A DNA stretch of 49,899 bases from Verrucomicrobiota bacterium (lineage in GTDB: Bacteria; Verrucomicrobiota; Kiritimatiellia; SS1-B-03-39; UBA6053). Each line of letters starts with the position of its first letter. Within the stretch, counting starts at the first letter, position 1. The stretch covers positions 1 through 49,899 of the forward strand of contig JAFIGC010000026.1 in the NCBI GenBank assembly GCA_020831635.1, given 5' to 3'. The notes under the pieces are model-generated. The model was not told the DNA's origin, did no database searches, and was given only the letters and a program-made list of their open reading frames with translations. A program made the translations under genes and the position numbers. Shown piece after piece: positions 1-49,899 of the stretch.

Positions 1-154
1 TGCAAAATCTGCCGGGCTCAGAACCTTTGAAATGCCCCTTAAGTTAGTGCCATTCAACTCTTACCCCCTTTTGGAAAATGATTCACTTTTTTGAGTGGAA
101 CAATGGACCTGTTGAATTACTTGTCGCAACATCTAAAAAGCATTAAGGAAAACA

Positions 155-583
155 ATGGAAGATAAAAATATCAGCTTACATGGCGATGAGAAGGCAAAAG
201 CCCTGAAACCTAGGCCAGAACCGACCATGTCTAAAAAGCGTCCACAATCCAGAGCAACCAATACTTCAAACGAAGTGTTTGTATCAAAGTTCAAAGAAAC
301 AAACACCAGCTCAGAAAATGATTTCTGGACTTTTCGAAAAATGATAACGCCCATCCTGATCCAAATATTATTCTGGATAGTCGTTATTGCATGTATAATC
401 ATTGGAAGTATACATACTGCAAATTCTTGGAACTCTTATCGAGATCGCGAGATTAACATATTGATAGGCATTGCTTTGGCTGTCTTAGGACCTTTGGTCG
501 CACGAATTTACTGTGAGTTTTTAATTCTTTTCTTTCGAATGAATGAGACTCTTACTGAAATTAAAAACAAATTGAATGATTAA
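155..583 (+). CDS. DUF4282-family small membrane protein
   Basis: The 142-residue product has a charged, Ser/Thr/Asn-rich N-terminal half followed by a membrane half. The C-terminal part reads FRKMITPILIQILFWIV, a hydrophilic gap, then a second hydrophobic stretch (IGIALAVLGPLVARIYCEF) and an amphipathic end with FFRMNETLTEIKN. This Phe-Arg-Lys-Met start, two membrane segments and the RMNETL tail are what I know as the DUF4282 family, whose function is unknown. The long N-terminal extension (about residues 1-60) is not typical of the domain. The start is supported by AAGGAAAA just upstream. The gene is AT-rich compared with the rest of the window, like the lipoprotein at 1615-2793. Confidence 0.8.
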   Translation: MEDKNISLHGDEKAKALKPRPEPTMSKKRPQSRATNTSNEVFVSKFKETNTSSENDFWTFRKMITPILIQILFWIVVIACIIIGSIHTANSWNSYRDREINILIGIALAVLGPLVARIYCEFLILFFRMNETLTEIKNKLND

Positions 584-675
584 AAGCAGTTTCCTCTTGT
601 TTGCTTGATGAAAATGTGCTCCAATCAAATCCATTGGAATACTGCCAAAAGACTTTTTTGAAATCCAAACACAAA

Positions 676-1341
676 ATGAAAGTGAACGTTTTCCTCCGAC
701 TGGTGGCAGTCGGCGGGCTGTTGGTCTTGGGTGGGTGTGCCAGGTACCCCATGGGGTTGAGCAAAGCGGAATGGGACTTTTTGCCGCCGGAGCGGCAGGC
801 GGAATTGCGGGCCGAGCAATACAGGATCAACGAGGAACGGCGAGCACGGCGCGAGGAGGCCGCTCGTCAACGCGCGGCGGAGCGGGCGGCAGAGGAAAGG
901 GCGCATCAGGAACGGATGGCGGAACTGCGCAAAAATGCTCGCTATCGGGATATCATACTTGTAACCCTGCAAGGCGGCCAAATCGAGCGGGACGGTGATG
1001 TTTATCCTCTTGAACCTCAAGCGTTTGAGCTGCTAAAAGGAGAAGTGGTCGACATCAATCTTCGGGGACAGCGTGTGAGGGGCAACCAAATTCGGCGTTT
1101 TAACGAGACCTGGCGTGTTCGGTTCACGGAAGACGGACATACCGTGATTCTAAATGACACGCCATTCGAACACACCATTCACTTGGTGAACGACGGAACC
1201 TGGGAGACGGGACGTCCAAAGGCTCTGATTCAGCAAGGTCAGCTTTATTCAGGACGCATTAATCTCTCGGGTATGGCCGCAACCATACGGTTCAGTGATG
1301 CTCCCGGAAAACCCGAACGGATCATCATTGAACACCGCTGA
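676..1341 (+). CDS. Exported lipoprotein with charged coiled-coil stretch
   Basis: From ATG 676 the protein (221 residues) begins with a lipoprotein signal peptide: Lys near the start, a hydrophobic core and a lipobox LGGC at about residues 19-22. I therefore prefer this start to the in-frame TTG at 601. Residues about 35-90 are very rich in Glu, Arg, Ala and Gln and should form a coiled coil or helix. The C-terminal half is predicted beta-rich. No recognised catalytic motif is visible and I do not recognise the family. It lies 93 bp after the DUF4282 gene in the same direction. A 102-bp inverted repeat begins 54 bp after the stop. Confidence 0.7.
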   Translation: MKVNVFLRLVAVGGLLVLGGCARYPMGLSKAEWDFLPPERQAELRAEQYRINEERRARREEAARQRAAERAAEERAHQERMAELRKNARYRDIILVTLQGGQIERDGDVYPLEPQAFELLKGEVVDINLRGQRVRGNQIRRFNETWRVRFTEDGHTVILNDTPFEHTIHLVNDGTWETGRPKALIQQGQLYSGRINLSGMAATIRFSDAPGKPERIIIEHR

Positions 1342-1394
1342 TAATTTTTGAGAAAGCAATTAATCAACCAACTCATAAGATAAAACAAAATTTT

Positions 1395-1496
1395 CCTGGC
1401 TGATTGACTCCACTACATACCACATGTTGTAGGTTATAGATGGGATTTGGGGCGATATCCCCAAAATTTACCAATAACTGGAGTCAAACAGCCAGG
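1395..1496. repeat. 102-bp inverted repeat with nested palindrome
   Basis: Positions 1395-1412 and 1479-1496 are 18-bp arms that match inverted at 17 of 18 positions (cctggctg...gactcca against tggagtc...cagccagg). Inside, 1446-1465 is a second palindrome, TTTGGGG-CGATAT-CCCCAAA. The element could be a miniature mobile element remnant or a structured RNA end. There is no T-run that would make it an obvious terminator. It fills the gap between the plus-strand lipoprotein gene and the minus-strand gene that ends at 1615. Confidence 0.6.
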
Positions 1497-1614
1497 CAGG
1501 TATTTTTATTATCAAGCTCCTGAATACCATCGAAAACCATGATATGCCTCGAACAAAGGCAGTTTGTTGAATTCCCAGAAATAGAAACAAATTTTGAAAT
1601 TCGGTTCTTTACTG

Positions 1615-2793
1615 TTACCATGTAAAATCTAAAAAAGTTACCGGGTAATCTTTTTCTGGTTTTCTTGCACCATGATGCCAAAGAAGTTTTCTTAAATAAT
1701 AGTTTCCAAAGTTTGTATTCCAAATTGGCCTCAAAGAATCGTCCAAAAAGTATGCAGACGATGGGAGCTGAGCAAATGTAACGAAATGCGAATAATCTTG
1801 TTTTGATGGATGGTTCAGTTCCCACCCAACTCTTATGTTATTTGAACCAACTTTGGGGATGTTGATAATTCGAGGGGAATAAGGTCTTGTATCTGAATAT
1901 ATACTTGCATAGTTTGGAGGATATATGCTCACTTCCTCGTTAGCAATGGAAAACGTTCCTACAATCCGTTCATCGCCACTAATTGAGAGCTTAAGCGATG
2001 CTCGATTTCTAGGCGTTGCTCCAAGTGTACTGGTATATGCTGAAAATTGCGCCGCGATTAATTTGGATTCTGAAAAGCTTACAACTCTCTCGTCTTCCAT
2101 TTCTCGAATCGATAATATTTGTCCGTTAGTATTTAACCTAAAAATAAAAACTGATCTTTGAACTAAAACTATCCTATCCCCCCCTATCATACCAGGAAGG
2201 CTTGAACCATGTGAGAATCTTACCATTGGTAAGGTGTGGTTTTCAGGCAACGAATATTCAACATAGTATAATTTCTCAATCGGTGTGTTTGATATTTCAA
2301 TAACACGAGACTCTACACTGGGATGAGCTACGAATCCGATAATTGGCAATAAAACTTGATGTATATGATGGGGGCCAGCATGCTGTAGATCAATATTCCC
2401 ATTAAATCGCTCCTTATCCTTCTGGAGTTCCTCTTCAATAAGTCTAGATCTTCTAAAATCTGGTTCTGAATCAAAACGTCTAATAAGAATCTGAGTGCGA
2501 TTAGTCAAATGCGCTAGTTCATCATAGTTATAATTTAAAATTGCTTGTGATAGTCTTTGAAGAAACTGGTTAGGTTCTGAAAATCGATCTGAAATATTTT
2601 GGTTTCGATTAGATTGTGATTTTGTTGTTTGATTAATCTGTCCAACATTTACTTGGTCAGGGTTTGCATCTGATTGGTTGCGTTCTTTTTGTATACCATC
2701 AGAACAAGAAAAACTTAAAATTAACAAAAATATAGGATATATATAGAAAAGAATCTGGCTTGATTTTTTCAAGAAATTAATGTTTAACGTCAT
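1615..2793 (-). CDS. Hypothetical AT-rich lipoprotein, 392 aa
   Basis: The N-terminus has a Lys-Lys pair, a long hydrophobic stretch (about residues 13-28) and Cys at SFSCSDG, so it is a likely lipoprotein, although the lipobox is not ideal. Residues about 33-70 are an Asn/Gln-rich linker. The rest is a mixed alpha/beta globular region without a motif I recognise. Base composition is far more AT-rich than the genes after 3.8 kb, which suggests a different origin or weak selection. It has no partner gene on its strand nearby. Its function is unknown. Confidence 0.65.
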   Translation of the reverse strand: MTLNINFLKKSSQILFYIYPIFLLILSFSCSDGIQKERNQSDANPDQVNVGQINQTTKSQSNRNQNISDRFSEPNQFLQRLSQAILNYNYDELAHLTNRTQILIRRFDSEPDFRRSRLIEEELQKDKERFNGNIDLQHAGPHHIHQVLLPIIGFVAHPSVESRVIEISNTPIEKLYYVEYSLPENHTLPMVRFSHGSSLPGMIGGDRIVLVQRSVFIFRLNTNGQILSIREMEDERVVSFSESKLIAAQFSAYTSTLGATPRNRASLKLSISGDERIVGTFSIANEEVSIYPPNYASIYSDTRPYSPRIINIPKVGSNNIRVGWELNHPSKQDYSHFVTFAQLPSSAYFLDDSLRPIWNTNFGNYYLRKLLWHHGARKPEKDYPVTFLDFTW

Positions 2794-2884
2794 GAGACTT
2801 CCTCTTTCGATTTGGATGTAAGATTATTTTTCTTGCAGTGTGAGTGAGATTCTGATTCGAACAAAGAAAAGAAAAAAAAGGGGG

Positions 2885-2944
2885 GGGCAACCCCGAATGG
2901 CACTTTATGTTGTGCGCAACATAAAGTGCCATTCGGGGCTGCCC
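2885..2944. repeat. Long hairpin with TATGTTG-N4-CAACATA apex
   Basis: Arms 2891-2912 and 2917-2938 are perfectly complementary over 22 bp around the loop TGCG. After one mismatch (2890/2939) pairing continues for five more pairs to 2885 and 2944. The top of the stem, TATGTTG-N4-CAACATA, is shared with the hairpin at 28176-28221, while the lower stems differ. Both are preceded on the plus strand by G-rich purine sequence. Neither has a downstream T-run on the plus strand. Confidence 0.8.
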
Positions 2945-3063
2945 TCGATTTTTTGCGCTTTGGGTTGTTGTACATCTCATTTCGAAACCCAATGTACTGC
3001 CAATCCGCAAGTCCAGGTTGGGAAAACATTAGATAGAGTTCATTTTTCATGGGTTTTGATCGG

Positions 3064-3117
3064 AAGGATTCCGCATCAATCCTTTTGAGCATTCGGTATC
3101 GAATGCAAAAAAGGATT
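3064..3117. other. Two mutually exclusive hairpins
   Basis: AATCCTT at 3078-3084 can pair with AAGGATT at 3064-3070 (loop of 7 nt) or with AAGGATT at 3111-3117. The second option closes a long stem: 3078-3095 against 3100-3117, 16 of 18 pairs, with the tetraloop GTAT. Such competing pairings resemble attenuators, but no clear target gene follows within 250 bp, so the role is unknown. Confidence 0.4.
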
Positions 3118-3215
3118 CAGTTTACAAGAATCACATCCCTCGTCAAAGTCAAGCGGAAATGCGGCGAAAATTGATGGAAAATAAGAGATGGAGCTTCTCC
3201 GTAGTGGATAAGGGG

Positions 3216-3246
3216 TAATCGTGAGGCAAGCTAGCTAGATAATGGG
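3216..3246 (+). repeat. Dispersed motif TAATCG..GCAAGCT.GCT.GATAA.GGGA (copy 1)
   Basis: The stretch from 3216 shares TAATCG, GCAAGCT, GCT, GATAA and GGGA in the same order with 28102-28129. In both places a long TATGTTG-apex hairpin is nearby, about 270 bp upstream here and about 35 bp downstream at the second site. This may be a remnant of one composite element. Confidence 0.35.
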
Positions 3247-3395
3247 AAGGGTGTTGCTAATTGTGGGTTGTTATGATGGTTCAATCCAGTTTAGTGGCGC
3301 AGTGGCGGCCCCAATCCCGGCAGTGAAGCAATTCCACCTTGTCCCGCAATCTTTTTTCTCTTGTCCATACCATCCACCATGATTATGAACGAGGC

Positions 3396-3595
3396 ATGAT
3401 CAAGAAAATCGTATCGGGAGGACCGCCGGACGCGGACCGGGGCAGATTGAATGCCGCAATCCACTGCGGTATTCCTCACGTCGGTTGGTGGCAAAAGGGA
3501 CGGCTGGCGGAAGACGGGCTGATCCCCACTGCTACCAACTTGCGGAAACCCGGACCAAAGCTTGTAAAATTAGGGATTCGAAAACCATCGATCAA
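3396..3595 (+). pseudogene. Decayed molybdenum-carrier-like protein (YpsA-type fold)
   Basis: From ATG 3396 the frame reads MIKKIVSGG, then DADRGRLNAAI and GIPHVGW, then QKGRLAEDGLIP. This follows the start of the putative molybdenum carrier family (cpYpsA/MoCo_carrier), whose consensus has IVSGGQTGADRAALDAAI and a GRLAEDG motif. The Gln-Thr-Gly-Ala of the nucleotide-binding loop is altered here. After GLIP the similarity moves to another frame (YQLAETRTKACKIRDSK, resembling the family's YPLxET...VRDSD), so there is a frameshift and probably a small deletion. Similarity is lost after about 3595. The rest up to 3770 is open in several frames but I do not recognise it. It is a relic and no product is expected. 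Confidence 0.6.
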
Positions 3596-3792
3596 ACGCC
3601 GGGTTGCGGCTCGGACATCGTGGAAGCGGCAGGTGCGTCACCGTGGGGCGCTCAAGTCTCGGCGCGGCATGGGCTGGGCAATGTACCCGAAGAAGGCGAC
3701 CTACAACAGGGCGTACAACCGGACTTCGGTCAGCGCCGACTGGCTTTTCAAGAAGAGACAAAGGGCTAGATCAAAAAAAAAGACAGACCCCT

Positions 3793-6700
3793 TCAATTTA
3801 GCCGGGCGGAGCGGGCTTCGGGCTGGGTTGTGAGGTCCAGTTGGATGTCTTGCCGGGTGGGGGTGTCGGGGCCTAGGTGGAAGGTGGCTTCGGCGGTTCT
3901 GCCGTCGGGTAGGCGCGCTTGGAGTCTGTAGCGGCCGTGATATCCCCGAAAGGTGACCAGGCCTTGTCGGGTGCTTTGCTGGGTTTCTTGGGTTTTCCAA
4001 GTTTCGTTGACGAGTTTGGAGAGTTCGTGGAAGGCGGGGAGGGGTTCGTAATTGCGGTCCAACAGGTTGATGTGGCGTTGCCAGTTTCGGGGTCCGAATC
4101 CCCAAAAGTTGACCCCGTCCACGTTGGGGTGGCTGTACAATACGGTGAGGAAACGGCGGAGGTATTCGGCTTGCAGGTCTTCGTTCCATTCGCCTTCGAG
4201 CACGGACCCCGCGATGGCCCCGGCGTTGGAAATGCCGGTCTCGGTGACGCGGACGCGAAGTCCGCGTGCCTGATATTCATCCAACACTTCGTAGATCACC
4301 CGGGGATCCCACCACGTCCCGAAGGGTCGATGGGCGTGCACCCCGAAATAATCCACGGTGGCGCCGCTGTTTTGGACCTGTCGCACGGAATCCCATCCGC
4401 GCAACAAATCGCGTTCGCGTCGATCTCCGTCGCGGTCCGAAAAAAAGCGCGAACAGTGGCTGACCCCCAGTTGGGCCCGGGGATGTTTTTCGCGGAAGAG
4501 CGCAAAGACCTCGGGGGCCTCGTTTTGCATGTGGCGTTCGTTGAGGATTTGCCAAATGTCGATGTCATCTGCGTATCGCTCGATCAGATCTTCGGCATGG
4601 CGCAACAAGGCGGCCTGGCGTCCGGGGCCATCAAGATCCTCCACCCATTTGGGCACATATCCGGTGACAAAGTGAAACTCCAGGGTGATGTCGTTCTCTT
4701 TGCACCATGCGACATAGCGGTCCAAGGGTTCGAGATTGCGTTCGCCTTTCACCGGTTCGATGACATCCCATTTCCCCGAAAAGGGAACAACGGTATAATT
4801 GAAGACTTCCAAAAAACGCGCAAGCTCTTTTTCGTGGACCAACGGGGCGCGAAATTCCCGGGAATGGGCGGCGGGCGCGGAAAAATGGTTGAGCGCGGAT
4901 CCGATGCCGAAATCGCGGGTTTCCTGAACGATTCCCACGTCCGCGCCGGGCAGGGTCCGTCCCCGGTCGTCGGTGAGGCGGAGGGAGACGGAAGAGGTTC
5001 GGTTGCGTTGCAGATTGGGCTGCACCACTTCGATCATGAATCGTTCCTGGGCCAGCCAATCCTCGGGGTTGATGGCGTTGTCGGGTGGATCGGGCAGAGG
5101 AGGCGGGGGCGGCATTTCCGGACGGCAAATCATCCATTGGTCGTTTCCGGCGATTTCGATGAGCGGCAAATGGTGGTCGCGGGGCAGGACGAGAAAATCG
5201 GCGCCATGCGCTTCGGCGAGGCGAATCCAGTCTTCGGCGCGGAATTGTCGGGTGCGGTCCGGGGAAAGCGCCTGCATGCGCAGGTCCCATTTGACGGCAA
5301 AATCGGGGTCGAAAAATTGCTGGGTTCCGTCACGCCATTCGCCAATGATGGCGCGTTGGGATCCAATTCGGAATCCGCTTTGGCGAGGTGGGGTGAGGAA
5401 AATCGCGTCCGGCGGGGTTTGTTCGCGGGCCAGGGTTTGGATTTCGCTCCAAGCGTCGCTTTGCGGGGCGTTGCGGGGGAAAGTGTGGTAACACCAAGCG
5501 GCCAGGAAAACGGCCAATGGCAGCGCGGGGAGATGGGCCCACCGCCAACGGCGCAGTGGAAAGAGGGCGGCGATGAAGAGGGCGGCGATGCCCACCAAGA
5601 TGGCCTCATGGGGGAAACGTCCCGTGCCCGGCGTCCAGAACGCGGTGTGCAACTGCAAATCCGCGAGGGTGGATACGATCAAAGCGAGTCCGACGACCAG
5701 GGCGGCGCCGCCGGTGAGTTTTCGGAAGCCTCTGGCGGTCCACGCGGCCAACAAAAGAAAAGGAGCGATCAAAGAAACAAAGGCGGGGAGCCAGAGGATG
5801 GCTGCCGAGGCCAAGGCGACGGGCGGTCCCAGCCAGCGGATGTGCGCGGAAACTTCGGGGGGCGGAGAGAAGAGACGGTTGACCATTCTCGCGGTGAGGC
5901 AAAGGGCCAATACCATGAGAAATATCGAGGATCGGAATAATTGGGCTCTGAGCAGAATCGGGATCGGGACCAATTCGGACCCCACCGTGCCCAGGGTCAT
6001 GAGGAGGATCGGGGCCAGGATCCAAGCCGCCAAGGCTTTATGGCGTCCACCGGCGACGCTCCACGCCAAAGCGCCGGCGCCCATCCAGAGCAGAAAGCGG
6101 GGAATGGTTTGATCTCCAGAGGCCCACCATGTGGAGGGAAAGGCGTGGTGGGCGGAGCGGACTTCCAGCAAATTCAGCCAAACCGCGTCGAATTCGCCGG
6201 AGGAGCGCATGAGCAAAGGCACGACAGGCAAGGCGAACAGGATGCCGGCCAGCGCCCCGAGAAACACCCGTTTCCATGGGAGTTCCCGCAAATGGAAAAG
6301 GCCCCACATGCCCGCGAGGCAGGCGGTATAGGCGGCGGTGAGCAAATGGATGTTGGCCATGAGCCCGATCAAGGCGATGGCGGGGATCACGCGGCGGCGC
6401 AAAAGGAAGTTGAGGACAATCAGGGACAAGGCGAAAGCAAAGCTGGTGTGGCTGAACGCAAGCGGGGTGAGCGGAGATTCCCCCAAGCCGGAAAGCGACC
6501 CCGCAACCAAAGGTATCAAGATCGTCAGCGGGCGTTTTTCCTCGGGCCAAAACCCCCGCATCAGGGCCACGAAACCCATGAACGTCAGCCAGGTGGTCAA
6601 GAAATGGGCGACCACAAGGACGGGCGCCAAAGGCGCGTTTGCGGGCAGCAGCCATGCGAAAACGTGGAAAAACCAGGTTGTGAAAAACGGCAGGGTTTCG

Positions 6701-6885
6701 AGCAAAGCGTCCCCTTGGAACATCGCCGGATTTCGGAGATGCTCCACGAACACGATCTGCAAGGCCTGGTTGCCCGCGCCAATGGGGATGCCGATCCAAG
6801 CCAACTTGAAGAGGGCGGCGGCAGCGGCAATCAACACTTCATCCAGTCCGAGAGAAAAAAATTTCAGTGGGGAAATCTTGAACAT
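3793..6885 (-). CDS. Polytopic membrane protein fused to GH10-like glycoside hydrolase
   Basis: The ATG at 6885 (1,030 residues) is preferred to a GTG at 6927 that would overlap the divergent gene. Residues about 1-480 contain roughly ten or more hydrophobic membrane segments. A soluble linker follows. Residues about 660-960 resemble a GH10 xylanase-like TIM barrel: RDFGIGSALN, WDVIEPVKGE, HFVTGYVPKW, then WQILNERH with the probable acid/base Glu near residue 784, and RVTETGIS with the probable nucleophile Glu near residue 881. VNFWGFG closes the barrel. GH10 enzymes cleave beta-1,4-xylan and related glucans. A short beta-rich C-terminal region (FRGYHGRY onwards) follows. GH10 domains are normally secreted, so anchoring to a large membrane domain is unusual. 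The true substrate cannot be told. Confidence 0.8.
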   Translation of the reverse strand: MFKISPLKFFSLGLDEVLIAAAAALFKLAWIGIPIGAGNQALQIVFVEHLRNPAMFQGDALLETLPFFTTWFFHVFAWLLPANAPLAPVLVVAHFLTTWLTFMGFVALMRGFWPEEKRPLTILIPLVAGSLSGLGESPLTPLAFSHTSFAFALSLIVLNFLLRRRVIPAIALIGLMANIHLLTAAYTACLAGMWGLFHLRELPWKRVFLGALAGILFALPVVPLLMRSSGEFDAVWLNLLEVRSAHHAFPSTWWASGDQTIPRFLLWMGAGALAWSVAGGRHKALAAWILAPILLMTLGTVGSELVPIPILLRAQLFRSSIFLMVLALCLTARMVNRLFSPPPEVSAHIRWLGPPVALASAAILWLPAFVSLIAPFLLLAAWTARGFRKLTGGAALVVGLALIVSTLADLQLHTAFWTPGTGRFPHEAILVGIAALFIAALFPLRRWRWAHLPALPLAVFLAAWCYHTFPRNAPQSDAWSEIQTLAREQTPPDAIFLTPPRQSGFRIGSQRAIIGEWRDGTQQFFDPDFAVKWDLRMQALSPDRTRQFRAEDWIRLAEAHGADFLVLPRDHHLPLIEIAGNDQWMICRPEMPPPPPLPDPPDNAINPEDWLAQERFMIEVVQPNLQRNRTSSVSLRLTDDRGRTLPGADVGIVQETRDFGIGSALNHFSAPAAHSREFRAPLVHEKELARFLEVFNYTVVPFSGKWDVIEPVKGERNLEPLDRYVAWCKENDITLEFHFVTGYVPKWVEDLDGPGRQAALLRHAEDLIERYADDIDIWQILNERHMQNEAPEVFALFREKHPRAQLGVSHCSRFFSDRDGDRRERDLLRGWDSVRQVQNSGATVDYFGVHAHRPFGTWWDPRVIYEVLDEYQARGLRVRVTETGISNAGAIAGSVLEGEWNEDLQAEYLRRFLTVLYSHPNVDGVNFWGFGPRNWQRHINLLDRNYEPLPAFHELSKLVNETWKTQETQQSTRQGLVTFRGYHGRYRLQARLPDGRTAEATFHLGPDTPTRQDIQLDLTTQPEARSARLN

Positions 6886-6908
6886 ACTTATCGATTCATA
6901 GTAATACT

Positions 6909-7388
6909 GTGATTGTGAGAAATCCACCTCAAAATGAAACGAGTTCCGCCCACGCCTTGAATGCGGGACCCAAACCGTCGAAATGGGCGGCGGTTTGGCT
7001 GGTTCTGGCCATGCTGGTCATGGTGGGGCTGTACCTCAACGAATATTACGCGGGGTCCGGTGAAGACGTGGATGATCCGCAAACCGCCGCGGAATGGGTG
7101 CGGCGTGCCATGGTCCGCGAGGCGGAAGGGGATTTGCAGGCTGCGGAATTGGCCTGTCGGGCCGCCCTGGCAAGGGAACCCTGGCATCCCGACGCCGCGC
7201 GACGGCTCACCGCGATTCTGTTGCAACAAGGCGATGGCGAGGCGCTGTACGATTGGATGGACGATTTGGTGTTGGGAGACGCCCGACAGGCGGAACGGTA
7301 TTTTGACCATCCCGGATTCGCCCCCTGGTTGGACGACGAAGCCTTTCGCGCCTTGCATCGGGAAGCCGTGATTCAGGCGAATGATTGA
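6909..7388 (+). CDS. Small membrane-anchored TPR-like protein
   Basis: This 159-residue protein has an N-terminal cytoplasmic stretch, one hydrophobic segment (about residues 26-43, AAVWLVLAMLVMVGLYL) and an acidic region. A TPR-like helix pair follows, with AEWVRRAMVREAEGDLQAA and ALAREPWHPDAARRL. No other domain is visible. The start is GTG 6909 or GTG 6915; neither has a strong ribosome site. It is divergent from the membrane/GH10 gene and converges on the serine hydrolase, overlapping its end by 16 bp. Confidence 0.65.
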   Translation: MIVRNPPQNETSSAHALNAGPKPSKWAAVWLVLAMLVMVGLYLNEYYAGSGEDVDDPQTAAEWVRRAMVREAEGDLQAAELACRAALAREPWHPDAARRLTAILLQQGDGEALYDWMDDLVLGDARQAERYFDHPGFAPWLDDEAFRALHREAVIQAND

Positions 7389-8539
7389 GGGGTTCCGATC
7401 ACCCGGAGGGTTTTGGGGACGACCTGGAACGGTACGGCGCCGGCGGTGATTTGGTTGACCGCCCCCGCGAAATACAGATCCGGTTCCGGGGCGTGAAACA
7501 GCCAAGTGCCGGTCGATCCGGTATGCCCGATGACCTCCGGTATGCATTGAAAGGGGGTGAACAAACGGGGGATTTTGAAGCGCATGACCCCGAGACCGTA
7601 CGCAATGGGCCAACCCGGTTGCCGGAGAGCGGCGCGGTCACGCGGAAAGGGGAACCGGTGTGCGTGCGATTGCATGCGCGGCCAAGTGTCGGACTCCTGA
7701 AAGAGGTGCCCTTGCACCACGGCCTGAAAAAAATGGAGAAGATCTCCGCAGGTTGAGTTCAGGTCTCCGATGGCGGCCAGAAATTCTGGAAATCGGACGA
7801 CCTCGGCACCCGCGTATACCGCGGCCGCGGCGGGCTCCGGTCCATTCCCTCGGAAATGACCGGGAAGCCAGGTGTTCCGGAGTTCCAGCGGATCCAGAAT
7901 CAGTTCGTGCAAGACATGGGAAAACGTTTTGTTCCGGCGGGCTTCGATGATTCCGATGAGGAGCTGGTAATTCGTGTCCGAATACCGAATACGGACCCGC
8001 CGTCCATCCAATGCCTGTGGCGGGAAATGGGGCTCAAGACGTTCGCGGACCCAGTGCGCCGTGTCCTCCAGGGTCCAGGCCCGGTCGCCCTCCTCCAGCA
8101 GGATTTCCACGAGACTGCGCCGGTCGATGCCCGATTTCCGTCGGGTTTTTGGGTAGTCTTCGATGTAATCGGGCAACCCGGAGGCGTGCCTCAGAAGGTG
8201 TTCAATTGTGAGTTGATCTGTCCGGTCATTGCCGTCAAGAACATGGAGCCGATGCATGAGGGAAGGGGAAAGTCGGTCCACAACCCGATCCTCGAGGGTT
8301 AGCTCTCCCTGCTCCACCAACCGCAATACCGTCGAGGCAATCAACAGCTTGGTGATGCTCGCGATAAACCAGGGTGTCCCGGGTGTCATGGGCCCCTGGC
8401 CCGGCGCCACCACATTCCGCGCACCCTCCCACCGGAAGGTCCCGTCTCCTGAAACCACCGACATGACGGCGGAATGAATCTCTTTTCGCCCGATCAGTTC
8501 GTCGAGCAGGGTCTCCAAGGGTTTTGACATGGTCATCAT
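7373..8539 (-). CDS. Serine hydrolase of the class C beta-lactamase-like family
   Basis: The 388-residue protein matches the beta-lactamase/D-alanyl-D-alanine carboxypeptidase/esterase fold (PF00144). The nucleophile motif S61-I-T-K64 sits in FIASITKLL. The second motif, normally Tyr-x-Asn, is Y186-S-D188 in RYSDTNY, so Asp replaces Asn. The third motif is H339-T-G341 in IGHTGSTG. There is no clear signal peptide, so a cytoplasmic esterase or peptidase is as likely as a cell-wall enzyme. Length is normal for the family. ATG 8539 and ATG 8530 are both possible starts. It overlaps the 3' end of the convergent gene by 16 bp. Confidence 0.85.
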   Translation of the reverse strand: MMTMSKPLETLLDELIGRKEIHSAVMSVVSGDGTFRWEGARNVVAPGQGPMTPGTPWFIASITKLLIASTVLRLVEQGELTLEDRVVDRLSPSLMHRLHVLDGNDRTDQLTIEHLLRHASGLPDYIEDYPKTRRKSGIDRRSLVEILLEEGDRAWTLEDTAHWVRERLEPHFPPQALDGRRVRIRYSDTNYQLLIGIIEARRNKTFSHVLHELILDPLELRNTWLPGHFRGNGPEPAAAAVYAGAEVVRFPEFLAAIGDLNSTCGDLLHFFQAVVQGHLFQESDTWPRMQSHAHRFPFPRDRAALRQPGWPIAYGLGVMRFKIPRLFTPFQCIPEVIGHTGSTGTWLFHAPEPDLYFAGAVNQITAGAVPFQVVPKTLRVIGTPQSFA

Positions 8540-9093
8540 CTCCTATAGGTCAATCTCACCAAATGCGTCTTTCTATAAAATGGGGATTCACATCAAGAAA
8601 AAAGCGGTGGAGCAGGGGGTAAATCACGGCTGATTTTTTGAGATTCGACCGATACGGATGCTGGATGAATGGTTCCCGGGATGAAGGGAATATCGTTATT
8701 TTCCGGTTGCACGCTCAGTCGTAGCGACACCCCCGCGGCAAGCACGGGGGCGGCTTTGGGGGGCGAGAGGGACTCATCGTGCACAGAGTCGTCGCTCCCC
8801 TCCGACAAGCGGAGGGGCGGCGGGAAGTCAGCAACCCAGCAGCATCCAACCTTCAAAAAATCAGCCGTGGGGGTAAATGTTGGTGCGGCTTTCCTGTGGA
8901 TCCATCGTCGTCCCGCATTCGCGAGTCTCTGGTGGACAGGTGTTGGGATACGCGCGAGCGAGCCCGCTGGATATGGGAATTGTATAAAATTCAACCCCGA
9001 CGTAATATTTATCCTTTTCAACTCAACACAAACGCGGCATATCCTCTCCATGCCGCAGTTGTTATTCCGTAATTTCATCCATCTCGTTTACCC
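8540..9093. other. 554-bp intergenic region with two GC-rich hairpins
   Basis: Open frames exist on both strands but none shows a family, a signal peptide or a ribosome site, and their composition is that of hairpin repeats. Two stem-loops are clear: 8730-8735 with 8745-8750 (CCCCCG/CGGGGG) and 8797-8803 with 8811-8817 (CCCCTCC/GGAGGGG). Both loops contain CAAG (CGGCAAGCA and GACAAGC), which suggests two copies of one REP-like unit. Nothing else is recognised. Confidence 0.55.
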
Positions 9094-9750
9094 ATGATTC
9101 AAAACACACCTCATCTTGAGATTGCGCCCGTGACCGGATCCGCGCAGTCGGAATTGTTGGATTTGTATGTGAGCCTTTTCCATGATCGGGAACCGCTCAC
9201 GAAACTCATTGGCTTGGGCCGGGAGCGAATGCGCTCGCTCGCGGAATCCATGCACGGCCGCAAACCGCAATCGGAAAATTTATGTTGGATGGCGCGCGAC
9301 GCGGCTCTGGAAAATCGGCCGGTGGCGTTTGTGGTTTGCGACGATCCGACGCTTCCCGGAGCGGAGACCTTGCCGGACAATCTCACGGACGCAGAACAGG
9401 AAACGGTCGCCGTTGTCGGCGGTTTTCTGAGTGAGATTCGCCGTCCGTTACCCGATCTCGTGGCGTGGGAACCCGGCGTCTGTATGCATGTGGCCGCATT
9501 GGGTGTCGCGCCGGGCTATGAAGGCCAAGGGCTGGCCACCCGCCTTCTGCAAACGGCGCTTGGCCAGGCCCGGCTTCGCGGATTCCGCCACGTTTTTGCC
9601 GAGTGCACCGGCCCCGCTTCGAGAATGTGTCACGAAAAATGCGGGTTTGCTTGTGTCCATTCCGTCTCCGCGGACACTTTTGCGTATCAGGGGGTTTTTC
9701 CCTTTTCAGGAAATGATCTGGTTGTGGACCTGATGCTGCGGAAGCTTTGA
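9094..9750 (+). CDS. GNAT-family N-acetyltransferase
   Basis: The 218-residue protein carries the acetyl-CoA binding signature of GNAT enzymes, LGVAPGYEGQGLATRLLQ (R/Q-x-x-G-x-G/A loop, about residues 133-150). Beta strands precede it (VAVVGGFLSEIR) and the usual RLRGFRHVFAEC and KCGFACVH follow. The family transfers acetyl groups from acetyl-CoA to amines; the substrate cannot be told. The N-terminal ~110 residues are longer than in a minimal GNAT domain. The last 45 bp overlap, tail to tail, the JetD-like gene on the other strand. Confidence 0.85.
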   Translation: MIQNTPHLEIAPVTGSAQSELLDLYVSLFHDREPLTKLIGLGRERMRSLAESMHGRKPQSENLCWMARDAALENRPVAFVVCDDPTLPGAETLPDNLTDAEQETVAVVGGFLSEIRRPLPDLVAWEPGVCMHVAALGVAPGYEGQGLATRLLQTALGQARLRGFRHVFAECTGPASRMCHEKCGFACVHSVSADTFAYQGVFPFSGNDLVVDLMLRKL

Positions 9751-10917
9751 TTTGAAAAGCATTAACCGGGGCAGGATTTGTTCCTCGTGGACGGCGTGTC
9801 CGGTTTGGGACATGACGGCGGAGAGGGCGGGGTTCCACGGCGTGTCCGGCAGGTTGGCCTCCAGGGGCGGGCCCGAAGGCGCGGCGGTGTAGGTTTCGGG
9901 ATCAAAATGCCAAAAATCCGCCGCGGGATATCGGCGGTGGAGGAAGTTGACGATATGAAGTCCGGCGGCATCGAAATCGGCCCGCAAATGTATCGGAATC
10001 CCGGCCGCCGAGCAGGCATCCAGCAGGCGCAGGCAGGCATGGGAAGGTTGACCTTCCGTGCAGACCAAGGCGGCGCGGACGCCGGATTCGGCGGCGGCTT
10101 CGAGAACGGCCGGATTTTCGCAGACAAAGACCTCGGGCACATTCGGCGTGCAAGGCTGACGGAAATGACGCAACAACATGCGGTTCGGGATGCCGTCCCC
10201 CGCCAGGGCATTGGCGGCCCGCGCCACGGAATGGTCTTCGCGGAAGCGGATGCCCAGAGTCAAGATGGTGCTGCTCACCTCATCGGGCGTCAGCCCGAAT
10301 CGGCGCCAAAGCGAACGGGTTTCGCCCGGCGGATGTCCGGCGTGGAGAGCCAACAGGCGGGTGAGCGGGCGGTCGCCGTCCAGCGCGTGGCTGTTGCCGA
10401 AGAGCCGAGCGGCGGTGCGGGTGGGCAATTGGTCCTCGGAATCCATTTCCCGAAGGAGGCGGTCGAGATCGAGCAACATGCTTTGCCCCGTTTCCGGATC
10501 ACCGCCCGCGAGACGGCGGAGTCCCAGAAAAAAAGCGTCGGGTTCGGCGGTGGCGTGTGACCAAGTTTGCCGAAGCGCGTCCCAAGCGGCCTCCCGTTCC
10601 CGGCGCAGGGCCGCGCGGAGATGCAGGGGGCCATCCACGATCTCCACCATTTCCCGAAGGCTTTCACAGAGACCCGCCGACCGGAGGATGGATTCCAGTT
10701 CATCGCGGGACAAACTGATGGAGGTTCCCTTGGGACTTTGCAGGCTGCGGCCCATGAGACTGCGGGCGGCGCGGAGTTCCGCTTCGCTCGGGTGTTTGCG
10801 CACAAAGCGGGACGGCAAGGCATGATCCAGTTCGAGCGACCTGCGGATCCGATCCCGCAGCCAGGTCCAGGCGGGATCGCGGAAAAGGTCGCGCAGGCGG
10901 TCGTGGGCGTCGGTCAT
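9706..10917 (-). CDS. Orphan JetD-type Toprim protein (TIGR02679/DUF3323-DUF2399)
   Basis: From ATG 10917 the protein has 403 residues. The frame stays open upstream only through a Pro/Asn/Thr repeat, so the longer start is unlikely. Its C-terminal half has a Toprim-like core: VFVCENPAVLEAA with Glu about 267, then HLRADFDAAGL with Asp 314 and Asp 316. This is the pattern of DUF2399; the N-terminal part fits DUF3323. Together they make the TIGR02679 family, known as JetD of type II Wadjet plasmid-defence systems, where JetD is the nuclease beside an SMC-like JetABC complex. No jetA, jetB or jetC lies within this window, and its upstream neighbour is a broken nicotinamidase. Either the set was lost or this homologue works alone. 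Confidence 0.75.
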   Translation of the reverse strand: MTDAHDRLRDLFRDPAWTWLRDRIRRSLELDHALPSRFVRKHPSEAELRAARSLMGRSLQSPKGTSISLSRDELESILRSAGLCESLREMVEIVDGPLHLRAALRREREAAWDALRQTWSHATAEPDAFFLGLRRLAGGDPETGQSMLLDLDRLLREMDSEDQLPTRTAARLFGNSHALDGDRPLTRLLALHAGHPPGETRSLWRRFGLTPDEVSSTILTLGIRFREDHSVARAANALAGDGIPNRMLLRHFRQPCTPNVPEVFVCENPAVLEAAAESGVRAALVCTEGQPSHACLRLLDACSAAGIPIHLRADFDAAGLHIVNFLHRRYPAADFWHFDPETYTAAPSGPPLEANLPDTPWNPALSAVMSQTGHAVHEEQILPRLMLFKSKLPQHQVHNQIIS

Positions 10918-11031
10918 GTTGCGGGGTCGGGTAAGGGGGATCGGTGAAAGGATGGACGAACCGTATACACGCAAAAAAGGATTGGCAAGCATGGGATGGC
11001 GGTGACATGTACCGTGCATGGGTTTCCAGTA

Positions 11032-11081
11032 GGGTTGGGTTGTTGGGTTGTTGGGTGGTTGAGTGGTTGGGTTGTTTGGTA
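11032..11081. repeat. TTGGGTTG-type low-complexity repeat
   Basis: The stretch repeats GGTTG/GGGTTGTT units (reverse: CAACAACCC). The same wording, on the other strand, occurs at 19582-19656, and looser forms at 44129-44186 and 45099-45146. All copies are between genes. Confidence 0.6.
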
Positions 11082-11172
11082 GTGGGCGTGGGCTTTGGGT
11101 CGGATGAGTCCGACTGAAACGCCACTTGCGGGGATGCATTTTCCAGCTTTCCGACTGTCGGAAGCCCTTTTT

Positions 11173-11721
11173 TCAATGTTTCCGAGTCGGAAAAATACCG
11201 CGACAGGCTTCGAGCCAGACGATGGTGTCGAATCCGTCTTTCACCGCGTCGAGGGCGGTGAATTTTACGCAGAAATCGGTGGCGAGCCCAGTGAGGACCA
11301 CCCGGGTGACGCCATGCTTTCGCAGCCAGTCGGTGTGGCCGGTGGCTTTACGGTGTCCGTTGTCGTAGAGGCCGCTGTAGCTGTCGATGGTTTTGTCGGT
11401 GCCTTTGGGAAGACGCGGGCGATTCGTCGGGTGTCGAGGCCGGGCGCGAAGCAGGCGTCGGCGGTTCACTGCACGCAGTGATCGGGCCAGAAGATCTGGG
11501 GAAGTCCGTTGAGTTCGCCCGCGTCGAAGACTTGGGCATCGGGATGTTGGCTGGCAAAGGAGCCGTGTTCGGCGTGGTGCCAGTCCTGGGTGGCGGCGAT
11601 GAGGTCGAAGCGGTCCACTTCGCGGTGAATGGGCGCGAGGATTTCATTGGCCTTGGGCACGGCAAGGGTGCCGCCGGGCATGAAATCGTTTTTGAATATC
11701 CACAAGGATCAGGGCGTTCAT
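11173..11721 (-). pseudogene. pncA: Broken nicotinamidase
   Basis: Three pieces in different frames together spell a complete nicotinamidase. From ATG 11721 comes MNALILVDIQ; then, after a frameshift near 11690, NDFMPGGTLAVPKANEI, ATQDWHHAEHGSFA and LPQIFWPDHCVQ. A TGA follows where the family continues, and after another frameshift come KGTDKTIDSYSGLYDNG, KATGH, VVLTGLATDFCVKFTAL and ACRGIF. The family's Asp of VDIQ, the metal-binding DWH...H and the catalytic Cys of ATDFC are all recognisable. Nicotinamidase turns nicotinamide into nicotinate in NAD salvage. Two frameshifts and one stop make a real pseudogene more likely than sequencing error. Confidence 0.85.
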
Positions 11722-11724
11722 GTA

Positions 11725-11853
11725 GTTTCCTCCAGGGTTGTGCATTCGTTCCAGCACATCCATGGGGACGGCTTTGTCGATTCCGGCGAGGGGAGCGAGA
11801 CCCCCGCAGGTGTCGCCGTCCATGGTGGCATGGCCGACGGAGGCGCCATTCGC
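11725..11853 (-). pseudogene. Possible NAD-synthetase remnant upstream of pncA
   Basis: Immediately upstream of the broken nicotinamidase and on the same strand, a short frame reads VGHATMDGDTCGGLAPLAGI before ending next to the pncA start. The Asp-Gly-Asp...Gly-Gly...Ala-Gly pattern reminds me of the C-terminal part of some NAD synthetases, which would fit a lost NAD-salvage operon. I cannot confirm this from memory, and the piece may be something else. Confidence 0.25.
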
Positions 11854-11909
11854 GGGTTTTTGAAAAATCGACCACCTTCCTGGGCGTAGGCCCCTCAGGG
11901 CCGGAGGCT

Positions 11910-11932
11910 GAGGACACTGATAGACACTGATC
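11910..11932 (+). repeat. CACTGAT 10-bp repeat, two units
   Basis: The sequence GGACACTGATAGACACTGAT has two CACTGAT cores exactly 10 bp apart. It belongs to the same family as the arrays at 28341-28440 and 30175-30205. Confidence 0.6.
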
Positions 11933-11992
11933 TTGAGTCTGGATTGATTTCCGATATCATGAATTCCGCACTCGTCACGCCGCACTCTGCAC

Positions 11993-12584
11993 TCAAAACG
12001 GGTTTGAGGGCGGGAAATTTCCGGTTTGGGTGGCGTTCGGGGCGTTGAGGTCATCGCCGGTATTGTTGCTGGACATACAAAAAGAAACCACACCCCTTTT
12101 GATCCACGCGAATGCCGTCACCTCCATTCTCGCGGGAAGTGGAATGAGATACGCTGCCGCGATTGGCGGAGATGCCGTGACTGCCGTTGTTGCGGGCGGT
12201 GGCATTTGAAATGACGCTTTCATTTGCGGAAATGCCCATGCCGGTATTATTTCGGGCGACGGAGTTTTTGTCACTGCCATCTGAAGTCACAATGCCTCTT
12301 CCGGCGTTTCCGGTTGCGGTCACATTCTTGACGATGACGCCAGGTCCCACGTAAAGTCCATCGCTTGTTGAATGCTCAAGCGCTCCATTCCCGTCGATGG
12401 CGAGATCTTCAAAGCGACCGTTTAGGTCATGAAAGGAAAAGGACCCCATCCATCCCAGAATCCCCTCCGCGCCCATGTTGGTGATGGTTCCATTGCGCAC
12501 GGTGATGTTTTTCGAGCCACTTGTGATATTCACACCCTGTTGGGATGCCGACGCGAATGTCTTCATGTTGATTGGCGTTTTCAT
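11993..12584 (-). pseudogene. Deleted, frameshifted duplicate of the beta-helix protein
   Basis: The frame starts with the same 13 residues as the neighbouring gene at 13636 (MKTPINMKTFASA), then jumps directly to QQGVNITSGSKNITVRNG. This corresponds to residue about 104 of the intact paralogue, so about 91 codons are missing, including the hydrophobic signal-peptide core. The repeats VARNNTGMGIS, ATARNNGSHGIS and STSRENGGDGIR follow. After DQKG the frame breaks; the homologous end (SFCMSSNNTGDDLNAPNATQ) continues in another frame to 11993. The first 34 bp around the start are identical at the two loci, which points to a tandem duplication followed by decay. Confidence 0.8.
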
Positions 12585-12628
12585 GAAAGTTGGGGGGTGG
12601 GGGATGGGGAGTACAAATGGGAATACGA

Positions 12629-13636
12629 TTAATCGTTGGGATGGTTTCCGGTGCGGGTTGCGTTGGGGGCGTTGATGTTTGCGCCATCGTTACTACTTGC
12701 CTGGCAAAAGGCGACCACACCCTGGTGTTCCACCCAAATGCCGTCTCCTTCATTATGACGGGCAGTGGAATTCGTGACACTGCCGCGATTGGCGAAGATT
12801 CCGTGACCCCCATTGTTGCTTCCGTCGGAGTTTGTGACATTGCCGTCATTGACCGAAATGCCATTCCCCCCATTAAATCGGGCGACGGAGTTTGTGACGA
12901 TGCTGGAAGCGGAGATTCCGTGGCCCCCATTACTGCGGGCGATGGAGTTTATGACGCTGCCGGCATCCGCTTGGATGCCGACACCCCCATTGTCGCGAGC
13001 AACGGAGTTTGTCACGTTGCCGGAAGCGGAGGAAATTCCCGCGGTCCCATTATTTCGGGCAACAGCGTTTGTGACGCTTCCATCTCTGATCGCAATTCCC
13101 CTATTGTCGTTCCCCGTTGCGGTCACAAACCTCACAATGGCGCCGGCGCCCCCACTGAGGCCATCGCTAAATTCACCCTCCGCGCCATTTTCGTCGATGG
13201 AAAGATGTTCGTAGAGGCAGCTTTCGGCCCAATTGGCTGAAATTCCTTCCTCTCCCATGTTTCGGATGGTTCCATTGCGCACGGTGACGTTTTGCTTGCC
13301 AAGCGCGATATCCACGCCACGTTGACCCGCGGCTTCGGTACCCTGAAGCGTGAACCCCATCAAATCCAGGGTTACGTTGTCGGCCGTAATCGTGATGGCG
13401 GATTCTCCGGTTTCAATGGTCAGATTTCCGGTCAGATAGTAGGATCCGGGTTCGGTGATGGTGTAGGGGACCTCTGAGATGGGGATGCGGGGTTCCACTT
13501 CTTCGAGGCTGCGCATGGTCGCCCCCGGCGGACCGGGGGGTTCCAAGGGTCCACCCTGGGCCATGGCCAGTGTGGGCATAAGGAGAAATGCCACAAGGGC
13601 CGATGCGAATGTCTTCATGTTGATTGGCGTTTTCAT
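12629..13636 (-). CDS. Exported right-handed parallel beta-helix protein
   Basis: The 335-residue protein has a signal peptide ending near AMA-QGG and a Pro/Gly-rich segment. A conserved entry (SEVPYTITEPGSYYLTGNL, GESAITITADNVTLDLMGF) follows. From about residue 170 there are roughly seven repeats of 18-20 residues of the form GSVTNSVARNNGGHGIS. This is the pectate-lyase-like parallel beta-helix (NosD/Beta_helix) pattern, in which each repeat is one coil. No catalytic residues are evident, so a surface or binding role is as likely as a lyase or hydrolase role. ATG 13636 and ATG 13618 are possible starts. A decayed second copy lies directly downstream. Confidence 0.8.
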   Translation of the reverse strand: MKTPINMKTFASALVAFLLMPTLAMAQGGPLEPPGPPGATMRSLEEVEPRIPISEVPYTITEPGSYYLTGNLTIETGESAITITADNVTLDLMGFTLQGTEAAGQRGVDIALGKQNVTVRNGTIRNMGEEGISANWAESCLYEHLSIDENGAEGEFSDGLSGGAGAIVRFVTATGNDNRGIAIRDGSVTNAVARNNGTAGISSASGNVTNSVARDNGGVGIQADAGSVINSIARSNGGHGISASSIVTNSVARFNGGNGISVNDGNVTNSDGSNNGGHGIFANRGSVTNSTARHNEGDGIWVEHQGVVAFCQASSNDGANINAPNATRTGNHPND

Positions 13637-13666
13637 GAGGGTCCGGGGTTTTGGGAGGTGGACGTT

Positions 13667-14635
13667 TTATTCTTGCAGGGGTTGGAGCGCGCGGATCCGG
13701 AAAAATTCCATGGCCGGCAGCTCTTGAAGGTCCAGTTGGATATTGGTGACGTTTCCCGCTTCCGGGGCGAAGGTTTCGGAAGCCGCTTCCCAAGGGTCGG
13801 CGGGTTCATCCGGGCTTTGCAGTTCGGCGGTCGATTCCACCCGGTACACCCGGAGGGGGGAAGAGGTGAATTCGAACCCGGCGGCATCGTCGTCGCCATT
13901 TTTGACGAGATCGAAAGAAAGAATCCGCAACGGGGCGCCAAGCTGGGTCGGATCGGTGCCGGCTTGGTAGTGCTCGAGGTCGGTGAAACCGTCCTCGGTG
14001 AAATCCGATTCTTCGTCGGCGGTATTCAGATTGCCGAAGTAGCGGTACTCCCAGGCATCCTCAATGCCGTCCCCATCGCTGTCCACCCGCAGAAAGGAAT
14101 CGGTTTTCAACTGTCCGTCGCCGAGGTGGATCCAGCCCAGATTGGCCGCGTAGGCGTAGCCCTTGAATTCGCCGGTCAGGAGGTCGATCCGGGGACGGTT
14201 GGGATCAATGGAATTTGCCCAGTTGAAATTGATCCAGCCGATATTGGCGCCCCAGGCATAGCCGGCGAGGTTGCCGAAATCGGTGAGGTTAACGCCATAA
14301 TCGGTTTCCGAATCATTGGCGTAGCTCCAGCCGTTTGCGGGTGCGCCATTGCCCAGATTGATCCACCCGAAGTTGGCTCCCCAGGCATGGCCGGACAGGA
14401 AAAAACCGCCGGTGACAACGCCGTCGTCAACCGAGGGTCTGAAATTAATCCATCCGCCGTTGGCCGCGTAACCGTACTTGGCCTCGTCGTTGATGGTGGA
14501 TTCCGCATGGAGGTTTCCAATGGAAAACCCCGTTGCAAACATCAGGAATGCGAGATTCGCGACACCGACCACGTTTCGCCGAAACCCGGACTGACGTTTC
14601 TTTTTGTGGGGGAAATGGAAGTGTTGATTTTTCAT
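13667..14635 (-). CDS. Exported protein with four G-x-A-x-x-A-N-x-G-W-I repeats and EF-like calcium segment
   Basis: An unusually basic signal peptide (KKKRQSGFRR then a hydrophobic core) should be cleaved near LHA-ES, residue 44. Four short repeats follow: YGYAANGGWINF (about 54-65), GHAWGANFGWINL (82-94), GYAWGANIGWINF (125-137) and GYAYAANLGWIHL (159-171). They are spaced by irregular 25-45-residue loops. Residues 185-230 (DSDGDGIEDAWEYRYFG...DFTEDGFTDLEHY) are a thrombospondin-type-3/dockerin-like calcium-binding stretch common in PVC surface proteins. The end, FFRIRALQPLQE, resembles other Verrucomicrobial exported C-termini. The function is unknown; the repeats look like beta-propeller or beta-helix blades. 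Confidence 0.75.
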   Translation of the reverse strand: MKNQHFHFPHKKKRQSGFRRNVVGVANLAFLMFATGFSIGNLHAESTINDEAKYGYAANGGWINFRPSVDDGVVTGGFFLSGHAWGANFGWINLGNGAPANGWSYANDSETDYGVNLTDFGNLAGYAWGANIGWINFNWANSIDPNRPRIDLLTGEFKGYAYAANLGWIHLGDGQLKTDSFLRVDSDGDGIEDAWEYRYFGNLNTADEESDFTEDGFTDLEHYQAGTDPTQLGAPLRILSFDLVKNGDDDAAGFEFTSSPLRVYRVESTAELQSPDEPADPWEAASETFAPEAGNVTNIQLDLQELPAMEFFRIRALQPLQE

Positions 14636-14833
14636 AAGGGGACCTCATTTCAGGGAATGTTGGATATCGACATTGTTGGCGTGGATGTGCACGAAGGAAA
14701 GACAGGGTCCTAACGGCAAGTGCGATGGCAAGCGAAAGGGCGGCGCATATTCGAAATACACGAATCATAGGTATTAACTATAGGTGGTGTATAGGAAAAT
14801 TAGTGAAATTTTTTGGGCGAAAAAAATTCAGAT

Positions 14834-15034
14834 TTACTTGCGTCGGTAGGCCGTGGCACCGCTTCCGACCACAATCAAGAGGATCCCGCCGATCATTTTG
14901 ACGAGGGAGCGGTCCGGGGGAGAGCCGGTGATCGCTTCGGTGATCTCACCCACGGGCGAGGTCCCTTCGCTGTATCCATAATAGACAAGGATGGCCCCGA
15001 TGACGATCAAGGCGATACCAATCATTCGATTCAT
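14834..15034 (-). CDS. DUF3185-family small membrane protein
   Basis: The 66 residues begin MNRMIGIALIVIGAILVYYG, have a polar centre ending in TGSPPDRSLVKMIGG, then a second membrane segment and a basic tail YRRK. This layout (two helices, TGSPxD in the loop) is that of DUF3185. The function is unknown; related small proteins are often linked to envelope stress. It is followed on the same strand order by a DUF1328 gene upstream at 15083-15259, with 48 bp between them, so the two may be co-transcribed. Confidence 0.85.
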   Translation of the reverse strand: MNRMIGIALIVIGAILVYYGYSEGTSPVGEITEAITGSPPDRSLVKMIGGILLIVVGSGATAYRRK

Positions 15035-15082
15035 TTTCTGATTCCTTCCAATTATGGGTTGCCAATCATGGGTTGAAGGGGC

Positions 15083-15259
15083 TCACAAGGGCGGAGGGCG
15101 GCCCCGCAGCGCACGTGCAAGCAAAGAAATCACCAATAAAACCAGGAAGATAAAAAAGATAATCTGGGCAATGCCCGACGCGGCTTGCGCGATTCCCGTA
15201 AAGCCCAAGATCCCCGCAACCACGGCGATGATGAAAAAGAGTATGGACCAGCCTAACAT
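15083..15259 (-). CDS. DUF1328 (YtjA-like) small membrane protein
   Basis: From ATG 15259 the 58-residue protein reads [20 protein letters not shown], a small polar turn with [10 protein letters not shown], then [18 protein letters not shown] and a short basic/Pro tail. This is the DUF1328 pattern. The start is fixed by AGGAG eight bases upstream; the longer in-frame start at 15319 would add 20 polar residues that the family lacks. It probably forms one unit with the DUF3185 gene downstream. Confidence 0.88.
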
Positions 15260-15450
15260 GACATTTTCTCCTGTTGATTGTGAAAATAATAAGGAGCGGA
15301 ATCTCGAATGGTCAGTCAAACATACTGGACCACAATTTCAGGATAAACGACGTTCCGGGTTGGGATCAAGGATAAATCCAATATTTTTTTTGTGAAAAAG
15401 AAGAATAGGTCATGGTTATTCGAAAACCCGTCGTGTATAGTTGTCATCCA

Positions 15451-18400
15451 ATGAATCCAGTTCGCCTTTTCTCCATTCGCTTCCTGATCCGCACCCAAAT
15501 CCTTTATTTCGGCGTTTGTCTGTTTCTGATGACCCACGCGGTCAACCTGCGGGGGGAGTTGCCACCGGGGCTTACCGCCGGGCTGGCCTTCGGCGACACC
15601 CCCGGGCGGGTGACGCTCGATTCGTCGTTCTCGCTTGCCGGGCGCGCATTCACGGTGGAGGCCTGGATTTGGCTGGATGCAGCCGGCGGCGACCGCCCGG
15701 TTCTGGGGCAAATCGGAACGGAGAATCTCCTCCACTTGCTGATCCGCAATGATCGGATTTACTTCGGTTTTTGGAACGACGATCTCAACGGGAATACCCC
15801 GGTGCCGACCGGGGAGTGGGTGCACGTGGCGTACAGTTTTGACGCGGACACCCGCATTCAACGGATATTCCTGAATGGCGTGCAGGACGGGGAACGCGTC
15901 GCCGACGGGCAATTTGCTGAAAACAGCCTGCCACTTCTGTTGGGAGGGTATTCCGGTGCCGCGGTCAATCCCTTCCACGGCCGCATGCTGGAAGTGCGGA
16001 TATGGGATCATGTCCGCGACGCGGTCACGATTTCGGACCAACGCTTCACCACCCCCGCAAGCGACGCGCCGGGACTCGACGTTCTGTTCACGTTTGAAGG
16101 CATTCATGGTGCCGGCGTCCCCGAGGCCACGGGCACGCTGGAAACCAATGCGCTTGTCGGCGATGTGCATGCGGTCTCTCCCGTTTTGGCGCCCTCGCGG
16201 ATCGACAAGCCCTCCCTGCCGGCCGCTGTCGCTCCCGGCAGCCTGGCCGACCGTCTGAGCGGTTACACCCTGACGCCCCCGCCGGATATGCAGTATCCCG
16301 ACACCGGAGGCGACACCCTCACCGACGGACTGGGGCCGTTGTTGGTGTGGGGCGCTCCCTGGTTTTCCTTCACCGGTGTCGCCACCGAGTCGGTGTTGGC
16401 CTGGAATGACGTCGAACCGGAACTGACCTTCCATTTCGCCGAGCGGGTACGCATCGACACCATCACCCTCCATGCCGCGGACGGAGACGGTATCAGCGAG
16501 GTTTCACCACCCACCCTGATTCAGGTGCGCACGCCCGGCGGCTTCGTGGCGGATGTGTCGATCCCCCCGGTCTCAACCCCCGGGCGAACCCGGGCCTTGG
16601 CACTCAACGATATGGGAATGGTTACGGACGAAGTGACCCTGACCCTCAGTGGCGACAGCCCCTGGATGGCCCTCGCCGAAGTCAGCTTTGACGGTGAGCC
16701 CCTGGCGATGTCCGATCCGGCTCCCGCTCATCCGGTCCCGAAACTCGCCCGCTTGTTCCATGGTTACGACCCCGCACTCGACAACGAAGACGTGTTTCGT
16801 TTTGATCTGGATCGGGTTGGGGAGGAAGTCCGGTTCGGTTTCCGTCAAAGTCCCGACCCCTTGGGCGTGGCGGCCACCGTCGAATGGTCCACCGATTTAG
16901 ACGCCTGGACCACGCTTCCCCACGAATCCAGCCCTGTTGAGGGAAAAAAACTCGCCCGCCACATCCCGGATCCCGCAGAAAACAAGGTTTTTTTCCGATT
17001 GCGTTTCGAAATGTCCGCTCCGCTTTCCGCCGTGCACCCCCCTTTCGATACCGAAATCGAAGAAAGTGAAGACCTGTTCCACTTTCCCGCCGGGGCCCTT
17101 TTGGGAAGCGATTTTTCTCTCGGAGGAGAGGATGATTTGACCCTCATTGCCGTGAACGACCATGAAAATCTGGTGGGGAGCCTCCTGAGCTTTGCGTATG
17201 GAGTCACCCTCCGCATCGAAGCGGATGGTTCCGGCACCGTCGAGGCGCCCAAGTCCATGCCCGGCACTGCCGTTTTGAACGAAGAAATTACTTACACCGT
17301 GATCAACCGCCTCGGCGAGTCCGTGCGCCGCACCTTCGCCTTCACCGTGATCGGGGAAAACGATCCGCCGACGGTGGAAGACTTCACCGGAAACCATACC
17401 GTCGGGACCGTCGATGCCGGGATCGCCTACCGTTACTTCGAAGGCGACTATCCGACCGAGGAAAGCCTGCTCGCCGCCGAACCCGTCGCCACCGGTCGCA
17501 TCCCCACCTTCAACCTCGACCCCGCCACCGCCGCCGATGGCTACGGTTTCGAATTCACCGGAGAACTCTTCGTCCCCGCCGCCGGGCCCTACACCTTCTA
17601 CACCGGCAACGCCAACGGCGTCGTGCTCGATATCAACGGCGAGCGCGTGGTTGACAACACCTACGAAGACCCCGCCACCGGGCGCAGCGGCACCATAACC
17701 CTCGCAGCCGGAACGCACACCCTCCGGGTGCGCTATTTCGATGCCGCCGATCCCGAGCCGCTCACCGTGGACTACTCCGGCCCCGGCCTGCCGCGCGAGC
17801 CCATCCCCGCCAGCGCCTTTCCCCGCCTGTCCGATCTGCCCATTGGCACCGCCAGTGATATCGATGACGGCGATGTCCTGCACATCTCCCATCTCAACGG
17901 CATCGCCCTCGCCGACGGGGCACCCGCCGTGTTGCCCTCCGGCGCGAAGTTGACGCTCGCCGCCGACGGGCAGATCACCTACTTGCCCGCCCCGGGAAGA
18001 ACGCTACTCCACGAGGCCACCGGCACCGACAATTTCACCTACACCGTCACCGACAGCGGCGGACTTTCCGCCACCGGCACCGCCGGCATCGACCTCGCCC
18101 GGCTGAACACCGCACCCACGGCAGTCGAGTCGTTTCATTTCGCCACCAACCATAGTTTGACCGGCAATTTCCAAATACATGATCTGATCCATGACGCCGA
18201 TGGCGATTCCCTTCGCGTCACCCATGTCAACGGTGTCCCCTGGCTTGGCGGCGAAGCCTTTCAGCTTCCGTCCAAGGCGATCCTGCGCTTGCCGACGCAA
18301 TTCCCGGGGGTGATTGACTATGATGGCGCATGGTCTTTTGTGAATACATTATCGCAAAATCAGGTGATTGAGCAGTTCTCCTTCACCGCCACGGATGCGG

Positions 18401-19524
18401 CGGGCGCCACGGTTACACTGACCGCAAACGGCGATTGGATAAAGCCGAAGTTTCATTTAATCTATTTGGACCGACGACTGCCGGGGGGCGAAGGGTTATC
18501 GGACGCCGAAGTTGTTTTTACCAACCTTTATCGCCATGATCTGGAAGTCATTCTCTATGGCATACACAAAGAAACCGGAACGCCAACCCCCTTCGTTACC
18601 CGTACAATTCCATCCGGGGAAAGCCTTCGGCAACAATTGGAGCCAGCGGAAGGGATTCCCCTTGGAGAGATGAGTTTTCTGGATGCCTATGAAATACACA
18701 TCGATACCGTGGAGGGAGATCCACTCTTCTATTATAACGAACTCATTCTCCGCGACCTTTATTCCACGCACAACAAGTCCTTTTTTGAGATGTCGATTGC
18801 CTCGAATCCCCATTGGCCCGTGGTGGCGAATCACAAACTTTATGGCGATGACGGGTATAGCGAACGGCATTATCAGACGGGAAGTTACGTCATTGAAGTT
18901 GCGTATGGCAGCATTGTGACCCTTACACAGTACAGCCTTGTAGATGCCGACCCCATCTTCAGTCTCATGAGTACGCCCGCCAACACCTCCGTCGTCGAGC
19001 CCGGCTTTGCGGCCAACATCCTCATTGAGGCGATCTGCCGGACAAATGACCTCAGCCGCTTCACCGCTCAAAACTTGAACGAGGAGGATATCGTGCTCAC
19101 CGTCGGCAACGAAGGGAAGTCGTTGTCCGTACCCGCCGGACAGACCGTGGCATTCGAAGTAAACTACTGGCCGACAATCCCGGTCAAACTCCTCGACGGA
19201 GACCTTGGCCTGCACAACAGCAGTGCCACGGACTGCCCCCGGGTGATCGACTTCAGCTTCATCTCGTTTTGTGCCGACGCCTTCACAACCTTTACACAAG
19301 TGATCAACAACGGAAACGAGGCCTTTACGGTGCGCATCCAGTCCGTGGAATTCCCAACCCTGATCAGCAGTCCCGTAACCATTGCCGCGGGTTCCGATAG
19401 TACCATCCAGATGGACTCCCAGGGCCGGGATATTCAAGGCACGGAAGGCCGAGTGGTCATCATGTTGGAATCCGGGATGCAGGATGGCCCGACGTTTACG
19501 TTCTCGGATGAAAACTGTTTCTGA
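15451..19524 (+). CDS. Large exported LamG / discoidin-like / PA14 / cadherin-like protein
   Basis: From ATG 15451 (an in-frame ATG at 15412 is also possible) the protein has 1,357 residues. A signal peptide comes first (hydrophobic QILYFGVCLFLMTHAV). A LamG/concanavalin-type domain (about 40-195) has FTVEAWIWLD and WVHVAYSFD. A galactose-binding, F5/8-like sandwich follows (about 305-415). A PA14 domain (about 655-790) has YRYFEGDYPTEES, TFYTGNANGVVLDINGERV and GTHTLRVRYFD. Two cadherin-like repeats (about 795-990) contain DDGDVLHISH and DADGDSLRVTH. The last ~370 residues are a region I do not recognise, with less GC-biased codons. It is likely an extracellular or surface glycan-binding protein. 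The plus-strand gene is divergent from the DUF1328 operon. Confidence 0.8.
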   Translation: MNPVRLFSIRFLIRTQILYFGVCLFLMTHAVNLRGELPPGLTAGLAFGDTPGRVTLDSSFSLAGRAFTVEAWIWLDAAGGDRPVLGQIGTENLLHLLIRNDRIYFGFWNDDLNGNTPVPTGEWVHVAYSFDADTRIQRIFLNGVQDGERVADGQFAENSLPLLLGGYSGAAVNPFHGRMLEVRIWDHVRDAVTISDQRFTTPASDAPGLDVLFTFEGIHGAGVPEATGTLETNALVGDVHAVSPVLAPSRIDKPSLPAAVAPGSLADRLSGYTLTPPPDMQYPDTGGDTLTDGLGPLLVWGAPWFSFTGVATESVLAWNDVEPELTFHFAERVRIDTITLHAADGDGISEVSPPTLIQVRTPGGFVADVSIPPVSTPGRTRALALNDMGMVTDEVTLTLSGDSPWMALAEVSFDGEPLAMSDPAPAHPVPKLARLFHGYDPALDNEDVFRFDLDRVGEEVRFGFRQSPDPLGVAATVEWSTDLDAWTTLPHESSPVEGKKLARHIPDPAENKVFFRLRFEMSAPLSAVHPPFDTEIEESEDLFHFPAGALLGSDFSLGGEDDLTLIAVNDHENLVGSLLSFAYGVTLRIEADGSGTVEAPKSMPGTAVLNEEITYTVINRLGESVRRTFAFTVIGENDPPTVEDFTGNHTVGTVDAGIAYRYFEGDYPTEESLLAAEPVATGRIPTFNLDPATAADGYGFEFTGELFVPAAGPYTFYTGNANGVVLDINGERVVDNTYEDPATGRSGTITLAAGTHTLRVRYFDAADPEPLTVDYSGPGLPREPIPASAFPRLSDLPIGTASDIDDGDVLHISHLNGIALADGAPAVLPSGAKLTLAADGQITYLPAPGRTLLHEATGTDNFTYTVTDSGGLSATGTAGIDLARLNTAPTAVESFHFATNHSLTGNFQIHDLIHDADGDSLRVTHVNGVPWLGGEAFQLPSKAILRLPTQFPGVIDYDGAWSFVNTLSQNQVIEQFSFTATDAAGATVTLTANGDWIKPKFHLIYLDRRLPGGEGLSDAEVVFTNLYRHDLEVILYGIHKETGTPTPFVTRTIPSGESLRQQLEPAEGIPLGEMSFLDAYEIHIDTVEGDPLFYYNELILRDLYSTHNKSFFEMSIASNPHWPVVANHKLYGDDGYSERHYQTGSYVIEVAYGSIVTLTQYSLVDADPIFSLMSTPANTSVVEPGFAANILIEAICRTNDLSRFTAQNLNEEDIVLTVGNEGKSLSVPAGQTVAFEVNYWPTIPVKLLDGDLGLHNSSATDCPRVIDFSFISFCADAFTTFTQVINNGNEAFTVRIQSVEFPTLISSPVTIAAGSDSTIQMDSQGRDIQGTEGRVVIMLESGMQDGPTFTFSDENCF

Positions 19525-19581
19525 TGGAAACATCTCCCTCTGGCATTTCTGCCTGAATCCGTGAGATCTTTGCTTTGAATC

Positions 19582-19656
19582 CGCACAATCCACAAACAAC
19601 CCGCAACACACAACCCAACAACCCAACAACTCAACCACTCAACGACTCAACTACCC
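19582..19656 (+). repeat. CAACAACCC-type low-complexity repeat
   Basis: Directly after the large exported protein gene the sequence repeats CAACAACCC, CAACAACTCAACC and similar 5-9-bp units for about 75 bp. It matches the inverted stretch at 11032-11081. Confidence 0.6.
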
Positions 19657-19674
19657 ATCCCCCCCCAAAAAAAA

Positions 19675-20225
19675 TCATGGCACCAGAATTTTTCCTTTTT
19701 GCACGCGCTCCAGCCAGGCGCGGGTGGCCTCCTGTAGGCCGTAGTCGGGATCGAGCAGGCGGATGCGGTCCTCGTCCATGGCCACCAGAAGGGTGGCATG
19801 GTGAACTTCCGGCAAGGTGGAGATTTCGATGAGGGCGGGCAAATCGGACGGAGAGAGTTCGTGTCCCGGAGGCAAGACTCGAAGGGGCATGCCCAATTTG
19901 CGGGAGGCGCGTATCAATCCCAGGGTGGTGGTGCCATCCCAAGTGGTCCCCGCCCAGCGGGAGAGGGTGCGTTCGGAGGGCGCGGGTTCGCCGGTGTGCA
20001 GCTCATAGAGATTCCCCAAGGCCACCAAACGCCCTGATGGGCGAAGGATTCGGCCAGAAACCAACCCGGATAATGTGTTTGGCCCAGGGCATGGGCCGCG
20101 ACCGCCATTCCTCCCCAGCCGATCAAAAAAATCCCCACGACCAGTGGGGGGAGTTTGGGAAACCGCTTTTGCAGGATTCGCGGCACCAGGATGCAGGCCA
20201 AGAGTTGGATCGGGTATCGGAACAT
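19675..20225 (-). pseudogene. Frameshifted C39-like peptidase / membrane protein
   Basis: From ATG 20225 the frame gives MFRYPIQLLACILVPRIL, a membrane stretch, AAHALGQTHYPGWFLAESFA and then leaves the family. The continuation is in another frame: ALGNLYELHTGEPAPSERTL, RWAGTTWDGTTTLGLIRAS, HHATLLVAMDEDRIRLLDP and WLERVQKGKILVP. This second half resembles the bacteriocin-processing C39-type cysteine peptidase fold, with the His of the HHATLLV strand followed by an Asp. The frameshift (about 20030-20060) falls where the catalytic Cys should be, so no active Cys can be read. It could be a single indel in a recent gene or a sequencing error. Confidence 0.6.
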
Positions 20226-20288
20226 TTTTTTGGAATTGTTGCCCCTTGTCAGCCTGAAAGGAGATGAAAAAAGAGTGGACGGCATTCC

Positions 20289-20452
20289 TAAGGGTCCACG
20301 CAAAAATAAATTCACAGATTTTGAGCGTCGAGGCGCGTGACCCGCAAGGCGCGAAAACAAAGGAATATTAGCAATATTTCGTGTTTTCGCAACGCCGCAG
20401 GACGCGATGCATCGGCGGTCAAAATGTGAAGTTATTTTTGCGTGGACCCTTA
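20289..20452. mobile_element. MITE-like 164-bp inverted-repeat element
   Basis: The two halves are inverted copies of each other over almost the whole length. The ends are exact: TAAGGGTCCACG at 20289-20300 and its complement at 20441-20452, continuing with CAAAAATAA and TTCACA. The inner part (GCGTCGAGGCGCG..., GCGCGAAAAC) is an imperfect match and the centre is AATATT-AGC-AATATT. Each end carries TA, so the element may be AGGGTCC...GGACCCT with a TA target duplication, as in IS630/Tc1-type MITEs. No transposase is present. It lies between the broken C39-like gene and the coiled-coil gene. Confidence 0.65.
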
Positions 20453-20490
20453 CTTCCCCGCGCTCTCTGCGGCCTCCGTTCCCTCCTGTT
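20453..20490. repeat. GCGGAGAGCGCGGAG-type repeat (first of three sites)
   Basis: This stretch reads, on the minus strand, as GGCCGCAGAGAGCGCGGGG. Related wording is at 21389-21407 (GGACGCGGAGAGCGCGGAG) and 22640-22664 (GACGCGGAGAGCGAAGACG). All three are between genes and have roughly 9-bp units with a GCGGAG or AGAGCG core. Confidence 0.5.
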
Positions 20491-20627
20491 CAAAAAAGTT
20501 TCGGTGGATCGAAACGGGTTTTACGATGAAGATTCCCCTGTTGCACTGGATTTGTGGATAAAAAGTGACATGCATCATCGCTTTCCGGATGGTAAATCGC
20601 CCAAAATTAAGGTATCGCCATTTACCT

Positions 20628-21359
20628 ATGATAGTCTTAAAGGTTTTAACTGCCATGATTGCGGGGATCGCCACCCTGTTCGTTCAAGTATCGGCCCAAC
20701 CCATGCCGATCGAGGAAGCCATGCGGAAAATGATCGAAGCCGGGGCTTTTTCCGCTCAGGAGCCCCCGCCACTTTCCACCCGCTTTCTGCCGGTGGACCC
20801 AAGCGAAAAAGATGAAATTCTGCGGAGCTTCACATCCGAAATCTACGAGTCGTTGAAAGAAAAGCTGATTCAACCCCACCGTGATTTGGAAAATAAATTA
20901 AATGAATACGTATCATTTTTTCAAGATATTCATAATCAAACCGATGAGAGGCGTCGAGAAATTCTTGAGATCACTTCGGAATGGGAGGAAAAAGGCTTTC
21001 CTTACATGGAAGGCTATTCTCAAGTGGAGATTGCCGAACAGGATTGGTATTTGCATGACGAGGCTTTACGTCGTCAGAAGAGATCCTTGAGTTATCATTT
21101 GGCTTTGTTTCAACAATTGCAAGCCCGAAGGGACGAGATGCTGAAACGCCTCGACATGCCCCCCGAGATTTTTGAGATCGAGCAAGGCTTGGATGAACTT
21201 GAGGAAGTTTTACAAAATACCCGAGGCGCCATCCGGTACATGGAAGCGTCCCCACCTGAAAACCCGGCCCGGGTGATGATCAAGGTTTTGAAAGAACTGG
21301 GATACAATCCGAGGGAAGAAATCCGCGCACTCTTGGAACAAAACGCGAAGGAACCATGA
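20628..21359 (+). CDS. Exported coiled-coil protein of unknown family
   Basis: From ATG 20628 the protein has 243 residues: a signal peptide (VLKVLTAMIAGIATLFVQ) with likely cleavage at VSA-QPM, then an almost wholly helical, charged region. Long Glu/Lys/Arg/Gln runs such as SEIYESLKEKLIQPHRDLEN and RRREILEITSEWEEKG suggest coiled coils. No catalytic motif is visible. An earlier in-frame start at 20565 would bury the signal peptide. It lies just after the MITE-like element and a GCGGAG repeat, and may have been a repeat-flanked single gene. The function is unknown. Confidence 0.65.
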   Translation: MIVLKVLTAMIAGIATLFVQVSAQPMPIEEAMRKMIEAGAFSAQEPPPLSTRFLPVDPSEKDEILRSFTSEIYESLKEKLIQPHRDLENKLNEYVSFFQDIHNQTDERRREILEITSEWEEKGFPYMEGYSQVEIAEQDWYLHDEALRRQKRSLSYHLALFQQLQARRDEMLKRLDMPPEIFEIEQGLDELEEVLQNTRGAIRYMEASPPENPARVMIKVLKELGYNPREEIRALLEQNAKEP

Positions 21360-21540
21360 TGCCTGTGTGTCTGTTGTTTTTGAAAACAGTAGGACGCGGA
21401 GAGCGCGGAGCAAAGCCACTGCAAGGCTTCGCTTTCTTCGCGGCCTTTTGTTCTAAACACAGAGGGTTTGAACAGAAGCACGCAAAGCGAAGGTCGGACA
21501 TCGAACTTGACTTTCCAGAAACATCCCACATAGTTTTTGC

Positions 21541-21795
21541 ATGAAAACTACGTATACCATCACACAGGCGCAACAGCAATTTCCCGCCATGGTCAGGGAA
21601 AGCGCTTCCGTGGGGATGATCCCGATTACCCGGCATCAGGAAACCGTGGCCTATGTGGTTTCCAAAGTGCGGATGGATGCCATCGTGGAGACCATGGAGC
21701 TTCTGTCCCAGCCGGAAACCATGGCGCAGATCCGGGCTTATGAACGCGGGGAGCTGAATTTTCATTCCGTGGATGCGCTGGACGATGAGGATTGA
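21541..21795 (+). CDS. Phd/YefM-family antitoxin
   Basis: The 84-residue protein starts MKTTYTITQAQQQFPAMVRE and continues with IPITRHQETVAYVVSK. These are the DNA-binding N-terminal strand-helix pattern and R-x-x-x-x-A-V-x-V strand of Phd/YefM antitoxins. The acidic C-terminal tail (FHSVDALDDED) would bind and block the toxin. It overlaps the next gene by 11 bp, which is typical of toxin-antitoxin pairs with translational coupling. Autorepression through the upstream region is expected from the family. Confidence 0.88.
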   Translation: MKTTYTITQAQQQFPAMVRESASVGMIPITRHQETVAYVVSKVRMDAIVETMELLSQPETMAQIRAYERGELNFHSVDALDDED

Positions 21796-22063
21796 AGTGT
21801 CCGATCAGGTCATTGCCTACGTGAAAGGCCTGCCCCCCGCGCCGCGTGGTTCTCTGCGTCTGGCGATCCGAAAACTTGAACGCCTTCATGGGGACATTCG
21901 GAATCTGGAGGGCGTTTTAACGGATTACCAGCGGCTCCGCGCCGGGGCTCACCGTGTGATCTTTCAGGTGAAAACTTCCTCAAGCGGACCCGTCATCCGT
22001 TGCATCTTTGCCCAGCACCGAAGTATCGTCTATACCATGGTGGAGGACATTCTCCACGGTTGA
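21785..22063 (+). CDS. RelE/ParE-superfamily toxin
   Basis: From ATG 21785 the protein has 92 residues. It has the RelE/ParE fold order: a short strand, helix with PPAPRGSLRLAIRKLERLHG, LTDYQRLRAGAHRVIFQVK, then IRCIFAQHRSIVYTMVEDIL. The Tyr-x-Arg-Leu-Arg-x-Gly and R-x-I/V-F strand, with an Arg/His-containing C-terminus, fit ribosome-dependent RelE mRNA interferases or ParE gyrase inhibitors. Which one cannot be told. The gene overlaps its antitoxin by 11 bp. No plasmid or phage genes are near, so it is a chromosomal pair. Confidence 0.85.
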   Translation: MRIEVSDQVIAYVKGLPPAPRGSLRLAIRKLERLHGDIRNLEGVLTDYQRLRAGAHRVIFQVKTSSSGPVIRCIFAQHRSIVYTMVEDILHG

Positions 22064-22202
22064 TCTTTAATTTATCCACGGTTTCGAAAAAAACGACAAC
22101 CTTTCACCTGAAGTTCCCCGGGTAGTGTCGCCTGACGGATCCCTGAAATCAAACGTCCGACTTTGAATGTTAAATGGGTGGGGATCCGGTTCGGAACTCT
22201 TT

Positions 22203-22508
22203 TTAAAAAAGAGTGAACAAGAAAAGCACCAGAAATAATCCGAGTGCCCGGGCGATGACCACGATCAACACCCCGCTGGGAAAAATATCGGCGGTAGTCC
22301 ATTTGGAAAGAAGAAACAACAACAGGCCAAAGGAAAGCAGCCAGCCGATGTGAGGAACCATGCCCACAAGAGCCGCAAATAAAGCCGCGAGCAGCAGAGC
22401 GCGGATATCCCCGTCCTCACCCACCAGTTTCATTCCGCACCAGATCAATAACCCTGTGATCACGGTTTGCAGGCAGATGATGATTAGTATGGTCGTGAAA
22501 TCCGGCAT
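22203..22508 (-). CDS. Small three-helix membrane protein
   Basis: The 101 residues are almost entirely hydrophobic, with three or four membrane segments: TTILIIICLQTVITGLLIW, ALLLAALFAALVGMVPHIGW, LLSFGLLLFLL and VLIVVIARALGLFLVLFLF. GGAGG lies a suitable distance before ATG 22508, which supports it as a real gene. I do not recognise a family. The stop lies in a short palindrome (CTCTTTTTAAAAAAGAG) that might also help to end transcription. Confidence 0.7.
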   Translation of the reverse strand: MPDFTTILIIICLQTVITGLLIWCGMKLVGEDGDIRALLLAALFAALVGMVPHIGWLLSFGLLLFLLSKWTTADIFPSGVLIVVIARALGLFLVLFLFTLF

Positions 22509-22727
22509 GGGGTCCTCCTCTATGGTTTACATCCCCTGAACGCGGGGGAAAGTCACACATAAACAGAGTTTTCAGCAGGATCAATGCTTTTTTGGATGCT
22601 CAACGCGCATATATCGGTGATCATCCTATTGAACAGGACGACGCGGAGAGCGAAGACGTAGAGCGTGCATTCAATTACGGAAAGGATTCGGCGTGGTGAG
22701 TCCGTTGGACACTTTGTGATTGAGAAT

Positions 22728-24134
22728 TTAAGGCTCGAGCAGGGTGGGTTGGGGGACGACTTGCCAGCGTTTGGGGAGGGGTTGGATGCGGTGGGCGTAT
22801 TCGTCGTCGAGGCGGTTTTTGACGAGGCCCAGGCGGATGAGTTGGCGTTCGTGTTGTTCGCCGTAATCGCCGGTGCGGTCAAGTTCCTCGATCAGGGCTT
22901 CGCGGTGTTGGCGGAGAATGTCGGCATGTTCGGGGTCGGCGGCCAAGTTGTGGATGTTGTGGGGATCGGCCTCGCAGTCGTAGAGTTCTTCTTCGGGTTT
23001 GGTGGGGGCGAACCAGAGGGCCTGGGCGGGGGTGAGCTGATTTTGGGCCCGGGCTTCCCGCAGAATGCGGGTGGTTTGTTGGGTCTCCATATAGCGGTTT
23101 CGCTGGGCGTAGGGGATTTCGGGATGAAAATTTCGGATGTAGAGGTATTGGCGGCTTCGCAGGGCCCGGACCCGGTCGAAGGCTTCGTCCATGCGGTCCC
23201 GTCCGGCGATGCAGTATTCGCGTGGCGGGGTGGTGACCTTGGGTCCGGCGAAGACGCGGCCTTGATACGTCTCGGGGACTTTCACGCCGGCGGCGGTGAG
23301 AATTGTGGGAGCGATGTCGAGCCAACTTACGGGCTGGTCGTCGGCGACGCCTTCGGGCAGGACGCCCGGCCAGCGTAGAATGAGGGGCAAATGGATGCCG
23401 GCTTCGTAACACCAGCGTTTTTCGCGCACTTGGCCGCGTCCGTGGTCGGACAAATAAATGACGAGGGTGTTGTCCCGTTCGCCGCTGGCGCGGAGGGCGG
23501 CGAGGGCCCGGGCCACGCCTTTGTCCTGCAGGGTGAGGGCATCGAGATTGCGGGCGATCTCTTGGCGGGTGACGGGGGTGTCGGGCAGATAAGGAGGGAC
23601 TTCCACCTGATCGGGATCGCACAATTCGTCATCGGAGAGGCGGGGGCGAATGTTTTTGCGGTAGTTGTCGGCCCACATGCCGCTTTCGTGGGTTTCGAAA
23701 AAGTTGATGTACAGGAGCCAAGGCTTGTCTTTGTATTTTCCGGCGGCGAGGTCGTCAAACCAGTCCCGGCGCTCGTCGGCAAAATCTGGGGGCGGGTCGA
23801 AATTGAAATCGTCTTTGGTGTGCCAGTTGACGAGGTAACCGGCGTCGCGCAGTTCGTGGGTGAAGAGGCGGGGCGGGTTCAGCAGGGTGGAGCGCATGTG
23901 ATGGGAACCGATGGACCATGCGGTCCGTCCAGTGACCATGGCGGAACGGCTGGGGGCGCAGACGGGAGCGGTGGAAATGCCGAGGGTGTAGCGGACGCCT
24001 TCGCGGGCCAGTTGGTCGATGGCGGGGGTGCGGGCGATGGGATTGCCGTAGCAGCCCTGATACCGTCCGGTGTCTTCGCCTTGCAGGATGAGAATGTTGG
24101 GTTTTGATTTCACGAGGTTCTTCTTTCGTTCCAT
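22728..24134 (-). CDS. Sulfatase, CAPSR type
   Basis: The 468-residue protein (ATG 24134, or GTG 24113 giving a 4-bp GTGA overlap with the gene before it) is a type I sulfatase. The formylglycine motif is C59-A-P-S-R in VCAPSRSAMVTGR. The N-terminal metal site reads Gly-Glu-Asp rather than the usual Asp-Asp. Metal-binding SDHGRGQ is near the middle. Type I sulfatases need a Cys-to-formylglycine maturase, which is not in the window. No signal peptide is visible, so secretion is unclear. It is the second gene of an operon with the HisA-like gene. The substrate, a sulfated glycan or sterol, cannot be told. Confidence 0.9.
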   Translation of the reverse strand: MERKKNLVKSKPNILILQGEDTGRYQGCYGNPIARTPAIDQLAREGVRYTLGISTAPVCAPSRSAMVTGRTAWSIGSHHMRSTLLNPPRLFTHELRDAGYLVNWHTKDDFNFDPPPDFADERRDWFDDLAAGKYKDKPWLLYINFFETHESGMWADNYRKNIRPRLSDDELCDPDQVEVPPYLPDTPVTRQEIARNLDALTLQDKGVARALAALRASGERDNTLVIYLSDHGRGQVREKRWCYEAGIHLPLILRWPGVLPEGVADDQPVSWLDIAPTILTAAGVKVPETYQGRVFAGPKVTTPPREYCIAGRDRMDEAFDRVRALRSRQYLYIRNFHPEIPYAQRNRYMETQQTTRILREARAQNQLTPAQALWFAPTKPEEELYDCEADPHNIHNLAADPEHADILRQHREALIEELDRTGDYGEQHERQLIRLGLVKNRLDDEYAHRIQPLPKRWQVVPQPTLLEP

Positions 24135-24877
24135 GCGACGCAGTCGGCATAGGGGATGTTGCCGCCAAAGAGGTCGAGGGCGGAGCCGATGGTGAGGTCC
24201 ACGCGTCCGCCACTGAGGGCTTCGGTGTGGGCGAGGTCTTCGAAGCGGGCGGCGCCGCCGGCGTAGGTGACGGGGAGGGGACAGTGATCGCCGAGCATGC
24301 GGATGAGGTCGTCGTCCATACCGCCGCGAAGGCCTTCGACGTCGGCGGCGTGAATGAGGAATTCGGAACAGAAATCCGCGAGTTCGGTCAGGGTTTGGGG
24401 GCTGACGTACAGGTCGGTGGGGGTTTGCCAGCGGTTCATGGCCACCCGCCATTCGGGGTGGGCGTCGCGGCAACTGAGGTCGATGACGAGCTTTTCGGGT
24501 CCGATTTGGTTTGCGAGGGTTTCCAGGCGTTTCCATTGAAAGCGGGCGTTTTCATCGAAGAGCCAAGAGGTGACGATGAGCTTTTCGGCGCCCGCTCCCA
24601 GCCATTCGTTGGCGTTGGCATCGTTGACGCCGCCGCCGAGTTGCAGGCCGTTGGGCCAGGCGGCGAGGGCTTCGCGGGCGGCGTCCCGGTTTCCGGGGCC
24701 GAGTTGGATGACGTGGCCGCCGCGTAGGCCGTCCCTGCGGTAGCGTTCGGCGAACCAGGCGGGGGCGTTTTCGCTGATGAAATTGGTTTGGGGGGCGTCC
24801 GCAGCGTCCAGGCTACCGCCCACGATTTGTTTGACGCGGCCTTGATGGAGGTCGATGCAGGGTCGGAATCGGGTCAT
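24110..24877 (-). CDS. hisA: Eukaryotic-type ProFAR isomerase (HisA/HIS6 type)
   Basis: The 255-residue protein reads RFRPCIDLHQGRVKQIVGGS, GGHVIQLGPGN, LVIDLSCRDA, HAADVEGLRGG, VTYAGGA and GRVDLTIGSALDLFGG. This is the eukaryotic branch (TIGR02129, yeast HIS6-like) of phosphoribosylformimino-5-aminoimidazole carboxamide ribotide isomerase, rather than the usual bacterial HisA. It would catalyse the fourth step of histidine synthesis. The first catalytic Asp is expected at residue 9 in ACID-like PCIDL. No other his gene is in the window. It overlaps the sulfatase gene by 25 bp (or 4 bp), so they are co-transcribed despite the unlike roles. Confidence 0.85.
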   Translation of the reverse strand: MTRFRPCIDLHQGRVKQIVGGSLDAADAPQTNFISENAPAWFAERYRRDGLRGGHVIQLGPGNRDAAREALAAWPNGLQLGGGVNDANANEWLGAGAEKLIVTSWLFDENARFQWKRLETLANQIGPEKLVIDLSCRDAHPEWRVAMNRWQTPTDLYVSPQTLTELADFCSEFLIHAADVEGLRGGMDDDLIRMLGDHCPLPVTYAGGAARFEDLAHTEALSGGRVDLTIGSALDLFGGNIPYADCVAWNERRTS

Positions 24878-25006
24878 TTGAGAGCTTATAAGCCTTCGGG
24901 GGCGGCTTGTCCGTAAAAAAGCGCAAGAGAATTGGCGGAATTTCTTGCAATGTCGTGAATTTTTTCACAGCAGGGAGGGGTCACAATCAACCCATAGGAG
25001 CAATGC
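24878..25006. promoter_or_regulatory. Divergent promoter region with operator-like palindrome
   Basis: The 129-bp space separates the HisA/sulfatase operon from the SDR/sulfatase/TIM-barrel operon. Positions 24923-24948 (GCAAGA...TCTTGC at the ends) form an imperfect palindrome with 6 perfect outer pairs. Positions 24955-24968 (GTGAA...TTCAC) form a second, 5-bp-arm palindrome. AGGAG lies 7 bp before the SDR ATG. The two sites may serve a shared regulator of both operons; no regulator gene is adjacent. Confidence 0.4.
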
Positions 25007-25786
25007 ATGAATCCCCCAGGAACGAATCCGTATTTATTCACCGGCAAAGTGGTGCTGATCACCGGAGGCACCTCCGGAATTGGCCAAGCCACGGTGTCCG
25101 CGTTTGCCCGCGCCGGGGCGTTGGTGAGCTATCTGGGCCGCCGCACGGAGTTGGGCGAAGAGCAGGCGAAAAGCTTGCGAGGGGACGGTTTGCGCGTGGA
25201 ATTCGTGTCGGGGGACGTGACCCGCGAGGAGGATCTGAAGCGGTTTGTCGGTCAAGCGGTGGAGCGTCATGGCCGGGTGGATTTTGCCATCAACAACGCG
25301 GGGCTGGAAGCGGATCCGCATTGGATGGTGGAAACCAAGCTGGCGGATTTTCAGCGGGTGATGGAGGTGAATGTGACCGGAACCTTTCTGTCCATGAAGC
25401 ATGAGATCCCGGCAATCCGCGCGTCCGGGGGCGGCGCCATTGTGAATACCGCCTCGGTGCTGGGCCAGGTGGGCATGGCCCAGTTGGCACCCTTCGTGGC
25501 CGCGAAACACGCGGTGATCGGGCTGACGAAAACGGCGGCCCTGGAGCAATCGCACCACAACATCCGGGTGAACGCGGTGGCCCCCGGGGCGGTGGACACG
25601 GGGATGCTTTGGCGGACCGTGCACGAAAGCCAGGAGAATTTCAAGAAGATCAGCGCCCGCCATCCCATGGGACGGGTGGCCACCGCCGACGAGGTGGCCA
25701 ATGCCGCCCTTTGGCTGTGCTCCGAGGGGTCTTCTTTCGTGACCGGTCATGTGCTGAATGTGGACGGCGGTTACATCGCGCAATAA
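25007..25786 (+). CDS. SDR-family oxidoreductase with Tyr-to-Phe active site
   Basis: The 259-residue protein has the classic short-chain dehydrogenase/reductase motifs: TGGTSGIGQA for NAD(P) (about 19-28), GDVT, NNAG, IVNTASV with the catalytic Ser, and a PG motif in VAPGAVDTGM. Where the family has Tyr-x-x-x-Lys, it reads F-V-A-A-K in LAPFVAAKHAVIGLTK; the codon is TTC. The catalytic Tyr is therefore missing while Lys, Ser and cofactor site are kept. Ordinary alcohol dehydrogenation would be impaired. It heads a three-gene operon (9 bp to the sulfatase) and may act on a sugar or uronate in that pathway. Confidence 0.88.
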   Translation: MNPPGTNPYLFTGKVVLITGGTSGIGQATVSAFARAGALVSYLGRRTELGEEQAKSLRGDGLRVEFVSGDVTREEDLKRFVGQAVERHGRVDFAINNAGLEADPHWMVETKLADFQRVMEVNVTGTFLSMKHEIPAIRASGGGAIVNTASVLGQVGMAQLAPFVAAKHAVIGLTKTAALEQSHHNIRVNAVAPGAVDTGMLWRTVHESQENFKKISARHPMGRVATADEVANAALWLCSEGSSFVTGHVLNVDGGYIAQ

Positions 25787-25795
25787 ATTGGGCGT

Positions 25796-27316
25796 ATGAA
25801 AGCATTGATGGTGATGTTCGATTCCCTGAACCGGAATTTTCTTTCCGCGTATGGGAATGACTGGACGCACACGCCCAATTTTCGTCGGCTGGCGGAAAAA
25901 ACGGTGACCTTTGAAACCAGTTACGTTTGTTCGATGCCCTGCATGCCCGCGCGCCGGGATTTGCATACCGGGCGTCCGAATTTCCTGCATCGTTCCTGGG
26001 GTCCGCTGGAGCCTTGGGACGACTCCTGCATTGCGCGCATGAAAGCGTCCGGGGTGTACACGCACATCAGCACCGATCATCAGCATTATTGGGAACCCGG
26101 CGCGGGCGGGAATTACCTGCACGCGTACAACACCCATGCCATGATCCGGGGGCAGGAGGGCGATCCGTATACTGCGATGCTCCCGCCGCCCGCGCCCGAA
26201 CCCCATGCCCGCCAGCGCAATGCAGGCACCGATTCCTGGTCCACCCAGGACCGGATCAACCGCATGCAATGCGAAACCGAGACCGACATGCCCCAGGCGA
26301 AGACTTTTGCGGACGGGTTGGACTTTCTCGACCGCCATGCCGATCAAGACAACTGGTTTTTGCAGATCGAAACCTTCGATCCCCACGAACCCTTTTTCAC
26401 CCAGCCCGAATTCAAGAAAATGTACGCCGATCATTACGAGAAGGCCCGGGAGATGCTCTGGGACTGGCCCCCGTATGAGAAGGTGAAGGAACCGCCCGAA
26501 GAGGTGGAACACATGCGCTTGAATTACGCGGCTTTGGTGAGCATGTGCGACGCGTATCTGGGCGAGGTGTTGGATGCCATGGATCGGCATGATCTTTGGA
26601 AAGACACGATGCTGATCGTTTGGACGGACCACGGGTTTTTATTGGGCGAGCATGATTGCTGGGCAAAATGCTGGATGCCGTTTTACGAAGAGGTGGCGCA
26701 TACACCGTTTTTCGTTTGGGATCCGCGCTGTCGGAAAGCCGGCGAACGCCGCCAGGCGCTGGTGCAGCCTTCGATCGACCTGGGGCCGACTTTGTTGGCC
26801 TATTTCGGGTTGGAGCCCTTGGAACATGCCACCGGATATGATTTGGCCAGGACCTTTGACCACGATGCGCCCGTCCGGGAAACGGGGATTTTCGGCATTC
26901 ATGGCGGTCAGGTGAATATCACTGACGGCAAGCACGTTTACATGCGGGGGGTGACCGAAGCGGGGAACCGTCCCCTGAACAACTACACCTTGATGCCCGC
27001 CCACATGCGGATCCAATGGCCGGTGGAAGACTTGCAAAATCATGATCTCAGCGAACCGTTTTCCTTTATGAAGGGGGTTCGTCCCCTGCGCATCCCCTGT
27101 GATCGACCCCTGTTTGAGGATCAGAAATCCCGGGATTGCCTGAAGACCATGCTTTTTGATTTGGAGCGCGATCCCGGACAAATGCATCCGGTGGAGGACC
27201 CGGAGACGGAAGCGCATTTTCAGGAGGCGCTGCACCACCATCTCTTGGCGGTGGATGCGCCCGCGGAGCAATGGAAACGATTGGGGTTGGAACCCGAATG
27301 GAGCAAAAACAAATGA
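25796..27316 (+). CDS. Sulfatase, CMPAR type
   Basis: The 506-residue protein is a type I sulfatase with the formylglycine motif C49-M-P-A-R53 in SMPCMPARRDLHTGR. TDHGFLLGEHD carries the later metal and active-site residues. The N-terminal metal region begins MFDSLNRNFLSAYG, with a single Asp instead of Asp-Asp. ETFDPHEPFF and the C-terminal FDLERDPGQMHPVED (a common sulfatase end) also fit. It lies 9 bp after the SDR and its stop overlaps the next start (ATGA), so the three genes form one operon. No signal peptide is visible. Confidence 0.92.
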   Translation: MKALMVMFDSLNRNFLSAYGNDWTHTPNFRRLAEKTVTFETSYVCSMPCMPARRDLHTGRPNFLHRSWGPLEPWDDSCIARMKASGVYTHISTDHQHYWEPGAGGNYLHAYNTHAMIRGQEGDPYTAMLPPPAPEPHARQRNAGTDSWSTQDRINRMQCETETDMPQAKTFADGLDFLDRHADQDNWFLQIETFDPHEPFFTQPEFKKMYADHYEKAREMLWDWPPYEKVKEPPEEVEHMRLNYAALVSMCDAYLGEVLDAMDRHDLWKDTMLIVWTDHGFLLGEHDCWAKCWMPFYEEVAHTPFFVWDPRCRKAGERRQALVQPSIDLGPTLLAYFGLEPLEHATGYDLARTFDHDAPVRETGIFGIHGGQVNITDGKHVYMRGVTEAGNRPLNNYTLMPAHMRIQWPVEDLQNHDLSEPFSFMKGVRPLRIPCDRPLFEDQKSRDCLKTMLFDLERDPGQMHPVEDPETEAHFQEALHHHLLAVDAPAEQWKRLGLEPEWSKNK

Positions 27317-28104
27317 GTGCATTCAAAACCGGGCTGGTGTCCATTACATTTCGCAATTTGCCGCCCGAGGAATTGATCGAACTGGTGTCCCGGGCGGGTC
27401 AGCAGGGGGTGGAATGGGGCGGGGACGTGCATGTGCCCCACGGGGATTTGACCCGGGCCGAGGAGGTGGGGCGTTGGACGCGTGAGTCGGGTTTGGAAGT
27501 GGCGGCTTACGGATCGTATTATCGCGTGGGCGAAGTGGCGTACAATCCCGACTTCGAGGCGGTGCTGGAAAGCGCCCATGCCCTGGGGGCGCCGACGATT
27601 CGGGTTTGGGCCGGGAAAAAAGGGTCGGCGGAAGCCTCGGACGCGGACCGGAAGCGGATTGAGGAGGACACCCGCCGCATTTGCGCCATGGCGGCGGATG
27701 AAGGGATCCGCGTGGCCTTCGAGTACCATGGCAATACCCTGACCGATGACACGGACTCCGCCAAGGCTTTATTGGAGGCCTTGCCTTTGGAGAATCTGGA
27801 TACCCTGTGGCAGCCGCCGAATGGGCAGGGTCTGGAACAATGTTTGGAAAGTTTGCGTGCGGTGCTGCCAAGAGTGAGCAATGTGCATGTGTTCCATTGG
27901 GGAAGCGGATGGGGGGACCGGTATGCGCTTGCGGAAGGAGCGGCGAGGTGGAAACGGTATCTGGAAATGTTCGAGGAAACGGAAACCCCGAGATGGGCAT
28001 TGATGGAGTTCGTGAAAAACGACGATCCCGAGCAATATTTGGTGGATGCGGCCACCCTGCGGGAATGGGTGGACGGCTTCGCCGCGGATAATGTTAAAGG
28101 ATAA
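27313..28104 (+). CDS. Xylose-isomerase-like TIM-barrel protein
   Basis: From ATG 27313 (in an ATGA overlap with the sulfatase stop) the protein has 263 residues. It fits the sugar phosphate isomerase/epimerase (AP endonuclease family 2) TIM barrel: GLVSITFRNLPPEELIELVS, GVEWGGDVHV, GLEVAAYGSYYRVG, IRVAFEYHGNTLTDD, LWQPPNG, VHVFHWG and WALMEFVKNDDPEQYL. Glu and His residues in these strands usually bind a divalent metal. Such proteins isomerise or epimerise sugars and keto-sugars. Being last in an SDR-sulfatase operon supports a role in breakdown of desulfated sugars (inference). Confidence 0.85.
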   Translation: MSAFKTGLVSITFRNLPPEELIELVSRAGQQGVEWGGDVHVPHGDLTRAEEVGRWTRESGLEVAAYGSYYRVGEVAYNPDFEAVLESAHALGAPTIRVWAGKKGSAEASDADRKRIEEDTRRICAMAADEGIRVAFEYHGNTLTDDTDSAKALLEALPLENLDTLWQPPNGQGLEQCLESLRAVLPRVSNVHVFHWGSGWGDRYALAEGAARWKRYLEMFEETETPRWALMEFVKNDDPEQYLVDAATLREWVDGFAADNVKG

Positions 28105-28129
28105 TCGCTCGCAAGCTCGCTGGATAAGG
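28102..28129 (+). repeat. Dispersed motif TAATCG..GCAAGCT.GCT.GATAA.GGGA (copy 2)
   Basis: It overlaps the stop codon of the TIM-barrel gene and matches 3216-3246 in order and wording. It is followed by a G-rich run and the long hairpin at 28162-28243. Confidence 0.35.
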
Positions 28130-28161
28130 GGAGGAAGGAGAGAAGGGGAGAAGGGGAGATG

Positions 28162-28243
28162 GGGTGAGGTCAAAATTCAGACTTCCTGTTATGTTGGGTT
28201 CAACATAACAGGAAGTCTGAAGGTAGAAGGGGCCACCTCACCC
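28162..28243. repeat. Two-level hairpin with TATGTTG-N4-CAACATA apex
   Basis: Positions 28176-28196 and 28201-28221 form a perfect 21-bp stem around the loop GGTT. Outside it, GGGTGAGGT (28162-28170) pairs with ACCTCACCC (28235-28243). The apex wording is shared with 2885-2944, the lower stem is not. Confidence 0.75.
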
Positions 28244-28340
28244 TTGGCAGAAGCCAAGGCACCGCAACACAGGGGCTGAAGCCCACTGTGTCGAAACCGG
28301 ATAAAGGGCCTGTTGATTTATTCCAGCACGAATAAGAATT

Positions 28341-28440
28341 AACCACTGATTTACACTGATTTACACTGATATTTAATATATTTAAATTAATTGGAATTCA
28401 AAATAATACATCAGTGTCCATCGGTGTCCATCAGTGGTTG
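28341..28440. repeat. Inverted pair of CACTGAT 10-bp arrays
   Basis: 28341-28370 is AACCACTGAT followed by two exact TTACACTGAT units (10-bp period). After a 40-bp AT-rich centre, 28409-28440 carries the same array on the other strand (AACCACTGAT, GGACACCGAT, GGACACTGAT). The whole begins with AACCACTGAT and ends with ATCAGTGGTT, so it is an inverted repeat built from two tandem arrays. Confidence 0.75.
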
Positions 28441-28586
28441 AATGAATCGACAGACTGCTGGAAGATGGAAAGCGAACATCGACCGGCCTTCCCCAAGCCC
28501 CAAAGCGGCAGCTCTGGTCGTTCCTCCCGGCGCTGCCGCACTCCAAAGACGCTTCGCGTCCGCACTCCGCACTCTTGAATCCGCAC

Positions 28587-29564
28587 TCAAACATTGCCCC
28601 GCAAGGGGAATTTGATGCGGATTAGGGCGCCGCCGAGGGGGGATTGGTCGATCTCCACTTTTGCCCTCGCACTTAGGGCGAAGGCTTTCACGGAGAGCAT
28701 GCCCAGGCCGGTGCCGTTGGGTTTGGTGGTAAAGCAGGGCTCGAAGATCAGTTCCCGTTGATTTTCGGGAATGCCGGGTCCGTTGTCATGCACTTCGAGA
28801 ATGGCCTTTTCATTTTCTTCGCGCAGGTTCAATTGAATTTCTCCTTTGTCGCGTACCGCACTTTGGGCGGCGTTGATGAGGAGGTTGGAGATTGCGTCAT
28901 TCATCAGGGCGCGATTGACATGAGCCTTGAGGGGGGGAGGGGCATTGAAGTTCAATTTACAGTTCCGCATGTCCGGGTGCCGACGCACAAACGTGAGGAT
29001 TGCCTCGAGTTCCTGGTTGAGATCGGTTTCCTCGGCATCTTTGGCCGCGTAGCCAACGGAGATGGTTTGTTTGATGCGTTCAGTGAATTTTTGGAGGTTA
29101 TCTTTGTTGCGGCTCATGGCCTGAATCATGATCTTTGTCTGTGGATGTTCGTCCACGAGGGTGTTGAGCTCCTCCAAACTCATCTCCATGACCATGAGAA
29201 AGTTGTTGAGGTCATGGGCCAGGCAGGCCATGGACATGGCGGCGGTGGTTCTTCGATCCGCAACGACCAAGGCGTGTTCGCGGTCGATAATGGCCAGTTC
29301 TTTCATCCGGATTTGCTTCCATTGCCGATGAATGATGAGGAAGAAGATGAACCCGGTCACGAGGACAAACAGAATGCCTTTCAGGGATTCAATGCGTTTG
29401 AGCGTTTCCGTCGATCCCGAGGCGGCCATTTCCGCCAATTTCCCCGAATAGAGGATATAAAAGCTGCATAGGAGCACGTAAATCAATGCCGTGACCGCCG
29501 CCTTTCTTCGCGGATTTTTTACCGCGGGTTGAAAATCTTCTTGGAAACGCAGGTCGGCGGACAT
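28587..29564 (-). CDS. Membrane sensor histidine kinase
   Basis: The 325-residue protein has two membrane helices (about 22-40 and 63-79) with only ~20 residues between them, so hardly any periplasmic sensor. A linker helix follows, then the phosphoacceptor motif CLAHDLNN with His 117. The ATPase domain has an N-box LLINAAQS, G1 box HDNGPGIPE, F-like box FTTKPNGTG and G2 GTGLGML. The H-D-L-N-N pattern places it near the NtrB/ZraS-like group of HisKA kinases. No response regulator is next to it, so it is an orphan kinase. The next gene upstream on this strand is the PsiE-like gene, 20 bp away, so they may be co-transcribed. Confidence 0.88.
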   Translation of the reverse strand: MSADLRFQEDFQPAVKNPRRKAAVTALIYVLLCSFYILYSGKLAEMAASGSTETLKRIESLKGILFVLVTGFIFFLIIHRQWKQIRMKELAIIDREHALVVADRRTTAAMSMACLAHDLNNFLMVMEMSLEELNTLVDEHPQTKIMIQAMSRNKDNLQKFTERIKQTISVGYAAKDAEETDLNQELEAILTFVRRHPDMRNCKLNFNAPPPLKAHVNRALMNDAISNLLINAAQSAVRDKGEIQLNLREENEKAILEVHDNGPGIPENQRELIFEPCFTTKPNGTGLGMLSVKAFALSARAKVEIDQSPLGGALIRIKFPLRGNV

Positions 29565-29584
29565 GGGGCACGCTCACTTTCGGG

Positions 29585-30085
29585 TCAATGTTCCTTGGCG
29601 GCGGGTGGGTCTTTGCCATCCGCGGAAATATGGGGGCGGGTATGGGCGTGTTTGAGCAACCAGTAGCCAAGGGACAGGCTGATCAACAAGCAGGAAATGC
29701 CCAACAAGGTCATGGGCTCCAATTCTTTCATGTCCAGGATAATGACTTTCCGGGCCACGGCGATGATGGCCACCAAAACGACAATTTCCACGTGCAGGGA
29801 GTTTTCGGTCAGGTAATTTTTGATGGTTTCCAAGAGTTCGAGGCCGATGAGGACCATCATGAAATAGCCGAAAAGGGACAGCAATTCCGACAGGCCGATC
29901 ATGGGAAACGGTTCCGTGCGCACCTGCGCCCAGAGGACGACGACCAACTCAATCGTCGCCAGAGCGACCACGACCACCATGAGCAGGATCAAAGCGACCA
30001 CGACCAACAACTCAAAGCCACGAATCAGTTTCAGAATCGAAGCCATTGCGTTTTTGGGGGCGGGGGAATTCGTGGGCGCGGACAT
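29585..30085 (-). CDS. PsiE-like phosphate-starvation membrane protein
   Basis: From ATG 30085 the protein has 166 residues and four membrane helices: LLVVVALILLMVVVVALATI, a helix after SELLSLFGYFMMVLIGLELL, HVEIVVLVAIIAVARKVII and LLGISCLLISLSLGYWLL. The order, GLELLETIKNYL before the third helix and VARKVIILD after it match the PsiE family (PF06146), a phosphate-starvation-inducible membrane protein. The C-terminus is short and charged. Upstream ATGs at 30097 and 30121 are possible, but a TATAAT at 30127-30132 would place the transcript start near 30121 and so favours the later ATGs. It is followed by the histidine kinase. Confidence 0.82.
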   Translation of the reverse strand: MSAPTNSPAPKNAMASILKLIRGFELLVVVALILLMVVVVALATIELVVVLWAQVRTEPFPMIGLSELLSLFGYFMMVLIGLELLETIKNYLTENSLHVEIVVLVAIIAVARKVIILDMKELEPMTLLGISCLLISLSLGYWLLKHAHTRPHISADGKDPPAAKEH

Positions 30086-30126
30086 GACTTGGATCATGAA
30101 CCGTTTCGCATGGACATGCAAGCGTT

Positions 30127-30165
30127 ATTATACAGGGCCATGCGATTCCCATGCGATTCATGCGA
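30127..30165 (-). promoter_or_regulatory. Promoter with three TCGCATG direct repeats
   Basis: Reading on the minus strand there is TCGCATG (30165-30159), AA, TCGCATG (30156-30150), GGAA, TCGCATG (30145-30139), GCCCTG, then TATAAT (30132-30127), which should be the -10 box. Two 7-bp repeats with a 4-bp spacer just upstream of the -10 have the layout of a Pho box (7-bp direct repeats, 11-bp spacing). The wording differs from the E. coli consensus. There is no good -35, as expected for an activated promoter. Confidence 0.5.
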
Positions 30166-30174
30166 AGATTGGGA

Positions 30175-30310
30175 AACCACTGATCACACTGATGTCCACT
30201 GATCCAAGGCGCTGGCTTTTGATTTTGGAAGAAGAACCACGGATGGCACGGATTCACACGGATGTTTAGGATTAAGATTAGGATTAAGATTAGGATTAGG
30301 ATTAGGATTA
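30175..30310 (+). repeat. Three abutting repeat families: CACTGAT, CACGGAT, GGATTA
   Basis: 30175-30205 has AACCACTGAT then CACACTGAT and TCCACTGAT (cores 9 and 10 bp apart). 30235-30264 has AACCACGGAT, GGCACGGAT and TCACACGGAT (again 9 and 10 bp). 30266-30310 is a hexamer array of GGATTA/AGATTA units. Partial inverted GGATTA-type units recur at about 30345-30370. All lie in the gap between the PsiE-like promoter and the TonB receptor gene. Confidence 0.7.
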
Positions 30311-30390
30311 TGAAAAGAATGGGAAATGACTCATTCCATTCTTCATCTTAATCCTGATCGTAATCCTTCTTCCGCAAGAAGAACCCGCCT

Positions 30391-32508
30391 TTAAAAATCC
30401 AGCCGATAGGTGAGCCCGAATTGGGCGGGGTCGCCTTTCATGGTCCAGAGACGGCTGGGGAAGTCGGGGGGTTCCAGACCGAAGAAAAACCCGCGGGTGT
30501 CGTATGCGGTGTCGAGGATGTTCCTGCCCCAGAAGGTGAGGGACCAGGCTTCGGCCCGGTAGCCGAAGCTGGCGTGAACGAGTTCGTAGGGCGAGGTGGT
30601 GTTGTCGTGGCTGTTGGAGAAATGGAATTGATCCTTGCCTTCGACTTCCACGCGGGCGAACCAGTTTTCCGTGAAGGAGATGTCGGTGCCGACGCGGAAG
30701 GTGTAGGAGGGGGCGTGGGACTGTTCGCGTCCTTCGATATTGAGCCTGCCGCCGGCGTCTTGGAAGTTCTTGATTTCCGTCTCCAGGAGACCGAGACTGG
30801 CAAAGAAAGCCAAGTGACGGTTCACGGGGGCGCGTCCTTCGAGTTCCAATCCGTAGTTGGTGCCTTCGGCGGCGTTGTCGGTGAAGAAGGTGAAGGTGGT
30901 GGGATCGGAGGGGTCGGGCTGAATGGAGGTGCCGATTTGCACGTCGCGCCGCCACATGTGGAAGAGGGTCAGGTTGAGGTAGCCCTGCCCTTCGTCCCAT
31001 TGGGTGCCGACGCCGGCTTCGAGATTCCAGATGGTTTCGGGATCGTAGGCGCGGCGTTCGGGGGGAATGTTGGGGTTGGCATTGACACCGCCGCCTTTGA
31101 AGCCGCGACTGATACCCACGAACCCGTGGCTGGCGGGGGTGAATTTGGCCTCCAGGGCCACGCGTCCGCCGGTCATCCAGTCGGAGGTGTCGAAATCCAC
31201 GTCCTGGCTGTCGCTGTAATCGGATCCCCGGAATTCCTGACGCAGGGAGGTGACGAGTTGCAGACCTTCGGCGATGTCGGTGGTGAGTTGTCCGTACCCG
31301 GCGCCGGTGTAGGCCTGGTAGTCGCTTCTCAAGGCGCTGAAGCCGACGTAATCATCGCGCTCTTCCAACCAAGACGCGGCCACGCCCAGACTCCAAGCGG
31401 AACGTCCGCCGAAAATTTTGGCGTCGGGTTTGCCCTGGAAACGGAATTCTTGGGAGGCTTGGTTGCGGACGCGGTCGAGGCGTTCGGTGAAGGAGTAGCG
31501 GTATCCTTCGGCTTCGGGATTGAAGAAGTAGGGAGCGGCGGCCCAGAACTCATCGTTCCCCCAATCGGCGTCGTAGCTGTAGATGGAGCGGGCGCGGGTG
31601 GCGGAGGTGATGGAGATCAGGTCATGACTGTCCGCGCCTTGGTAAAAGGAGCGCAGGGAAAGGCCGCCGAGGCTGAGGGCATCGCGTCCGGGTTCGTCGG
31701 TGAACATGGTGAATCCGTCCCCGCGCGGGGCGAAGGCGTCGTAGCCGTTGTCGTGACGGGTGCCAAGGAGGGTCAGCTCATGGCGCAGGTCGGCGTGGGG
31801 TTCGAAATGCAGTTGGAAGCGTCCGTTGAACTCCAAGCGACGGTTGGTGTTGCTGCGGTCGAGGAAAACATTGTCGCGGAAGCCGTCTTGGGAAAGGGCG
31901 TGCAGGGTCAGGCGATAGGTGAGATCCTCGTTTTCGGGCGACCAGGGGCCGCCGGTGGCGATGCCCGCTTCAAAATAATCGTCGGTGCCGACGGAGAGTT
32001 GGAGTCGGTTGGATTGGAAAGGGGTGGGGGGCGTGCTTTGCATGAGGATCAGGCCGGCCAGGGCTTTGCTGCCATAGACGGTGGCCTGGGGACCGCGCAG
32101 GACATCCACCTGTTGGACGTCGAAAAGCGAGACGGCGCCGGCGAAGCCGGAAAGATCAATTTCATCGAACAGCACCCCCACGGAGAAATTCGGGGGGCCT
32201 TCGCTGGCGAATTGGCTGCGTTCGCCCACGCCGCGCAGTTGCAGGTAGCGGGGACGGGAGGTGCCACCCGCGAAATTGAGGTTGGGGACCATGCCCAAGG
32301 CGTCCTGCAGATGGTGGGCCTCGCGTTCCTGGAGGTCCAGGCTGTCCAGACGCGTGGTGCTGGTGCTGAAAGTGGGCAGGCGGGCTTCGGTGCGGGCGGG
32401 TTGAACCCGCATGGGGGGGAGTTCGGTGACTTCGGTTTCGTCGGCGGTTACGGAATGGCTCAACGCAAGGGCGGAGATCAGAAACAAGGCGGTGGGTTTG
32501 AATTTCAT
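30391..32508 (-). CDS. TonB-dependent outer-membrane receptor, probably for thiamine or a precursor
   Basis: From ATG 32508 the protein has 705 residues. A signal peptide (MKFKPTALFLISALALSHS, cleavage near VTA-DE) is followed by a TonB-box-like stretch (ETEVTELPPMRV). The plug domain (about 60-170) has LQDALGMVPNLNF, RYLQLRGVGERSQF, VGVLFDEIDL, VDVLRGPQATVYGSKALAG. A beta-barrel of alternating strands ends with FGLTYRLDF, with the usual terminal Phe. A longer in-frame start at 32622 would run through the riboswitch and is rejected. The TPP riboswitch 110 bp upstream indicates repression by thiamine pyrophosphate, so thiamine or a pyrimidine/thiazole precursor is the likely cargo (inference). 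No inner-membrane partner is in the window. Confidence 0.9.
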   Translation of the reverse strand: MKFKPTALFLISALALSHSVTADETEVTELPPMRVQPARTEARLPTFSTSTTRLDSLDLQEREAHHLQDALGMVPNLNFAGGTSRPRYLQLRGVGERSQFASEGPPNFSVGVLFDEIDLSGFAGAVSLFDVQQVDVLRGPQATVYGSKALAGLILMQSTPPTPFQSNRLQLSVGTDDYFEAGIATGGPWSPENEDLTYRLTLHALSQDGFRDNVFLDRSNTNRRLEFNGRFQLHFEPHADLRHELTLLGTRHDNGYDAFAPRGDGFTMFTDEPGRDALSLGGLSLRSFYQGADSHDLISITSATRARSIYSYDADWGNDEFWAAAPYFFNPEAEGYRYSFTERLDRVRNQASQEFRFQGKPDAKIFGGRSAWSLGVAASWLEERDDYVGFSALRSDYQAYTGAGYGQLTTDIAEGLQLVTSLRQEFRGSDYSDSQDVDFDTSDWMTGGRVALEAKFTPASHGFVGISRGFKGGGVNANPNIPPERRAYDPETIWNLEAGVGTQWDEGQGYLNLTLFHMWRRDVQIGTSIQPDPSDPTTFTFFTDNAAEGTNYGLELEGRAPVNRHLAFFASLGLLETEIKNFQDAGGRLNIEGREQSHAPSYTFRVGTDISFTENWFARVEVEGKDQFHFSNSHDNTTSPYELVHASFGYRAEAWSLTFWGRNILDTAYDTRGFFFGLEPPDFPSRLWTMKGDPAQFGLTYRLDF

Positions 32509-32618
32509 CTTCTTGGGTGGGTTTGAGGTGAAGGACCAACCGACACAGCGAAGATTCCGGACCCGGGTACCGCGCGCCAAGCACTTTTGTGCGCACACGG
32601 CCTCTTGGGGCTCCGATG

Positions 32619-32709
32619 CCATCCCTACGCCGGTATCATCCGGATCAGGTTCATTGGGTTCGGAGCCATGAAAGCTCCATCTCAGACCTGTGCGCAGGTC
32701 ACCCCATGG
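32619..32709 (-). ncRNA. TPP (thiamine pyrophosphate) riboswitch
   Basis: On the minus strand the region carries the conserved THI-box core: GGGGTGACC...GGTCTGAGATGG (with CTGAGA), then AACCTGATCCGGATGATACC and GGCGTAGGGATGG. These are the invariant stretches of the TPP aptamer (P2/P3 CTGAGA, P4/P5 ACCTGATC, GCGTAGGGA). CCAT (32709-32706) and ATGG (32622-32619) can close P1. Downstream, GCGCAC-AAAA-GTGC (about 32597-32585) could be part of the expression platform. It controls the TonB receptor gene at 30391-32508. Confidence 0.93.
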
Positions 32710-32896
32710 ACTGGAATTGTCATAAGCAAAGGAACGAGGATGGCAAGTTTTACTTCTTCATTTTTTGAGCGGACCCTGAAGCCAAGGTCCAACAGACTGC
32801 TGGAATTCACGAATCCGAGGGAATTATTCTTTAACATTGATGTCCGCTTGGTGTAGGATTCAGGTTAGAATATGCTTTTCCTCGAAATTTAATGCC

Positions 32897-35800
32897 ATGA
32901 AATTTTCCATCCGATTTTGGCCGCGAATTCCCAGTGGCTTTTTTTGCCCCCAAACGCGCTCCCGGACAGGGGTTTTGAGTCTGTGCGCCGTTCTCTTTGC
33001 CGCCTTTCCCGCATGGGCGGGCCCGCCGGACGTGGTGATCAATGAGGTGATGTCGTCCAATGGGTCGGTCATCCACGATGAGGATGGGGACTACGGCGAT
33101 TGGATCGAAATTCTCAACCGGGGGAATGACTCCGTCAATTTGGAGGGTTGGGGGATCAGCGACCGCCTCGACCAGCCTTTCCGCTGGGTCTTTCCTTCTT
33201 TCACGCTGGGGCCTGGAGAACGGGTGCTGGTTTGGGCCACGGGAAAGGACCGCAAAGAGGATCAGGAAGTCAATCCCATCCCGCCCGACGAAATGGAGGG
33301 GCTGGTGGCTTGGTTCAAGGCGGATGCCTTGACCGGTCTTGACCATGGGGAAGCGGTGACGCTCTGGCCGGACCAAAGCGGGTTGGAGAATCACGCCACC
33401 CAAGACGCGGAATTGGCCATGCCCCTGTATCTGGAAAACGTCATCAACGACCTTCCCGCGCTTTCATTCAATGGCAGTTCCCACCAGTTCAGTCTCCCCC
33501 GCGAAACATTTTCCGGGATGGATTCCCTGGAAAATTTCACCTTTTTCGCCTTGGCGAATTGGGAAGGGAAAACCATTTCCGGGATTTGGGGGACGGGGCC
33601 CTCCAACGCCACCTCGGGGAACTTGCACTTCGAAATTAATTCCGGGGGCAGCCTGCGCCTTCGGGTGGCGGGGATGGATTCCATTCAAGCCTCGAATGCG
33701 GTGCAGCCCGGATGGCATCTTTTCGGGGCCAGCCAATTGTCAAACGACGATGATCCCGTGTCCCGGGTGTTTGTGGATGGTCAAATCGTGGGCACCCGCT
33801 TCGAGGACACCGGGAATTCCGCTCTGGCCGAATACGGTGGGTTTTTTCTTGGAAATTCCCACAATTCCCAGCGTAATTTTGAGGGCGCGATCGCCGAGGT
33901 GATTTTGTTCAATCGGGCGCTGGAAACCGGAGAACGTCTCGGCATTGAGGACTATCTCAACATCAAGTACGGACGAAGCTCCCCGGACAGTGCCACGCCG
34001 CCGCTCCATACGAATTTCAGCATTTCTTCCGAAGGCGAGCCGCTGGTGCTCACCCGTCCCGATGGCGGGATTGCGGACCAGATTCCGCCCCAATGGATTC
34101 CCCGGGACCGTTCGTATGGGCGCTTTCCCGATGGCGGGGAGGATTTCGCTTGGTTCATGGACCCCAGCCCGGGCGCGGAAAATACGGCCCCGGCCTATTC
34201 CGCACCCTTGCCCCCGCCCACGTTTTCCCATGCGCGGGGCTTTTATGGTCAGTCTTTTCATTTGTCCCTGAGTCATGCGGATGAAGAGGCCGAACTTTAT
34301 TTCACCACCGATGGATCCGAACCCACGGAAAGCGGGGGGACGCTGTACACCGAACCGATCCCGATCAACGCCACTAGCACGATCCGGGCAGCGGCCCTGA
34401 AGCCCGGCGCTTTGCCCGTCCCCGAAATCATGACCCACAGCTATTTCTTTTTGGACGATGTGCTGGCGCAACGCGACGACCCCGCCAGCCTCGGCATGCC
34501 CGAAAACTGGGGCTCCTGGTCCGCGACCCATTACGGGTTTACCGAGGAGGTTGTGCACGACCCCGCCTACGCGCCCCTCATGTATGACGTCATGACCGCC
34601 GTGCCCACTTTGTCGCTGGTGATCGACATGGAGGATATGTTTGACGATGACACCGGCATTTACGCCAACCGCACCCGCAAAGGAGTGGCCTGGGAGCGTC
34701 CGGTTTCCGTGGAATTGATTTATCCCGATAACACCCGGGGCCGGAACTTTCACATCAACGCCGGTCTGCGCGCCCAGGGCGGAGCCAGCCGCCAAGTCGC
34801 GCGCACCCCCAAAGGCTCCCTGCGGTTGTTGTTCAAAGGCATTTACGGATCCACGCGCATGAATGAACCGTTTTTCAAAAACGCGGGGTCCGCTCTGGAG
34901 GAATTCAACACCATCACCCTGCGCTCGGAGTACAACAACGAGTGGCTGCACCCCAACGGAATTGGCGGCGGAAACCAACGCGCCCGGGGGCAATACGTCC
35001 GCGACCCCTTCATTCGTTTTTCGCAGGTGGCGATGAGCGGGTCTGGATCGCGAAGCAAACACGTCCACCTCTACATCAATGGCGTGTATTGGGGGCTGTA
35101 CAATCCTTCCATGCGGATCGATGCCGCGTTTGCCGCCTCCCATTTCGGGGGCGAACGGGAGGATTGGGACGCGCGGACACAAAACGGGCTTCGCGATGGC
35201 AATGCAAATGCTTGGAATGCCATGCAACAATTTATCGACAATGCGGATTTCTCGAATGCGCAGGATTACGAAACCTTCGTCCAAGAACACATCGACCTGC
35301 CCCAGTATATTGACTACATGATCGTAAATTTGTGGTCGGGCATGCACGATTGGCCCCACAACAATTGGAATGCGGTCCGTCGAAGGGAACCGGGCGCGGG
35401 ATGGAAGTTTTTTTGCTGGGACTCGGAGCGGTCCATGGAAGGACTCCATGACAACCGGGTGGATGTCTATCATCACGCCGCCCGGCCGTACGATGCCATG
35501 CGCGCGAATCCCGAATTTCGCCTGAAATTTGCCGATCATGTCCATCGCCACATGTTCAACGGCGGGGAACTGACCCCCGAACGCGCCATTGCCCGTTACG
35601 CGGCCCTCGCGAAAACCGTGGAACTGGCCGTGATTGCCGAATCCGCCCGCTGGGGCAACTACCGCCGGGACAAGCATCAAGTGGATGGCCCGCACGAATT
35701 ATATACCCGTGACGATCAATGGCTGCTGGAATATCACCGTTTGGTGAATAATTACCTGCCCCAACGCACCGGGGTGGTGTTGCAACAATTCCGCAACGCC

Positions 35801-38800
35801 GGACTGTATCCCCAGGTGGACGCGCCCTCCTTTCATCAACACGGCGGGGCCCTGGCGCTGGGCGAAGACCTGGAAATCACTGCCCCGGAGGGTGAAATCC
35901 GGTACACATTGGACGAGAGCGATCCCCGTGATCCGGATGCCGTGACTTACACGGAACCGATCTCTCTGGAAGCCCCCGCCACCGTGAAAGCCCGCGTCTG
36001 GCACAACGGGGAATGGAGCGCCCTGCTGGAGGCCTATTTCGAACCCGCGGAATACGTGCCCCTGCCGCTGCACGGCTGGGATTTCGAAGATCCGGAGACC
36101 TTTCTTTCGCCATCCGTTTCCCTTCTGCCCGGCACGCTGAAGGTTGTCCCCGGGCCCGAAGAGGATGTGTTTCGCAATGATCCCGCCCAAGATTTCGAAA
36201 CCGCCCATCTGCGGATCAACCATCCGATCGGGAAAGAGATGATTCTCAGTCTCCCCACCACGGGATATGACAACATTCGTTTCGAGTTCCTCACCCGCCG
36301 CTCCGGACAGGGCGCGGGACTGCAGAACCTCTCCTACAGCCTCAACGGCGGCACGGATTGGGTCGAATGGGCCCTCTATCCGATTTACAACGATAGCCCG
36401 CAGCCGAGGAGCTTTGACTTTTCCGGGATCGCCGGGAGCAGTGACAACCCGGACTTCGCCGTCCGCATCACTTTTGCGCAAGGAGAGGGGGGCACCGCGG
36501 GCAACAATCGCTTTGACGACGTGATGCTCTGGGGGACCCCGATGGACCCTGCTTCCGCGCCGCTGATGGTCGATGACGAGACGGTGCCGGAAATGCGAAC
36601 CCTGCTCGCGGGCCAGCCGGTTTCCATGGATGTTTCCACTTGGTTTTTGAATGCCGGGGGCACGCCCTTGGACTATTTGGTCGAAGTTTCGGATGCCGGC
36701 GTTTTGCAGGTGTCCCTGAACGGGGATGAATTGACCTTCACGCCCCTCAAGGCGGGCGAGAGCCTTCTCACCGTCACCGCCTCTCGGGACGGCCAACCGC
36801 CCGTGGCCGCGCAAACCCGCGTGTTGGTGCATCCCACCCCACATTCCCTCCAATCAAGCAATTACCACTTCAATCACTGGGACGCGGAGACGCCCGCCGG
36901 TGTGTATCCCGATCACATGCTCTTTCTTCAAAGTGAGGTTGGCGATCCCGGCTTTTTCACCCCGCTGAACCGCGCTTACGCAATTCCGTCCGAAGATGCC
37001 GCCGATCCCGTGGACACGGCATTTCCGTACGCGGCCACCAGCCGCACCCGCATCAACGGATTGGGAGAAAGCGGCCTTGCCCTGATCAACACTGGCAGGG
37101 GACGAGATCTGGGCGCGGCCGTGCTCTCTTTGGACACTACGAATGTCAGCGACATCCGTGTCACCTGGCTGGCCGGCACCCTGTTGCCCAACCAACGCGA
37201 ATACGCCCTCCGGCTGCAGTACCGCACCTCCCCCGACGCGGACTGGTCCAATGTCTTGCACAAAGGACTGCCCGTGGAATATGTGCGTAATCCTTCGGAG
37301 GGACATACCCGCCTGATGGGGCCTGTGAGACTCCCGCAGGCACTCGAAAACCTGCCTTTTGTGCAATTGCAGTGGCGATATTATCATGTGTCCGGCGATT
37401 CCGGTCCCCGGGCGCAATTGCGCTTGGATGAAATCGCGGTCACCACCGCCGAGAACCCCCTGGTGTCGGATGGCTTTGTGTTTGACGGATTGTCCAAAGC
37501 GCTCTCCAGCGAAGGGATTCCCCCGTTTTCGGTGCGGGTCGTGGATGCCGAAGGCATTTGGGTCTCCGATTTTCAGGGGGAAATCACCCTTTCCCTGCAG
37601 GGCAGCGGCACTTTGGACGGCACCTTGATCGCGGATGCCGTGGACGGGATCGCTTGGTTTGACGACCTGACCTGGGACGGCATCGGGGCCTTCACCCTGT
37701 TGGCCGAAGCGTCCGGCGTACCAAGTTCGACGAGCCCCGAACTGCGTCGGGTGCGGATGATTCCCCTGATGACGCCGCGTTTTCAGCAGGGCGAGCAGGA
37801 TGAACTCGGGGACAATCTAAATCGAGAGCCCTTCGCCTGGCGCATCCGCCTGCAGGGGCTCGCCCCCGGTTCCGCTTACGGTTATGGCAACCGCATGATT
37901 TACGACGATATGGATTCGGATCCCGCCTCCAATGGCGCGGGCAATTTCATCCTGATCCCCGAAGAAGCGGGCGCCCCCTATGTGCGCAGCACCTCATTTC
38001 CACGCTTTGAAGAAGGCGACCTCAACAGCCGTCATGCCCGACTCACCGCCGATGCCCAGGGGGAATGGGAAGGTTGGCTGATCACGGAACCCTCGGGCAA
38101 TCCGCGCTTCGCCCCCGGAAACGTCCTGCGGCCCCTGTTGATGTTGAATGACCCCACCCTTGAAGCCACCTGGTACCTGCGCGGTTCCGACACCCTCGAG
38201 GTGCTGGAACTGGGCGACATGCCGCACCAAGCCAGCGCCCTGTATGGTCGTACGGAGTCGTCCGCCAAATTCGTGGCTCTCCACGACAACGTGCAAGGCG
38301 AGGGGCGTCCCCTGGCGATCACCCATGTCGAGGCGGGCGGATCGGAATTCGACGACCGTTACGCCGCGTTTTATGAGGAAGTGGTGGCCGGAAATCCGGG
38401 CGTGTGGGGTGCCCTGATCCCCAATGAACTTGCCGAAGGGGTCAAACGCATTTCGTTTCTCGATGTTCACGGTAATGAAGTGGACGCCCTCGTCTACGAG
38501 GACGGCGCGCCGCAAACGGTAATGGCCTCGGGCGGTTCCGCCGCCGTGTGGCTGCCCGAAACTTCCGAATATCATTTCCTGCCGCCCGGGGACGGACGAT
38601 GGGATGCTACCCATCACTGGAGTACCGGTGCCGTACCCAATGCCGTGGGCCTGCGCGTGTATATGGGCGCGCCCGTGAGCGGAAACCGGGAAATCGTTTT
38701 GCCCGAAGGCCTTGATGTGACCGTCGGGGAAATGATCTTCACCAACGGTGCCTACCGCAATCGGATTTCAGGATTGGGCACATTGACCTTTCAAACCGAG

Positions 38801-40354
38801 GCCTCGGAAACGTCCGCCCTGATTCGGGTGACCGATGCCGGGGAAGGATTCGCCGAATTTGATTTGGACGGTTCCGTGACCCTGATGTCCAACCTCCTTC
38901 TGGACACCCAAGTGGTGGAAATCGGGCCGGACATGCCGGAATTTGGCGCCGTACGCCTGCGGGGCGAATGGGTGGGACCCGGGAGCCTCGCGAAAACCGG
39001 TCCCGGGGTGGCCTCGGTCACGGGGGCCGGGAAAGGTTTCACCGGAGAGTTGCGGATTCAGGAAGGCGTTTTGCGGATCACGGAAAACGCCACCCCGGGG
39101 CAAATCGAGGCCGTGGTTGTGGAACCCGGCGGACAATTGCGTCTGGTTTCCGAAGGGGAGGGCCGCACCTATGCGTTTGGCGGCAGCCTGCATCTCGCGG
39201 GTATGGGACGAAATCCCGACGATGTGCCCGAGGGCGATCAGCGCGGCATTCTCGGTGCCCTGCGTTTGGATCCTTCCGGCAACGGCAATGAAGGACTCGT
39301 TCCCGCGAATATTGTTTTGCAGGGCGAAACCGTATCCCTGCACGTCGATGGAACCGGAAATACCCTGGACCTACAGGGGACGGTGTCCGGAAATGCCACC
39401 CTTTCAAAATCAGGCGGCGGCTCCTTGATCCTCTCGGGTACGGGCGCGGATCCCATGCCCATTTCCCTCGCAAACGGCGAACTGCGCGTCAACGGAGATT
39501 TCGCGAACAGCGCCGTGTCTATCGATGAAAATGGCGTGCTTTCCGGAAGCGGACATCTCGGGACCCTCTCTGGTTTGGGTCAAGTGGTCCTCCATGCCGG
39601 CGATCTGCTCAGCGTGGAAAGCGTGAACGGACTGAATTACCGTTTTCAGCCAGGTGCCCTCTTGCGCTTGCGGGCCGATCCGCCCTTCGTGGCCGGATTC
39701 AATGCCGCCAACCAAATCACCCTGATCCATCCCGATCTTGCCTACGAAGGCCAAAGCCATCGCGCCGCTTTCTTTTCGGATGTGGCCGCGAATTCAGTCC
39801 CAAGTGTGCAAAACGCGGACTGGACCTTTCTGGCCCTGGATGAAAAAGGCCAGGAAACGCCCGTTTCCGTGATCCCGGAAATCCGAGCCGTCGCCCATAC
39901 CTTGCAAGTCGATGCCGGGCCGGTGCACGGCGGGATTCTGCGATTTGATTTTGGGCCCGACGCGCCCGGCGGATATATGGAATGGGCCAACACCCATTTC
40001 ACCGCCGCCGAACTGGAGGACGAAAACATCAGTGGTCCCCCCGCTCAACCACAGGGGGACCATGTCGCAAACGCCTTGAAATACATTCTGGGGGTGCCGC
40101 CGAACACCGAAGTGACCCCGGATCATTTGCCCGCAATCGTCATGACCCCCGAAAAAGGCCTGGTATTCAGATATACCCGGCATCGTTTGTTTCCCGGGCC
40201 CTTTCCCCTCTCCGAATCCGCGGATTTCTTGGGGGACCCCGAAAGCTGGCAGCCCGCAGCCCCCGGATATTCGCATGAACATCCGCCGTGGATCATCGAA
40301 CACATCGAGATCCCTCCACAGGTGCCCATGCGTTTTTTCCGTTTGAGTTACTGA
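32897..40354 (+). CDS. Giant surface protein: lamin-tail, LamG, CotH kinase-like, autotransporter-strand repeats
   Basis: From ATG 32897 (an earlier ATG at 32837 would bury the signal peptide) the protein has 2,485 residues. Order: signal peptide; lamin-tail domain (about 47-115, VINEVMSSNGS, GDYGDWIEILNR); LamG-like (133-357, GLVAWFKADALTG); chitobiase-C-like (about 450-520, LYFTTDGSEPTESGG); CotH spore-coat/kinase-like domain (about 568-845, KGSLRLLFKGIYG, LRSEYNNEWLHP, HLYINGVYWGLYN, FFCWDSERSM); a second chitobiase-C-like unit (about 983-1050); long beta-rich region; autotransporter-associated strand repeats (about 2028-2065 and 2165-2236, KTGPGVASVTGAG, KSGGGSLILSG); and a C-terminal domain ending FFRLSY. 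CotH proteins are protein kinases in spores; here it is probably an extracellular adhesin or glycan-binding protein. Its last 7 bp overlap the next gene. Confidence 0.85.
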   Translation: MKFSIRFWPRIPSGFFCPQTRSRTGVLSLCAVLFAAFPAWAGPPDVVINEVMSSNGSVIHDEDGDYGDWIEILNRGNDSVNLEGWGISDRLDQPFRWVFPSFTLGPGERVLVWATGKDRKEDQEVNPIPPDEMEGLVAWFKADALTGLDHGEAVTLWPDQSGLENHATQDAELAMPLYLENVINDLPALSFNGSSHQFSLPRETFSGMDSLENFTFFALANWEGKTISGIWGTGPSNATSGNLHFEINSGGSLRLRVAGMDSIQASNAVQPGWHLFGASQLSNDDDPVSRVFVDGQIVGTRFEDTGNSALAEYGGFFLGNSHNSQRNFEGAIAEVILFNRALETGERLGIEDYLNIKYGRSSPDSATPPLHTNFSISSEGEPLVLTRPDGGIADQIPPQWIPRDRSYGRFPDGGEDFAWFMDPSPGAENTAPAYSAPLPPPTFSHARGFYGQSFHLSLSHADEEAELYFTTDGSEPTESGGTLYTEPIPINATSTIRAAALKPGALPVPEIMTHSYFFLDDVLAQRDDPASLGMPENWGSWSATHYGFTEEVVHDPAYAPLMYDVMTAVPTLSLVIDMEDMFDDDTGIYANRTRKGVAWERPVSVELIYPDNTRGRNFHINAGLRAQGGASRQVARTPKGSLRLLFKGIYGSTRMNEPFFKNAGSALEEFNTITLRSEYNNEWLHPNGIGGGNQRARGQYVRDPFIRFSQVAMSGSGSRSKHVHLYINGVYWGLYNPSMRIDAAFAASHFGGEREDWDARTQNGLRDGNANAWNAMQQFIDNADFSNAQDYETFVQEHIDLPQYIDYMIVNLWSGMHDWPHNNWNAVRRREPGAGWKFFCWDSERSMEGLHDNRVDVYHHAARPYDAMRANPEFRLKFADHVHRHMFNGGELTPERAIARYAALAKTVELAVIAESARWGNYRRDKHQVDGPHELYTRDDQWLLEYHRLVNNYLPQRTGVVLQQFRNAGLYPQVDAPSFHQHGGALALGEDLEITAPEGEIRYTLDESDPRDPDAVTYTEPISLEAPATVKARVWHNGEWSALLEAYFEPAEYVPLPLHGWDFEDPETFLSPSVSLLPGTLKVVPGPEEDVFRNDPAQDFETAHLRINHPIGKEMILSLPTTGYDNIRFEFLTRRSGQGAGLQNLSYSLNGGTDWVEWALYPIYNDSPQPRSFDFSGIAGSSDNPDFAVRITFAQGEGGTAGNNRFDDVMLWGTPMDPASAPLMVDDETVPEMRTLLAGQPVSMDVSTWFLNAGGTPLDYLVEVSDAGVLQVSLNGDELTFTPLKAGESLLTVTASRDGQPPVAAQTRVLVHPTPHSLQSSNYHFNHWDAETPAGVYPDHMLFLQSEVGDPGFFTPLNRAYAIPSEDAADPVDTAFPYAATSRTRINGLGESGLALINTGRGRDLGAAVLSLDTTNVSDIRVTWLAGTLLPNQREYALRLQYRTSPDADWSNVLHKGLPVEYVRNPSEGHTRLMGPVRLPQALENLPFVQLQWRYYHVSGDSGPRAQLRLDEIAVTTAENPLVSDGFVFDGLSKALSSEGIPPFSVRVVDAEGIWVSDFQGEITLSLQGSGTLDGTLIADAVDGIAWFDDLTWDGIGAFTLLAEASGVPSSTSPELRRVRMIPLMTPRFQQGEQDELGDNLNREPFAWRIRLQGLAPGSAYGYGNRMIYDDMDSDPASNGAGNFILIPEEAGAPYVRSTSFPRFEEGDLNSRHARLTADAQGEWEGWLITEPSGNPRFAPGNVLRPLLMLNDPTLEATWYLRGSDTLEVLELGDMPHQASALYGRTESSAKFVALHDNVQGEGRPLAITHVEAGGSEFDDRYAAFYEEVVAGNPGVWGALIPNELAEGVKRISFLDVHGNEVDALVYEDGAPQTVMASGGSAAVWLPETSEYHFLPPGDGRWDATHHWSTGAVPNAVGLRVYMGAPVSGNREIVLPEGLDVTVGEMIFTNGAYRNRISGLGTLTFQTEASETSALIRVTDAGEGFAEFDLDGSVTLMSNLLLDTQVVEIGPDMPEFGAVRLRGEWVGPGSLAKTGPGVASVTGAGKGFTGELRIQEGVLRITENATPGQIEAVVVEPGGQLRLVSEGEGRTYAFGGSLHLAGMGRNPDDVPEGDQRGILGALRLDPSGNGNEGLVPANIVLQGETVSLHVDGTGNTLDLQGTVSGNATLSKSGGGSLILSGTGADPMPISLANGELRVNGDFANSAVSIDENGVLSGSGHLGTLSGLGQVVLHAGDLLSVESVNGLNYRFQPGALLRLRADPPFVAGFNAANQITLIHPDLAYEGQSHRAAFFSDVAANSVPSVQNADWTFLALDEKGQETPVSVIPEIRAVAHTLQVDAGPVHGGILRFDFGPDAPGGYMEWANTHFTAAELEDENISGPPAQPQGDHVANALKYILGVPPNTEVTPDHLPAIVMTPEKGLVFRYTRHRLFPGPFPLSESADFLGDPESWQPAAPGYSHEHPPWIIEHIEIPPQVPMRFFRLSY

Positions 40355-41028
40355 GTTTTCCTGCGCATGACTTTGGCAAGGATGCCGATCCCCAGCAGCG
40401 CCATGAGGGCCACGGAAGGTTCGGGGATGGCTTCAAGTGTCCCCGAGAAGGTTATCCCGCCCGTATCACCGCCTGCAAAGTAGTTGACGATGCGAAAAGT
40501 ACCGCCAGAAGTGATGCCGGTTGCTCCATCCGCGCGGGTGTCCGAGAGGGCAATGATTCGGAATTCAACTTCATCGGTCAAGTTTGCGAGATTCAGTTGG
40601 ATGTCGGAATTCAGGAAGTTGATTCCCGACTGCGTGAAGGTGTAGAGTGTCGAAGTGAAATTATCGCCGCTGTAGACCAGACCCAGATCGCCCGGGCCCG
40701 TATTGGAGGAACGCGTGCCGATTTTCAGATTTGTAATGTTTGCGAAATAGCCGGAATCGACTTCAAATCGAAATGAAAAATAATCTTCGCTGGGATCTAG
40801 CGCATCCCAACCGTTAGAACTGATGGAATTACCGGCGCTTGTTGCACCGATGCCGGGTCCACGATCCACAATGGGGCCGCTGACCAGAAGAGAGGTGGAT
40901 GTGCCCGCAGTGGACGTTTGATCCCCCGGTTCGCCGGCAAAGTCATAATTCACTGCGAATGGAGAAGCCGATGCCAAAGCTCCGGCCAGCCCGAGGGCTG
41001 TTCTCAGTAACAATAATTTCGTTTTCAT
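40348..41028 (-). CDS. PEP-CTERM exported protein
   Basis: The 226-residue protein has a signal peptide (KTKLLLLRTALGLAGALASA) and a beta-rich middle typical of PEP-CTERM proteins (YDFAGEPGDQTST, DYFSFRFEVDSGYFANITNL). The end has the sorting signal: A-I-P-E-P-S, one hydrophobic helix (VALMALLGIGILAKV) and Arg-Arg-Lys. PEP-CTERM proteins are trimmed by an exosortase and go to the surface or extracellular matrix; no exosortase is in the window. The 3' end overlaps the convergent giant gene by 7 bp. Confidence 0.88.
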   Translation of the reverse strand: MKTKLLLLRTALGLAGALASASPFAVNYDFAGEPGDQTSTAGTSTSLLVSGPIVDRGPGIGATSAGNSISSNGWDALDPSEDYFSFRFEVDSGYFANITNLKIGTRSSNTGPGDLGLVYSGDNFTSTLYTFTQSGINFLNSDIQLNLANLTDEVEFRIIALSDTRADGATGITSGGTFRIVNYFAGGDTGGITFSGTLEAIPEPSVALMALLGIGILAKVMRRKTQ

Positions 41029-41312
41029 GTTTGTGCTCTTTTTTGAATTCGCCCTGATGGACGTGTGGACTTTTCGTCATGTTTGCTTGGAACCCCGTTG
41101 CGGGGAGCGTTTGATATGTAGAATCTTATAGGGTGTCCCAGCTTTTTTCCAGCAAGAAAACGGTTCGTTATTGGTTATGAGCCTTAATGAATTCAAACAA
41201 CCACATAAATGTATGTAATATATTGTTTCTATACATTAATGTATGTGCACCCAATTGGAAACAAAGGTGATTTCCGCTTTTTTCAAGGGTGGCGATGTAG
41301 TAGACTTCAGGG

Positions 41313-41960
41313 ATGAATTTGAAATCCCGACCCCATTCCGAAAAACCGTTTCCACGAAAGTCACGTGTTCTTTTGCTGCTAATCTTTGCCTGGACCATGG
41401 GCGCGCCGCTTTTCGCCGGGGAGGAGCCAACGGAAGAGGATCCTTGGGATCGCGCCCGGCGGGGTGGGGTGGTTTTGCTGATGCGTCACGCACAAACCGG
41501 CGCAAGTGGACGGGGGCCCATGGATCTGGAGGACCGCGGCACCCAACGGCTTTTGTCCCCGGATGGGGAACGACAAGCCGCCCAGATTGGACGGGTGTTA
41601 TCCGAAGAGGGCGTGGACACCGGGGTCGTCCGCTCCAGCCGCCTTTTCCGCGCTCGGGACACCGCCCGTCTGGCTTTTGGCGAATACGAGACCTGGGATG
41701 TGTTGGATGCCTTGGATGGACCCGGCGGTCCGCCACCCGCAGAACGCGACCGACAACTCAAAGAGCTGTTCGCGGGGATCGAAGGGGAGGGCAACGTGGT
41801 GCTGGTCACCCACTCTCCGAACGTCTCCCAAATCATCGGAATCGGCGCCGGCGAGGGCTGGGTGTTTGTGCTGGAGCCCGACGGGGAGGGCGGATTTCGC
41901 TTGGTCGGACGCCTGGATATCGAAGCCAAAGTCCGCGAACGCGGCCAGAATGGCCCATGA
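41313..41960 (+). CDS. Exported histidine phosphatase family protein
   Basis: The 215-residue protein has a signal peptide (RKSRVLLLLIFAWTMGAPLFA). The phosphatase core follows: VVLLMRHAQTG (phosphoacceptor His 59, R-H-A in place of R-H-G), LSPDGERQAAQIGRVL, VRSSRLFRARDTARLAFG and NVVLVTHSPNVSQI with the second His. The order is that of the SixA/phosphoglycerate-mutase-like histidine phosphatases. Being exported, it may be a phytase-like or periplasmic phosphatase; the substrate is unknown. It converges with the MEKHLA gene, which ends 15 bp downstream. Confidence 0.87.
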   Translation: MNLKSRPHSEKPFPRKSRVLLLLIFAWTMGAPLFAGEEPTEEDPWDRARRGGVVLLMRHAQTGASGRGPMDLEDRGTQRLLSPDGERQAAQIGRVLSEEGVDTGVVRSSRLFRARDTARLAFGEYETWDVLDALDGPGGPPPAERDRQLKELFAGIEGEGNVVLVTHSPNVSQIIGIGAGEGWVFVLEPDGEGGFRLVGRLDIEAKVRERGQNGP

Positions 41961-41974
41961 AACTCAAGGTCAAT

Positions 41975-42433
41975 TTAATCTTCCCCGCATGTCCGTTGCG
42001 GGACGGGGAAAGTGGCGGCTTGTCCGCAGGGGGCTCCTCCGGCATCCAACAAATTCCATACCGTGGCCTTTTCGATGAAAAAACGCTTGCCGGTACTGGA
42101 TACGCGCACGCCTGAATAGGCGTCGGTAAAGCCATTCTCCCGGACCTCGCGGAGAAGCGCCTCCCGTTCCGCGCGGGCCATGGGTTCGGCGGAAAAGCGA
42201 CTGGGCAGGCGGGTAAAGTCCTCCAAGGTCATTTCAAACAGGTCCAAGGCCGCGCGATTGGCATACATGAAAACGGGATCGTCCCGGGTATCGTGCGCGA
42301 CCACCACCTGATCCAATGCATAGAGGGCTCTCTCCAAATCCCGCCCCGTCAATTCCGGAGAAGCAACCAGATGCCGTCCGGTCCAGTGATGATAACTCTG
42401 GCAAATGATGGCCGGGAGATCGACGGTTTTCAT
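41975..42433 (-). CDS. MEKHLA-domain protein
   Basis: The 152-residue protein reads PVFMYANRAALDLFEMTLED, LPSRFSAEPMARAEREALL, GFTDAYSGVRVSSTGKRFFI and KATVWNLLDAGG. This is the MEKHLA domain (PF08670), a PAS-like ligand-binding fold named from plant HD-ZIP III proteins and found alone in bacteria, where its ligand is unknown. Length is normal for a stand-alone bacterial MEKHLA protein. The start at ATG 42433 gives the complete domain. It converges on the histidine phosphatase gene. Confidence 0.88.
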   Translation of the reverse strand: MKTVDLPAIICQSYHHWTGRHLVASPELTGRDLERALYALDQVVVAHDTRDDPVFMYANRAALDLFEMTLEDFTRLPSRFSAEPMARAEREALLREVRENGFTDAYSGVRVSSTGKRFFIEKATVWNLLDAGGAPCGQAATFPVPQRTCGED

Positions 42434-42628
42434 GGCATGGGGTTTTCCGAGCGTCGGAACGATTTTTCAGAGCCCTTCCGAGCGTCGGAAAACGGTTTTG
42501 GGCGGCTAGGCCTCAGGGTCATGCCCTTCGGGGGAATTCGGGGGGGAAAAGGCGCGCCAATCTCCGCATTGGCCGGGGCCGCGGGGGCGAATTTGGCTTG
42601 GAATTCCGCCTTAGGGCATCTCCTTGGC

Positions 42629-42838
42629 TCAGGCCTCCTGTTTTTTCTCTTCCAGCTCTTTTTTGTTTTTGCAACTGGTGTTGCCGCATATGGAACATTC
42701 CACTTTGTTGCCGCTGGCATCCACCACGGCGCCGCAGTGCTTGATGGGCTTGCGGCCCGAGAGGACGCCCACGGACATGCCGAGGACGCAAAGCAAAAGA
42801 ACGGCGAGAACAATTAAACCTAGAAATAGAAAGGGCAT
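42629..42838 (-). CDS. NqrM-like (DUF539-type) small membrane protein
   Basis: The 69 residues have one membrane helix (LFLGLIVLAVLLLCVLGMSVG), then VLSGRKPIKHCGAV and a Cys-rich end (ECSICGNTSCKNKK) with four Cys in all after the helix. This is the layout of NqrM, the factor that inserts iron for the Na+-translocating NADH:quinone reductase: a helix, a basic GRRPIKxSC stretch, then C-x-x-C. The tail here is more Lys/Glu-rich than usual. No nqr operon lies in the window. It ends the minus-strand block with the Pro/Glu-repeat protein just upstream (9 bp), so the two are probably co-transcribed. Confidence 0.7.
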   Translation of the reverse strand: MPFLFLGLIVLAVLLLCVLGMSVGVLSGRKPIKHCGAVVDASGNKVECSICGNTSCKNKKELEEKKQEA

Positions 42839-42847
42839 GTGGGTCTC

Positions 42848-43984
42848 CTATTGGGATTCTTCGGGGGAGGGTGCTGGTTCTGGATCGGTCTGATCCGATT
42901 GATCAGTCTGATCCGACTGATCCGTCGGATCAGACGGATCAGACGGATCGGTGGGCTCGGGCTCGGGCTCCGGCTCGGGCTCGGGTGCTGGCTCTGGCTC
43001 CGGCTCGGGCGCGGGCTCCGGCTCTGGCTCCGGCTCGGGCGCGGGCTCCGGCTCTGGCTCAGGCTCGGGCTCGGGTGCTGGCTCCGGTTCCGGCTCCTGT
43101 TCAGGTTCATTCGCGGCCAGGGTTTCCAAGTCCGTGGTGGATTCTTCGTCGACGGGTGCAGGGGGGGGGATGTCGGAGGCGGGGCGTTGGGCGGGATCCG
43201 CCGGAGCCGGGGGCGTTTCTTCGGCGGGGGCGGCGGTTTCTTCGGCTTTGAGACCGCTGATGGTGGGGAGGCCGCGGCGGTTGAGCCAGTTTTCGGTGCG
43301 CTCGGGCAGAACCGTGTAGATGACCGCGAACATGGCCCCACAGAACATGAGCACGAGGATGGTCATCATCAGGGCCATGCGGCGCTGGGACCGGCGCAGC
43401 ATTTTGTTGAGGCGTTCCTCGGAACGTTGGGCGCGTTCAAGCAAAAGTTGCGTGGTTTTGTCCATCGACAGCAGGGTGTCGTTGAAACGGTTGACGGATT
43501 CGCCCATGTTGCGGTGGTTGTCCAGACTGGTTTCCATCTGGTCGTGCATGAGCTTGAGCATTTCCGCGTGCTGTCCGGTGTAGTCGGCGAGTTGGCGGAC
43601 GCTGTCCACGGCTTCGGGCAGATTTTCGAGGGACTGCACGAGTTTTTTCTGAGCCCGCACCTGTTGGTCCATGTTTTCGCGAATGGCGCGGACGAGGGCG
43701 AGCACTTCCCGGGAACCGGATTCCATGGTGGTGATTTGCTTTTTCCGCCGCGCGGGCGGGCTGACCTTTTCCCACAGGGAATATTGGGGTGGTTCGACTT
43801 CTTTGACGGGAACGGGGTCCAATTCAGCCTCGTCATATTCGTCCGCCTCGTCGGTCGCGGATGCCTCATGCACTTGCGACGATGCGGGGATTTCCGGCAC
43901 GGCCGCGGGCGGGTCGAGTTCGGGGGTCTTGGCTTTTTTCGGGGGAATGGTTTCTTCTTCCGGGTTTGGATCTTCCAGGTTCAC
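42848..43984 (-). CDS. Membrane protein with coiled coil and Glu-Pro/Ala repeat tail
   Basis: The 378-residue protein has an acidic, Pro-rich N-terminus (about 1-70). A coiled-coil-like helix (about 85-205) contains [20 protein letters not shown]. One membrane helix follows (about 209-228, [19 protein letters not shown]), with a Pro/Ala/Glu-rich stretch after it. The C-terminus is built from (EP)n and PAPEPEP units (about 290-350), then DPSDPSD and SDQTDQ repeats. These repeats come from 9-bp and 12-bp tandem units at 42886-43112. The tail would be extended and may reach across the periplasm or cell wall, like TonB or other Pro-rich spacers. The NqrM-like gene follows 9 bp downstream. The function is unknown. 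Confidence 0.75.
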
Positions 43985-44074
43985 GTGGGCTTCCTCGGGG
44001 GTTGACGTTCAGGTTATATTCAGCATAGTGGATTCGCCGGGATTCGCAAGTATTTACGCTCGCGGGCCCATTCC

Positions 44075-44186
44075 GAGTGCGGAGTGACGAGTGCGGAGTG
44101 CGGAGTGACGAGTGCGGAGTGCGGAGTCAACAGTCTGCAACCTTCAACTGGCAACCCACAACCGGAAACCTTCAACCAGCAACTCC
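44075..44186 (+). repeat. GAGTGCGG tandem and CAACCTTCAAC-type repeats
   Basis: 44075-44128 repeats GAGTGCGGAGTGAC-like units (reverse: CCGCACTC, as at 11964-11998 and 28548-28589). It passes directly into 44129-44186, a loose array of CAACCTTCAAC, CAACC and CAGCAAC units. Confidence 0.6.
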
Positions 44187-44274
44187 CAGTCCTGCATTTA
44201 TCCGGAATTTGGCTTGCCAGTTGGGGTATTGTTTCTGACAACTGATCAATATCTCTACTGAAAGGAGTCCTGCG

Positions 44275-44835
44275 ATGAAAAATTTGGAAAATCTTGGAGT
44301 TCGCATATTTTGCGCCCCTTTGGTCTGCCTTGTGCTTTGTATTGCCGGGCGAGGGCTGGGAGGGGAGCCGGGGGACAATATCTACCCCGGTATTGGCAAT
44401 ACCCGAAAGCAGATCGAAGCGCTTTTTGGCCCGGCCCTTGAAAAGCAAGTCATTGAGTATCGAAACAATGCGATTGCTTATAAACATGCGAGGAGGTTTG
44501 ATGATCATATTCTGGCCGTTCAGGTTTTATATCAGGAGGATCGGGCGGTGCACCTGACGCTCCATCGCGTCTCGCTCGATGGCGAAGAGAACCTCCCTTG
44601 GAAACCTGAACAGTTGCAACTATTGCGGGCGGCGTCCCGCCCTTCGCCATCCTGGCGAAAGATGGACGTTGACGGGGATCACAACGTGAGATTTGGTGGG
44701 ATTGTCATCTACGCGCCTCGGGAAGTTTATGTGGTTGAGATTCCAGAGCCCGAGTCTTGGATTGTGTATCACCATATTCCGCCCTCGCATCTTGTGCAGA
44801 TCAAACACAGTGATTTTTATAGAGTGGATCGTTAA
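44275..44835 (+). CDS. Exported hypothetical protein, 186 aa
   Basis: A clear signal peptide (IFCAPLVCLVLCIAGRG, cleavage near GLG-GEP) leads a mixed alpha/beta domain of 155 residues (GNTRKQIEALFGPALEKQVI, YVVEIPEPESWIVYHHIP). The segment NTRKQIEALFGP recalls SmpA/BamE-like small outer-membrane proteins, but the match is weak. AAAGGAG seven bases upstream of ATG 44275 supports the start. It lies alone between two repeat-rich spacers. I do not recognise the family. Confidence 0.7.
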   Translation: MKNLENLGVRIFCAPLVCLVLCIAGRGLGGEPGDNIYPGIGNTRKQIEALFGPALEKQVIEYRNNAIAYKHARRFDDHILAVQVLYQEDRAVHLTLHRVSLDGEENLPWKPEQLQLLRAASRPSPSWRKMDVDGDHNVRFGGIVIYAPREVYVVEIPEPESWIVYHHIPPSHLVQIKHSDFYRVDR

Positions 44836-45193
44836 ACATTCGGGATAGGGGAAAAGATCAAGGACCACCACTAATGTTTCATTTGACGTCTGCTCTTTTG
44901 AAACCTTTCGTGATTCCTTTTTCAGCCAAGAAAAGCACGAAATTTCACGAAAAGAATAAAGCCCCCCCATCTTGAGAACCTTTTTCGTGCCCTTTCGTGC
45001 CTTTCGTGGTTCTTCCATCATTTGAGGCCTGGTGGTCTGTCGAAGCCATCCGTGGTTTCAATGTAATTTCCTTCAATTGATAACCGGCTGTCACCGCCAG
45101 CAACCAACAACCCGCAACCAGCAACCAGCAACCTTCAACTGACAACTGCACAATTACCGTGACAGACGCATCTTTTTTTGGTGGGTAGGGAGA
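44836..45193. other. 358-bp spacer with CACGAAA arrays
   Basis: No gene is seen. 44912-44954 holds CACGAAA cores on both strands, with two on the plus strand in GCACGAAATTTCACGAAAAG. After a short spacer, 44980-45014 holds the same family on the minus strand (AACCACGAAAGG, CACGAAAGGG, CACGAAAAAG; cores 9 and 10 bp apart). 45099-45146 is a CAACC/CAGCAACC array. The dehydrogenase gene follows with its ribosome site in GTAGGGAGA. Confidence 0.65.
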
Positions 45194-46207
45194 ATGCCTT
45201 TTTCCGAATCGACTTTTTCAACTTCTTTTAGCGCCTGCAAGCGTATTTTCGTGGACTTCAAGTTGCCGGCGGGGGCTTTGGCGGCGCTCCGCGCGGGGAC
45301 GGAGGGGTATGCGTTGCTGTTTCCCGAGACGCCCGCGGATTCGGTTCTGCAGGTTGGCGGGGCGGACGCGGGGTTTGCTTCGGCGGAAATTGTGTTGGGT
45401 CAGCCGGATCCGGCGGCGGTGTTGGCTTCGGAGGCGGTGCGGTGGGTGCAGGTGACGTCTTCGGGCATCACGCGGTATGATACCCCGGAGTTTCGGGCGG
45501 GCGTGGCGGAAAAAGGGGTTGTGGTGTGCAACAGCGCCGCGGTGTATGCGGCGGCCTGCGCGGAACATGCGCTGGCGTTTCTGCTGGCGCAATCCCGCAA
45601 TCTGGTTCCTGCCCTGCAAACGGTGGCGTTTGCGGAGCCGGCGGATTGGCTGACGCATCGGAATGCCTGCGTTTCGTTGCGGGGTCAGACGATTCTCATT
45701 GTGGGATATGGCGCGATTGGCCGATGTCTTGCGGCTTATTTGAAGCCGTTCGGAATGCGGATTCTGGCTTGGCGACGGAACCCGGAGCCTGAGGCGTGGG
45801 TGACGTTTTTGCCGGATGAATCCGCTCTTGCAGAAGCCCTTGGCGAGGCGGATCATGTGATGAATATTCTTCCGGATAGCCCCGCCACGCGCCATTTTTT
45901 CGACGATGCGCGTCTGCGGCAGTGCCGTCCGGGCGCTGTTTTCTACAACATCGGACGGGGGGCGACGGTGGACCAGGAGGCCTTGGGCTTGGCCTTGCGG
46001 GAGAATCGCTTGGGGGCGGCGTGGCTGGATGTCACAGATCCTGAACCGTTGCCGGCGGACCATCCGCTGCGTCGGGAACCCCGCTGTTGGATCACCCCGC
46101 ATGTGGCCGGGGGGCATGCGGACGAGGCCCTGAGCCTGGTGCTGCATTTTCTTGATAACCTTCGACGCGCGGAACGCGGCGTCCCATTGATTAACCGGGT
46201 GATGTAA
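45194..46207 (+). CDS. D-2-hydroxyacid dehydrogenase
   Basis: The 337-residue protein is a complete D-isomer-specific 2-hydroxyacid dehydrogenase. The N-terminal substrate domain ends near NSAAVYAAACAEHALAFLLA. The NAD domain has ILIVGYGAIGRCLA, LAWRRNPEPE, then FYNIGRGATVDQEAL with the catalytic Arg, DVTDPEPLPADHPL with Glu, and WITPHVAGGHAD with His. The Arg-Glu-His set is intact. These enzymes reduce 2-keto acids (glyoxylate, hydroxypyruvate and others) with NAD(P)H. It is followed 22 bp later by a sulfatase, so the two form an operon. No signal peptide is evident. Confidence 0.92.
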   Translation: MPFSESTFSTSFSACKRIFVDFKLPAGALAALRAGTEGYALLFPETPADSVLQVGGADAGFASAEIVLGQPDPAAVLASEAVRWVQVTSSGITRYDTPEFRAGVAEKGVVVCNSAAVYAAACAEHALAFLLAQSRNLVPALQTVAFAEPADWLTHRNACVSLRGQTILIVGYGAIGRCLAAYLKPFGMRILAWRRNPEPEAWVTFLPDESALAEALGEADHVMNILPDSPATRHFFDDARLRQCRPGAVFYNIGRGATVDQEALGLALRENRLGAAWLDVTDPEPLPADHPLRREPRCWITPHVAGGHADEALSLVLHFLDNLRRAERGVPLINRVM

Positions 46208-46229
46208 CCCAAACCTGAAAGACAAAACC

Positions 46230-47738
46230 ATGAAACCCAATATTCTTTTTCTGATTTCCGACCAACAACGCGCGGACACCCTCGGGGTGTTGAATCCGGC
46301 TATTTGCACGCCGAATTTCGACCGTTTGGCGGAGGCGGGCACACTGTTCACCCGGGCGTATCCGCCCACGCCGGTCTGTCTGCCTTGTCGGGGGGCGTTG
46401 TTGAGCGGGCGCTACCCTTCCGCCTCGGGGGCGATGCACAATTTCACCTGTCTGCGTCCGTCATTGCGTCCGATGGTGGCGGAGGTTTTTCGAGAGGGCG
46501 GATATTACACGCATATGATTGGGAAAAGTCATGTGAACCCCTGTCATGATCCGGAGAGTCCGGAAAGCGCGCCGCATATTCATGACCGGGAATATTTCAG
46601 GAAGTGGCATGGGCCCTGGTACGGGTTTGAACATGCGGATTTGAACATTGGGCACAGCACCGAGGCCCACGCCTGCGGGATGCATTTCGGGGTGTGGCTG
46701 GAGGATCGGGGTGTGGACACGGACCGGTATTTTGGTCATACGGCCTACGAGCAATACGGGGCCTGGGATTTGCCGGAGGAACATCACAATTCCGCCTGGG
46801 TGGCGGAAACGGTGATCGAGGGGATGAAACGGGCGAAGCGGGAGGGGAAACCGTTTTACATCAGTGGCAATTTCCAGGATCCGCACAATCCGTGCATGGT
46901 GCCGGAGCCTTGGGCCTCGATGTACGATCCCAAGGACATGCCGGCATTCGGATTCAAGCCGGGGGAACCGGAATGCTTTGCCGACAAGCCGCCGTTTTAT
47001 GCGGAAATTTTGAAGACGGAGGGTCCGTATGCGGCGAAATACAGCGAGGGACCTTCGGGGCCGACCAACGCGGCGCATTTGCGGTTCGATGAACGGCAGA
47101 CGCGGGAAAATGCGGCCGCTTATTATGGGATGGTGAGCTTGATGGACCATCACGTGGGTCGCATTCTCGATGCCTTGGAGGAGATGGGCGAGATGGAAAA
47201 CACGATCGTGGTGTTTACTTCGGACCACGGGGAGTTTCTGGGGGATCACGGCTTGTGGTGGAAGGAACTGTATCCGTATGAGGAGGGGTTGCGGGTGCCG
47301 CTGTTGGTGAGTTGGCCGGGGCATGTGCCCGCCGGACGTCAGTGCGAGGGTCTGCAAGGGCTGGTGGATTTCGCGCCCACGTGGCTGGCGCTGGCGGGGA
47401 TGGACCTGGTGCAAGAATTCCAGGGGGTGGATCAATCGGCGGTTTGGCTGGGGGAAACGGAGAAGGTTCGGGAGGGGATTGTCGTGGAGGACCGTCCCCA
47501 CGACGCGGCGTTCAATCAGCGGATTTATATCACCGACCGCTACAAACTGGTGGCGTACGCCAATCCGGACTGGGGCGAATTGTATGACATGCGCGAGGAC
47601 CCGCATCAGGTACAAAACCTGTGGAAAAATCCGGCGCATGCGGACTTGCGTTTTCGTTTGCTACAGGCCTTGCTGACCGAAGAGATGAACCGGAACGCCC
47701 CCTATCGTGGAGACTACCCCAAGGATGCGCAACATTAG
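46230..47738 (+). CDS. Sulfatase, CLPCR type
   Basis: The 502-residue protein is a type I sulfatase: LISDQQRADTLGV with metal Asp 11, formylglycine motif C50-L-P-C-R54 in PTPVCLPCRGALLSGRYPSA, GKSHVNP, DHGEFLGDHGLWWK and the end MREDPHQVQNLWKNPAHA. The Cys-Leu-Pro-Cys-Arg variant keeps the C-x-P-x-R rule. The FGly maturase is not in the window. It has no clear signal peptide. It is the second gene of the dehydrogenase-sulfatase operon and ends at a likely terminator shared with the coiled-coil gene on the other strand. Confidence 0.92.
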   Translation: MKPNILFLISDQQRADTLGVLNPAICTPNFDRLAEAGTLFTRAYPPTPVCLPCRGALLSGRYPSASGAMHNFTCLRPSLRPMVAEVFREGGYYTHMIGKSHVNPCHDPESPESAPHIHDREYFRKWHGPWYGFEHADLNIGHSTEAHACGMHFGVWLEDRGVDTDRYFGHTAYEQYGAWDLPEEHHNSAWVAETVIEGMKRAKREGKPFYISGNFQDPHNPCMVPEPWASMYDPKDMPAFGFKPGEPECFADKPPFYAEILKTEGPYAAKYSEGPSGPTNAAHLRFDERQTRENAAAYYGMVSLMDHHVGRILDALEEMGEMENTIVVFTSDHGEFLGDHGLWWKELYPYEEGLRVPLLVSWPGHVPAGRQCEGLQGLVDFAPTWLALAGMDLVQEFQGVDQSAVWLGETEKVREGIVVEDRPHDAAFNQRIYITDRYKLVAYANPDWGELYDMREDPHQVQNLWKNPAHADLRFRLLQALLTEEMNRNAPYRGDYPKDAQH

Positions 47739-47794
47739 GGGTCGGGGGCCGTTCGGGCGGAAGTGACGCGGGCCTTCCGCGTTCGACCCTATTT
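47739..47794. terminator. Likely bidirectional terminator
   Basis: Between two convergent genes, GGGTCG (47739-47744) pairs with CGACCC (47784-47789) outside a 7-bp stem, GCGGAAG (47757-47763) with CTTCCGC (47774-47780). On the plus strand it is followed by TATTTT. The coiled-coil gene's stop codon lies within the right arm. Confidence 0.5.
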
Positions 47795-49899
47795 TCCGGT
47801 TTTGCTGCCGCGGACGGAGCCAAAGAGCGACTTGGCGAATTTGTTTTTGTTGTCGCCCTTGGGGGTGCCGCTGCCGCTCTCATCGGCGGTTTTGAGCTTG
47901 AGTTTTTTGTCCGATGCAGGTTGGGACTCGTTGGGATGCGCGCCCGCGCCGCGTCCAAAGCTTCTGGATGCGTGGTTGGACTCCCCGGCTCCGCCGCTCC
48001 GAACGGGACTTGCGCCAGGGGTTTCTCCGCGCAGTCTGGCGTTTTCACGGGTCAGGGCATCCAACTTGTCTTGCAGGGATTTGGTTTTGCCCATGATGCT
48101 GGCCGCATCCATGATGGTGCTTTTCGCTTGGGCGAGGTCCCGGTTCAGATTGAGCTTTTTCTTCTCCAACTCTTCGATTTCCTGCATGAGGGCCGCGCCC
48201 TCGGGATTGGTTTTCGAAGATTGAACTTCCTTGAGTTGGGCGCGAACTTCCGCCAACTCCGCTTTGAGGGCGGTGACTTCTTCGCCGGATTTCGCCGATT
48301 TCTCGGCCAGGGCCGCTTTTTCGCGCAACTGTTCGGATTTTGAGGTCAATTCCTGGTTTTGGCGCAGGAGTTCCTCGCGCTCGACTTCCAACCCTTCCAG
48401 CCGGGCTTTCAACGAAGCAGCGGTATCCTGGGATTTTTCCGCCTGATTGACCTGTTCCATGAGGTGTTTGATTTCCTCTTGGGATTTTTCCAGGCGGGCG
48501 CGGAGTTGTTCGTTTTCCTTTTGCGCGTGCTCGGTTTCCAAGCCTTTGCTTTGAATGGAGCCTTGGTTTTCCTCCAGCTTGGCCTTGAGTTCCTGGAGTT
48601 GCGCCTCCATGGCTCCTTTTTCCTCTTTCATCCGGTTTTCGGCCATTTCCGCGCGTTTGCGGGTGGTTTCCAACTCGGAAGTCAATTTCCCAAGCTTGCT
48701 TTGGTCCTCTTCCAACGAAGCCCGTAGGGTTTGGATTTCCCGCTTGTGTTGGTCGGACAATTCGGAGGCCTTGTTCTGGTTGGCTTCCTCGGCATCGGTG
48801 AGTTGTTTTTCCAAATGCCGGATGGTTTCTTCCATGCCCTGCATCTTGGTTTGCAAGGCTTCGGCCTCGCGTTCGTCGGCGGGGATGCCCATGAGTTCGT
48901 CGATTTTGCTCCGCAAGGATTTGTTTTCCTTGCGAATTTCCATCAGCGACTGCGTGGTTTTCTGCATCTGTTCCGCAGTGGAACTCAATTGTTCAATGCT
49001 TTCTTCGGCTTCGGTTTCCGCCCGTTCGGCCCGCTCCGCGTTGTTCTTGGCTTTTGCGAGGGCATCGTTGAGTTGGCCGGTGAGGTCCTGATTTTCCGTC
49101 AGGGACTGTTCCAGCAGGGTTTCGAGTTCCGCCACTTTGGATTTATTGGCCTGCAGATCTTCTTTGAGGCTGGCGATGCTGGATTCCGCGCTGGCCTTGG
49201 CCGCGGAAAGGGCTTTGATTTTTTCGAAACCGGATTGACGTTCCTCTTCGATTTGAGCGATTTTTTCACGCAATTCGGCGGTTTCACTTTCCAGTTCACG
49301 CAGGCTGCCCGAAAGCACGCTGTTTTTATCGCGCAGGGCTTCCTCGCGTTGCTGAAGTTCTTCGCGAAGTTGGTTTACCGTTTCCAATCGGCTGACGGCG
49401 GCCTCGCGGGACTCGGCCAAGCCCTCATTTTCATTTTGGAGGGTCTCGACCTTTTCCTGCAATTCGGTGTTCACTCCATTGAGCAGGTCGAGTCTGGCTT
49501 CGATGGCACGTTGATCCTCGACCATTTCTTCGTAGGATTCCCGCATGGCGTCCCGTTCATTGGCCACTTCTTCCAAAGTGCTTTGCAGGTCATTGCGTTC
49601 TTGGCCGACACTTTCGAGTTTGGCTTGGAGCACATTGATTTCTTCCGAGGCTTTTTTCGATTTTTGGCGTTCGGCGTCCAATTCGGCCTGAAGGGTCTCG
49701 CCTTGCTTCTCCGCGTTTTCCAGGGCGGTTCGGGCTTGGTCGCGTTCCTGGTGGGCGGCGTTGATTTTGTTTTGAAGCGTTTCGAGTTCTTCGGCAGAGG
49801 CTTCGGCAAGCTGCTTTTGCTCGTCGAGTTCGGCTTGAAGCGCATCGCGCGCCTTTTCGGCATTTTCCAAGTTGGATCGGGCCTGATCGCGTTCCTGAT
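47789..49899 (-). CDS. Long coiled-coil protein, 5' end outside the window
   Basis: At least 702 residues of the frame are here and it stays open to the right edge, so the start is missing. Almost the whole visible part is heptad-rich coiled coil. A repeat-like unit is seen several times, for example ERDQARTALENAEKQGETLQ and the last visible residues QERDQARSNLENAEKARDAL. Other blocks read LQAELDAERQKSKK and ERDAMRESYEEMVEDQ. The C-terminus after about 4/5 of the visible length is Ser/Gly/Lys-rich and basic (KLKLKTADESG, SVRGSKTGK). SMC-like hinge or Walker motifs are not visible here. It may be a structural filament or cytoskeletal-type protein; the function is unknown. Confidence 0.75.
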   Translation of the reverse strand, partial: QERDQARSNLENAEKARDALQAELDEQKQLAEASAEELETLQNKINAAHQERDQARTALENAEKQGETLQAELDAERQKSKKASEEINVLQAKLESVGQERNDLQSTLEEVANERDAMRESYEEMVEDQRAIEARLDLLNGVNTELQEKVETLQNENEGLAESREAAVSRLETVNQLREELQQREEALRDKNSVLSGSLRELESETAELREKIAQIEEERQSGFEKIKALSAAKASAESSIASLKEDLQANKSKVAELETLLEQSLTENQDLTGQLNDALAKAKNNAERAERAETEAEESIEQLSSTAEQMQKTTQSLMEIRKENKSLRSKIDELMGIPADEREAEALQTKMQGMEETIRHLEKQLTDAEEANQNKASELSDQHKREIQTLRASLEEDQSKLGKLTSELETTRKRAEMAENRMKEEKGAMEAQLQELKAKLEENQGSIQSKGLETEHAQKENEQLRARLEKSQEEIKHLMEQVNQAEKSQDTAASLKARLEGLEVEREELLRQNQELTSKSEQLREKAALAEKSAKSGEEVTALKAELAEVRAQLKEVQSSKTNPEGAALMQEIEELEKKKLNLNRDLAQAKSTIMDAASIMGKTKSLQDKLDALTRENARLRGETPGASPVRSGGAGESNHASRSFGRGAGAHPNESQPASDKKLKLKTADESGSGTPKGDNKNKFAKSLFGSVRGSKTGK

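Follow-up and report, generated by a model that had tools for sequence, protein, structure and literature searches.

The window, the whole stretch of 49,899 nucleotides that was analysed, contains short iterated arrays built on the core word CACTGAT and on related words (Table 1). The arrays at 28341 lie head to head, as the original prediction stated; in either arm the units repeat every 10 bp exactly, and the centre between them is AT-rich and 39 bp long. Two further occurrences of the CACTGAT core that had been pointed out are also real, one of them with two units only (11915–11931) and the other with periods of 9 and 10 bp (30175–30203). The arrays at 30235–30263 and, on the minus strand, at 44983–45011 had not been noted before. 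The window has five anchored triple arrays; after dinucleotide shuffling (30 shuffles) the count is 0.0 per shuffle.

Table 1. Iterated arrays and associated terminal repeats in the window.
Feature	Position	Strand	Basis
Left terminal arm: AAC lead and three CACTGAT units, period 10	28341–28370	+	Sequence, AACCACTGATTTACACTGATTTACACTGAT
AT-rich centre, 39 bp; place of the nuclease gene in full-length elements	28371–28409		Sequence and full-length forms
Right terminal arm, inverted: CACTGAT, CACCGAT (the single core mismatch), CACTGAT, period 10	28410–28439	−	Reads AACCACTGATGGACACCGATGGACACTGAT
Outer terminal inverted repeat AGGGCCTGTTGATTTATTC of the ~151-bp composite family	28305–28323	+	Copies in own genome
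Outer terminal inverted repeat, degenerate right copy GAATGAATCGACAGACTGC	28440–28458	−	Sequence compared with family copies
Solo array of three units with core CACTGAT, at periods of 9 and 10 bp	30175–30203	+	Array scan
Solo array of three units with core CACGGAT, at periods of 9 and 10 bp	30235–30263	+	Array scan
Two-unit remnant, core CACTGAT	11915–11931	+	Sequence
Solo array of three units with core CACGAAA, at periods of 9 and 10 bp	44983–45011	−	Array scan

Other repeats occur nearby. Positions 28170–28222 form a near-perfect inverted repeat, TTCAGACTTCCTGTTATGTTG GGTT CAACATAACAGGAAGTCTGAA, and similar copies were found in a genome of the same genus (G002, C282). At 30266–30375, GGATTA/AGATTA units stand in tandem and an inverted ATCCTGATCGTAATCC stretch comes after them. 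Short repeats of this kind are present in many class-level relatives and are possibly another family of end words.

The genome from which the window derives is 6.0 Mb in 308 contigs. It contains 404 unit pairs (201 + 203 matches to CACNGATN{2,4}CACNGA), and the reversed pattern, used as a control, gave 0. The arrays are neither as rare as base composition predicts nor all located inside known IS elements, the two outcomes that the original prediction had named as refuting it. We suspected that such arrays accompany GxxExxY genes, and searched the genome with PF13366. Five GxxExxY genes were identified, and all five proteins are members of TIGR04256 (84.8–148.8 bits against a cut-off of 35). 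Four of the five genes sit inside fields of arrays, and each field uses one core word: CACTGAT, the word of the window element, around gene C49, CACAGAT around C156, CACGGAG around C108 and CGCTAAT around C154. C49 lies at L031:5905–6306 on the minus strand and C156 at L049:1486–1848. The fifth protein is divergent and its gene has no clear array. At one locus (L031:4956–7073) more than 20 arms, mostly of alternating orientation and with near-identical blocks, surround a single nuclease gene; this is a local tandem amplification of whole elements.

We read the two arms at 28341–28439 as terminal inverted repeats that bound a mobile element, a point that goes beyond the original prediction, and this copy as one that lost its gene. 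Because the field around C49 shares its word, the C49 protein is plausibly the cognate nuclease of this copy. The window copy is part of a composite family of about 151 bp (here 28305–28458) with the outer inverted repeat AGGGCCTGTYGATTNATTC, of which 49 ends were found in the genome. The inner arms of this family carry CACTGAT, CGCTTAA or related words, and one copy is nested. Since the window copy lies inside this family, it is a gene-less derivative that may have been carried by a second element. No empty version of the site of the window copy was seen, since the contigs of relatives end at this point. Among the loci of the composite family (L265–L273), L269 has an element nested within a second one, and TTATTC stands on either side.

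The gene found between the arms encodes GxxExxY (TIGR04256/PF13366), a RecB/Cas4-like PD-(D/E)XK nuclease of about 130 aa. All 40 members of the alignment match PF13366. D80 and K92 are invariant, Q104 and Y108 are nearly invariant, and [DE]-x-K occurs in the four own-genome rows. The combination of D80, [DE]-x-K92 and Q104-x3-Y108 fits the active-site motif of the RecB/Cas4 type. The AlphaFold2 model (pLDDT 93.9) has a long first helix. Its nearest solved folds are lambda exonuclease, Cas4-like proteins and Hjc/Holliday junction resolvases, none of them close (E above 1e-3), and the homing enzyme I-Bth0305I is a weak match at rank 25. The predicted fold is, with high confidence, of the PD-(D/E)XK type and falls in the region of lambda exonuclease, Cas4 and Hjc. 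Profiles of Cas4 and PDC-S02 are weakly similar, and no confident profile match to defence families was found. Our search of open-access journal papers found no publication that ties GxxExxY or PF13366 to repeats and none on such arrays, in keeping with the earlier remark that no named family with this grammar is known.

A scan of bacterial and archaeal genomes added 80 GxxExxY loci from many phyla, archaea included. A detector that is blind to the core word finds 1.22 triple repeats per kb up to 1 kb from the gene and 0.14 per kb at distances beyond 2 kb. With the pattern C[AG]CN[AG]A, applied to 120 genes, an array lies within 800 bp of 93 genes, the first 100 bp alone holds 160 arrays, and density falls from 1.50/kb near the gene to 0.15/kb beyond 1.5 kb. 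The arrays point inward: those upstream are forward in 104 cases and reverse in 34, and those downstream are reverse in 103 and forward in 39. The gene therefore sits between the arms, where the window copy has its AT-rich centre. The flanks of 25 further genes show the same inward arrangement in nearly all cases, with unusually diverse end words. In 71 of 135 genes the two flanks share an inverted repeat above the 99th percentile of controls with mismatched partners. Elements have a median length of 474 bp (full-length range about 440–510 bp), which leaves room for one gene only.

Most arrays have three units (165/183), with a period of 9–10 bp in 327 of 366 steps, and the usual core of 7 nt reads C-A/G-C-N-A/G-A-N. 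The trinucleotide directly before the first core is mostly AAC, ATC, AGC or TAC. No CRC-type array was detected at 27 of the 120 genes. End words outside the CRC grammar, such as ACAGGAT and ACCACCCGCTC, were found at some genes and may account for some of these 27. GxxExxY genes with such words are those at L202, L203, L200, L205 and L214 (ACAGGAT; ACCACCCGCTC...CTGGAGA; AGAAGCCAAGAA). GxxExxY is encoded in seven plasmid records. On a Sphingomonas plasmid (NZ_CP155749.1, L221) an element with CGCGAAG-type ends lies between fabD and fabG of a fatty-acid operon. Carriage by phages was considered and discarded: no GxxExxY relative was detected, at the sensitivity used, in 50,697 phage records or in a scan of viral contigs.

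Arrays and gene also go together across genomes. GxxExxY is carried by 228 of 387 genomes of the phylum to which the window belongs. Among 145 genomes of this phylum, at least three arrays are present in 55 of the 69 that are PF13366-positive and in 3 of the 76 that are PF13366-negative (odds ratio 96, Fisher p = 7e-23), and 1764 of the 1835 arrays lie in gene-positive genomes. When gene presence was shuffled within families, the observed count was reached in 0 of 20,000 permutations. Arrays without a detected PF13366 gene occur in three genomes (G018 with 41, G031 with 13 and G135 with 6). In 20 loci inspected near these arrays no degenerate nuclease gene was found; loss of the gene or assembly gaps are possible causes.

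Occupied and empty versions of one site were seen at three places in one genus (g70). For this comparison the joined flanks of elements from one complete genome served as queries against 21 genomes of the genus, and the orthologous sites were compared; the gene names used here (nadE-, hemL-, ruvX- and truA-like) were read from sequence, not from annotation. Between nadE and hemL, eight genomes have an insertion of full-length size (453–557 bp) with arrays at both ends and the core CACTAAT, CGCTAAT or CACTGAT. Inserts of another size, with an array at the right end, are present in two genomes (G173 and G183), and a 75-bp degenerate gene-less piece is present in G171. Six genomes have no array at this site, and two (G172 and G174) have other DNA. 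Between ruvX and truA the full element is found in one genome, gene-less versions of about 70–75 bp in several, and nothing in two. At the third site an element is present in one genome and absent from five; in G101, one of these five, there is a direct stop-to-start junction. Full and gene-less forms at the same orthologous sites share the grammar of the terminal inverted repeats. Directly at the ends of 71 elements there is no excess of target-site duplications for k = 2–9; if the element ends are allowed to shift, a small excess of 6-bp duplications appears (4 against 0.5 expected). The lack of a detectable target-site duplication favours movement based on repair.

Which part of the arrays is under selection can be read from the two arms. 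Across 31 head-to-head pairs, 95% of core positions are the same in the two arms, against 74% for shuffled partners, whereas the spacers agree at 40%, against 31% for shuffled partners with a maximum of 43.5%. Since the cores agree and the spacers do not agree beyond chance, it is the units, not a hairpin, that are under selection. Of the two uses first proposed for the 10-bp spacing, recognition of the cores by protein is thus favoured, and a hairpin RNA or cruciform as the selected feature was rejected, as the unconstrained spacers argue against it.

Core words also follow the proteins. On a tree of 98 proteins the word changes far fewer times than when words are shuffled (for base 7, 15 changes against a mean of 41.9 and a minimum of 35). 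Each protein lineage has its own core word, and protein and words appear to change together. Four rules linking a residue to a base were fixed before 31 new genes were fetched (residues are numbered by the L049_1471 row). Residue 13, located in the first helix, splits G from A at core base 5 in all 68 training cases (T 46, V 17, A 5). In the new genes this rule was right in 18 of 19 cases (one-sided Fisher test, calculated by hand on the 2x2 table, ~5e-4), compared with 13/19 for guessing the majority and 21/31 for copying the nearest protein. Independent phylogenetic pairs are 5–0 in its favour, too few for significance alone. We rejected residue 107 as the reader of core base 2, which was perfect for R and P in training and failed in the new genes (16/25). 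The rule for residue 6 and core base 4 was right in 2 of 3 new genes, too few cases to judge. Residue 21 was right for base 7 in 23 of 25, yet nearest-neighbour guessing does equally well (30/31) and phylogenetic pairs are unsupportive; this residue tracks lineage and was also rejected. The comparisons give statistical support for one putative contact between protein and base, that of residue 13 with core base 5.

The observations to be explained are the anatomy of the elements, their insertion polymorphism at orthologous sites, the co-occurrence of arrays and gene, the lineage-specific cores and the one correctly predicted base. We consider it likely that the arrays serve as terminal inverted repeats in a family of small mobile elements, the full form of which carries one GxxExxY gene and most copies of which are gene-less, MITE-like pieces. 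We infer that the nuclease binds, cuts and moves the element. Several (three) nuclease molecules would bind the units of one end in phase, all on the same helix face. Both ends, once bound, would then be brought together and cut, and repair of the break would copy or move the element, either by cut-and-paste or by homing-like gene conversion. Gene-less copies would be moved in trans.

Other readings of the same observations differ in probability. GxxExxY could be a free-standing, homing-type selfish gene whose product cuts related arrays or empty sites and which spreads by gene conversion. PD-(D/E)XK homing enzymes exist, and the lack of a target-site duplication, the fact that only some genomes have an insertion between the operon genes of an orthologous site and the weak fold match to I-Bth0305I would all fit. 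A homing gene normally destroys its own site on insertion, however, and here both ends keep complete arrays; moreover, hundreds of dispersed gene-less copies are more MITE-like than expected of homing products. We therefore regard this reading as rather unlikely. It is improbable that the arrays are operators for a chromosomal function (nucleoid organisation, autoregulation or defence) served by a domesticated nuclease. Spacing in helical phase, conserved cores and the weak similarity to Cas4 and PDC-S02 point in this direction, but the distribution is patchy even within one genus, presence and absence alternate at orthologous sites, and defence families gave no confident match.

The arrays might instead be transcribed hairpins, either terminators or regulatory RNA, with the nuclease genes as passengers or acting on RNA. 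Head-to-head arms do form an inverted repeat, and many copies are intergenic. Against this, the arms are complementary beyond chance in their cores but not in their spacers, solo arrays occur, the core word tracks the protein lineage, and the insertion polymorphism shows that pieces come and go as units; such a role is very improbable. We give an equally slim chance to a Y1 tyrosine transposase (RAYT/TIRYT) that spreads the arrays as REP-like or TIRtron repeats, with GxxExxY merely nearby. The genome does encode 21 Y1_Tnp genes, the presence of Y1 correlates with arrays over genomes, though less strongly than PF13366 does (55/102 against 3/43, p = 3e-8), and TIRtrons are a precedent for Y1 genes accompanied by REP-like repeats and by terminal inverted repeats (PMC3733652). 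Nevertheless, an array lies within 800 bp of 1 of 20 Y1 genes, compared with the 93 of 120 GxxExxY genes, which excludes the Y1 transposase as the array partner in the manner of REP and RAYT. Among Y1-positive genomes the arrays track PF13366 (53/62 against 2/40, p = 5e-17), two genomes with 28 and 15 Y1 genes (G072 and G098) have no arrays, and Y1 genes are bracketed by arrays no more often than random genes.

Returning to the mobile-element reading, we lean towards a broader view in which bacteria and archaea share a class of elements whose lone PD-(D/E)XK nuclease of about 130 aa reads iterated 7-nt end words by a partly decipherable code, and which has seeded hundreds of gene-less copies. 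If so, it accounts for a large part of the anonymous intergenic repeats of CACNGAT type in environmental genomes, and the GxxExxY family, a protein family of so far unassigned role, gains a function that can be tested. Because many natural pairs of protein and site can be read from genomes, the code of DNA recognition can be worked out by comparison; it might be useful for the design of small sequence-specific DNA-binding proteins. A lone PD-(D/E)XK nuclease as the sole gene of an element with iterated ends would be a new mobility system.

Several known systems share parts of this plan. REPtrons (RAYT) also combine dispersed short intergenic inverted repeats, in species-specific families, with a lone small cognate enzyme gene bracketed by repeats. 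They differ in the enzyme (HUH Y1 there, PD-(D/E)XK here), in the GTAG tag at the end of the palindrome, which the arrays lack, and in having one stem-loop per end where the elements described here have three direct iterons. In TIRtrons (Di Nocera et al., 2013; PMC3733652) a single Y1 gene (TIRYT) is enclosed by terminal inverted repeats that are diverse and in part belong to repeated families. There too, one small nuclease-type gene lies between repeats that are also found dispersed, but the gene here is PDDEXK_3, not a Y1 transposase. MITEs of DDE insertion sequences are likewise short gene-less derivatives with the terminal inverted repeats of a full element, whereas the ~470-bp element here fits a nuclease gene only, has iterated ends and gave no target-site duplication. 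The encoded protein is a full-length member of GxxExxY (TIGR04256)/PDDEXK_3 (PF13366), for which open-access papers give neither a function nor an association with repeats; the arrays supply such an association. Rpn proteins (PDDEXK_2, YhgA-like) are also small lone PD-(D/E)XK nucleases and are annotated as putative transposases, but they form another Pfam family, and we know of no iterated terminal repeats associated with them. Recent work on Rpn reports toxin-antitoxin and anti-phage roles (PMC10327210). Free-standing homing endonuclease genes, finally, are selfish nuclease genes inserted between host genes, whereas the elements here are bounded on either side by iterated terminal inverted repeats and have hundreds of copies that lack the gene. 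We know of no type of element in which iterated ends enclose a PD-(D/E)XK gene as the only gene; on a more cautious view the system could be a variation on the TIRtron plan.
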